From NCBI RefSeq assembly GCF_037975245.1, contig NC_092567.1, positions 20,645,376 through 20,709,375 on the forward strand: DNA of 64,000 nucleotides, written 5' to 3'. Of the stretch, positions 1 through 64,000 are shown piece by piece. How positions within the stretch are numbered: the first letter of the stretch is position 1; every line of letters starts with the position of its first letter. The stretch comes from Apostichopus japonicus. Lineage: Eukaryota; Echinodermata; Holothuroidea; Aspidochirotida; Stichopodidae. Position numbers and translations under genes: made by a program. Below the pieces are notes generated by a model. The model worked only from the letters and a program-made list of their open reading frames with translations. It did not search any database and was not told the DNA's origin.

Positions 1-3870
<3,870 letters not shown>

Positions 3871-4873
3871 GTAGTAGTAAAGTGAAGTGGGTTAATATTA
3901 GACGAGAAACGTCTATATAAGTGAAGTAAACGAATCACAATTTATTATTTAAGAAAGAATCATTGATTGCTCAATTCAGATCACTAATGGGTTCAATGAT
4001 GTTGAATATTTTCATGACTTAAAGAAAAACAAAAACTTAAATAAATAAATGAAAACAAATAAACAAAAAAGACAGCCTCTGGGCAGTGGCAAAAAAGAGG
4101 AAGCTTGTCTATTTTGGCAAGGATTTTCTTAATCGATTTTTTTCCTTTAAAATCATACAAATGATATTTTTGGGGACGACGTGTGACAAGCTAAGTGTAT
4201 ATAGCGAAGGATATAATATAAGTGCTGAGAGCTGTCTCGATTATAACTTAAATATTAAAAATTATTGATTTATTTATTTAATGGACACCATTAAGCCATC
4301 ATCCATATCTAGTTTTTTTTTTTCCTTTCCTTTTCTGTCAGAGACTTATCCAAAAGAAAGAAAAAACACACATATAAGGCTTTTTGGTTTTACTAAAATA
4401 TTTACCTCTATTTTTGGGGGGCGGGGGGGGGGGGGGGTGTTAAATGATTGACATGATAAAAATAAATTAATCTAAAAGATCTTAATAAAGAACTAGTGAC
4501 TTGGTCTTTCCAAGAAATAAAGACTTACTAGAAATTGCGATTCATAAACGAACTTTAACATAAAAATAAATAACGATATAAGGAGAAGTCGAAACTTTGA
4601 CATAAATATTTATTTTATTTTATTTTCTATCATGTCCCTTATGGGCTATACAGGGCTCCTCCACCTTCAAAACGTTATCGTCAATGTTGAGAAATGCAAA
4701 CGCTCCTTAGATCTGCTCATTTTACAGCGACTGCCTGATCCTAGTCTCCGATTTCCAGTCGTTTCATGTAAGCCAGTCAACTTTGTATACCTTAGCTCAT
4801 TGTATTAAATGATACATAATTAATAAACAACCAATATTTCCATGTTATTCCGCGACCTTTTAATGTTATTTAA

Positions 4874-4903
4874 TGTATATATATATATATATATTGTTAT
4901 TTA

Positions 4904-4942
<39 letters not shown>
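4874..4942. repeat. (TA)n with duplicated TGTTATTTAATG
   Basis: Two TA runs, each preceded by TGTTATTTAATG, indicating a small tandem duplication. Confidence 0.8.
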
Positions 4943-4946
<4 letters not shown>

Positions 4947-5437
4947 GGTATATATAATTTGGTCAAGTTTGTCTTATAGATGAAATCTTTAAGCTCTTGA
5001 ACCCCATCGTCATGGGGGAATAAACAAAAATAGACGACATTAAAGGCTTAACACGTCAGTTATATATTACAGGCTCAAGGATCAGCGATGTTATAGCGCA
5101 TTGATGTGATTCCTGATTTCACTTGCAATAAATAAATTTAAAAATAAATTTAATAAAAGGGAGTCGGGGGGGGGGGTCGGGAAGCTTCTCTAAATTTAGT
5201 CAGACGCAACTGCTTGTATTACCATGACCTTTACGTTACACGACTGCTTCTGTAACATCCAGTTAAATATAATATCTAACTGTCGACGGGCGTCCAAAAC
5301 AAGTCCGAAGTGATGACACTTTGTGATCTATCACTTCACAGTAGTATTTGATACACCGTAGGGCTCGTCCAATCAGGTACTTAACGGATGTTAATATGCA
5401 TATATGAATATTCGTTTATATCACTCACTTAGGCCAA

Positions 5438-5440
<3 letters not shown>

Positions 5441-5518
<78 letters not shown>

Positions 5519-5562
5519 TATATATATATATATATATAGTTATATAGTTATATAGTTATATA
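5441..5562. repeat. (TA)n with periodic GTTATA
   Basis: TA runs broken by regularly spaced AGTTATATA units. Confidence 0.85.
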
Positions 5563-6697
5563 CGTATGTGACTATAAATTTGCAATTTCTTTATCGTCAT
5601 TTATCATTGAACATAATCATAGAACAGTCCTCTCTTAATAAAGACGAAAGGCAAAGTAACTTAATTTCTTTCCTCTTACCCTTTTCATATTTTTTGCAAA
5701 GTATTGTAAATTTGACGCACGCACTGATAGGAACCGTCTCCCGTTTTTTACTTTTTTATACACAAAATTTACTACTGCGGCATTTCACACCCAACCAAAG
5801 ATAAGCGTTAAGTTATGCGATCCCACAAGTAGACCTGACATGTTTCAATTATAGTCAACGAAACTCAACAAGAAAAGATAACATTAAGGTTGATGAAACT
5901 TGCTTTGGATTGCAATATGTCTAACTGACGCAGGCCTTCTATCGATGAGACTGCTAAATTAATATTTTTAGACAGTTCTCGTCAGGTACGTGTGGACCCC
6001 AAGACATATAAGAAACATCAAATATGATAGTGAACGAAAATCTAAAGGGCAATGCCTTGCTGATGTTTTGCTTTCTCTGTCGGCTTGAAGATGTCTGGAC
6101 AGTATATATTCTATACGATATGATTGATCGATGCGATGAATAGGTAATGGGCATATTGCCCAATGAACGCCAAATGGGAAATATGTTATAGCGTTTGTGT
6201 TTTTTGCAAGTTTTATAAGTAAGCTTCGTTCTTTAATGTAACACGTTCGCTTATATGGAAATGACAGGATTGGAAAGGTGGCACGCACAATTTCTCCATC
6301 ACCGAATGGAGACCTATAGTTACTAAGTTCCTATGCTGATGTGTAAATTCTTATAAAAATACGTTATAGTATATGATACGTTATGAAAAGGTATCTATCT
6401 ATCTATCTGTCTGTGTGTCTGTCTGTCGGTAAGGAAGGTCGTAATTCCACTGTAGGCGTTTGACACCTGTATCGAACAATACTAGTTCTGTTTTAGTGAC
6501 ATATTTGCGCCACTCTAGAGATCAAACATGATGCTAACCAACTCGAAATCATTTGTGATTCTTAAAGCCGGATCTCGAAAGTGATACTTTGAACATACTT
6601 GATGTTAATGAAATGGAGGTAAACGACAAAGGCAAATGAATATATATAATTGAAAATCGTAATGAGTTGGAAAATCAAGAACAGTGAAAAAACTTCC

Positions 6698-6769
6698 AGC
6701 CTTCACCGGAATTCGAACCCGGGCCTTCCGGTTTGTACGCGGACACCTTAACCACTAGGCTATGGACGC
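6698..6769 (-). tRNA. tRNA-like cloverleaf (anticodon ACA position) in tandem unit 1; repeat-derived
   Basis: A box TAGCCTAGTGGT and B box GGTTCGAATTC. Acceptor stem GCGTCCA pairs with TGAAGGC with mismatches. The anticodon loop GTACAAA places ACA at the anticodon. Probably a repeat-embedded pseudo-tRNA rather than a working tRNA. Confidence 0.5.
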
Positions 6770-7061
6770 TGATTGTATGTCCAGAGGTTCGAAACTGGTA
6801 AGCAAGGTCGTGATTCCACTGTATAGGCGTTTGCACCTGTATCGAACAATACTAGTTCTGTTTTAGTGACATATTTGCCTAACTCTAGAGATCAAACATG
6901 ATGGTAACCAACTCGAAAATCATTTGTGATTCCTAAAGCCGGATCTCGAAAGAGATACTTTGAACAGACTTTATGTTAATGAAATGGAGGTAAACGACAA
7001 AGGAAAATGAATATATATAATTGAAAATCGTAATGAGTTGGAAAATCAAGAATAAACTTCC

Positions 7062-7134
7062 AGCCTCCAACCGGGATTCGAACCCGGGCCTCCCGGTTTG
7101 TACGCGGACACCTTAACCACTAGGCTATGGACGC
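7062..7134 (-). tRNA. tRNA-like cloverleaf (anticodon ACA position) in tandem unit 2; repeat-derived
   Basis: Same family as 6698-6769, with acceptor GCGTCCA against TGGAGGC and the loop GTACAAA. The T-arm is altered by an extra base. Repeat-derived. Confidence 0.5.
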
Positions 7135-7177
7135 TGATTGTATATGTCCAGAGGTTTGAAACCGGTAAGGAAGGTCG

Positions 7178-7180
<3 letters not shown>

Positions 7181-7240
<60 letters not shown>
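7181..7240. repeat. (TA)n microsatellite
   Basis: Pure TA run that ends the tandem tRNA-bearing repeat. Confidence 0.9.
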
Positions 7241-7248
<8 letters not shown>

Positions 7249-7992
7249 GATAGATAGAAAGCTAGACAGATGGATGGATGTAATGATACCTTAAACGTGA
7301 CTTGGTCTAAAAGGGCTTCATAACTTTAAAAATGATACATCTAATGAGTTTATTGATTGATGTTTTATTACTATTATCGGTTCATCGTGCTTGGCTTTAT
7401 GCCACCCCCTTTTTCTCGTGTGTTTACTCGTTCTTTTAAAGGTAAGTTAAGTTTGGAAGAAGTAATTTGATTTGTAGATGGATGATTGCGGAGGTGCAGA
7501 GGTATGGTATCTGGGATGGGAGAACAAATTTTGATTAGAGGGCGCTGCCTTATATGTACGTTTATCATCATGTTTTTTTTTGGGGGGGGGGGTGGGGTGT
7601 TGTGAATAAATAGTCCCCGTTGAAAGTAAATTTGATGTTTGATGAGCCTAAATATGCGAGAGGCGAATTTTTCTAAACCTAATAACGTATTACATTAGTA
7701 TTACTAATTCATTCGGTTTCTCAGTGATTTGGGGGGGGGGGGGGGAGGGTAGCTGCTTCAAGAGAATTTTTTTCCCAATCCCGTCACCATTTAATTATAC
7801 TTTGTTATACGTACATTTCAATATCAATCACATAAAATAACACAAGGAAACTATATTGACCGACTTACCGAATTAAAATTTATAACCATGCACAGCAACC
7901 GGTTACCAATGCTTTTTACTTTGTTAGTTTTAACTAACGTATGTTTAAATTTTGAAATGAGGAGAAAGGTATTTCATATGTGCTGTGTAGAT

Positions 7993-8076
<84 letters not shown>

Positions 8077-11064
8077 TAAAATATACATCGTTACAGATAC
8101 AGCCAAGAACGATTTGTATGCAGAGGCAGGGGCATAAAGTAATTGACATTATCCCTCAGGCATGTTTAAATATTCATAAGTACTTGTTATATATTCATGA
8201 CCACTTGACCCAACATTTTCTCTATAAGAATTTGACAAAACTGCATAAAAGCGTTATTTTATCTTAAAAGCTTATTTAGTTGTCATAGATTAAGTCAATT
8301 TTCCCATATCCGTGCGTCAAGTGGTTTGCCAAAGGGGGATCTATATGAATGATCCACTGAAAAAAAAATAATATTGAAAGAAAAAGAAAGCCTATTTTAG
8401 GTAATGGTATTATTGACTTGATGTCCAACAGTGAAGACCAACGTATCCAGTTTGATTCATAAATGTTTAAGTTTATTGCGACATGTGAAGTTTCCAAGAG
8501 CAGCCCCCTCAAACCACCAAGGACTGTAATTTATAAATTCAACTTTAAAAACTGTTTGTTGTTGAACTAAACAGTTCCCTTGAATAGAGTTTTTTTTCAT
8601 GTTGCCTTGAACTTTGTATAAAGACAGTGGCCTTTTTTTGAAGTGGTGGGGTGAGGGGAGGTGGGGTTGACACTGGGGATAAACGTTACTATGAGGAGGT
8701 TGAAGGTATAACCGCAAGCATGTCCCAACTGAAGGGTATTCGACTCATCGAACGTCCTATCGTGGGAAAATCGCGGATAGTCGGACAGCGCGCGTATATC
8801 CTTATACTGACTATACCACTGATCAAAGCATGTCAGGGTTAATTCTCGTCGGGCCTCAGTCGGTGAAACTCAGTCGGTGAAGCATGTCTAGCCTTTACCT
8901 GACTGCATGGTAGTCGACAATGTGCGGTGGTTCTCAACAAATGTGACCAAAAACGATATAAATAATTGTGCATTATGTCTTGAACGAGCCTCGGTAAGTT
9001 AACAGAAAACTGTCCTTCAAGATAGCATACTCTATTTACAAAAAAAAAAACCATTCCCCTTTGACCTATACATTAATTCGTCGAATTAATGAATCCTTTT
9101 AGAAGTTGGCACTAAGTTTAGTGCTCTATATCACTAGACAGCTGACACATTGGGGGCCATTAATTTTTTCGTTTTTATCGAATAATTCGATTTTTTTCCC
9201 GTATCATGCATGACCATGTAGAAGTTGTAACTAAGAAAGTTTCAAGTCACTTATAAACAAGCCTCTTAACTCTCACCGGCAAACCAATTTCTTACGCTGC
9301 TCTTTATACAGACCTTATTCAAAAGTGGTCTAAAAACTTGTCTCAATTGCCCAAAGTTTTGCATCTCGTGTATACTTTCAATTCAAGCTCTTTAACATCC
9401 TAGCCACCAAAACAAAAAAACCAAATTGTCTTTAATAACTAATTTGATCTAATTAGATTTTCCCTGTTATTTTTTTTGTTATTGTCACTTTTCCTGCGAA
9501 CCTGCGCGGATTGTTATAGACTTTATTATATGGAGTAGTATTAAAGCACCTTTTGTGTGTGCTCTCGACAGTCGTTCAGGGTGCGGGGGTTCAGTTTTAA
9601 TTAAGACGATGGGTGTTGTTGTCAGCAACTAGGTCACGTCTGTCTAGTTGAGATGTATATTCAATCGGGCAGTGTCCTAAGCCATCTTCTGATCAGATGA
9701 TGTAGTTAGATATAACACCTGCCGTACAAGAGGTAGAAAAATACCATACATACCTAATGAGACATTACTAAACAACGAGGTTTAAGAGTCCGTTATGGTG
9801 GGGAACGGTGGGGAAGGGGAGGGGGGTGGGGGTGGAGGGAATGTTGAGGGTAGAGTATAGTGGTTATAGGAAAATAGGTCTATGATAAGAAAACACCCCT
9901 CTATTTTACATCAAGGAGAGGCTTTAGGTCCTTACATGCATTTAAAACTGATACCGTATGAGGTGCAACATTGTCCCCCCAAAAAAACCATTGTACCCAA
10001 ATGAAGTACAACATTTATATAACTAAGATATATTTAAGCTGCTTATCTACTGCAAATAACCTGTAGGTAATTTGATAAAAGTCAGAGGGCATGACGTTTC
10101 AATCCTGGCAGGGTGAACTTAAAGCACCCCCCACCCCACCCCCTTGATCTGTTTCTTTTATATGTGTTATTAGTCTATTTTCGTTCCAGCATAACCTCTG
10201 ATGAAGATCCTGCTTGGATCGAAATACCAGGCCCTCTGCATTATAATATATATTTTCTGGTAAGAAAAAAAAAACTTTTTGCTTTCTTTTTCAAATAAAG
10301 AAGAAGCAATAATTTACGTTATGGAGAATATCAACTTACTGTAGCACGTGATCTTTATTAAGATTGAAAAGCGGGAAAAATCCCAACGTTTTCTGACATT
10401 TTGTGTTTTTTCATTTCTTTTTGTGTTGTTCACTTCAAACGATGAAAGTAAACATTGTACACAAGACGGAGTGGTATAAGTAAACGTGTATGTCAATAAT
10501 TTCGTCTCGATTTTCACTGAAGCCAGCATTTACAAACCTTCCCGATCCTCTAACGAATAAACGCTGCTAGTATCCTTAATTGGGACACATACCGTAAGTA
10601 GGGTGGGTACTGTCGATGTCTTTTCAAAACAGGTATATATATATATATATATACACATTTAGAATCTAAACAGGAAAAGTCTGTTATTTTCTTTAGAATA
10701 TTGGTGAAACGCAAGGTGATAGTTGCTGTATAGAGCTAAGTTTTATCTTCAGCAAATCACTAATCGGAAATTCTTCCCATGTTTTCACCCGTAAATTTGT
10801 TGAATAATTTAAGACGTGACTTGTGTGTTTATACCTATAGCAGGATACCTAGTTATAGAGGCAGACTACCGATGACTAATGAAGACTCTCCTTGACACAG
10901 TTCTTTGATAAGTTGATTCGGTGAAAGGTCACAGTGTTCCCTTATTGTGTAGATTAGATCAGATCAAACCTTAGGCCTATATAACGTCTTAATGATACAT
11001 ACATAGATGAATGTATATGTATGTATATATATATATATCGTATATATATATCGTATATATATAT
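7241..11064. other. No gene seen
   Basis: AT-rich sequence with poly-G tracts (7583-7592, 7732-7746) and small TA runs (10634-10653). No open frame with family resemblance and no recognisable element ends before 11065. Confidence 0.55.
7995..8074. repeat. (AT)n microsatellite
   Basis: Pure 80-base AT run. The IYIY open frames on both strands are its translation. Confidence 0.95.
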
Positions 11065-11110
11065 CAGGCGCGTATCCAGGGGGGGCGTTGGGGGCGCGCG
11101 CCCCCCGGGT
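11065..11110. mobile_element. Left end of a CAGGCGCGTATCCAGG-type element
   Basis: CAGGCGCGTATCCAGG, the GC palindrome and CCCCGGGTAAGAAAA match the left ends at 13624 and 38520. The sequence after about 11115 is different and no matching right end was found, so this copy is truncated or chimeric. Confidence 0.5.
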
Positions 11111-12760
11111 AAGAAAAGTTTAGTTTAGTTTCTAAGATGCATGTACATAAAAGCATTGGTCGACTTAGGAATTTTCACCCAACTCCCTCAACATGTAAAA
11201 ATAGTTGAAAGTTCCCAAAAATTAACATAATCAACTGTCTGATTGCAAAATTTGGCAAAGATTCAACTCTACGCGCAGCATTAACTAAAATCTCTTGTAT
11301 GGATACGTAAATGATCTGTTCATGGTTACTTTAGTTTCAATAACAAAAAATCATATTACAAGAAACATGATAAACGTTATATGTCATATGAGCTTTGCAA
11401 CTTAAAAATGCTGGTATATAAAGAGCATTCTAGTACTTTTCCAACAAGTAAAACTTACTATCAGCGCTTTGGTAGGGTTATGATATAATACTATAAAGCA
11501 CAATGGATCAATACTTATACATCCTCAAGTAAGTTGAAGGATCTTGAATATTTGGTATTAGCCAGTTAAGAAATTAGTTTCCTTCTCTTTTCACATAAAT
11601 ACCCCACCTCTTCAACGTTTATAGTAAACATCATTTTATAGCTAAAGTTAAATCATAATCAACTGTCGGTTTTGAAGACAATTACAAAGATACAACTCTT
11701 CCTGTAGTCACCCATATATAAGCAGCATTTTCATAATCTGCTGCAGATAATAGTTTAATTTCAATTAAGAGTCAACAATCAACCAGTACCAAATAAAGAA
11801 ATGAAGAATGAAATGAACCGATATAATCTTCTTGACAGTGGCGTCGCCAAGGGGGGGGGGGCCCAGGGGGGCACGTGCCCCCCTGGAAAACCTAGTGCCC
11901 CCCGAGTGCCCCCCCCCCATCTGAGATTTGGGTTGGTAAAAAAATATATATATATTTTGTTATATTCAACTCCCATCTTCTGAGTTGGTTTTTCATAAGG
12001 ACAAAGAAGCACAGTAATTCGTATTTTCTTCAAATGAGCTGCGAATAAATGAAAAAGTTTATCCTTGAACGTCGGGTATCGAAGTCGTAACCCGCGCCAT
12101 CACAACAGGTGTCGATATTTACATTGAATGTGTCAGTGCTCACGCCATACCAGCGGATATACACGTCCGCTTCGCGAGCTACATGACTGTGAGAAGGGAG
12201 GGTACTGCAATATGTTGCCTTGGTCTGAGGTTGACAGGTTAGGAGCTGACGAAATGTGAGAATGTGAGGGTCCGAAGGCACCATACTTGCCTATATTTGT
12301 GGACCCATATATTAACCCTGTTGTGTAGGGGGTGCAGAGGTCATTTGAGGTCAGATGCTTGTAGGAACAAATGGCGAATGTTCACACCTGCATAATTAGC
12401 CATACTCGATGTGTGATCAAACTTTGGATTGCATGGTGAGATCCCTGATAGGAGCCAATAACGATGCTGGAACCTGTTACATCTTAATAGATAATGGGCG
12501 AAAACGAGAAGGACAAGAAAGGAGTCGGGGGTCATGCACACATTAATTCAACAAATGTAGGTTCTGTTGATATAGGGTTAGACATAATATCGACAGCATG
12601 TGGTTCATATCCTCTGCAAAATTCTGCGCCTTGTTAAAATCATTACCTCAAAAATAGCAATTTCTGGAGATATCTTCAGATCGAATTTAGCATCAAATGT
12701 GGCAGCATTTTGCATCTAGCCCATCCTCCGTATGCGAAAATTTTCCAAAGGGGAGGGGGG

Positions 12761-13441
12761 CAGTGGCGGCGGAACCGGGGGGGGCTTGGGGGGCTCAGCC
12801 CCCAATGAAAAAGTTGAGGGGCAAATGCATGATAAGCCCCCCCCCCCCCAATATTTACCAAGGCTCCGAAACGTGCATCTGCCCATTTTTTCAATGCATA
12901 CTTGTCGATCTGTCCGATGCATCCGTATACTATATAGGTGTAATAATTTTAGTAAATGCTGGGGGGGCCCTCGGCCCGTCCCCTGGCTATAGACCACATT
13001 GTCACCCCAACCGCGTCTTCAAGCCCCGTGAAAAGTGGAAGCAGTGAGTGTGAGTACCGGTAAGCGCAACACAACTTCGTCTTAGGCCAATGACTTGCTT
13101 TATTTCAGCCAGTTCTCCAACGTCCCCTTACTACACTCAAAAACGTCTTTGCGAGTACACTACGAGTAATAGCTACTCTCTTAAAACACCATCGAATATA
13201 CAAATTACAATGTTTTTACAGACTTTTACGTGCAATCTGAGAAATTGCAGACTTGAGACCCATATTTTAGGGCTAGGTATTCGCAGCATAAAACACTCGG
13301 GAAGTGCCGTTTCCGGCCATCTGGGGGTTTGAAAAACCCAAAATTTTCTTGTACGCTCCGCGCCAACCGATGGTGGCGCTCCGCTTAGATAGTCTCTACA
13401 CATTAGCTCCCCCCAATAATTTTCCCGTTCCGCCGCACCTG
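12761..13441 (+). mobile_element. MITE with TIR CAGTGGCGGCGGAAC nested in 11836-13564
   Basis: Left CAGTGGCGGCGGAACC; right GTTCCGCCGCACCTG. The flanks GAGGGGGG and GAGGGGCA match at 6 of 8. The sequence on either side rejoins the host element when compared with 18274-19611. It contains the 100-bp module at 13296-13393. Confidence 0.7.
13296..13393 (+). repeat. Shared 100-bp module, example copy
   Basis: GAAGTGCCRTTTCCGG..ATCTGGG, then TTTTCTTGTACGC, CGCGCCAAC and TGGTGGCGCTCCGCTTAGATAGT define the module. Plus-strand copies: here, 14872-14971, 17661-17730 (shortened), 39075-39240 (double), 39856-39959, 49050-49145, 54468-54563, 55093-55190, 55248-55352. Minus-strand copies: 20712-20812, 30437-30540, 59667-59760. 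It lies inside elements with different terminal repeats. Confidence 0.8.
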
Positions 13442-13623
13442 GAGGGGCACCCCCTCCCCTTACACCCCTCCCCAGGACGGCAATCCGTATCCACCTAAGT
13501 GCCCCCATCAAATGCTGGTGCCCCCCTGTGCCCCCCCAAACTGAAAAGTCTGGTGACGCCACTGCTTCTTGAAAGAAAATGGAAAAATAGTGAACTTTGT
13601 GACCTGAAACATATTTGTATTAA

Positions 13624-15013
13624 CAGGCGCGTATCCAGGGGGGCGTTGGGGGCGCGCGCCCCCCGGGTAAGAAAAAGAGGAGAGGGGGAAAAAGAGAAGA
13701 AAAAAGGGAAAAAAGAGGGGGAAAAGAGGAGGAAGGAGAGGAAGGAAGGGAAAAGAAAAAGAAGAAAGAGAAAAAGGAGAAAAGGACGAACCTACCACTT
13801 CTTGAGATTGTTCCCATGTGCATGAAAACGCGCGCCCACAACCCTACGCCCAACCCCTCTCATCACTGCCCGATGAGTTACGAAACTAATTAATGACCTT
13901 TGCCCGTAGTACCAGACCTTGACAAAATCCGGCAACACACAACTTCATCGATAACAAGTGACTGGGTTGTGTATTAATTACGTCTGGAGGTCGTGCACTG
14001 ACCTACATGGAGTGTGACCACTCCCGATTTTGCAAATTCCAAGATCAGGTCCCGAAAAATGCTAAGGACACTGAACTGTATGGATATCTAGTAATATCTA
14101 GGTATGAAAATCCCAAGATCTACCCTAAACTGAAGGCAGATAGAGAACCGAGGCCTTCAGTATGTAATTAACTCGAAACTGTGCATCTTTCGAAATGAAA
14201 ATAATGTGGGGCATCGCACAATAAACAGATAAAAGTTATTTATTTCAGTCTTGTTTTCAATTACTCGAATTTGTAAAGCATACAGCAGATATCACATCAT
14301 ATCAGTGAGCATGAAAATGGCGTTCCAGGATGAACAACCTCCAAACTGTATATGTGTAGTGTTCAGTTTCGGAAAAATATGGTAGTTTTTCATTCCATTC
14401 AACGAAGTTTGATAGTATAGCCGTTATAAGAGGTTTTGATATTTGTACACCAATAAATAAACTGTGTCTGAATTTTCGAAAATTCCCTGACCACCATTCT
14501 TCATCATACTTCCCTCTACTCGTGCAATTTTGACCGGTCTGTTAGGGGTTGAAGGAGGTTTTTCTATATTGGTGTCCATAGATGAAATTTGTGCAACATT
14601 ATGGGTATTTTTGGAAGAGAATTTATTCACGAGAGTTGTGAATTTTCCAATTCTGAACAAATAATGGGCTTAAAACCTTGAAAAATGGTGCTTACGGGTA
14701 TTGTGGGCCGCGACGTAGAATCACCTACAAACAGCAATGATCCACAGGAGATGCAATGAGGTCGAACAGGATGTGTGACTGGTGACAATCTTCAAAAAGG
14801 TTATGGATGAAAAAAACTATTAGGAAATTCTTGGTTATCAGGCAAAAGTGTACATTTGGTTGGTCATTTCAAGCCCGAGAAGTGCCATTTCCGGTAATCT
14901 GGGGGGTAACAAAACCCGAAATTTTCTTGTACGCTGCGCGCCAACTGATGGTGGCGCTCCGCTTAGATAGTAATTCGCGCCCCCCGGGTTAGAAAATCCT
15001 GGATACGCCCATG
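13624..15013. mobile_element. TIR CAGGCGCGTATCCAGG element, nearly uninterrupted 1.4-kb copy
   Basis: It begins CAGGCGCGTATCCAGG and ends CCTGGATACGCCCATG, an inverted repeat with two mismatches. Order inside: GC palindrome, purine-rich tract (13670-13790), unique middle, a segment shared with 48523-49188 and 54619-55232, and the 100-bp module (14872-14971) just before the right end. No target duplication is recognisable; the right flank is a TA repeat. No transposase is encoded. Superfamily is probably hAT by comparison with its relatives. Confidence 0.7.
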
Positions 15014-15083
15014 TATATATATATATATATGTATATATATATAAAGTAATATTATAAAAAAAAAACACGCATGCTCAAAAAGA

Positions 15084-15232
15084 AAATATTATTGGACAAA
15101 AGCAGAAAATTAAGATATGACTCATAATTGACAAATAAATTCTGTTTTAGAAAATTGTCTCATACAGTACTCCTTATTTGTCAATGATGAGTCATATTTT
15201 AATTCACAGCTTTTGTCTAATACAAATAATAA
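15084..15232. repeat. Snap-back inverted repeat, arms about 55 bp
   Basis: The left arm (about 15084-15138, ending AATTGACAAATAA) is matched by the reverse complement at about 15173-15232 (TTATTTGTCAATGATGAGTC...), with a loop of about 35 bases. Probably a small foldback element. Confidence 0.65.
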
Positions 15233-15253
15233 TAAAATATATGTTTATATAGG

Positions 15254-15258
<5 letters not shown>

Positions 15259-15315
<57 letters not shown>
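15259..15315. repeat. (AT)n microsatellite
   Basis: Pure AT run followed by a tail fragment of the tRNA-bearing repeat. Confidence 0.9.
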
Positions 15316-15318
<3 letters not shown>

Positions 15319-15794
15319 GAAACGGTAATGAGTTGGAAAATCCAGAGTAAAAAAAAAGAGTAAAAAATCTTAAAATATTCGTCAGCGCACAGAAAAAAGA
15401 AAGGTCAATGTAATATTCAATATTTTCCAAGTACAAAGTTGTGTACTATATTATTGATTTCGATAATGGGTATGTGTGTTGAAACAAGGCAAACAAATCT
15501 ATCGTAGGCAAAACAAAATCAATTATTTTTTAGAAGCAAATAGGATAGAAACGATGGCAATGGTTCATTTTTATAGGTGATGTTGCAATTTAGTGTCTTT
15601 AACGCATCATCTTCTTAAACTGATTTTTCATGATCATTTTGGCGGAATAATGAAACCTTAGAAGTTCAAAAGAATTATCTCTCACGTTTTATTCAGGTAT
15701 GACGTATTCGAAAAGTACATGCAGAGATTTTGTGAATTTATGGAAAAACCGTTGACGTGATTAAGGCTGTCATTTGATAAAAAGATTGGCGAGA

Positions 15795-16140
15795 CGAATG
15801 GGGTAAGGGGGAGGAGGGGGTGGGGGTGGATGAAGATAGCAATATAGGGAAGAAGAGAGGGTAGAACAGAAAGTAGGATGGACCCGGGGTAGGGTGCGAC
15901 AGCAGGAAGGGTACGGACAGGGGGAAGGGGTGGGACAGACGGAAGGATAGGACAGAGGGAGGGTGAAGCAGAGGGGTGGGTTGGGAAGAATGAAGGCAGA
16001 TACAGTGGGGAGAGTGGGATTGAAATGAAAGGTGGTACAAAGGGAAGGGTAAGACAGAACGAATGGTGTGGCAGAATGGGGGCTGGGACAAAGGGAAGGA
16101 CACGGACTGGGATGGGGCAGTGGGAAGAGTTGGGCAGAGT
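15795..16140. repeat. G-rich degenerate minisatellite (GGGACAGAGGGAAGG-like)
   Basis: Purine- and G-rich short units related to GGGACAGAGGGAAGGGT. The proline/serine-rich open frames on the minus strand are translations of the repeat. No gene signals. Confidence 0.7.
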
Positions 16141-16394
16141 GAAACTCTTCAATAAATTACGGGTGAAATCCAGTCTCCTGCAAAGTTATCAAAGTTGTTC
16201 ATGTTAGTACAAGGAGTTGTTACAACTCCCTGATTAATGTGTGACGAAAAGCCTGAGGCAGTAACAAATAAGTTTGAGCAGTTTCGATGAGAATGTACGT
16301 GTGGGGTGCATGGGCAAGGGATTTACAGCCTCGTGTCCCCGGCATCAAGTATATGGGGCCAAGAAAATATGGGATGGCGAATAATGTATTTTAA

Positions 16395-16520
16395 TATATA
16401 TATAATATATAATATATATATTTATTTATATGTATATATATATATATATATAATATAATATATATATATATATATATATTCATTATATATATATATATTT
16501 ATATATATATATATTTATTT
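16395..16520. repeat. Degenerate TA repeat
   Basis: TA runs with TTTAT interruptions, directly upstream of the tRNA-bearing repeat copy. Confidence 0.85.
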
Positions 16521-16862
16521 GCCTTTGTCGTTTACCTCCAAGTCTGTTCAAAGTATCTCTTTCGAGATCCGGCTTTAGGAATCACAAATGATTTCGAGTT
16601 GGTCAGCATCATGTTTGATCTCTAGAGTAAGGCAAAATATGTCACCAAAAACAGAACTAGTATTGTTCGATACAGGTGACAAACGCCTACAGTGGAATTA
16701 CGACCTTCTTTACCGGTTTCGAACCTCTGGACATACAATCAGAGTCCATAGCCTAGTGGTTAGGGTGTCCGCGTACAGAGCGGAAGGCCCGTGGTTCGAA
16801 TCCCGGTGGAGGCTGAAAGTTTTTTCACTGTTCTTGATTTTCCAACTCATTACGATTTTCAT
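16521..16862 (+). repeat. Dispersed single copy of the 368-bp tRNA-bearing repeat
   Basis: It contains the same sequence as the tandem units at 6428-7163 in opposite orientation, circularly permuted: upstream block, tRNA-like part (16742-16814), then a tail ending GATTTTCCAACTCATTACGA next to a TA repeat. Tail-only fragments occur at 15318-15350 and 16882-16917. Confidence 0.75.
16742..16814 (+). tRNA. tRNA-like cloverleaf (anticodon ACA position), repeat-derived
   Basis: It has an exact B box GGTTCGAATCC and A box TAGCCTAGTGGT. Anticodon stem TCCGC pairs with GCGGA around loop GTACAGA. Acceptor has one or two mismatches. Part of the dispersed 368-bp repeat. Confidence 0.5.
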
Positions 16863-16932
16863 ATATATATATATATATAAATGAAAATCGTAATGAGTTG
16901 GAAAATCAAGAACAGATAAAATAAAAACAGTT

Positions 16933-16936
<4 letters not shown>

Positions 16937-17005
<69 letters not shown>
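16937..17005. repeat. (TA)n microsatellite
   Basis: Pure TA run after a tail fragment of the tRNA-bearing repeat. Confidence 0.9.
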
Positions 17006-17011
<6 letters not shown>

Positions 17012-17536
17012 ATATATATATTTATTTATTTATTCATATATATATTGTGCTAGATTGTTTTGTCTGTATCATGTTGAAACAGATGGCGTTCCATATTAAA
17101 CAAATTCCAGTTTGCACAACAGTGTTTTAACGTTAATATTTGTCCTTAGGATGACTATACACTATACCTCAGTCGCCGCTAACAGCCTCACTACATGATA
17201 ATCTCTCTTGAATAAATGATGCTGATGGATACATCATTCTGTCGATTAATTTACTGTCAGGTTTCGTTGACCTATCACTCATAGCTAGCCTATTATTATA
17301 AGACTTGATTAAACCATTGAAAGATAGTTGATAAAGAATATGAAGTGAGGAAAAGATCAAGAGACGGACAGACAGACAGACAGACAGACGTAGAGATGGA
17401 GAGAGAGAATGATGTTATTACAAATTATGTAACCTATATAGCAGGGGCACACACTGGGGTATAAATTGTTTACCTTCTGAGCCATCCAACCGGCGACCAA
17501 CCGTAGCCTTGAAACAAGCGGCATGTTTGTGGCGTC

Positions 17537-17833
17537 CAGGCGCGTAGCCAAGGGGAGGGCGAAAGGGTGCGACCGCCCCCACCCCCCCCCCCCTTGAGCA
17601 TATTTTTGGGGTATGTTTTTATAATATCGCTAGTAATTTCAAGCTAAGATTAGCTTACAAGGGCTGGGAAGTGCCATTTCCAGCGATCTGGGAGAAATTT
17701 TCAGCCAAAATTTTCTTGTATGCGTAGCGCCAGCTCAAGTTATTATATATAGTTTTCAAAGCAGAATCTACGGCTCTAATAGTTTTGCCTACAGGTTCGC
17801 CCCTCCCTTGGCAAATTCCTGGCTACGCGCCTG
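17537..17833 (+). mobile_element. hAT-like MITE, TIR CAGGCGCGTAGCCA (297 bp), TSD GTGGCGTC
   Basis: It starts CAGGCGCGTAGCCA and ends TGGCTACGCGCCTG, with a perfect 8-bp target duplication GTGGCGTC at 17529-17536 and 17834-17841. It carries a diverged, shortened copy of the 100-bp module at about 17661-17730. It has no coding capacity and is in opposite orientation to 20647-20939 and 30353-30664. Confidence 0.85.
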
Positions 17834-18273
17834 GTGGCGTCGTACGAAACGTGTGTCCTCTCCAAGGTAGGAAATCGGCGCAATTGATATACGATAACTT
17901 GACTGCGCATACGGAAAGCCTCGGAACCCTTTTAGAGGAGACAACAGTTGTGATTTCATCGATTGCACACCGACAAATTTGAGTTTTTTTTTGTTTTGCT
18001 TCAATTTTTTGTGTGCAGCCATGCAGTTTTCTCCCCCAAATTTTCTTCCAATGGTAAAGTTATTGGCAATTTATTAGCTTCAATAACTGATGATCCCGAA
18101 TGGCGCCCTAGAATTTACTATATACAAACTAGTCATAGTGCCGTAGGAAAGGTTGAATTAAAGTGGCATGTCCCTTGTCTCGTTCCCTTGAAGGTCGTTC
18201 CCGCCCCTATATATGTAACCCCCTTACACCACCCTTTGAGGGGTGAGTGGGGATTAGGGGGGGGGGAGGACAG

Positions 18274-19611
18274 TAGTGGCGTCACCAGACTTTTCAGTCT
18301 GGGGGGGGGGCACAGGGGGGCACCAGCATTTGATGGGGGCACTTAGGTGGATACGGATCGCCGTCCTGGGGGAGGGGTGTAAGGGGCCCTTTGGAAAATT
18401 TTCCCATACGGAGGATGGGCTAGATGCAAAATGCTGCCACATTTGATGCTAAATTCGATCTGAAGATATCTCCAAGAATTGCTATTTTTGAGGTAATGAT
18501 TTTAACAACGCGCAGAATTTTGCAGAGGATATGAACCACATGCTGTCGATATTATGCCTAACCCTATCAATATAACCTACATTTGTTGAATTAATGTGTG
18601 CATGACCCCCGACTCCTTTCTTGTCCTTCTCGTTTTCTCCCATTATCTATTAAGATGTAACAGGTTCCAGCATCGTTATTGGCTCCTATCAGGGATCTCA
18701 CCATGCAATCCAAAGTTTGATCACACATCGAGTATTTCTCAGTATGCAGGTGTGAACATTCGCCATTTGTTCCTACAAGCATCTGACCTCAAATGACCTC
18801 TGCACCCCCTACACAACAGGGTTAATATATGGGTCCACAAATATAGGCAAGTATGGTGCCTGCGGACCCTCACATTCTCACATTTCGTCAGCTCCTAACC
18901 TGTCAACCTCAGACCAAGGCAACATACTGCAGTACCCTCCCTTCTCACAGTAGGTCCGGATTTTCGGCATTTCACAGGCATCCAATTCACGAGAGGTAAA
19001 AGACACACACAGATAGCAGACAAACCAGTGGCGTAGGAAGGTACTTTTGAGTGGGGGGGGGGGCTGAAGACTGATGGCCGGCCTGGGGGTGGGTGGTGGA
19101 ATTTTTTGCATTTCCAGGTAGCCTCAGATGCAATTTGGTGCAATATAGCACACTTCAACACCCACTCCATTTTGTAAACTTAATTTTGTATTTTCACCAG
19201 GCCTTAGATGCAATTTGGTGCTCCAAATGAGATTTTTTTTCTCATTTGGAAATGAAAAAGGGGTTTTCTGACTTGCGAAGCGGGGGGCGGAATGATACTT
19301 CCGCCCCTCCACATTTTTCACTGGGGGGGGGGCTGGCGCCCCCCAGCCCCCCGGTTCCTACGCCCTTGAGACAAACACTCTCACCCATATGACAAATGCA
19401 CACAAGCAGCATGACATTTTAAGAAAACACGAATTACTGTGCTTATTTGTCCTTATGTAAAACCAACTCAGATGATGGGAGTTGAATATAACAAAAAAAT
19501 ATATTTTTTTTTTTACCGACCCAAATCTCCGATGGGGGGCACTCGGGGGGCACTAGGTTTTCCAAGGGGGCACGTGCCCCCCTGGCCCCCCCCCCCTTGA
19601 CGACGCCACTG
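18274..19611. mobile_element. hAT-like element of the CAGTGGCGTC family, opposite orientation to 11836-13564
   Basis: Ends AGTGGCGTCACC and GACGCCACTG; the flanks GAGGACAG and GAGGTCAG match at 7 of 8 positions. The interior is the reverse complement of 12030-12740 over several hundred bases. It hosts the nested MITE at 19026-19368. Confidence 0.78.
19026..19368. mobile_element. hAT-like MITE, TIR CAGTGGCGTAGGAA (343 bp), TSD AGACAAAC
   Basis: CAGTGGCGTAGGAA at the left, TTCCTACGCCCTTG at the right, and a perfect target duplication AGACAAAC (19018-19025, 19369-19376). Nested in 18274-19611. A second copy lies at 36180-36476. Confidence 0.85.
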
Positions 19612-20646
19612 AGGTCAGACCTCAGGTCAGACACATACTGATGTGTTGCCTGCAATCGCCACCTCCTGATTTCCCCTACAGGTATGCTAACATTACGTGG
19701 CCTCAGCTGTCATGACATTTCAACTTGTTATGAGTAGGCCTATACGCCTGTGGTCTTATAGTGTTTTACTATATACATATTTTAATTTTGTAACGAAGTT
19801 AGCGAAGTTAGCGCGAAAGTTCTTCGAGGTGAGATATTTCACATCCGGTTGACACGCTGACGTCAAAGCTATATGTATTTTGTCAAGCTATGTATTTGTA
19901 AGATGGGAGATACGTTACCATGGGAACACAACTATGCCTATATATTGTAGTTACTTTTTTTTTATATTTCAATATATTCCGGGAATATGCGTACTATCGG
20001 AATAACTTCTGTTAGAACTGTGAGGGTTGAATATTTAATATGTGCATTGTCATTCACTTACAAATATTGTGAAACCGGATGGCACGTGGATGTTTGCATT
20101 GCTGTAGGATATATACTGATGCAATATTGACATGTAAATAATTTATAGTTTACTTTAGGTACCATGCCACAATACGGGGTAGGGTTCTATAAGTGTATAC
20201 CTTTCCCAGAAAGGTTACTAACAACGGATAGCACACATGCAAACTTTATTTTTGGTTGCTGATGAAACAGGAAGTTACATTATTCCAAGTATCCTGGTGA
20301 ATATATGTGCATGCAATATCTATGTATCGTTCAACTTTTTCCAGATAACCACATTTTGAAGTTGACACGCGCGATTTTGCACCAAAAGTGAACTTGAAGA
20401 AAACAGGTGTGATGTCATATATATGAACACTGAACCAATTTGTTATATGTGTTCCGTTTTCAAATGTATACAGCCAACTTTTTATTCTTCAAAATTTGGA
20501 GGCATTAACATCATATGAATACATGTCCTAACATAATGACTAAGATGTATAGGGATTAGGGAGACTTGTTGTTACATCGTAACATGCACAGTAAAATAAC
20601 GTATCATGTGTATACGCACAAACAAACTATAAGGAATGCTAAAACT

Positions 20647-20939
20647 CAGGCGCGTAGCCAGGAATTTGCCAAGGGAGGGGCGAAACTGTAGATTCGGCAT
20701 TGCAAACTACCTAACCGTAGCGCCACCATGAGCTGGCGCGAAGCGTACAAGAAAATTTTGGCTGAAAATGCCTCCCAGATCGCTGGAAATGGCACTTCCC
20801 AGGCCTTGTAAGTTGCATCTTAGCATTTTCTCTTTTGAAAATACTAGCGATATCATAAAAACATTTAAAAAAAAAAAAAATATGCTCAAGGGGGGGCGGC
20901 TGCCCCCTTCGCCCCCCCCCCTTGGCTACGCGCCTTTTA
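20647..20939 (-). mobile_element. hAT-like MITE, TIR CAGGCGCGTAGCCA (293 bp)
   Basis: Left end CAGGCGCGTAGCCA; right end TGGCTACGCGCC with altered last bases. The flanks CTAAAACT and GTAAAACT agree at 7 of 8 positions. The 100-bp module is on the minus strand at 20712-20812. Confidence 0.8.
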
Positions 20940-21754
20940 GTAAAACTTACTATTATATGTTGACTTGCAGAAGAAAAACCGTTGTTTACTCTGCATTAAA
21001 TGTGTCAGGTTTACCTGGTGAGGGTCACCATAGAACTCCCAAACTTGCATTCATGCTCAAGATTGAGCTGAAATAATACCTTGGCAACCAACAGACCAGA
21101 CTACGTATCTCGAACGACCAACCAAGGTTACCATTTTAAACCCATGTCAACCTACTTAGGTCTAAGTTAGTGAACATGGTTATACGTAGGTAAGCCTATA
21201 CCTTTTAGGTAGGTTTAAAAAAAATAAACTCATACATTGTAGGCTATAACCACGTTTACCATCTTAGACTTACGTATATAGGCTTATATACTTATAACTT
21301 CTGCAAACTCAAGAATTCATCAGACGAAATAAGGTAAAGCAAATATAACAGCAAGGTGGTTCAATTAGTTACCTGGTGAAACTGGTAAGCAATTTCTTCA
21401 GCTCAAGATTGAAAATAAACTCACTCGATGAGGGGTTTCTGGGGTTGTGCGAGGAACGAGAAGGGGTGTGGTGCATAGAGCATTCTAAGTATTCTTTGCA
21501 TAACCGGTTGAAGTACTTTCTGTGAACTCCTGTGTTCGTGTTCGCCTCAGTATGTCTTCGTTTATACTATTATACAGTGGTATCATGCTGTGATGACGGT
21601 GGTTGATTCGTTCACGATCGTCAAAGAATCTATATACACACTCGAGATGTTTGCAAGGCAGACTTGTCTCGCATGTTCTTTAACAATTAAGGACACTTCG
21701 TTGTACATTATGACTGAAGCAACTAACATCAACCACTTCTCCAGCACATGTCAG

Positions 21755-21985
21755 CAGTGGCGTCGCCAGACATTTCAAACTGAGTGGGGGGGGGGGGGGG
21801 CTGTCACAGGGATGGCACATCACTTAGCTATAGGGGCGCAAAATGTTTATTGTTAAATGCCGTCCCGGGGGTGTGGTCAAAGGGGAGGTGGTGTCACCTT
21901 CCCCTTTGAGAAATTATTTGATTAATTAAGGGTCCTTAGATGCAATCTGGTGCTATATTTTGCAACTTGAAGTAACTTTATGTTC
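21755..21985. mobile_element. Truncated CAGTGGCGTC-type element
   Basis: The left end CAGTGGCGTCGCCAGAC is followed by a G-run and by a stretch (TTAGATGCAATCTGGTGC) similar to the interior of 19026-19368. No right terminal repeat was found. Confidence 0.5.
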
Positions 21986-23408
21986 AAGAATTTTCGGGCT
22001 TAGTCTGTCTAATATTTATGTTTTTAATTGAGGGGGAATAAAAAAAGTTATACAAAAAAATGGAAATTAACCCTTTTGCTGTAATAATGTTTTTAAATAA
22101 GAGTGTTGAAAATTGAAATTGAAATTCATGCAGGGTAGTAGTGACGTTTAAGCACTAGCGATTCACGTGTGACCTTGTTAGTGAGAAAACAACTGGTTAT
22201 TTGTGATGGTGATGGAGTTTTTTTTTTTTTTTTTGGTGGGGGGGGGGGGCACGATTACTAAATAAAAAGATACTAAATACATACATTTATGTCAGAAACC
22301 GAAACAAACAGAAAAAGTAGCGAAATTTAGCGAATCATGTTAATTAAGCCCTGTTGGAAATTTCTCCTTTGGTTTATCCTGCCGTATGATATACATCATT
22401 CTCCATAACAGAAATATAACGCGGGTGTTGGGTGGGTGGGGGTGGGGGGGGGGGGCTAAAATGACTATAGCAGTTTTCATTTCTGAATTATATGTTCACA
22501 AATGGCGATAAAATATGGAATATACCATTTCGCGAAATGTGAATAAACCAGCTGCGGTGTTTACAGCTTGTTTGATGGAAGAAGGAAGAAGTCGCTATTT
22601 TACATATGGATTCAAGTATTTCAGGAACTGGAAGATCTTGACCGTAAAATGTACCTAATTATTCCATGAAAATCTCTATGTGGATTATTTTCTTGAAAAA
22701 GTAGATTATCCGGCAATATGTTAGGCTAGAGCCTAATATCTAATTTGTTCTCTGGAAACGAAGGAAATTTAACGTAGGCTGCGTACGTGTCACCATTTCC
22801 ATACCGGATTAAATTCTTTAGGAAAATTCTTACGGATTTGGTGATATGAAGGTAAGAAAAATGTTATTGTTTTTATTTATGTAGGCTCGCGATAATATGT
22901 CCTATTGATTTTGGGTTTTTTTTTGTAGGAAAAGACGTGATTAGTAATCCCCAAAGTTTAGTTTAAGCTAGGCTAGCTTAATTCATACAGTTTGCATAGA
23001 CACATACGGGCACAGCGCGCTGCGTCTTGCCCGGTTTGGTAATGGCGGACGGCTCACATCGGCTTTGTGTTAGCGATATTATGAGTCCGCCCTCTATTCT
23101 TATATTCTGCCTCTATGATGTATCTCCATATATTCTTGCTTTTCCTTGAGTCTTTAAAAGTACTCACTATTTTCTCAATATTATATTTTGTAAACAATCT
23201 GAACGGAAACACAAGCTAGAAAAAAATAGGTATTTTGAACGGGGATCAAAATTTTTTTATTAAGTCCCCTATGAACTTGCAAAACGGTGTATTACAGGGT
23301 ACGGATTTCCCTGCATGTATTTCTGGTGGGGTAATTTTTAAATAACAAAGCGAGTAGTTGAGAGAGAATACAATGAGAAAGTGCAACATGATATGTAAAT
23401 TAATATAA
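21986..23408. other. Downstream of the subtilase gene, no gene seen
   Basis: Unique-looking AT-rich sequence with poly-T/poly-G junctions near 22220-22250 and 22440-22455. A short GC-richer stretch at 23010-23080 has no supporting gene signal. Confidence 0.5.
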
Positions 23409-23486
23409 TTTATTGAAACCATGTTGAGAGAGACACGACGTCATACTTTTTAACTTCAAGTTGAAATCTTTGTAATGTATTTTATT
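23409..23486 (-). terminator. Poly(A) signals of the subtilase gene
   Basis: Two AATAAA hexamers on the minus strand, at 23486-23481 and 23414-23409, lie 53 and 125 bases beyond the TAG at 23539. The nearer one would give a very short 3' UTR. Which is used cannot be told from sequence. Confidence 0.5.
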
Positions 23487-23538
23487 TGAACAATTTGGGA
23501 TAAATTAGACACTGTATTATTATTTGTTGGTTGACTTT

Positions 23539-30819
<7,281 letters not shown>

Positions 30820-31912
30820 TGTGATTTCTGCATCAAAATACACCATGAGGAAATTAGTCTCTGTCATTCAAGACAAACGTTTTTTTGCCTATGGTAGTAT
30901 ACAATACGCAGTATATACTCTGTCATTCTTCTATTCTGTTATAAATAGCAGAATTTGCGAGGGAATAATAGAAAGCTAATCATGATAATATATGACCTTA
31001 GATTTGATAGATTATTGCTAACTGTTTAGTTCATGACTCTGACAAAATATTAACGGTATAACAACTGGGTTAATTACAGCACGATCGATTATAAGTATAG
31101 CCATCTTGATATATGTCACATGGTCGCTGCTATGTGCATATATTAGCTACTACTTCTATACACTAAAACCACTAAACCACAGCAACTGAAGTCAACGGTA
31201 ATTATTATAACACAACATGCACTGACTGTGTTAATGAAGTCATGGAAATTAGGATAACCTATAGTACTTGTATCGTCAAGTTTAGAACCCTTGTTGAGCT
31301 TGTTTGGCAGATTATAATAGCATCATGAATATTCATAAGATTGGGTCTATTTGACTTGAATTGTTACTTCCGCTGATGATGCTCCAGCCAATGATAATAT
31401 CGCAAATCTTTTGTACAATTCGTATATAGGAGGAGATGACACCAGTCATATAGCCTAAGACTATAGTCTTACGTATTATACTTTCTAAATTCGAGTCGAT
31501 TTTCACGCCTCAAAAATAATATAATACTAATAAAATACTAAAAGGAAATAACTCCAGCATATATTTGAATTCCATATATGTCTATAGTAAGTATTCTCAC
31601 TTAAACAGTTAAAAGGATTGCTTCACAAACAGGTAGTTTCGAATATATGCCTTAATCATTATAATATGTATTGAGCCTATCTGAATATTTACTTGAAGGC
31701 TAATTGGAACAATAAATTGGCAACGTTATATACGCTTTTCCCAATGCATGCACCGCAGTTGCTCAAACGCAACAGTTCAATAAATGACGTAAACGGCCGC
31801 AATCTTAATAAATACGGCAAAAACTTGCTTAAGTTTTATTGAGTCAGAAACTGAAAAAACACTAACACATTATTACAAAAAAAACATGTTAGTAAAAAAC
31901 AAGGAGCTTAGG

Positions 31913-31915
<3 letters not shown>

Positions 31916-31993
<78 letters not shown>
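31916..31993. repeat. (TA)n microsatellite
   Basis: Pure TA run within the proposed leader intron of the subtilase gene. Confidence 0.95.
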
Positions 31994-31995
<2 letters not shown>

Positions 31996-32122
31996 CTTTT
32001 TATTTACTTGGATCACCATGTCAGCTAAAAAAAACAAGTAAAACTGTGTAATAAGCTAAGCTCATAGCTCTGGAAAAAATCGTTAGCTTTAAAGAGAAGA
32101 TTAAAGAAAGGATTTAGCTTAC

Positions 32123-32210
32123 CGGTTTTTTCTTCTTCTTCTTCTGGAACACAAGACAGATAACTTCTTGAATAGTGACTGTGAAGATCTGCCAAGCCTT
32201 TTTATCAAAA
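32123..32210 (-). promoter_or_regulatory. Probable promoter and non-coding leader exon of the subtilase gene
   Basis: On the minus strand a TATA-like GATAAAAAG (about 32198-32206) precedes, by about 30 bases, an initiator-like TCACAGTCACT. The exon then runs through a GAA-rich stretch to a consensus donor CCG|GTAAGC at 32123. A matching acceptor (GATGCAG|AAATCACA) ends at 30828, eight bases before the ATG at 30819. This suggests a short 5' UTR exon (about 32176-32123), a 1.3-kb leader intron, and exon 2 starting at 30827. This is inference from signals only. Transcription directly through 30820-30900 without this intron is the alternative. Confidence 0.45.
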
Positions 32211-33236
32211 ATTTGAGTAAACAATTGGCACAAGTGCATCCGTTCTCACCGATTGTTTTGGCCGGATCCTTAAGTTAACATTGAAGTCACGCGAGATAAG
32301 TGATGGCTTCTTCCGATAAAACCAGCTAGGTTTCATATTAATGGGTGGATTAATAACGAACTACAAAAGTACTTCTTCCATATTGTTAATATTGCAGATA
32401 AACGTCCCGATGGTATGGAAACGTTAAGGTGTCATGAAAATGTTAAAGTGTTCATCAGATGTTGAATCAGATATTTTCTGCAAAAGTGTTGAATTTCTCA
32501 TTTATATTTCGACAAACTGCAGGGGACATTTGCCGAATTAATAACCACTTAACAATTAGAATGACGAATTTCTCACTTGTCACGTGTTTTGAATTTCAGC
32601 AATTTTTCTGCAAAATGTACTTTTTACTAGCTTATTAATAAGTTGACAATATGACATTTGTCAATTGGTCATTTTTTTTTAATTCGGTCAATTTAGCATT
32701 TTCTTTGCACAATGGTGAATAACACATATCTAACGTATAAGCAATTACGCTAAATATTTTGTTACAAAACTGTCAAAAAATGATAACATTTCCATAAGTG
32801 TATATTAGCAAAATTATATTTTAGCAATTCTTCAAACACTCACTTTAAGTTAAATGAATAGTTTTATTAAAATGTTGAATTTTAATAAGTAATCATTTTG
32901 TCATTTTCCAACTAAATGGCGCGTTCATCATTTAAAAAAAGATGTATGGAATTGATTAATTTGAGCCAAGGCGGTAACAATCTCTTTCTTACAGAATCCT
33001 CTTTTCGTTAAACTCAACACCCTCAATATTTACGACATCAACAGTCATCAAACTGCAATTGTTATGTTCCCTATTTTGTAATAGGGCTCTGCCTAAGTGT
33101 TTCAACCTCCTTTTTCCAATCCGGCGTTATTCCGCACACTACCACAACACTAGATTCAGCAACTCTCTCAGCATCATCCTGTCAAATCGTGTGAATTGAG
33201 TGACCGTTTCATTCAATTGCTAGGCTCTTTTGTTAT

Positions 33237-33605
33237 TTAAAGGGTGTTAAAAGACTCGCGCACAAAGGAACGTCTCATGCCGGTAATCTGACCTAGTTTC
33301 GAATGAGGTGTAACAGAAGTGTTAGACACCACCATCGATCCCAGAAAATACATACACAGCTTGCTACCGTCGGTAATTAGACACTAGTGTACAGTCAATA
33401 TACATGCAGCGTCGGTCAATACCCACAACACAGTGTGCATAGCAGCGATGGACATCTCAGGTCCAGCTAAAACATAACAAGGTATCACGTTTCATTACTG
33501 TCTGCATTTTGTAGCAACAAGAGAAAACCTACACTTGCAAGCAACGGAAAGTTAACTTTTTCAGAGCGCGACACGAAGATTGGGGAGAGTCTTCAATGCC
33601 TTTAA
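33237..33605 (+). mobile_element. TTAA-flanked MITE, independent copy
   Basis: It has the same internal sequence as the unit at 46503-46865 and shares the block AACGTCTCATGCCGGT. Both ends carry TTAA, and the terminal repeats are AGGGTGTTAAAAGACTC and the complement of AGGCATTGAAGACTC. This copy lies outside the P elements, so the MITE is a family of its own. Confidence 0.6.
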
Positions 33606-34601
33606 GTATTCCCAACGTTCCTGTCTTTTATCCCGTCTTTTGTTATCCTTCTAATTCACCGAGTCTGGTTTCTTAGAGATGTGGGCGTATGGTGGGGTGC
33701 CGGCGGGTGAGGTGGGTGGGTGGGTCTACTTTGCTTCATTAGCTTGTCAGTTCTTACCTCACACTATTCTCTTTTTCTTGCTCTCCAGTTGACTTCTATT
33801 CCAACAAGTCATTCTTTGTTAAACTTTGTTAATATATTCTCCTTCAACAACTATATTGTCACTGTTTATATGTCCGGCTATACTCCGTTTGTAAATTAAA
33901 TGCCTATCTCATATTAATTTCTGTTAACATTGGTGTTCTCAATATATGAGGTTTTAACCTCGTTGTATAAAATGCTTGGTTATTATGATTGACTGATTCA
34001 TTGATCGATTGAAATCAAATTGAATGACTATAAATTGAATTGATTACATAGTACGCGTACAAATTCGATTGATCGATTAAGTTTGGGATACAGTTACAGA
34101 CATTTGTTATTACAACCTGTATAATGTAATCATCTTTGGCGATTCCTTCATTGAGAGTTATGTATTTCTTATAGTGTGACAGTCTGTTCAGTCTGTTTAC
34201 TTGTGCTGATTACAAGACTAATTTGCATATATCATCGCGAGTATAAAGTTATATCTGATGTAGCTCATAAAATACCAGGTGGCCTAGGTGCGGTTAGACT
34301 GCAGTTCAACACACTTTCTGATGTGGAAGTGTGCCAAGATCTTTCGCACTTATTTTTTTTTTCTTCTAAATTTATTTCAATTTGGCAGATTTTCCCTCAC
34401 ACTCATTCGTGTCAATAGCTGATGTTGGTATATATCATATCCAGGCTTAAAAGAAATCTATATCTGTATATTCATGAACATTGTCAATTACTGTAGACAA
34501 CAGTATACAGGCAAAGTTACTTCTACAAAATGGCCATCGAAGGTTTCAACAGAAACAAACATACACTATAGAGCGAACTAACTACACACAAGGATGACAC
34601 A

Positions 34602-34712
34602 AGACCCCTTCCCCACCCCACCCCCACCCCCACCCCCCACCCCTCCCCTCCCCTCCCACTCCACTCCCCTCCCACTCCCACTCCCCCTCCCCCTGCCCCA
34701 CCCATCCCTTCT
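34602..34712. repeat. C-rich pyrimidine tract (CCCCAC/CTCCC)n
   Basis: About 110 bases of CCCCACCCC and CTCCC units. The G-rich complementary strand could form G-quadruplexes. Confidence 0.8.
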
Positions 34713-34797
34713 GGACCTACATATCACCTTTGATATACTTGCTTTACCAAACTCTACAGTTTCATTTAACACAAGTTACAGAACAATTGTATGGAAG

Positions 34798-35437
34798 CTT
34801 GAAAGTGCCATCAACATAAGAAAAAGTTTGCCACATAAGTTGACATTTTTCAGTAAATTGTTAATATAACAAGATAATATGTTATCAAAAAACAGAAAAA
34901 AAAATGGATTGCTCAGTTGCTTTAACTGAGCAATTGAACAACCTTCTGCAAAATGTTTAATTGTTCACTTCATTTCCATCTCAGCAATTGAACAATTTTC
35001 TGCCAAATGTTTAATTGACAACTTATCGTATCTCGTCAATTCAACATTTTTCTACGATTAGTTGTCAATTTATAGTATTTTGCAGAAAAATTCTGAATGG
35101 ACGAGATGTGATAAGTTGTCAATTGAACATTTTGTAGAAAAATGTTGAATTGACGACATGTTATAAGTGGTAAATTGAACATTTTGCAGAAAATTGTTGG
35201 AATGAAGTGAACAATTGAACATTTTTCAGAAAAATATTAAATTGACGAGATCTTATAAGTTGTCAAATAAACATTTTGCAGAAAAATTTTCAATTGCTCA
35301 GTTAAAGCAATTCAGCTATCTAGCATTTTTTTATATTTTTGATAAGATATTATTTTGTTATCTAAATAATTTACTTAAAAATGTTGACTTATTGGGGCAA
35401 AGTTTTCTTATGTTGATGGCACTTTTAAGTTTCCGTA
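34798..35437. repeat. Foldback element: inverted arms of about 145 bp around an internal repeat array
   Basis: Left arm 34798-34940 (from AAAGTGCCATCAACATAAGA to AACTGAGCAATTG) matches the reverse complement of right arm 35290-35437. The centre holds several copies of a unit of about 60 bp (GTTGTCAATTGAACATTTTG) in both orientations. Related sequence occurs at 32390-32720. No target duplication was recognised. Confidence 0.7.
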
Positions 35438-35739
35438 CGAGCGGCCTTGTCCTATACAACACACGAGAGCCCGATTTGGGTGAGAATTCTCCATGTGGAT
35501 CCGACATTGATGTTTGTATATTTTTTGTTGCTGAATCCTGTCCGTGGATATCTGCCCGGGAAAGTGAAGATAACGGAACCCCTGGTAATATTGAACTTGG
35601 ACGAGGGGCTGAACGTTGCCAGGTACATGTTTATAACAGAAGATTGTTACTATTCTCAGGACGTTTAGGTGCTGACGTAGGGTTGGGCAGCAGTCATAGC
35701 ATCATCATCGCATACAACAAACCATATAACCAAATATTA

Positions 35740-36035
35740 TTATTATAATAATCATAATCATAATAATTATCATAATAATAACTATTATCATAATAATAAT
35801 CATAATCACAATAATAATCATAATCACAAAAATCGTAATCATAATAATCGTAATAATCATAATAATAATAATAATAATATAATCATAATCATAATAATCA
35901 TAATAATTATCATAATAATAAAAATCATAATTATAATAATCATAGTAATCATAATAATCATCATAATAATAATCATAATCATAATTATAATAATCATAAT
36001 AATAATCATAATAATCATAAAAATCATAATCATAC
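35740..36035. repeat. Degenerate trinucleotide repeat (ATA/ATC, AATAATCAT units)
   Basis: About 300 bases built almost only from ATA, ATC and ATT triplets. The minus-strand YYDYY and MIIII open frames are repeat translations. Confidence 0.9.
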
Positions 36036-36179
36036 ATGCTGTCAACTTATACGAAGACTATGATCCAATTGTCGACATATACTTGTACAATTTCAGCAAT
36101 AACATGTTTTTTTGACGCCATGTACTTGCATATCAAATTATATTAAGGACATGTGAATATGTATATGTATATGTATAAG

Positions 36180-36476
36180 GGGTGTCCCCCTCCCCTTTGG
36201 AATTTTTTGCATTTCCAGGTGGCCTCAGATGCAATTTGGTGCAATATAGCACACTTCAACACTCACTCCATTTTGTAAACTTAATTTTGTATTTTCACCT
36301 GGCCTTAGATGCAATTTGGTGCTCCAAATGAGATTTTTTTTCTCATTTGGAAATGAAAAAGGGGTTTTCTGACTTGCGAAGCGGGGGGGGGGCGGAATGA
36401 TACTTCCGCCCCTCCACATTTTTCACTGGGGGGGGGGGGCTGGCGCCCCCCCAGCCCCCCGGTTCCTACGCCCTTG
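36180..36476. mobile_element. Left-truncated copy of the CAGTGGCGTAGGAA MITE
   Basis: It is nearly identical to 19090-19368 through the right end TTCCTACGCCCTTG, but the left terminal repeat is replaced by GGGGTGTCCCCCTCCCC next to a short TATATG repeat. Confidence 0.7.
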
Positions 36477-37297
36477 TTCATAGGTCTACTTCAGTAGTAC
36501 AGCTAAATATCATTGAGAAAGTGACAAACATCTGGAGGGAGAAAATTCATCTGAATTTTACAGAAGACTACATCGGTTTGTTTACTTGTTGTTTATGTAA
36601 ACAGGTAGCCACACGTTCCTAGCGATAACACCTTTTCACAACCCGAACATGTGTTTATCTTTTTCGATTTTCACATTCTACGATGGAAGTGCAAGTCACT
36701 CAAATCTGAAAGTTATATGTCATTTTCTTAGTCAATTGCTTCTAGTGTAATGTCATTTTTTGGCTCCCTCTATGATAGGCTATTAGAATAGATATACAAT
36801 GCAGTATAGATCACATTTTCTAAGGCGCCAAGTTTATACTGAAGACGTTTGCACGGTAGACAGTATTAAGATTATAATACTCGTTACATATCACCACTAT
36901 CCGGCTGCTTAGTTATATCCTGACAATTTGATCTAGTATTCAGCTCTAACTTTGTATTATAAGAAATAAAACTCCAAGAACAGGATTCATATTTTAAAAT
37001 ATTTAGGGTTCGATCAAAACTGAAATTGAGATTTCCCTACTGGATTCGACTCACTTCATTTGCCCTATCCCAACAGTGTATACGTCCATTTATAGTAAGT
37101 TGTGAATCCTGCAAGTATCCCCAATCAATTGATTCTTTTTCATTCAGTTGGCAATTTCAATATTTATGTTATATTTTCTTCGGTATATACTCTACACTAT
37201 CAAAGATCAAATATTTAGGACACGGACGATACTGCTCTCCTGCTAGATTCTTTCAGGAAATAAATAGATCAGTCTAGGATCTCATATACAAGGTATT

Positions 37298-37300
<3 letters not shown>

Positions 37301-37374
<74 letters not shown>
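37301..37374. repeat. (AT)n microsatellite
   Basis: Pure AT run immediately before the GTAACTCACGTTAC cluster. Confidence 0.95.
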
Positions 37375-37376
<2 letters not shown>

Positions 37377-37386
37377 GCATTTTCAC

Positions 37387-37780
37387 GGTAACTCACGTTA
37401 CATTTTTGATGTTTTTAGTCTTCTTTTTGTACCATATATTTTACTAACACATGAGTTTGATCAATTACTTCTTCTACAGTATTTAACACAATGCTGAGGC
37501 ATACCTCAGCCAAAAAAAAAAAAAAAATTGCTTCTTGTAGATTTTATAAGGCAACAAGATTTGGTAACTCACGTTACATTTCTAAAAGCGCCAAAATTGG
37601 AAAACAAATATTATTCAAAAAGTGTCCTCATACTAAATGAACTCAAAGAAAAGTGAAATATGGTAGCTATACCTTACCTACTAGTAAACATATAGGTTGC
37701 CAAAAAAATCCTATATCATTGTCTAGTTGCATAAAAATGATGCAAGACTCGGTAAGTCACGTTACGGTAACTCACGTTAC
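37387..37780. repeat. Four copies of the palindromic motif GGTAACTCACGTTAC
   Basis: Copies at 37387-37401, 37563-37577, 37751-37765 (AAGTC variant) and 37766-37780. Each is GTAAC-TCAC-GTTAC, a near-perfect inverted repeat with the same central TCAC orientation. The flanking sequence is not recognised. Confidence 0.7.
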
Positions 37781-38207
37781 AATTTGTCCACACATAACAA
37801 TTCATAAAATATAAGTTGCTGACACAATTCAATCTTATTCATTCTTACGTAACAGTTTCAAGCCTTAATAAAAATACTTCTTGTATTCACTTTGTAACAC
37901 AAAGTAACTGTTATAAACTTATTTACAGTTTCAAATACTGTAGGAATCACTACAGTGCTCCATATCATTTAACATTAAAGCCAATGAACACTGGCGGAAA
38001 TGGCCATACAATTGACATCAATGATAAAGATTGTGTGACATTGTTGCAAGTGGTGAGGTTCAAGAGGCCCTGTGATAGTATAGTGTAATATTTCATGGAT
38101 GTATCTATATGGTTATGGGTTACTATGAGAATGGGGTCTTTCACTGTCTAACAGCGTTAGCAGCCCCTGTTTTCATATATATATATACATCTATATACAT
38201 ATATATA

Positions 38208-38488
38208 TATATTTCGAGAACCGGCTTAAGTTGGTTAGCGTCATGTTTGATCTCTAGAGTAAGGCAAAATTTGTCACAAAAAACAGAACTAGTATTGTTC
38301 GATACAGGTGACAAACACCTACAGTGAAATTACGACCTTCCTTAACGGTTTCGAACCTCTGGACATACCATCAGCGTCCATAGCCTACTGGTTAGGGTGT
38401 CCGCGTACAGAGCGGGAGGCCCGGGTTCGAGTCCCGGTGGAGGCTGGAAGTTTTTTCACTGTTTTTGATTTTCCAACTCATTGCGATA

Positions 38489-38495
<7 letters not shown>
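38208..38495 (+). repeat. Dispersed, 5'-shortened copy of the tRNA-bearing repeat
   Basis: It matches 16570-16862: upstream block from GAACCGGCTTAAG, tRNA-like part, then the same tail ending at a TA repeat. Confidence 0.7.
38374..38445 (+). tRNA. Best-preserved tRNA-like cloverleaf of the repeat (anticodon ACA position)
   Basis: Acceptor GCGTCCA/TGGAGGC pairs at six of seven positions. Anticodon stem TCCGC/GCGGG pairs fully around GTACAGA (U33 present, anticodon ACA, formally Cys). T-stem CCGGG/CCCGG is perfect around TTCGAGT. D-stem is imperfect. It could be scored as a tRNA by a scanner, but the repeat context argues for a pseudo-tRNA. Confidence 0.55.
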
Positions 38496-38522
<27 letters not shown>

Positions 38523-38956
38523 GTGCGTATCCAGGGGGGGGGGCGTTGGGGGCGCGCGCCCCCCGGGTAAGAAAAAGAGGAGAGAAAAAAAAGAGAAGAA
38601 AAAAGGAAATAAGAGGGGAAAAAAGAGGAGGAGGAGAGGAAGGAAGGGAAAAGAAAAAGAAAGAGAGAAAAAGGAGAAAAGGAGGGAGTAAAAGAAAAAC
38701 GCGAAGATACCGGGAAGAGAAAGAGGAACAGTGACATCATTACAGCGCTGAAGGGTAGCCAGTGACGGATCAATGATTTCGTAAAAGTGTGACTCACCCT
38801 ACCCCTTACACCGACAACTCCATTTTTTGACGTTTCCATTTTCCTCTCTCACTAATGATCTATATATGTACTATATATGGTCTATCATAACGCGTGTGTA
38901 GAATTGTGCTATGAAACCAACTGTGGCTGGTCTCGAACTCGACCGTGTCGTCGGGG

Positions 38957-39291
38957 AACATGACGCATTTTGGGATGGGGGCGACCGCCCGCCCCCCCCC
39001 CCATTCAGCATTTTTTTAAATGATATCGCTAAGTAATTTCAAAATAGAAAGTGCTTAGAGGCAACTTACAAGGCCTGGGAAGTGTCATTTCCAGCGATCT
39101 GGGAGACCAAAATTTGCTTGTACGCTTCGCGCTAACAAATGGTCCTGGGTAGTGCCATTTCCAGCGATCTGGGAGGCATTTTCGGCCAAAATTTTCTTGT
39201 ACGCTTCGCGCCAACCTATGGTGGCGCTACGCTTAGATAATTTGCCTACAGGCTTCGCCCCTCCCTTGGCAAATTCCTCGCTACGCGCCTG
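38957..39291 (+). mobile_element. Partial CAGGCGCGTAGCCA-type MITE with duplicated internal module
   Basis: The right end GCTACGCGCCTG at 39291 and the interior match the other copies, but the left terminal repeat is lost. The 100-bp module occurs twice in tandem (39075-39145, partial, then 39146-39240). It interrupts the element that starts at 38520. Confidence 0.65.
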
Positions 39292-41528
39292 TTCGAATTT
39301 GTAACGCAAACAGCAGATATCACATCATATCAATGAGCATGAAAATGGCGTTCCAGGATGAAAAGCCTCAAAACTGTCCGACTTGCCTGAAAAAATAACC
39401 AAAAATTTTCGCGTGCTTAGCGCGCGTTCAACGTGTTCATGTCAATATCATATAAGCAAGCATCGGTTATTACATCGCATGCCATCATGTACCGTACGGT
39501 CCGTTCAAATTGCGCAGTATTTCGCGGGATGCTAATGTAAACAACGACATGTCTCATGTAGATGTATAAAAAGCATGGAGGTCCAATTATGTAAAAACTC
39601 TCTTTTACATTAGTAATGGCGAATTAGGGGCTGCACCCCCGCCGCGCAGTGGCGGAGCGTCCATACGGTCGGGGGGTGGATGCCCCCCCTGACGGACTCA
39701 AATGGACTGCTGGCGCCTTTTCAGCTCTTTACCACTTTTTACTTATTCTAGATTATTAACTTTTTTATTGCGCTCTCATCTACTTATTGACATTTGTCAC
39801 ATTTTGTTGGTGTAATTTGGCGATGACACCTTATTCTTCGTTTATCTGCAAATTAGCCAGGCCCGGAAAGGGTCATTTCCGGCGATCTAGGGAGTATCTT
39901 TATTCAAAAATTTTCTGTACGCTACGCGCCAACCAGTGGTGGCGCTCCGCTTAGATAGTGTCCAGAGCCGTATATAGAGAGAGTTTGGCCAACCATGTAA
40001 CCGATTTGGATTGGTCGAGAGGGAAAACGCCCACACAGGGTGGTAAAATAGGTCCACTTGAACACTTTATAGCAGACGACACGCATACTCACAGTGTATA
40101 GACTATCGTTTTGTACACGAAAAAAGTACGAAATTATGAAAGAAATGGTGCTGGGGATGCTGCAATCGGTCAGAACATGGATATTGTTGTTCGATTATCC
40201 GACTGACCATAAAAGAAGAGGAATTTTTTGGAAGTAGAAAGAACAAGATGGAGATCTAATGAAAAAAAGTCTGTGTAGCCTAGGCCCATACTAGCCATAG
40301 GCCCTAGTGTAATACGAGTAATGTACAAGCAATGCGAGAATTTTACGTTCAGACTGGTTTCTGTAATTACATGAATGGCTATTCTCTCTCGTTTTACGAT
40401 CCACAAATTCGATTTCATTATGCCAGCTCTCCTAATCATAGGCATGGCAGTTTCAGTCGCACATATAGTTATCCTAATTCCTAGTTATTGCATGCCTAGG
40501 CTATGCCTAGCCTAAAAAAGTATCACTTTTAGTTCTATGTAAAAGGGTGGGCTAGCCTCTAGGCATCACGTAAAGCCCTAATCCTTAGTTAAGCCCGAAG
40601 CATAAGTTAAGCCTGGGCTTAGTTAGACCTGGACCATTCTTGCTATTACTACAACTGTTATAGCACATTACATAATATGGCACAGTATAAGGCCCAATTA
40701 AACTAGGTCTAAGGAAAACAAAGTAGCCTAGGCCTAAACTAGTTAGGCTAGGTCTATACTCATTGGCAACTTGTGGGTTGTGTACACATACAGGCCTAAT
40801 TATATAGACCCTTTTAGTATGTCATAAACAAGTGCCCAAATGGTTAAATGATCTTGGTTTGTGTTAATTGTCAGCATTGGCCTAGCCTTTTTAGGCTAAC
40901 ATGAATTCAGCCTAATTTTTTCTTCTTCAAAAGTATAGCCTAGGCCTTGGTTTAATTTGGATGCAGTCAACTATCATTTATCAAAGTTGCATCAGTACCT
41001 CCTTATTCCCTTAATTGACACCCACATTGACGATTGAAGTTAAAAAAAACCTTTTTAAATTATCTTTAGACAGTAAATTTTAACTCCCTGAATTTCAGGA
41101 CTTTTTTTACAAATCAAAGGTGACATGTGCTCTGAAGAAAAACTCCTAACATAAAAAGCCACAGTTAGCAGACTGTGATAATGACAAACCTGGTGAGTGA
41201 CTTCTAGACTGAAATCCAGTTCCTGCAACCACAGCAATAAAGTCTTTGTTTTAATCAATGCACTTGTGTGTTTGAAACTTTCAAATGGACACTCAATGGC
41301 AGTTGGTTAAGATATAAGGTTTTACCTTCATCATGGAGAGTCGAAGGGAATCTGCCTCATCATCTGAATAATGGACTCAAGGATAGCAACAAATCATGAT
41401 TGGATAATGATTTTGAGCAAGTAAATATCTGGCAATTTGAAAGTTTGTATTATTTTTTTACATATTATTTAAGCTGTTTAGCTCACACACAAGCAAATGA
41501 TCAAGTGACAACAACCGATGCAGTATAT

Positions 41529-41891
41529 TTAAAGGTATTGAAGACTTGCCCTAAACCGCATGCCGCGCTCTGAAAAAGTTTACTTTCCGTTGCTTGCAAG
41601 TGAAGTTTTTTTTGTGTCGCTACAAAATGCAGACAGTAATGAAACCCGATACCTTGTTATCTTTTATCTAGACCTGAGATGTCCACGCTGCTATGTGCAC
41701 TGTGTTGTGGGTATTGACAGTGATGTTTGTATTGACTGTACACTAATGTCTATTTACAGATGGTAGCAAGCTGTATGTGTATTTTCTGGGATCAATGGTG
41801 GTGTCTAACACTTCTGTTACACCGCATTCGAATCTAGGTCAGATAACCGGCATGAGACGTTTCTTTGTGCGGGAGTCTCCACACCCTTTAA
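41529..41891 (-). mobile_element. TTAA-flanked MITE inside P copy 1
   Basis: A unit of about 355 bp lies between two TTAA tetranucleotides. Its ends are imperfect inverted repeats: AGGTATTGAAGACTTG at one end and the complement of AGGGTGTGGAGACTCC at the other. The same unit occurs at 46503-46865 and, with more divergence, at 33237-33605. TTAA flanks suggest a piggyBac-like transposase source; that assignment is inference. Confidence 0.6.
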
Positions 41892-42242
41892 GGAGAAGTA
41901 TTTATATCCCATTAATAGAGAAAGAATTATGTTTCAATTGGTAGCATGCAACTTAAAATTTTGCAAACATTAGATACAATCAAACAATAACAAGGTTCAT
42001 TTACAAGGTAATCTACTGCCCTTTATTTCACATTAGTCTGTCACATCAGAAGGTCACAGCTTTCAATAATTATACAAACAAATTCCCTTGATGGGTGCTT
42101 CGTTAGTTTCCTGCAATTTTCAAGTTTATCAATGTAATAAGTTCTGAATGTGGCAATGTGGAGAAGCTTTGGGATAATCTGTGGATAAGACTGCCAGACT
42201 ATCAACAAGATTCCACATCCATGCAACTCCAACTGCTTCCTT

Positions 42243-42731
42243 CACCTCCTTGCAGATGTACCACATGTCCAAAAAAAAGTCAGCATTGGTTAATGTAATT
42301 AAAAGCTGGCTTCCTCCTGAGCTGGCAAATACACATGAATTGTCAAGTACAGAGGTCAGTGTGAAACCACTGAGAGATCTTCTCAGCTTTCAAGAAAACA
42401 AAGACTTGAAGCCAAATTGACAGAGGCCACACTGATACCATTCCACTCTCATAAGATGAAGGTATCACACACACTTCATTTTGCTTCTGCGATGCAGTGC
42501 CTGGTAGACTGTGAGGGTCACCCAATGGATGTTTTAACAACTGCCTGGTTTATAGAGCTCTACAACAGATAATTCATCCTAATGTCTAGTCGTTATCCTG
42601 TCATGGCCTTGAGCAAGTTGAACCCACTTCAACACAAAGCAGCTATTGAATTCTTGTCTAGGTACTGTCAAATCCACATCACCATCATTGCTGGTTCCAG
42701 CTTCGCTGACCATGATAAAAGAGTACAATGA
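42243..42731 (+). pseudogene. P/THAP9-like transposase C-terminal remnant in P copy 1
   Basis: A DVPH motif lies at 42255. After a one-base frameshift near 42415 an open frame runs KLTEATLIPF..KMKVSHTLHF (ATG at 42456), then TAWFIELYNR, an in-frame TAA, then FILMSSRYPVMALSKLNP, ending at TGA 42729-42731. The order D-x-PH, KLTE..KMKV, and LMSSR.PVMALSKLN corresponds to the GTP-binding insertion and C-terminal RNase H-like parts of THAP9/P transposases. The N-terminal THAP zinc finger and the rest of the catalytic domain were not found. The frameshift and the TAA are also present in the inverted copy, so the shared ancestor was already defective. Confidence 0.7.
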
Positions 42732-43475
42732 GGGTTTTTTACTTCACCCAACAGAGCTTGCATTCCAGTACCATTGGGCAGCTGAAAAGATATTCAGAAA
42801 TTGTTATATATGAGTGTGTTTGTATGCATGCATATGCGTGATTTTCTTGCTTTACAGAACAGCTCCATTTTGATAAGCTACGTAACGTGTAAACCTGCCA
42901 ATCATATGTTTGAAATAGGACACGCTGAAACGATTCTTAAATGAAAAGCTTAACGACTTCATGCATTTTTATACATCACTGTTCAGGTAAGGCCAGTAAG
43001 GGCAGTATGAAGAATAAGTAACAATTAATAATTATCATTATGGCCATTTGCTGTCTGCATAAAAACAAACTGAATGATGTCATCAGCCCTATGCTCAGTT
43101 GACAACACTGACAAGTAGGCACACTATGTCAGTGTGATCCATGAAACCTCATTAAGGACATGACCGTATAGTATATATGTTAATGGAAAATACATAAGCT
43201 ACAACATACACCAGTATTCAGTTGTTGCAGGTTTTTTTTTTCTCGACAGACCCATTCAATCTGTTGCACCTACTATAGCCTAGTACTACATTCCTGAGAA
43301 ATTAACACCACAATATCAGTCTTAGGTTTGCCCACAGACTCCCAACTATTGCTAACTCCTACACTCAAGTATATAGTTTAGTTTAGTAGAAAAAATGACC
43401 AGGAGAGACATTCAAGTCCCCATTAAGGACCCTAAGGCTATATGAGAGGAATAAAACCGAGGACATCAAATGTCA

Positions 43476-43665
43476 TACCCAATTACAATGCTTAATGTAC
43501 TCATCCAAAGTATTCTTAAACCCATACACACTACTTGCAATTCAACCTTCTCAGGCAAACCATTCAATCCATCCAGTATAAGTTGTATTAGACTTTAGAG
43601 AAAAAGTTATGCCGAATATTAATCCTACTATGTAGCTTCTGGAGTTTAATACAATGACCTCTGGT
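43476..43665 (-). pseudogene. LINE reverse-transcriptase 3' tail fragment inside P copy 1
   Basis: Mirror copy of the LINE tail at 44723-44920, at the matching position of the inverted P element. It was therefore present before the two P copies diverged. Confidence 0.6.
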
Positions 43666-44722
43666 ACAACTACTTTTTGGCAAACCTGAAAGATCAGTGA
43701 AGCATAAATTGTCATTTTATGTGTAGGCCTACTTTATTTAATTGAAGGATCTATTAATGTAGGCCTGATGCTATAGTTTTGCGTCTGTAATCTAGCCTAG
43801 CCAGGACTGTGATGTGTGCTTTTCGTTTGTATGACTAAAGTAGGACTAGTAGTATGAGGCGTAAAATAAAACAAGTGTAATGACAGGTTTTCAGCTACTT
43901 TTCTATGCATTTCAGGTGTGAAGATAAACGTAAATGTTATTAACTAACGCATACTCTAATTCATTACCTGATATCCATTTTGTTCCTCGTATGCCTGTCA
44001 AAATCTGACATTCTGAGTCGCTTCGTTTGTTCGCAACGAGCACAGTGTGCAAAGCTGCTATATATTGTGTGTGGTGTTTTTCGTGTTTCGCGCAACTGGT
44101 AACGACAACTGGACCTATTTTGATGCCCATGGTTTGCGTGTGACGTCACAAATCGCCAGTTGGCCAAACTCTCTCTATATACGGCTCTGATAGTGTCCAG
44201 AGCCGTATATAGAGAGAGTTTGGCCAACTGGCGATTTGTGACGTCACACGCAAACCATGGGCATCAAAATAGGTCCAGTTGTCGTTACCAGTTGCGCGAA
44301 ACACGAAAAACACCACACACATTATATAGCAGCTTTGCACACTGTGCTCGTTGCGAACAAACGAAGCGACTCAGAATGTCAGATTTTGACAGGCATACGA
44401 GGAACAAAATGGATATCAGGTAATGAATTAGAGTATGCGTTAGTTAATGACATTTACGTTTATCTTCACACCTGAAATGCATAGAAAACTAGCTGAAAAC
44501 CTGTCATTACACTTGTTTTATTTTACGCCTCATACTACTAGTCCTACTTTAGTCATACAAACGAAAAGCACACATCACAGTCCTGGCTAGGCTAGATTAC
44601 AGACGCACAACTATAGCATCAGGCCTACATTAATAGATCCTTCAATTAAATAAAGTAGGCCTACACATAAAATGACAATTTATGCTTCACTGATCTTTTC
44701 AGGTTTGCCAAAAAGTAGTTGT

Positions 44723-44920
44723 ACCAGAGGTCATTGTATTAAACTCCAGAAGTTACATAGTAGGATTAATATTCGGCATAACTTTTTCTCTAAAGTCTAA
44801 TACAACTTATACAAGGGTTGTGAATGGATGGAATGGTTTGCCTGAGAAGGTTGAATTGCAAGTAGTGTGAATGGGTTTAAGAATACTTTGGATGAGTACA
44901 TTAAGCATTGTAATTGGGTA
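44723..44920 (+). pseudogene. LINE reverse-transcriptase 3' tail fragment inside P copy 2
   Basis: With one frameshift and stops, the plus strand reads TRGHCIKLQKLHSRINIRHN, then YTRVVNGWNGLPEKV, then SVNGFKNTLDEY. This is the typical carboxy end of CR1/Jockey-type LINE ORF2 proteins, which close with a WN.LP..V...SV..FK..LD motif. Only this tail is seen; no upstream reverse-transcriptase motifs were found nearby. Confidence 0.65.
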
Positions 44921-45663
44921 TGACATTTGATGTCCTCGGTTTTATTCCTCTCATATAGCCTTAGGGTCCTTAATGGGGACTTGAATGTCTCTCCTGGTCT
45001 TTTTTTCTACTAAACTAAACTATATACTTGAGTGTAGGAGTTAGCAATAGTTGGGAGACTGTGGGCAAACCTAAGACTGATATTGTGGTGTTAATTTCTC
45101 AGGAATGTAGTACTAGGCTATAGTAGGTGCAACAGATTGAATGGGTCTGTCGAGAAAAAAAAACCTGCAACAACTGAATACTGGTGTATGTTGTAGCTTA
45201 TGTATTTTCCATTAACATATATACTATACTGTCATGTCCTTAATAAGGTTTCATGGATCACACTGACATAGTGTGCCTACTTGTCAGTGTTGTCAACTGA
45301 GCACAGGGCTGATGACATCATTCAGTTTGTTATTATGCAGACAGCAAATGGCCATAATGATAATTATTAATTGTTACTTATTCTTCATACTGCCCTTACT
45401 GGCCTTACCTGAACAGTGATGTATAAAAATGCAAGAAGTCGTTAAGCTTTTCATTTAAGAATCGTTTCAGCCTGTCCTATTTCAAACATATGATTGGCAG
45501 GTTTCCACGTTACATAGCTTATCAAAATGGAGCTGTTCTGTAAAGCAAGAAAATCACACATATGCATGCATACAAACACACTCATATATAACAATTTCTG
45601 AATATCTTTTCAGCTGCCCAAAGGTACTGGAATGCAAGCTCTGTTGGGTGAATTAAAAAACCC

Positions 45664-46151
45664 TCATTGTACTCTTTTATCATGGTCAGCGTAGCTGGAA
45701 CCAGCAATGATGGTGATGTGGATTTGACAGTACCTAGACAAGAATTCAATAGCTGCTTTGTGTTGAAGTGGGTTCAACTTGCTCAAGGCCATGACAGGAT
45801 GACGACTAGACATTAGGATGAATTATCTGTTGCAGAGCTCTATAAACCAGGCAGTTGTTAAAACATCCATTGGGTGACCCTCACAGTCTACCAGGCACTG
45901 CATCGCAGAAGCAAAATAAATTTGTGTGATACCTTCATCTTATGAGAGTGGAATGGTATCAGTGTGGCCTCTGTCAATTTGGCTTCAAGTCTTTGTTTTC
46001 TTGAAAGCTGAGAAGATCTTTCAGTGGTTTCACACTGACCTCTGTACTTGACAATTCATGTGTATTTGCCAGCTCAGGAGGAAGCCAGATTTTAATTACA
46101 TTAACCAATGCTGACTTTTTTTTGGACATGTGGTACATCTGCAAGGAGGTG
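45664..46151 (-). pseudogene. P/THAP9-like transposase C-terminal remnant in P copy 2
   Basis: Inverted counterpart of the remnant at 42243-42731, with the same frameshift and the same in-frame TAA before FILMSSRY. A few additional substitutions are private to this copy. It is non-functional. Confidence 0.7.
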
Positions 46152-46502
46152 AAGGAAGCAGTTGGAGTTGCATGGATGTGGAATCTTGTTGATAGTCTGG
46201 CAGTCTTATCCACAGATTATCCCAAAGCTTCTCCACATTGCCACATTCAGAACTTATTACATTGATAAACTTGAAAATTGCAGGAATCTAACAAAGCACC
46301 CATCAAGGGAATTTGTTTGTATAATTATTGAAAACTGTGACCTTCTGATGTGACAGACTAATGTGAAATAAAGGGCAGTAGATTACCTTGTAAATGAACC
46401 TTGTTATTGTTTGATTGTATCTAATGTTTGCAAAATTTTAAGTTGCATGCTACCAATTGAAACATAAATCTTTCTCTATTAATGGGATATAAATACTTCT
46501 CC

Positions 46503-46865
46503 TTAAAGGGTGTGGAGACTCCCGCACAAAGAAACGTCTCATGCCGGTTATCTGACCTAGTTTCGAATGCGGTGTAACAGAAGTGTTAGACACCACCATT
46601 GATCCCAGAAAATACACATACAGCTTGCTACCATCTGTAAATAGACATTAGTGTACAGTCAATACAAACATCACAGTCAATACCCACAACACAGTGCACA
46701 TAGCAGCGTGGACATCTCAGGTCTAGATATAAGATAACAAGGTATCAGGTTTCATTACTGTCTGCATTTTGTAGCGACACAAAAAAAACTTCACTTGCAA
46801 GCAACGGAAAGTAAACTTTTTCAGAGCGCGGCATGCGGTTTAGGGCAAGTCTTCAATACCTTTAA
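46503..46865 (+). mobile_element. TTAA-flanked MITE inside P copy 2
   Basis: Inverted counterpart of 41529-41891, with TTAA at both ends. Confidence 0.6.
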
Positions 46866-49185
46866 ATATACTACATCGGTTGTTGTCACTTGATCATTTG
46901 CTTGTGTGTGAGCTAAACAGCTTAAATAATATGTAAAAAAATAATACAAACTTTCAAATTGCCAGATATTTACTTGCTCAAAATCATTATCCAATCATGA
47001 TTTGTTGCTATCCTTGAGTCCATTATTCAGATGATGAGGCAGATTCCCTTCAACTCTCCATGATGAAGGTAAAACCTTATATCTTAACCAACTGCCATTG
47101 AGTGTCCATTTGAAAGTTTCAAACACACAAGTGCATTGATTAAAACAAAGACTTTATTGCTGTGGTTGCAGGAACTGGATTTCAGTCTAGTAGTCACTCA
47201 CCAGGTTTGTCATTATCACAGTCTGCTAACTGTGGCTTTTTTTGTTAGGAGTTTTTCTTCAGAGCACATGTCACCTTTGATTTGTAAAAAAAAGTCCTGA
47301 AATTCAGGGAGTTAAAATTTACTGTCTAAAGATAATTTAAAAAGATTTTTTTTAACTTCAATCGTCAATGTGGGTGTCAATTAAGGGATAAGGAGGTACT
47401 GATGCAACTTTGATAAATGATAGTTGACTGCATCCAAATTAAACCAAGGCCTAGGCTATACTTTTGAAGAAGAAAAAATTAGGCTGAATTCATGTTAGCC
47501 TAAAAAGGCTAGGCCAATGCTGACAATTAACACAAACCAAGATCATTTAACCATTTGGGCACTTGTTTATGGCATACTAAAAGGGTCTATATAATTAGGC
47601 CTGTATGTGTACACAACCCACAAGTTGCCAATGAGTATAGACCTAGCCTAACTAGTTTAGGCCTAGGCTACTTTGTTTTCCTTAGACCTAGTTTAATTGG
47701 GCCTTATACTGTGTTATATTATGTAATGTGCTATAACAGTTGTAGTAATAGCAAGAATGGTCCAGGTCTAACTAAGCCCAGGCTTAACTTATGCTTCGGG
47801 CTTAACTAAGGATTAGGGCTTTACGTGATGCCTAGAGGCTAGCCCACCCTTTAACATTAAACTAAAAGTGATACTTTTTTAGGCTAGGCATAGCCTAGGC
47901 ATACAATAACTAGGAATTAGGATAACTATATGTGCGACTGAAACTGCCATGCCTATGATTAGGAGAGCTGGCATAATGAAATCGAATTTGTGGATCGTAA
48001 AACGAGAGAGAATAGCCATGCATGTAATTACAGAAACCAGTCTGAACGTAAAATTCTCGCATTGCTTGTACATTACTCGTATTACACTAGGGCCTATGGC
48101 TAGTATGGGCCTAGGCTACACAGACTTTTTTTTCATTAGATCTCCATCTTGTTCTTTCTACTTCCAAAAATTCCTCTTCTTTTATGGTCAGTCGGATAAT
48201 CAAACAACAATATCCATGTTCTGACCGATTGCAGCATCCCCAGCACCATTTCTTTCATAATTTCGTACTTTTTTCGTGTACACAAACGATAGTCTATACA
48301 CTGTGAGTATGCGTGTCGTCTGCTATAAAGTTTTCAAGTGGACCTATTTTACCACCCTGTGTGGGCGTTTTCCCTCTCGACCAATCCAAATCGGTTACAT
48401 GGTTGGCCAAACTCTCTCTATATACGGCTCTGATAGTGTCGAAAGCGCTCCTACAGACCATTCTCGCCACTCCTGACCAATACCCCTAGCTCCGCCACTG
48501 CCGCCGCGCCTCCTACGCCTGTGTGTAGTGTTCGGTTGAAGGAAATATCTGCTATTTTTTCATTTTCTTCAACCAAGTTTTATAATAGCCGTTATAAGAG
48601 GTTTTAATGTTTGTACACCAATATATGAACTGTGTCTGAATTTTCGAAAATTTCTGACCAACATTCTGCATCACACTTCCCTCTACTCGTGCAATTTTGA
48701 CCGGTCTGTTAGGGGTTCAAGGAAGTTTTTCTATATTGGTTGTCCATAGATGAAATTTTGTACAACATTTAGGGTATGTTTTCAAGTGAGTTTATTCACG
48801 AGAAATGTGAATTTTCAAATTCTGAACAAATATGGGGCTTAAAACCTTGAAAAGTGGGGCTGACGGGTATTGTGGGCCGCGACGTAGAATCACCTACAAA
48901 AGCAAAGACCCACAGGAGATGCCATCAGGTCGAACATGATGTGTGCCGGGTTGACAAACTTCAAAAAGGTTATGGATGGAAAAAAAAAACTATTAGGAAA
49001 TACCTGGTTCTCAGGCAAAAAGTGTACATCTGGTTGGTCATTTCAAGCCCGAGAAGTGCCATTTCCGGTGATCTGGGGGGGTTTCAAAACAAGAAATTTT
49101 CTTGTACGCTGCGCGCCAACCGATGGTGGCGCTCCGCTTAGATAGTAATTCGCGCCCCCCGGGTTTGAAAATCCTGGATACGCGC

Positions 49186-49226
<41 letters not shown>

Positions 49227-49507
49227 AATAACGGAAAAACTGTTAAACAACTATGCTGCATTTAGAGAAAGGCTGGATCTCGAGTGAGATACAATAATCC
49301 GAATTTCTAAAACTTCTGCTCAATTCAGCAGAAATCAGTAAGTCGCTTTGCCTTTACAACCATGCCGACATCTTCTCTATAAAACAGTTTCAATTCCTGC
49401 TACTCCTTGTCACTTTCGGTGATGGTGATCATGCACTGAAGAAGAGCTAGTTTTGCTCGAAAGCTCTGCAAAAACCAAACATTGGCTGTTTTACTTCCAA
49501 TCACTTA

Positions 49508-49510
<3 letters not shown>

Positions 49511-49588
<78 letters not shown>
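49511..49588. repeat. (AT)n microsatellite
   Basis: Pure AT run followed by a fragment of the tail of the tRNA-bearing repeat (CAAGAACAGTGAAAAAACTT). Confidence 0.95.
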
Positions 49589-49590
<2 letters not shown>

Positions 49591-51774
49591 AGAACAGTGA
49601 AAAAACTTTCAGCCTCATATGAATGACGATTGAGTATAGATATTTCCCACAGTTTGTTATACCAAATTTAAATGGAGAAGAAATTGCCATTTCTTCTGCG
49701 TAATCGCTTTCATCATTGAAATAACTCATGTTTTCGAGTTCATGGGAGGTAGGTTTGTGTTTTCAATTGACGGTGTAAATTCGATGTTAATTTCAACGAG
49801 ATATCTCCAATGCAAATAGCGAGTCCTCATGGAAATGGAAAAATATTCGACAATCTTAACAACAATTCAGTCAGAAAATTGGTCATGTTTAAAATATCAA
49901 ATGGGCATGACCTCGTACTTTCTAAACTTGACGTCATCAAACAGAATACATTTCAGCAGACCTGGCGCTTCAGAGAGGTTTCGTACGATGACATAAGTAA
50001 ACCACACACACAATGTGGTGATTGGTAGTAGTCTCATGAATATTTATAACCGTTTTCCAATCAGATCAGATCATCGGTTGTGCATAGTTTCGCCTAGGAT
50101 CTGATATGCTTCCCATCATGAAAGCAGTTTGATCATAACTAAACTGCGCATGCCCAGCAGTTCTACTCAAATAACCCGCCGTCAATCCATTCGAACATTA
50201 TCTAGCGGCAGTATATAGAATCACGCATATAAGCCACTTCTCGCCAATAGGGTGGCATACTCCTATTAGAGTCTATATCAATCCGCTCGATTGTTCTCCA
50301 TCAGGAAAAGTGCCAAAAAAGCAGCAGGAGAACATCTTTTGTGAGCTGTTATCAATCATAATCTAGTTTTTTTTGTGGCTTGCATGTTGAAGAGCATGAA
50401 TGGAAGTACATGTGGTGAGACAATTGGGTCAATTGAGGCAATTTTAGACCCCCGTTAGGCCTCCCAGGAGCAGCGTAGGAAATTTGTTTACCACTGAGTG
50501 AAAAGGTTTGTTTACAAGTGACGAAAACTTCCGGCTCGGATAGCAAAAAATCTACACGGTCATGATATGGAAAATTGATAATGCCATGAAAGGCCAATTT
50601 GTCAGCTATCCGGTGATGGGTAGCGTTTAGCTAGTGAAAACTTTTATCTAGACTTAGAGACCACATTACTTTTGTGATTTAGTGTGTAAGTCAATGGGGC
50701 TTTTAATGGGCGTATGCTACCATAGGTCGTAGGCCTGCTACTTTTTTTTTAAGTACAGGTCAAAGGTTAACATTTCTTAGATGTCTGTGTATGTCGATTC
50801 GCCCTCTATTTGGGAATGACAACTCTTAGTCAATAGTTTTGGGCTCGAAATTAAATCGTCCCGAGAAATAGATATTTTTTCGTTGAAGCCCCGAGTAACC
50901 CAATCATAACTTTTACATGTGCATTTTCAGCTAAATATTACATAATTTGCAGAATTTCAAGAACAATGTAGCTAATATTTCGATGGCGATATTTCCTTAA
51001 GAATATCGATAACATAATTTACGAACGTTTTCGACACATTTGAAGGACTAATTGTTAAAATTATCGAAATTCGATTTTCCGAAAAGGTCCAGTTGCCCCA
51101 ACGGAAAAAGTCCAGGCTGTTCCAATGAGCATTTAGTGAACCTAATGTTATAAATTAACACTGATGTTGACTTTTGGCCTTCCATGCTTTATGTTGCTAA
51201 ATTTCTCGGCTTTCGAACGTCTTCATGAAAATAGTTATCTCTAATAATTTGATTCAGCATAGTAGTTAATTAATTCGTTATTCGAATGAAAATTGAAATT
51301 TGCTAAGAAAACGCTGCATTCGACGAGATTTCGAGACATTTTGAATTCTACGGAGGCCAATACAAACCGTTGTTCCTCTCTATAGAACAACTGCGGTAAA
51401 ATAATAGTGTATACGCATCGTTTTTATTATTATACTTTAGTGCAGATTACAGAAAGATTCAAATCTAAGTACCACGCAAACGCTGCCGACTTGGAAAAGA
51501 TATATTTGCCCGTACAAAGTGGGTAGGGTGATTGGGTGTATGGCGGGGGGGGGGGGGTAAATCGGACGAATACCCCCACTTCACAACGCCCAACAAACAT
51601 ATAACAAATAGAGAAAGATAAAACTAGACTAGCTGCAAATGACACAAAACTCAGTCTACCTGGATTGGAATTTATTAGCAACGAACTTACCTTCTGCGTC
51701 CATGGAGATATGAATCCTGACGTAACAAGCATCTGGTAATAGGACAACCTGACATCATATATTATATTAAAGTT
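49589..51774. other. No recognised gene between the nest and the satellite
   Basis: Open frames at 49810-50028 (+) and 50352-50597 (-) have no recognisable domain. A poly-G run lies at 51546-51557. Nothing firm can be said. Confidence 0.45.
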
Positions 51775-53877
51775 TATTTCTACGAAGTTTAAGCCTTTCA
51801 AAACATCGATTCGCCGCACTTAAAAAACGCTTTTCTCAAGACAAAAGTGGCATTCTACGAAGTTTAAGCCTTTTAAATTGATATGAAATGATATCAATAT
51901 ATAATATAAAAATGTTATATATCCATAAAAATCGAATGACTTAAGTACTCTTTTTAGCTCAAATCTAATCAAAAGGGCTCCATCGATCGTATGTATGATT
52001 TTGGGAAGAATTAAAAAAGTCGTCATTTTAGCCCAAAAGTAACAATATCATAAGGAATTGTCCATTTTGAGCTAAAAAAGAATGTTTTTGAAATAATGTC
52101 AGGATGTAGACCACGGATTCCCAGCACTCAGAAAACGCTACTTTCAAGACTAAAGTGGCATTCTACGAAGTTTAAGCCTTTGAAATTGATAGCAATATAT
52201 AATATGAAAATATTATATTTTCATAAAAATCGAGTGAATTTAGTACTATTTACATCTCGAATCTAATCAAAAGGGCGCCATCGATCGTATCTATGATTTT
52301 GGGAATGATTAAAATAGTCGTCATTTTGGCCAAAATTTCACAAAATCATAAGAGGATAGCCTTACAAAATTGTCCATTTTGGGCCAAAAATGAATGTTTT
52401 CAAAATAATGTCAGGATGTAGACCACGGATTCCCAGCACTCAGAAGACGCTACTCTCGAGACAAAAGTGGCATTCTACGAAGTTTAAGCCTTTTAAAATT
52501 GATATGAAATGATAACAATATATAATATGAAAATGTTATATTTTCATAAAAATCGAATGACTTAAGTACTATTTACATCTCGAATCTAATCAAAAGGGCG
52601 CCATCGATCGCATGTATGATTTTGGGAAGAATTAAAAAAGTCGTCATTTTGGCCAAAAATTAACAAAATCATAAGGGTATAGCCTTACAAAATTGTCCAT
52701 TTTGGGCCCAAAATGAATGTTTTCAAAATAATGTCAGGATGTAGACCACGGATTCCCAGCACTCAGAAAACGCTACTCTCGAGACAAAAGTGGCATTCTA
52801 CGAAGTTTAAGCCTTTTAAAATTGATATGAAATGATAACAATATATAATATGAAAATGTTATATTTTCATAAAAATCGAATGACTTAAGTACTATTTACA
52901 TCTCGAATCTAATCAAAAGGGCGCCATCGATCGTATCTATGATTTTGGGAAGGATTAAAAAAGTCGTCATTTTGGCCAAAATTTCACAAAATCATAAGAG
53001 TATAGCCTTACAAAATTGTCCATTTTGGGCCAAAAATGAATGTTTTCAAAATAATGTCAGGATGTAGACCACGGATTCCCAGCACTCAGAAGACGCTACT
53101 CTCGAGACAAAAGTGGCATTCTACGAAGTTTAAGCCTTTTAAAATTGATATGAAATGATAACAATATATAATATGAAAATGTTATATTTTCATAAAAATC
53201 GAATGACTTAAGTACTATTTACATCTCGAATCTAATCAAAAGGGCGCCATCGATCGCATGTATGATTTTGGGAAGAATTAAAAAAGTCTTCATTTTGGCC
53301 AAAAATTAACAAAATCATAAGGGTATTGCCTTACAAAATTGTCCATTTTGGGCCAAAAATGAATGTTTTCAAAATAATTTCAGAATGTAGACCACGGATT
53401 CCCAGCACTCAGGAAACGCTACTCTCAAGACAAAAGTGGCATTCTTCGAAGTTTAAGCCTTTCAAATTGATATGAAATGACAGTGGCGGAGAAACAGGGG
53501 GGGTTGGGGGGTTTTAACCCCCCCACTTTTTGAAGAGGGGGGGTTGGCCCACACAATCAACCCCCCCTAGTTTTAGCCAGTAATGTTCTGTTATAGCCTA
53601 TGTTATGTGCTCCAAATGGCATAATAAATCAAATTATTGAATTTGAAATTGTTAAAGTCATTTCAACCTTTTACCTGGTAGGCTACATCAACAATTAACG
53701 ACCGAAAACCGAGTTAGAATTGTCCCACACATTATTTCTAGCCCCTTTCCCCCACCTTGCGCATTGGAACTTGTAGCTCATAGCGCTAACTTCACCCCAC
53801 AACAGACATACACAAAATAACGTTTTGTTGCTGTTGAATAGCTTTGGAACTGTATACACTTGCCAACTTCAACGAGG

Positions 53878-55232
53878 TGAAGGAAGGAAAAGAAAAAGAA
53901 GAAAGAGAGAAAAGGAGAAAAGGATGGAGTAGAAAATACGGGAAAACGGGAAGAGAAAGAGGAACAGTGACAAAATTATTCGAATTTGTAAAGCAAACAG
54001 CAGATATCACATCATATCAGTGAGCATGAAAATGGCGTTCCACGATAAACAGCCTCCAAACCATGGGCGCAGATCCTGGTGAAGACAGCGGGACGCGTCC
54101 CCACCAACTTTTTCAGTAGTGGGGACATGATATACCGTGTCCCCACCAATTTGTCTTGACCAATAGCTGCATTTCAAGTTCCCCTGTATTGAACTTTGGC
54201 GCAGTTTGATCCAGCATTGTGCAAATGACATGCAGCAGTTCTCATTTTATTGTATTGTATCCACAGTTGTTAAATATAGGACGGAAATCGCATTTGCGGC
54301 AGTCTATATTTGTTTTCTGGGAGAGGACCCCAGACCCATCGTATATACAAAAGTCTACTTGGATTATTTGACCCCTGATTTTCTTTCTGCAGACGCCCAT
54401 GTATTTCTCCAAACCAAATTTCTAAGCCATGAGATCTAAAACTTAAGGAGGTTTAGGAGCATCATTAGGTCTGGGAAGTGTTATTTCCGGCGATCTGGGA
54501 GGTATATTTGCCCAAAAAATCGTACGCTACGCGCGAACCCATGGTCGCGCTCCGCTTAGATAGTATCAGAGAGCATACACGCGTCCCCACCATTATCCAA
54601 CACTGATCTGCGCCCATGCTCAAAACTGTCGATGTGTGTATAGTGTTCGGTTTTGGAAATATCTGGTATATTTTTATTTCCATCAACGAAATGTTTTAAT
54701 TGCGGTCTGAATTTTCGAAAATTCCCTAACCAACATTCTTCATCATACTTCATCATACTCGTGCAATTTTGACCCGTCTGTTAGGGTTTGAAGGAGGTTT
54801 TTTCTATATCGGTTGTCCATAGATGATATTTTGTGCAACATTATGGGTATGTTTTGAAGTGAATTTATTCACGAGAATTGTGAATTTTCAAATTCTGAAC
54901 AGTGGGGCTGACGGATACTGTGGGCCGCGATGAAGAATCACCTACAAAAGCAATGATCCACAGGATATGTGATGAAGTCGAACATGATGTGTGACTGGTG
55001 ACAATCTTCAAAAAGGTTATAGATGAGAAAAAAGGGTATTTGGAAATACTTGGTTCTCAGGCAAAAGTGTACATATGGTTGGTCAGTTTCAAGCCCGAGA
55101 AGTGCCATTTCCGGTGATCTGGGGGTACCAAAACCAGAAATTTGCTTGTACGCTGCGCGCCAACCAATGGTGGCACTCCGCGTAGAAAGTAATACGCGCC
55201 CCCCGGGTTGGAAAATCCTGCATACGCCCCTG
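53878..55232. mobile_element. TIR CAGGCGCGTATCC-type element, left-truncated, inside the 53481-55427 insertion
   Basis: The purine-rich tract and following sequence match 38.64-38.74 kb. The interior matches 14250-15013, and the right end reads CCTGCATACGCCCCTG at 55232. It is interrupted by the element at 54062-54618. The left terminal repeat is absent. Confidence 0.6.
54062..54618 (+). mobile_element. Nested hAT-like element, TIR CATGGGCGCAGATC (557 bp)
   Basis: CATGGGCGCAGATC at the left, GATCTGCGCCCATG at the right; the flanks CTCCAAAC and CTCAAAAC match at 7 of 8. It sits inside the element 53878-55232, whose sequence resumes after it (compare 14330-14350). It contains the 100-bp module at 54468-54563 near the right end. 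Confidence 0.8.
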
Positions 55233-55830
55233 GTTAAATGCAGCTTTTCAAGGCCTGGGCAGTGCCATTTACTGCAATCTGGGAGGCAATATTTGCCAAA
55301 AGATTCTTGTGCACTTCGCGCCAACTTATGGTGGCGCTCCACTTAGATAGTGAGCCAGCAGTTATGACTTTTTATTTCATCAATGGCCTGCAACCCCCCC
55401 ACTTCTGACAAGAAATCTCCGCCACTGTGAAATGATATCAATAAATGATATGAAAATTGTCATATTTTCATGAAAATCGAATGATTTAAGTACTCTTTTC
55501 AGCTCGAATCTAATCAAAAGGGCGCCATCGATCGTATGTATGATTTTGGGAAGGATTAAAAAAAGTCGTCATTTTGGCCAAAATTTCACAAAATCATAAG
55601 AGTGTAGCCTTAAAAAGTTATCCATTTTTGGCCAAAAATGAATGTTTTCAAAATAATGTCAGGATGTAGACCACGGATTCCCAGCACTCAGAAGACGCTA
55701 CTCTCGAGACAAAAGTGGCATTCTACGAAGTTTAAGCCTTTTAAAATTGATATGAAATGATAACAATATATAATATGAAAATGTTATATTTTCATAAAAA
55801 TCGTGTGACTTTAGTACTCTTTGAAAGTTA

Positions 55831-57898
55831 GTTCAATCAGTGACTTTTGGTAGCAGCCTGCAAATTTAGCATTTCTCTTGGGGATTTCCGTGCAGTATAG
55901 AATACCTGGCCATTATCAAAAACGGGAACTCTTTGCTTAATGGAACTTCACATTACAGAAAGTAAATTTACTGATTTTGTGTGTATAGTTCCTTCCTATG
56001 CTGAGACAAAACGGATTAAATTAATGAATTTGATTTGATAAATCGATAGAGTAAATTGCTTTCGATTATGCAATTGGAAGCTTGTTGACAGTTGTTATCA
56101 GTGTTAACTGATCAAAATGAAGTCAAATGATAAAAAAAAAACAGAGTGTTATGTGTTTGTTTTAAAGGAAAAACACATGTGTATGTTTTAGGCCGATTCT
56201 TAGCCCCGTTTAATACTTATTATATGCCTAATGCTTTCTAGTCAATACACAATCTTGTAAAAGAGGGCGCTCGATGCTTTTTAAAGAACTCAAATTATCT
56301 TCGAACAAGATTCTCTGAAACATTTCAGGTACTGATTTTCGTGGCAATGTCAACAACATGATTGGGGTTATTTGCGAAAAGGGTAATACGAAGAAACAAA
56401 CAAGTCGTTAACAAATGTTTGCCTAGTATGTATTAAATTTAGACTTCGGAAGAGTTGGAAACTTTGCAAACACAAGACGCCAATCTGCGTGAAGACCGTT
56501 CGAGATATCCCTCACACTGCTAGACAAATATAAGCTAACTTCAGTGTGTAAACAAAATAGCAGAGGTAAAACCAAAGCCTATTACTTATTTTGAACCTTC
56601 AAATGTTCATATAAAACGATTTTTTTTCTCGTTCAAATGGTCAAAAGGCCGACAACTTATTTTCAGAACCAGTTGATCATGTTATGATTTCCCCCTTTTT
56701 TTCTAGTTTGTTGTGTTGTTCGAGTGCGCGACCAATAAGCGAAATATAATCCAATCATATGCAAGTATAGTTATTGTGACGTCACATATAAATTGTATAT
56801 TCATTAATTACAGATATCGTGTAGAAATACCCTCGCATATAGAAGTGGTAATACAATCATATATAGTAAGTACATACGTATATAAACAATTTATTTTATA
56901 TCTACATATCTTTCAAAATATTATCATATTTGGGGGCCTTCTGGTTTTATGTTTTATGCGCCCACCCACCTTTAAGGAAGAAAATAAAGACTACCACCCC
57001 TTAAAAAAAACTACAACTTACCCCCGCCCCCTCCCCTACCTCCCTCCCACTGGTTGGTACGTCAGTGACTTGTCATGAGGAACAAAAACAGCATATTCTA
57101 CAGACTAAGACCATTTTAAAATTGTGATAAATTGATCATGCAGTCACCGGCTAATCAACTCAAATAAAATCATTAAGAATTTGTAATGAATCATTTGGAT
57201 AAAAAAGTTACAATCAAATCCCATAAAAAGCGATATTTTGCTTTCAGAAAGAACTTGGCATTATTTTATTCTGTGAAAGCCATCCAATGTTTAGACATCA
57301 TAACTGGGTATACCCTTCAGTTCAGATAAAAAATGTAAATGTAAAACAATAAAATTAAAAGTACTGATTTTCGTGGTTAATGTCAATAACATGATCCACG
57401 ACACATAAATAAAACACATACATATTTTGATTGTCATAGCAATCCATTCTAAACCAATCTACTTTGATGTCGTGTGTTAAGCTATGCTAAAATTTGTGAG
57501 TGAATCAATGAATGCACTAGCCCGGGTTCGGATCCGGACTCGAGTCCAATTCTTTCGTGACTCGGACCTGGCTCGGACGTCTTCGGAATCGGCACCACCC
57601 GAACTCGAAGGCCGAGTCCATAATAACACACATGACTACAATTACGAATGAAAACAAATTTATCATCTTGTATTACTGTAATTTGTACCAACAGCTGAAT
57701 TATTTGGTGCACATATATGTCTGATTAAAAGTCTTAAAATTCCCTGCAATGTTCTTTTTCTGAACTTTAGACTGGAAAACATAAATCTAGATGAAACAGA
57801 CTTGAAACGACACAGGATAGACACACTGAATGTCTTGCTATAGTTATTTTTGTACCTTTGTAGGTCTACACACTGATGTTTCATTACGAAGTTTAACT
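55831..57898. other. No gene seen; CTCGG-rich motif cluster at 57521-57620
   Basis: The stretch between the satellite and the TMEM183-like stop codon. At 57521-57620 an unusually GC-rich block repeats GACTCG, CTCGG and CTCGAAG in both orientations. It may be the subterminal part of a decayed hAT element. Confidence 0.4.
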
Positions 57899-60800
57899 TT
57901 ATTCATCCCATAGACTTTCGCTTTGGTCTGGCTGAGTTGCAAAAGCGTCACAGAATGAGGGATGCCACCAATTCAAAAGGGATACACAGATCACCGGCTC
58001 CAGGACCACCACCGTGTAATTCTCTTTGCTACTTCGCTTCTTGAGGTGGTAGTTTCTCACAAATTCCAATTTCAGTTGATTATAACACATACCTTGCCCG
58101 ACGCTCAAGGACATGGAAGCCAGCTGCAGTCCCATAATTTTCTCGCAAGAAAAATGCTGGAAGCCTGGGCACGTCACTTTCAATATGGTCTCGTCCTTGT
58201 TGGGATTCGCCCAGAGGGACGGCGATCTAATCAGGCTGTTCCGTAGATTCTGTTCCTGTGCCGCCGGAAGATGCTGAAATTTTATGAAGTGGTGGAAGTG
58301 GTTGTCGACGGAACCATGAGAGCAAGAGTACAGGCACTTGGACCCTATCAGGCTGCAAGATTCGAGTTCAGAGTCTAACATCACGATGTGATTTCTGTCC
58401 TTGAATGGTGGGTAGAGGTGATAGAGGGCGCTAATCACCCTCGACTGAAGGCCCTCCTGGGTGTCTGCTATATAGTCGGGATAGAGATGGCCCGGCAGGG
58501 ATACCTCCTCTCTGAACCATCTGTGAAAAAAAAAGAAATAAAAAAACGAATCAAGAAACATGCCATCAAAGGGGGTGCTTACAAAACTTGCAGCTTTTTT
58601 TTAACAAGCCAAATATTGCATGAAAATTCCCAACCCTACCACTTTCAGGGTTGTATTGAAAATGTATCGAACTTGAGCGTAATCCCAGGCCACACGGTAC
58701 GCAAAGAACTGTGACTTCTTCTGACTGGCACCCCCAGCAAGGAAATAGCTATATAGGCATGGCCATCAACTAAGGGCTGGGGTGGGCAACCTAGGGCCAC
58801 ATGCGGCCCACCAGTGATTTTTTTGCGGCCTGTGAGATGTCTCAAGATAAAGAAAAAAAATCAATCTATTTTACATCATCACAAAAAACCAGCTAGCTGC
58901 TTAGAATTTATGGGCACTAATGATGCTGTCAGGTAGGCTATTATCCCCATTAATGATCAACTGTACTGTATTGACATTATGTGTTTTTGAATACAGATTA
59001 GGTACACAAACCTATTTATTGCTTGAAAGTCATCAGAATCAAAGGTTTGAAATCAACAGCAGGTCATTGGTTAGGTGCGGCCCGGTCAATTTATAACTCC
59101 TTACAGTATATCTGGCGATTCATTCAAAAAGGTTGCCCACCACTGAATTACGGGCTAGATGGCTTAGTCGGTGTAACACTGGGCTTTTAACCCGGAGGGT
59201 CGATGGCTCAAATCCTTGCTCTGGTCATAATTTTTTTTTGATCTTTTCCATTGCCTTAAATTTCCAAGTCAGTTTTTTTCTATTATTCATTTACTTATTA
59301 AATGGAAAAGAAAAACACAGAAAGAAGGAAAGAAAGAAAGAAAAGGGACCACAAATTTGACTGAATGTCAAACACCTGCTTGGATTCCTTTGATACTTTT
59401 TAAATGTCAAGATGCAAAGATTAAATGATGGAATATACAAAACAGATCTCCCCCGGTGACATTTGATGGGTTAAATTTTAAGTTTTGAATGATCTGAAAA
59501 GAGAAGGGACAAGGACGACACACTATGCACGTAGATAGGTGATAATTAGCCTTGGAAAAAAATGACTCAAAGAGAAAGAAACAAAGTGAAGCCAAAGAAA
59601 TAGTAATCTACAGCTGCATTCGCTTAGTTATTAAATTTGGGGGGGCCCGTGAGCAGGTGATGACTATCTAAGCGGAGCGCCACCACAGGTTGCCGCAAAG
59701 GAAAAATTTTCGTCTGGCAGACCCCTCAGATTGCAGGAAACGGCCTTTATGGCAGTAAGCAACACACCTAAAATTGATAAAAATTTCTGGCAATTTTTTA
59801 TTTTGGGAAATATTCTCGAAGGAAGTGATCGCCATTTATTCCTCAGTTTACCAATTCCTCGTCTCCCAGAAGCGCCCAAAATTTAAGAAATCGAAACATT
59901 TTTGTGTTGGCTGATCCATGATCGCCGCCCATGCCCGTGAGAAGCGGTGACTGGGTAAAGAAAAAGCTATGCCGTTTGAAAACATGGGCAGAAAAAGCGA
60001 AAGTAGCGAAACCTAAGGTAAAACGTGCGATAACAAAGTGATTATTTTCCAGGTTAATTGTGACTGTATTTGAAATGATTATTATTATTCGTTTTTTTCA
60101 AAACTACCTATCAGATCATGAGGAAAATTTATCCTGGTGGACCTTTTAGCGAACTGATTGCATTGCTTAAGAAGAAGTTCACATGGAGTCCCATAATCTC
60201 TGTTCAGGCTTGGGGTAATCGTAATCGATTACAATCGATTACATTTTTTTAAGTAATCGTAATCGTAATTGATTACTTTTGTGAAAATTACAAAGTAATC
60301 GTAATCGATTACAAGGGCAAAGTAATCGTAATCGTATTACATTTATGATTACAGTGAAATTTGAATGAGAAGGGCAAAATTAGTAGAAATGATTAAAACT
60401 AATTCTTACCATTGGCTTTTAGTGTGACCAAAGAAGTGTTCCTGCTTCTAGAATTCTCTAGCACAATAAACTTATACTAAGAAGTACTGGGGATTTGATC
60501 GCCATATTCAAGGATTTTTTATCACCTGAATTATTCTGTTCAATGCTGCCTCTCAGCGTTCACAATCCTTTTGCATACACAACTGGTTGTCTGTTTAATT
60601 GTCTGTTTAAATTGTATTTTTTACTGGACTTATGGGTTACACATCTTAAACGTGTTAAGGCATAAATGTGTAATGCCTGGTAGGAATTGTAGATATACTT
60701 CCACAATTTTGTCTGTATATACTGTAAATGCCCTTCCTTTGCCCTATTTCATTGCCCTTTTTCCCGGGATAGTTATATTAAACAGATATGCAGAGGATTG

Positions 60801-61628
60801 TGCAAGTAACCACAATGTAATCCATGATTGTAATTACGATTACATTACCTGTACAATGTAATCGTAATCGATTACTTCAACTTTAGGCTGTAATCATAAT
60901 CGTAATAATACATTCTCAAGTAATCGTAATCGATTACATTCAGATGTTATCGCCCCAAGCCTGTCTCTGTTCACTACATTTATCTTAACTTTCCGAACTT
61001 TGTTACAGGCTTAGAAAACAATTAAAAAATTTGCCATTTTTTCATGGAAAATTGACTGACTTTGGCAAAGGTAACAGGTTGCACTTACTCTGGGACTACG
61101 TATATATAATATTGTTCAACAATGGCAGCGTTGATGGCACATTTGGTTCATTAGTTATCAACCAGTTATTATTTAACTGTTTCGATTGACTGAATACCAA
61201 CAATTAACAACCATTGACCAAGCAGTCAACAGAAGCCCCATTTCTCGTAGGCCCTACAAGAAATTCAGTTGCTGACACTGTTTGAAAACACTTTTTTTTT
61301 TAAATTATGACATTTTATGACACCTTTGACAAAATTTGGGGGGGCCTGTGCCCCCCGGGCCCAAATGGGCACGACGCCACAGGTTATTCTACGTTAAGAC
61401 ATTAAATTGGTTTGCTGACCTCTTGTAACGCCTCATCCAAAATCCGACCGAGTTGGTGACATGAAAGGTGTCCTTACAGACAGCCGAGTAGCGGCCGACA
61501 TCTTCCGGATGGATAAAATCAGCTGAAATCAGCAACAGTTGGAGGAAATGATCCCTCCCTTGCGGCTCAGCATCTCTTTGGTTACAACCGTTGCCATTTT
61601 GACCTTCCGAGTGTAATAATAAGTAATA
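57899..61628 (-). CDS. TMEM183-like protein, C-terminal part (two exons seen, 5' end missing)
   Basis: Exon 61628-61420 (acceptor TTTTTTTAG, donor AAGAG|GTCAGC) reads in frame through HPEDVGRYSAVCKDTF and ends FWMRRYKR. Its two leftover bases join the first base of exon 58520-57899 (acceptor TTTTTCACAG), which continues WFREEVSLPGHLYPDY and ends SLWDE-TAA. The order PEDVGR, then ALYHLYPPF, then a hydrophobic stretch, then LLNWWHPSF near the C-terminus matches the TMEM183 family, a poorly understood eukaryotic membrane protein with an F-box-like segment. About 275 residues are present. The family's charged N-terminal part is not visible and probably lies in exons to the right of 61.6 kb or outside the window. 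An AATAAA overlaps the stop (57903-57898). The 2.9-kb intron contains two hAT-type elements and a tRNA-Lys-like sequence. The donor GTCAGC is weak, so that junction is the least certain point. Confidence 0.8.
58777..59145. mobile_element. hAT-type MITE in the TMEM183-like intron, TIR like CAGKGGTGGGCAACC
   Basis: Left CTGGGGTGGGCAACCT; right GGTTGCCCACCACTG. A TIR of the form CAGGGGTGGGCAACC is characteristic of Charlie/MER5-like hAT elements. Repeated GCGGCCC blocks inside are also typical. The flanks agree only at about 5 of 8 positions, so the insertion looks old. Confidence 0.7.
59153..59226 (+). tRNA. tRNA-Lys(TTT)-like sequence, probably pseudogene or SINE head
   Basis: A box TGGCTTAGTCGG is exact; the B box GGCTCAAATCC has one mismatch. 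The anticodon loop CTTTTAA on stem CTGGG/CCCGG gives anticodon TTT. The acceptor GGCTAGA/TCTGGTC pairs with two wobble pairs. The T-stem is poorly paired. A T-run (59231 onward) follows. It lies 8 bases after the MITE 58777-59145, in the intron of the TMEM183-like gene but on the opposite strand. Confidence 0.5.
59667..59760 (-). repeat. Shared 100-bp module in the TMEM183-like intron
   Basis: GACTATCTAAGCGGAGCGCC starts a diverged minus-strand copy of the module. The surrounding sequence AAATTTGGGGGGGCCC recurs at 61333, followed by GGGCACGACGCCACAG, which looks like the right end of a CTGTGGCGTCG-type element. The left end could not be found. Confidence 0.5.
60205..60963. mobile_element. 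hAT-like element with GTAATCGATTAC subterminal repeats, TSD TCTCTGTT
   Basis: Left CAGGCTTGGGGTAATC; right GTTATCGCCCCAAGCCTG. A perfect 8-bp target duplication TCTCTGTT is at 60197-60204 and 60964-60971. Both ends carry clusters of the palindromic motif GTAATCGATTAC and of GTAATCGTAATC in either orientation, as expected for subterminal transposase-binding sites of hAT elements. 759 bp; no transposase. It is in the TMEM183-like intron. Confidence 0.88.
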
Positions 61629-61645
61629 CTAAAAAAATTAACATG

Positions 61646-64000
61646 GTTTTTATTAGCATGGAAAGGAAAATTTAATAAAATAAGAAAAAAAAAGGAATTT
61701 TTTGGCCAGCAATGTGACTAATATCATTACAATAATGACATTTCTGAATGTTTTAAGTATATGTAAGGTGACGTGATGGTAGTTATTTTGTACGTTTACC
61801 GTTCATAATAAATCAAGATATATCGACAAGAAAGGATCGATTTTATACTGTACTATGCATCATATTGTTTTGATTCCAAGCATCTACACAGCTCTGAGAT
61901 ACAGTGAAACATTTTTATCATTTTCTCAATTTCATATTCTAGAGCGTGTGCATTTTGCAAGTGTGGTGCAATCCAGGGTTTGCTGTGGTAATTAATTACA
62001 GAGACGGCCGCCTCGCCGAAAAAATTGTCTTGATTACCGCATCACACTGTTTTTTGTTGTCATGTTAACAATTCTGGAATCCCTTAATACATTGCTTGAC
62101 AATTATTTTTAAAAAGTAGTAGCCCGTCTGGCTTTTTCGTCCTGAGATTTTGGTAGCCCCGGAAACAATTTGAGAAAGCCCGTGAAAAATTTGTGAACAT
62201 TGTCATATCTTTCTCAAACTTTACGCCACCAGGCGGAGTAGAAAGTTGGCAAGTTTGAATGTCGGTGATACGATGGGCTTTTGGGCCATTAAGGTTGGTA
62301 ACCCCAATACAGTGATAAGGACCCCGAGTGAATAGGACTTTATTTTGGTGGAGTGGATGGGTCTCTGCCAACCCTGCACTGTGTCACCTAGAATAGTAAA
62401 GGTCAAAATTATTACTTAGCAGGGGGCAGGACATTAAACTAAATAATCCTGTTTTGGATGTGTAGTGAGTCTAGGCCACAGACAGTAACGCATATTTAAA
62501 TACATCACAGGTAGTAAATTCACCTTCTGTGCTTTTCAACCTCCATCATGCAAAATTCCGAAAAGGGTACCATAATTACTAGGCATAATTAATTTAATAA
62601 ATAAAAAATCAGATAACCTAGGTTGGAAGGGGGTCCACAAACAATATTGGATGTACTTTCAAAAGTTTCAGTCACAGTACTAGTGCAGATATCTAAGAAA
62701 TATCTTTTCCCCAACATTTCCATTCAAAACAGCTCTTCATTCTAATGTCCATAATTTTCTAAAATCCCAGAGCTTCAGGTGTTTTGTCCCCCTGGGCCCC
62801 TACTGGGACATTGCCCGTAGACCACACCAGGCCCCATAAGGCTGACCCCTTGACTCGCCACCAGGGTTGAAGTGCGAAGCGCTCCAATGGCGAAAGATAA
62901 TATAAGATAATATGTGAGAGGAAGTTATCACTATTTTAATCTATTTTTTGAGATAATAATTTAGAGTTAATGCAGAGTGTTTGTGAAACAAGCTCTCCTA
63001 TACATGGGCGTCGGAGCCCAATTTGATTGGGGAGGCTGTAACGATTTCCCCGAAAATGTAACCAATATGGAAGTGGGTACTGATGAGATCCTCCTCATTT
63101 TTGAAATTCGAATTGGTTATAAGGAATGCCAACAGTCAAATATATTGACATGTCTTGGACAGAGAAAGAATGTATGGAGTGCAAACTGTGCCAAAACTCC
63201 ACAACATCAATGTCAGATTAGTCGGGCAAGCATAATTAGAACGTCGAGTCTAATTTTCTGAGGCTGAGGGTTTACGAATTAATGTCATCAAAGAAGATTG
63301 CAGTTTAGTTTTTTATGCAAGACTCGCAACAATATCATGTTGTTTCGAATTTTTAAGAAAATATCTTGTTGGGGGAGGGGGGTTGGAGGTGGTTGGGAGA
63401 TACATTCATGTTCCGCCTCCCTACGCCTGTGTTTCTATGTATACGAAGATACATCTTTGAACTGACAGCATATTTTGCATAACATTTTTGACATGCTGTC
63501 TACAGTACCAGATAAAAATATTCCTTGCATATATTAGCGAGCTCTATATTTCACAATATTTTGGCAACATTTGTGTAATTATCCTCTCACAGGTCAGATA
63601 ATGGGAAACAGCCTCTGCTGATAACTGAAACGTTTTGCTTTCATTCACTACTTCAGGTGTGGTAGTTTGAAGCTTCCCTTATTGTTGACGGATATGCCCT
63701 CATCTACAGTATTTCCAGCGGAATATATTTATGACTATATAATGTGGGTGGAATGAGATTTTATCTGAGAGTTTTCCGCAAAAATGATACCAAGTGTGCG
63801 GTCCCTGACCTTATCCCAGTGGAAGATGGTTCAATTTCCTGTTTTCTCTACTTTTTTTAAATTTTATGTCATATGCTGCATTTTGAGTTTGGTTTTGCTA
63901 TATAATACCTTTATTGGCCAAATTGAAGTTTCTGCTTTCAGCAGTTCAAATGCAAGACCTGTTTTAACATCGTGCATCGATTCCACTCACAGCAGGGTAT
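61646..64000. other. Right edge; expected location of upstream TMEM183-like exons, none identified
   Basis: No minus-strand frame here could be matched to the family's N-terminal half. 62999-63431 may be another short element: the left end CATGGGCGTCGGAG and right end CCTCCCTACGCCTGTG resemble inverted repeats, but no target duplication is seen. Confidence 0.35.

Follow-up and report, generated by a model that had tools for sequence, protein, structure and literature searches.

The window analysed here is a stretch of 64,000 nucleotides from contig NC_092567.1 of Apostichopus japonicus, and it holds two neighbouring non-autonomous P elements, one of them inverted, with a single 8-bp target between and around them. 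Their parts are given below, with tblastn matches referring to the transposase of a longer related element on contig C21.

39907..39957, + strand: tail of a local repeat (family D1), within which lie the signal and the first bases of the target
39938..39944, + strand: target signal GGTGGCG, separated by 10 nt from 8-bp target copy 1, on its outer side
39955..39962, + strand: 8-bp target copy 1, ATAGTGTC
39963..44189, + strand: copy a, non-autonomous P element of 4227 bp, left end at 39963 and right end at 44189
39963..39993, + strand: left-end 31-bp TIR of copy a
42144..42798, + strand: P transposase piece in copy a, decayed and internally deleted (tblastn, E 5e-52 and 1e-16)
44159..44189, - strand: right-end 31-bp TIR of copy a
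44190..44197, + strand: 8-bp target copy 2, common to both elements
44198..48432, - strand: copy b, non-autonomous P element, inverted, of 4235 bp, right end at 44198 and left end at 48432
44198..44228, + strand: right-end 31-bp TIR of copy b
45597..46250, - strand: P transposase piece in copy b, decayed and internally deleted (tblastn)
48402..48432, - strand: left-end 31-bp TIR of copy b
48433..48440, + strand: 8-bp target copy 3

The 8-mer ATAGTGTC occurs three times in the window when both strands are counted, at 39955, 44190 and 48433, that is, on the flanks of the copies and between them, just as an earlier note on this DNA had stated. The count alone says little (2.08 occurrences are expected by chance, and 32 of 100 shuffles reached at least three); what matters is that each occurrence exactly abuts the end of a TIR. 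The note was also right in giving each copy complete 31-bp TIRs: all four are identical, and a search of the window that allowed up to 3 mismatches over 21 bases found no TIR beyond them. Read from the subterminal sequences, the middle of the double is the meeting point of two right ends, and the decayed transposase piece runs from left end to right end, so that the description of the pair as two 4.2-kb P elements set tail to tail is correct. By eye, a shared AAAATAGGTCCA[CG]TTG, a candidate for the internal transposase binding sites that P elements have beside their TIRs, lies close to both element ends. Further copies of the D1 repeat, at 39189-39239 and 49094-49144, have no element inserted.

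To which superfamily do these elements belong? Pfam scans of the window (ten open pieces, copy a translated in six frames and its stops written as X, and selected stretches) gave no relevant match, and PDB searches with two window peptides found no transposase. The C21 element, whose left end is the same as that of the window copies, encodes a protein matching the RNase-H-like model PF21787 (E 1.1e-33) and the GTP-binding insertion PF21788 (E 9.1e-13) of Pfam, as well as the P transposase structure PDB 6p5a (E 5.9e-38). The THAP domain PF05485 lies upstream in two separate open pieces, one above the cut-off (E 2.8e-8) and one below it (E 0.0096), which are presumably joined by splicing. Because this relative in the same genome shares their left end and encodes a P transposase, the window elements are, judging from sequence, non-autonomous P elements, and an element of the C21 type is the likely source of their enzyme. 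An 8-bp duplication is found in 14 of the 15 loci given with both flanks, and the remaining one, L026, reads as a 9-bp duplication. The hAT superfamily, raised by the 8-bp target and the CAG-type TIR, was rejected: the same-ended C21 transposase is of P type, and no hAT Pfam model matched at E 0.01. A TIR fragment sought in papers, viral contigs and prokaryote contigs gave no match, and both contig sets may omit the genome of the window itself.

An inverted pair of this kind invites the suspicion of an assembly artefact, in which one copy, or two haplotypes, would have been miswritten as two arms. Such an error would account for the 98.8% identity of the arms over 4223 aligned columns, and two loci on contig C16, which lie 179 kb from each other and have identical flanks, show that part of this genome could have been assembled twice. 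However, the arm alignment, which the earlier note had proposed as a check, reveals private differences amounting to 51 substitutions and 9 indels, and the sampled copies closest to the two arms are different ones, both in other places: L016 on contig C4 for copy a (12 differences in 4218) and L023 on contig C10 for copy b (31 differences in 4230). These differences and the placing of the relatives on other contigs make a mirror artefact unlikely, and many other loci show the same junction design with different 8-mers; we consider this explanation highly improbable.

The same relationships bear on replication-coupled self-transposition, by which an element hops from the sister chromatid into the duplication beside its own copy, so that the arms would be daughters of one element. 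Such hops naturally give inverted neighbours at one target, as seen here, but in a tree of 30 copies the partners are non-sisters in all nine complete pairs, and copy a is nearest to the C4 element, a single copy, and copy b to the one on C10. The tree omitted both copies of L011, the second copies of L012 and L013, L017 and L022, which are incomplete or have other DNA attached. Self-transposition is thus very unlikely to have produced the double.

The arrangement recurs across the genome, which contains 183 left ends of this family and 25 junctions where TIR faces TIR. With 0-30 bp allowed between them, the tips lie exactly 8 bp apart in 24 of the 25. Twenty junctions join intact ends, 12 inverted and 8 direct, and the other five involve excision footprints; inverted orientation was considered as a special feature and discarded on the counts of intact junctions (p = 0.50). 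Intact neighbours with one common target, whether inverted or direct, are found at 18 loci, two of them being the C16 loci with identical flanks and another two having one target in reverse complement, and the independent loci may number 16 or 17. Random insertion of 183 copies predicts about 0.00005 such pairs. Set against the 183 left ends, the 38 copies at the 18 loci suggest that about a fifth of all copies stand in arrays, and stacking at one target looks like a habit of this P family. Among the stacked loci there are apparently triple arrays, and excision footprints at some such sites. Insertion of a second P element into the 8-bp duplication made by the first, as the earlier note proposed, is supported as the best reading of the window. 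Such an event is not rare in this genome, with 18 loci sharing a target in this way, and a directional signal beside the site, rather than accident, is the likely cause.

Might the double instead move as a unit by means of its outer ends, as a composite transposon? The outer ends are indeed complete TIRs, but a moved unit would bring along its old middle 8-mer, which would bear no relation to the outer target at the new place. In the ten doubles with all three targets read, the middle target is identical to the outer ones in nine and their reverse complement in the tenth, which leaves the composite next to no likelihood. That tenth case (C3:9796575-9804963) is one of eight inverted doubles with three targets read, and it gives limited support to the suggestion that such near-palindromes are unstable: a flipped middle target is what recombination between the arms would leave, whereas the original order persists in the remaining seven.

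Another question is what marks the target. A signal, G[AGT][GT]GGC[AG], accompanies the 8 bp on one side, at a distance of 10 nt. Among 18 two-flank loci, 15 have it at exactly this distance on a single side, with the same 7-mer class and spacing as in the window, and none has it on both; this count omits L026 (for its 9-bp overlap) and the single-flank loci. One-sided flanks have it at 10 nt in 8 of 20 cases and at no other offset. The string GGGCG gave 121 matches, with the predicted gap in 61 among the 100 matches listed, while none of the nine matches to its reverse complement, CGCCC, had that gap. The 7-mer was worded after both flank sets had been seen, so that its P values are descriptive, and many targets lie inside repeat families and hence are not fully independent. 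The idea that the element's own ends also carry the signal is not supported: best scores there were at most 6.9, whereas the 20 sites from which the score was built have a median of 18.0 and a minimum of 5.3.

Excision has left its own record, with 205 forward-strand matches to footprint-like places and about 200 or more such places in the genome. Among the 58 footprint places listed, 57 are no longer than 34 nt (2 x 17), where up to 52 was allowed, and one is exactly 17+17; the longest TIR prefix is 18, in 15 of the 58, and its last base could derive from the other side. The footprints fit, indirectly, a 17-nt staggered cleavage within the TIR. The strict 7-mer signal is at the 10-nt place in only 8 of 20 fetched footprints. 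At L101 the footprint of another TIR family (TAGAGTTCC...) occupies the same 8-bp target, and at L014 a footprint of that family, seen by eye, adjoins the target.

Can the signal by itself explain the stacking? Outside the elements, the window has about 5 sites scoring at least 10 in every 10 kb. Twenty coincidences among 183 copies would imply about 830 equal sites, and since scoring sites are far commoner than this, the signal alone is not enough: an extra concentrating factor, be it occupancy, open chromatin or a resident element, must be at work. Perhaps, then, it is the resident that attracts, with a transposase or TIR-tethered transpososome preferring the 8 bp beside an existing end and needing no flanking signal. 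This possibility draws strength from the commonness of the signal, from the share of copies found in arrays and from the order of ages. If every new copy landed on the signal side, as in the explanation favoured below, the copy there should be the younger; judged by the lengths of terminal branches (a poor clock among 30 sampled copies), it was so in four of nine pairs, one of which (C7:11.65) has its signal side placed by a near variant of the signal, and this prediction failed. Yet single insertions also have this signal, on one side and equally spaced, so that it is present without a resident, and the TAGAGTTCC... footprint at the same target in L101, together with that at L014, suggests that the site rather than the resident ends may attract. 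Attraction by the resident is a possibility that we regard as doubtful.

The explanation that we favour for the 8.5-kb near-palindrome, and consider probable, is that a non-autonomous transposon of the P superfamily inserted twice, in succession and independently, at one regenerating, signal-guided 8-bp target. Direct observations on which it draws are the three identical targets, the two non-sister copies, the recurrence elsewhere, the footprints, and a signal that stands on one side only and at a constant distance. New copies would land 10 nt away from the short directional signal, on one side of it, and by duplicating the 8 bp each would restore the full series of signal, spacer and target next to the signal. 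The site would thus stay available, and one or two further elements could enter these 8 bp facing either way; excision leaves footprints that keep up to 17 nt from each TIR. Repeat landings would then be caused by the regenerated target and guided by a protein bound to the signal, either the transposase itself or a host factor.

A bolder extension, rather unlikely in our estimate, is that a factor of the host, bound to DNA at a sequence like that recognised by CTCF, serves as a docking post, and that occupied posts act as lasting sinks. The transpososome would cut at a fixed distance on one side of the post, and with the distance from post to target restored each time, elements of more than one TIR family could stack, excise and restack. 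Compared with the CTCF consensus CCASYAGRKGGCRS (PMC6746451), most of the 20 unique flanks agree with the GRKGGCRS half, whereas neither the CCAS half nor the preceding A is matched; a CTCF-like reader of the signal is a candidate and only a lead.

Why should this matter? The P element is a textbook transposon. Its choice of target has been described in terms of a palindromic motif and open chromatin (PMC3276498, PMC7776569). This genome offers a natural archive, in its left ends, junctions and footprint-like places, which indicates strong, directional targeting at a fixed distance and makes the guidance of a P-type transpososome testable. It also offers a simple reason for double insertions, namely that the site repairs itself, and genomic evidence, in an animal, for a cut up to 17 nt inside the TIR. 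If docking posts are real, such posts, possibly anchors of chromatin loops, would gain near-palindromes able to flip or invert neighbouring DNA.

Among known systems, one parallel is the Drosophila allele singed-weak, in which two inverted P elements have a common 8-bp target. They lie in the singed promoter, and the allele is highly mutable once P is mobilised (PMC7176646). The likeness is that of two P elements at one site; here, however, the arrangement is natural, it extends to 18 loci with inverted, direct and apparently triple forms, footprints occur at some of them, and a flanking signal stands at fixed spacing. With the Drosophila P element itself, whose footprints fit a 17-nt staggered cut (PMC7776569), the family has in common the 31-bp TIRs, the 8-bp target duplication, a transposase with THAP, RNase-H and GTP-binding parts, and footprints of the 17-nt type. 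The target motifs of natural Drosophila transposable elements, as characterised in PMC3276498, are always palindromes reaching no more than 3 bp beyond the duplication, whereas the main signal here is one-sided and 10 bp away. In Atlantic cod, tandem insertions of hAT MITEs at inversion breakpoints have been proposed as drivers of rearrangement (PMC12368964), and the repeated insertion of one DNA-transposon family is alike; the cod elements, however, are hAT-derived MITEs with repeated internal units, and the excerpted account describes neither a single shared target duplication nor a signal at fixed distance. Finally, zebrafish Pdre2/THAP9 has 13-bp TIRs, 8-bp target duplications and internally deleted copies, and gave no integration in the assays described (PMC10983969). 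Both are P-like elements outside insects with 8-bp duplications and internally deleted copies, but the TIRs of the present family measure 31 bp, and its near-identical copies point to recent activity.

The pair of P-type elements in the window, copies a and b, is built as the earlier note had proposed: each copy carries complete 31-bp TIRs, all four identical, and one 8-mer lies outside and between the copies.

Features of the window pair, and of a related element on contig C21 of the same genome
39938-39944, signal GGTGGCG, part of a local repeat's tail
Left of copy a, between the copies and right of copy b, 8-bp target ATAGTGTC, three times, fitting the TIR tips exactly
39963-44189, forward strand, copy a, 31-bp TIR at each end
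44198-48432, reverse strand, copy b, 31-bp TIR at each end
C21:1211465-1211743, GTP-binding domain match, 3.1 kb inside an element with its left end at C21:1208331

Three occurrences of ATAGTGTC prove nothing, since 2.08 are expected by chance in the window; what carries the proof is the exact abutment on the TIR tips. The tail-to-tail order stands as well, because right end faces right end at the center of the pair and, in each copy, the decayed coding piece runs from the left end toward the right. Aligning the arms, as had been suggested, gives 98.8% identity over 4223 columns, with 51 substitutions and 9 indels. The double-P insertion of the Drosophila singed-weak allele is likewise inverted. 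Elsewhere in the window, a four-base repeat of ~1 kb (2637-3832) translates as (IYLS)n in each forward frame; four tRNA-Cys-like genes (anticodon ACA), or SINE heads, lie at 6697, 7062, 16741 and 38373.

What kind of elements are these? Pfam scans of copy a gave no relevant domain match, no stop-to-stop frame in 30 sampled copies of the 4.2-kb family exceeds 137 codons, and no usable transposase was found in the 4.2-kb copies. Searching the same genome for the P-type GTP-binding domain gave 40 matches. The C21 match lies in a fetched stretch whose open frame, 766 codons or longer, holds RNase-H and GTP-binding domains and has the P transposase 6p5a as its best PDB match (E 5.9e-38); two THAP-domain pieces lie upstream in this element, the second under the Pfam cut-off. 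On C9, a GTP-binding match is flanked by left and right element ends 6.36 kb apart; target ATCTGTAT adjoins each end, and GAGGGCG stands 10 nt away from it. With the C21 transposase as query, decayed pieces appear in the window copies at 42144-42798 and 46250-45597. Since they hold this decayed P piece and no usable transposase, the 4.2-kb elements are non-autonomous P elements, whose transposase probably came from the C21 or C9 element.

A scan of the genome (671.6 Mb, 35 contigs) found 183 left ends with at most 3 mismatches in 40, and 167 (66 + 101) exact across 33 element bases. An exact search for two facing TIR tips separated by 0 to 30 bases returned 25 junctions, 24 with a spacing of exactly 8 bases; in 20 both ends are intact (12 inverted, of which 5 are left-left and 7 right-right, and 8 direct), and five have excision footprints. 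If 183 copies inserted at random, ~0.00005 pairs at one target would be expected. The intact junctions fall at 18 loci, those on C11 and C14 having two each and being apparent triples; the outer target of the last C11 copy deviates (ATAGTTTC). Because the flanks of two C16 loci, 179 kb apart, are identical, and another two share a target in reverse complement, only 16 or 17 of the 18 may be independent.

Some neighborhoods deserve mention in their own right. The direct doubles at C16:17524810-17535495 and 17704080-17712661, ~176-179 kb apart, are flanked by identical sequence and have P-transposase matches close by; they represent a segmental duplication or one region assembled twice. Arrays 80 kb apart near C16:689557 and 769563 carry target AATGTAAG in opposite orientations, the GGGCG signal standing beside only one among the matches listed, and are candidates for an element-mediated 80-kb inversion or inverted duplication. 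Similar sites at C11:19580756 and 19663898, 83 kb apart, both with target TTCAGCAC and with oppositely oriented elements, suggest one duplicated site hit twice independently.

Another question is how the partners came together. All three targets were read in ten doubles (the window, C2:24.17, C2:30.24, C5:20.57, C7:11.65, C7:25.51, C8:34.60, C9:28.23, C12:26.06 and C3:9.80). They are identical in nine; at C3:9.80 the middle one matches both outer ones in reverse complement, and both outcomes fit badly with a double that moved as one composite transposon. The C3 double (C3:9796375-9805160) is tail to tail, with outer targets TACCAAGT and middle target ACTTGGTA, likely a trace of recombination between inverted arms. 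Or are the partners self-copies of one element? This fits badly too, because in a tree of 30 copies none of the nine complete pairs were sisters, the nearest sampled relative being a single C4 copy for copy a (12 differences in 4218) and a C10 copy for copy b (31 differences in 4230). These separate relatives likewise sit badly with an assembly mirror image. The window double is best read as two independent insertions.

Footprints, the TIR remnants left after excision, were sought as two short TIR tips with up to 30 bases between, giving 205 + 185 strand matches, palindromic ones counted twice. Among the matches listed are 58 distinct places, 57 of them with at most 34 nt and one with exactly 17 + 17, an upper limit that fits the cut 17 nt within the TIR described for P transposase (PMC7776569). 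The 8-bp flanks of 20 fetched footprints are identical in 11, differ by one base in three and do not match in six; by eye, four of these six (L098, L100, L101, L106) show a single target with several remnants, while a TIR-like remnant adjoins L091 and L090 has no such feature. At C3:5296099, three copies of the window's target ATAGTGTC are separated by TIR remnants alone. At L101 (C3:12949602-12949781), two P-family footprints and, between them, the footprint of another TIR family share one target. Other-family footprints (TAGAGTTCC...GGAACTCTA; TAGAG...TTCTA) occur at or beside P-family targets at L101, in the right flank of L014 and at L113 (C16:774140-774290), the last two read by eye; several TIR families may share landing sites.

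What do these sites have in common? GCCCTCT-like words at one spacing were first seen in flanks of single and double insertions, and again at fixed spacing in a second set of 20 left-end flanks (non-junction ends, in contig order, C1-C4). Written as G[AGT][GT]GGC[AG], the signal stands at a distance of exactly 10 nt from the 8-bp target in 8/20 one-sided flanks. Of 18 loci with both flanks, 15 have it there on one side only and none on both (the other three show near variants at the same place, by eye). The window background is 0.0009 per position and strand; the flank counts are description more than test, because the 7-mer was worded after sight of both flank sets. Among the 20 fetched footprints, 8 have the strict 7-mer 10 nt from the outer 8 bp. 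A cleaner genome-wide test, GGGCG followed by 5-35 bases and a TIR tip, gave 121 matches. Among the 100 listed, 61 have a gap of 18 (10 + 8), not 61 independent sites because several targets are copies of repeats; the remaining 39 show 12 other gaps, several being repeat-family targets with a second GGGCG close by. The reverse complement, CGCCC, gave nine matches, none at gap 18.

Two more copies of the window's local repeat (39220-39244 and 49125-49149) hold signal, spacer and target without an element, and elsewhere in the genome, at L026, an element lies within a copy of this repeat at ATAATTTG, with a 9-bp duplication, corresponding to the target of the copy at 39220-39244. The window repeat at 39189-39239, 39907-39957 and 49094-49144 has a conserved tail, GGTGGCGCTNCGCTTAG-ATA; several fetched insertions beside such tails have targets starting ATAGT, and the repeat looks like a hot target.

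With a one-sided signal at a fixed distance, insertion would leave the signal side with its signal, spacer and target restored, so that the same 8 bp would stay open to another landing in either orientation. Such rebuilding would account for double and triple insertions, for mixed families and for the absence of significant orientation bias (12 inverted vs 8 direct intact junctions, p = 0.50). The order on C19, an intact element signal-proximal and two remnants beyond, fits as one case. The weaknesses are that terminal branches make the signal-side copy the younger one in no more than 4 of 9 pairs, and that the signal is far too common to account for the number of coincidences unless insertions use a small part of its sites. 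As for its reader, the GRKGGCRS half of the CTCF consensus CCASYAGRKGGCRS (PMC6746451) fits the signal logo and the CCAS half does not; low signal scores at the element's own ends make recognition by the transposase THAP domain less likely.

Drosophila is known to have double P insertions (PMC7176646), and exact site reuse is documented there as well, 178/1,226 natural P insertions lying at the same sites as artificial ones (PMC3276498). Among the titles and abstracts that literature searches brought up, none reports a one-sided, fixed-distance target signal for a P element. The target motifs described in PMC3276498 are always palindromes extending at most 3 bp past the duplication, whereas the signal described here is one-sided and lies 10 nt from the target.
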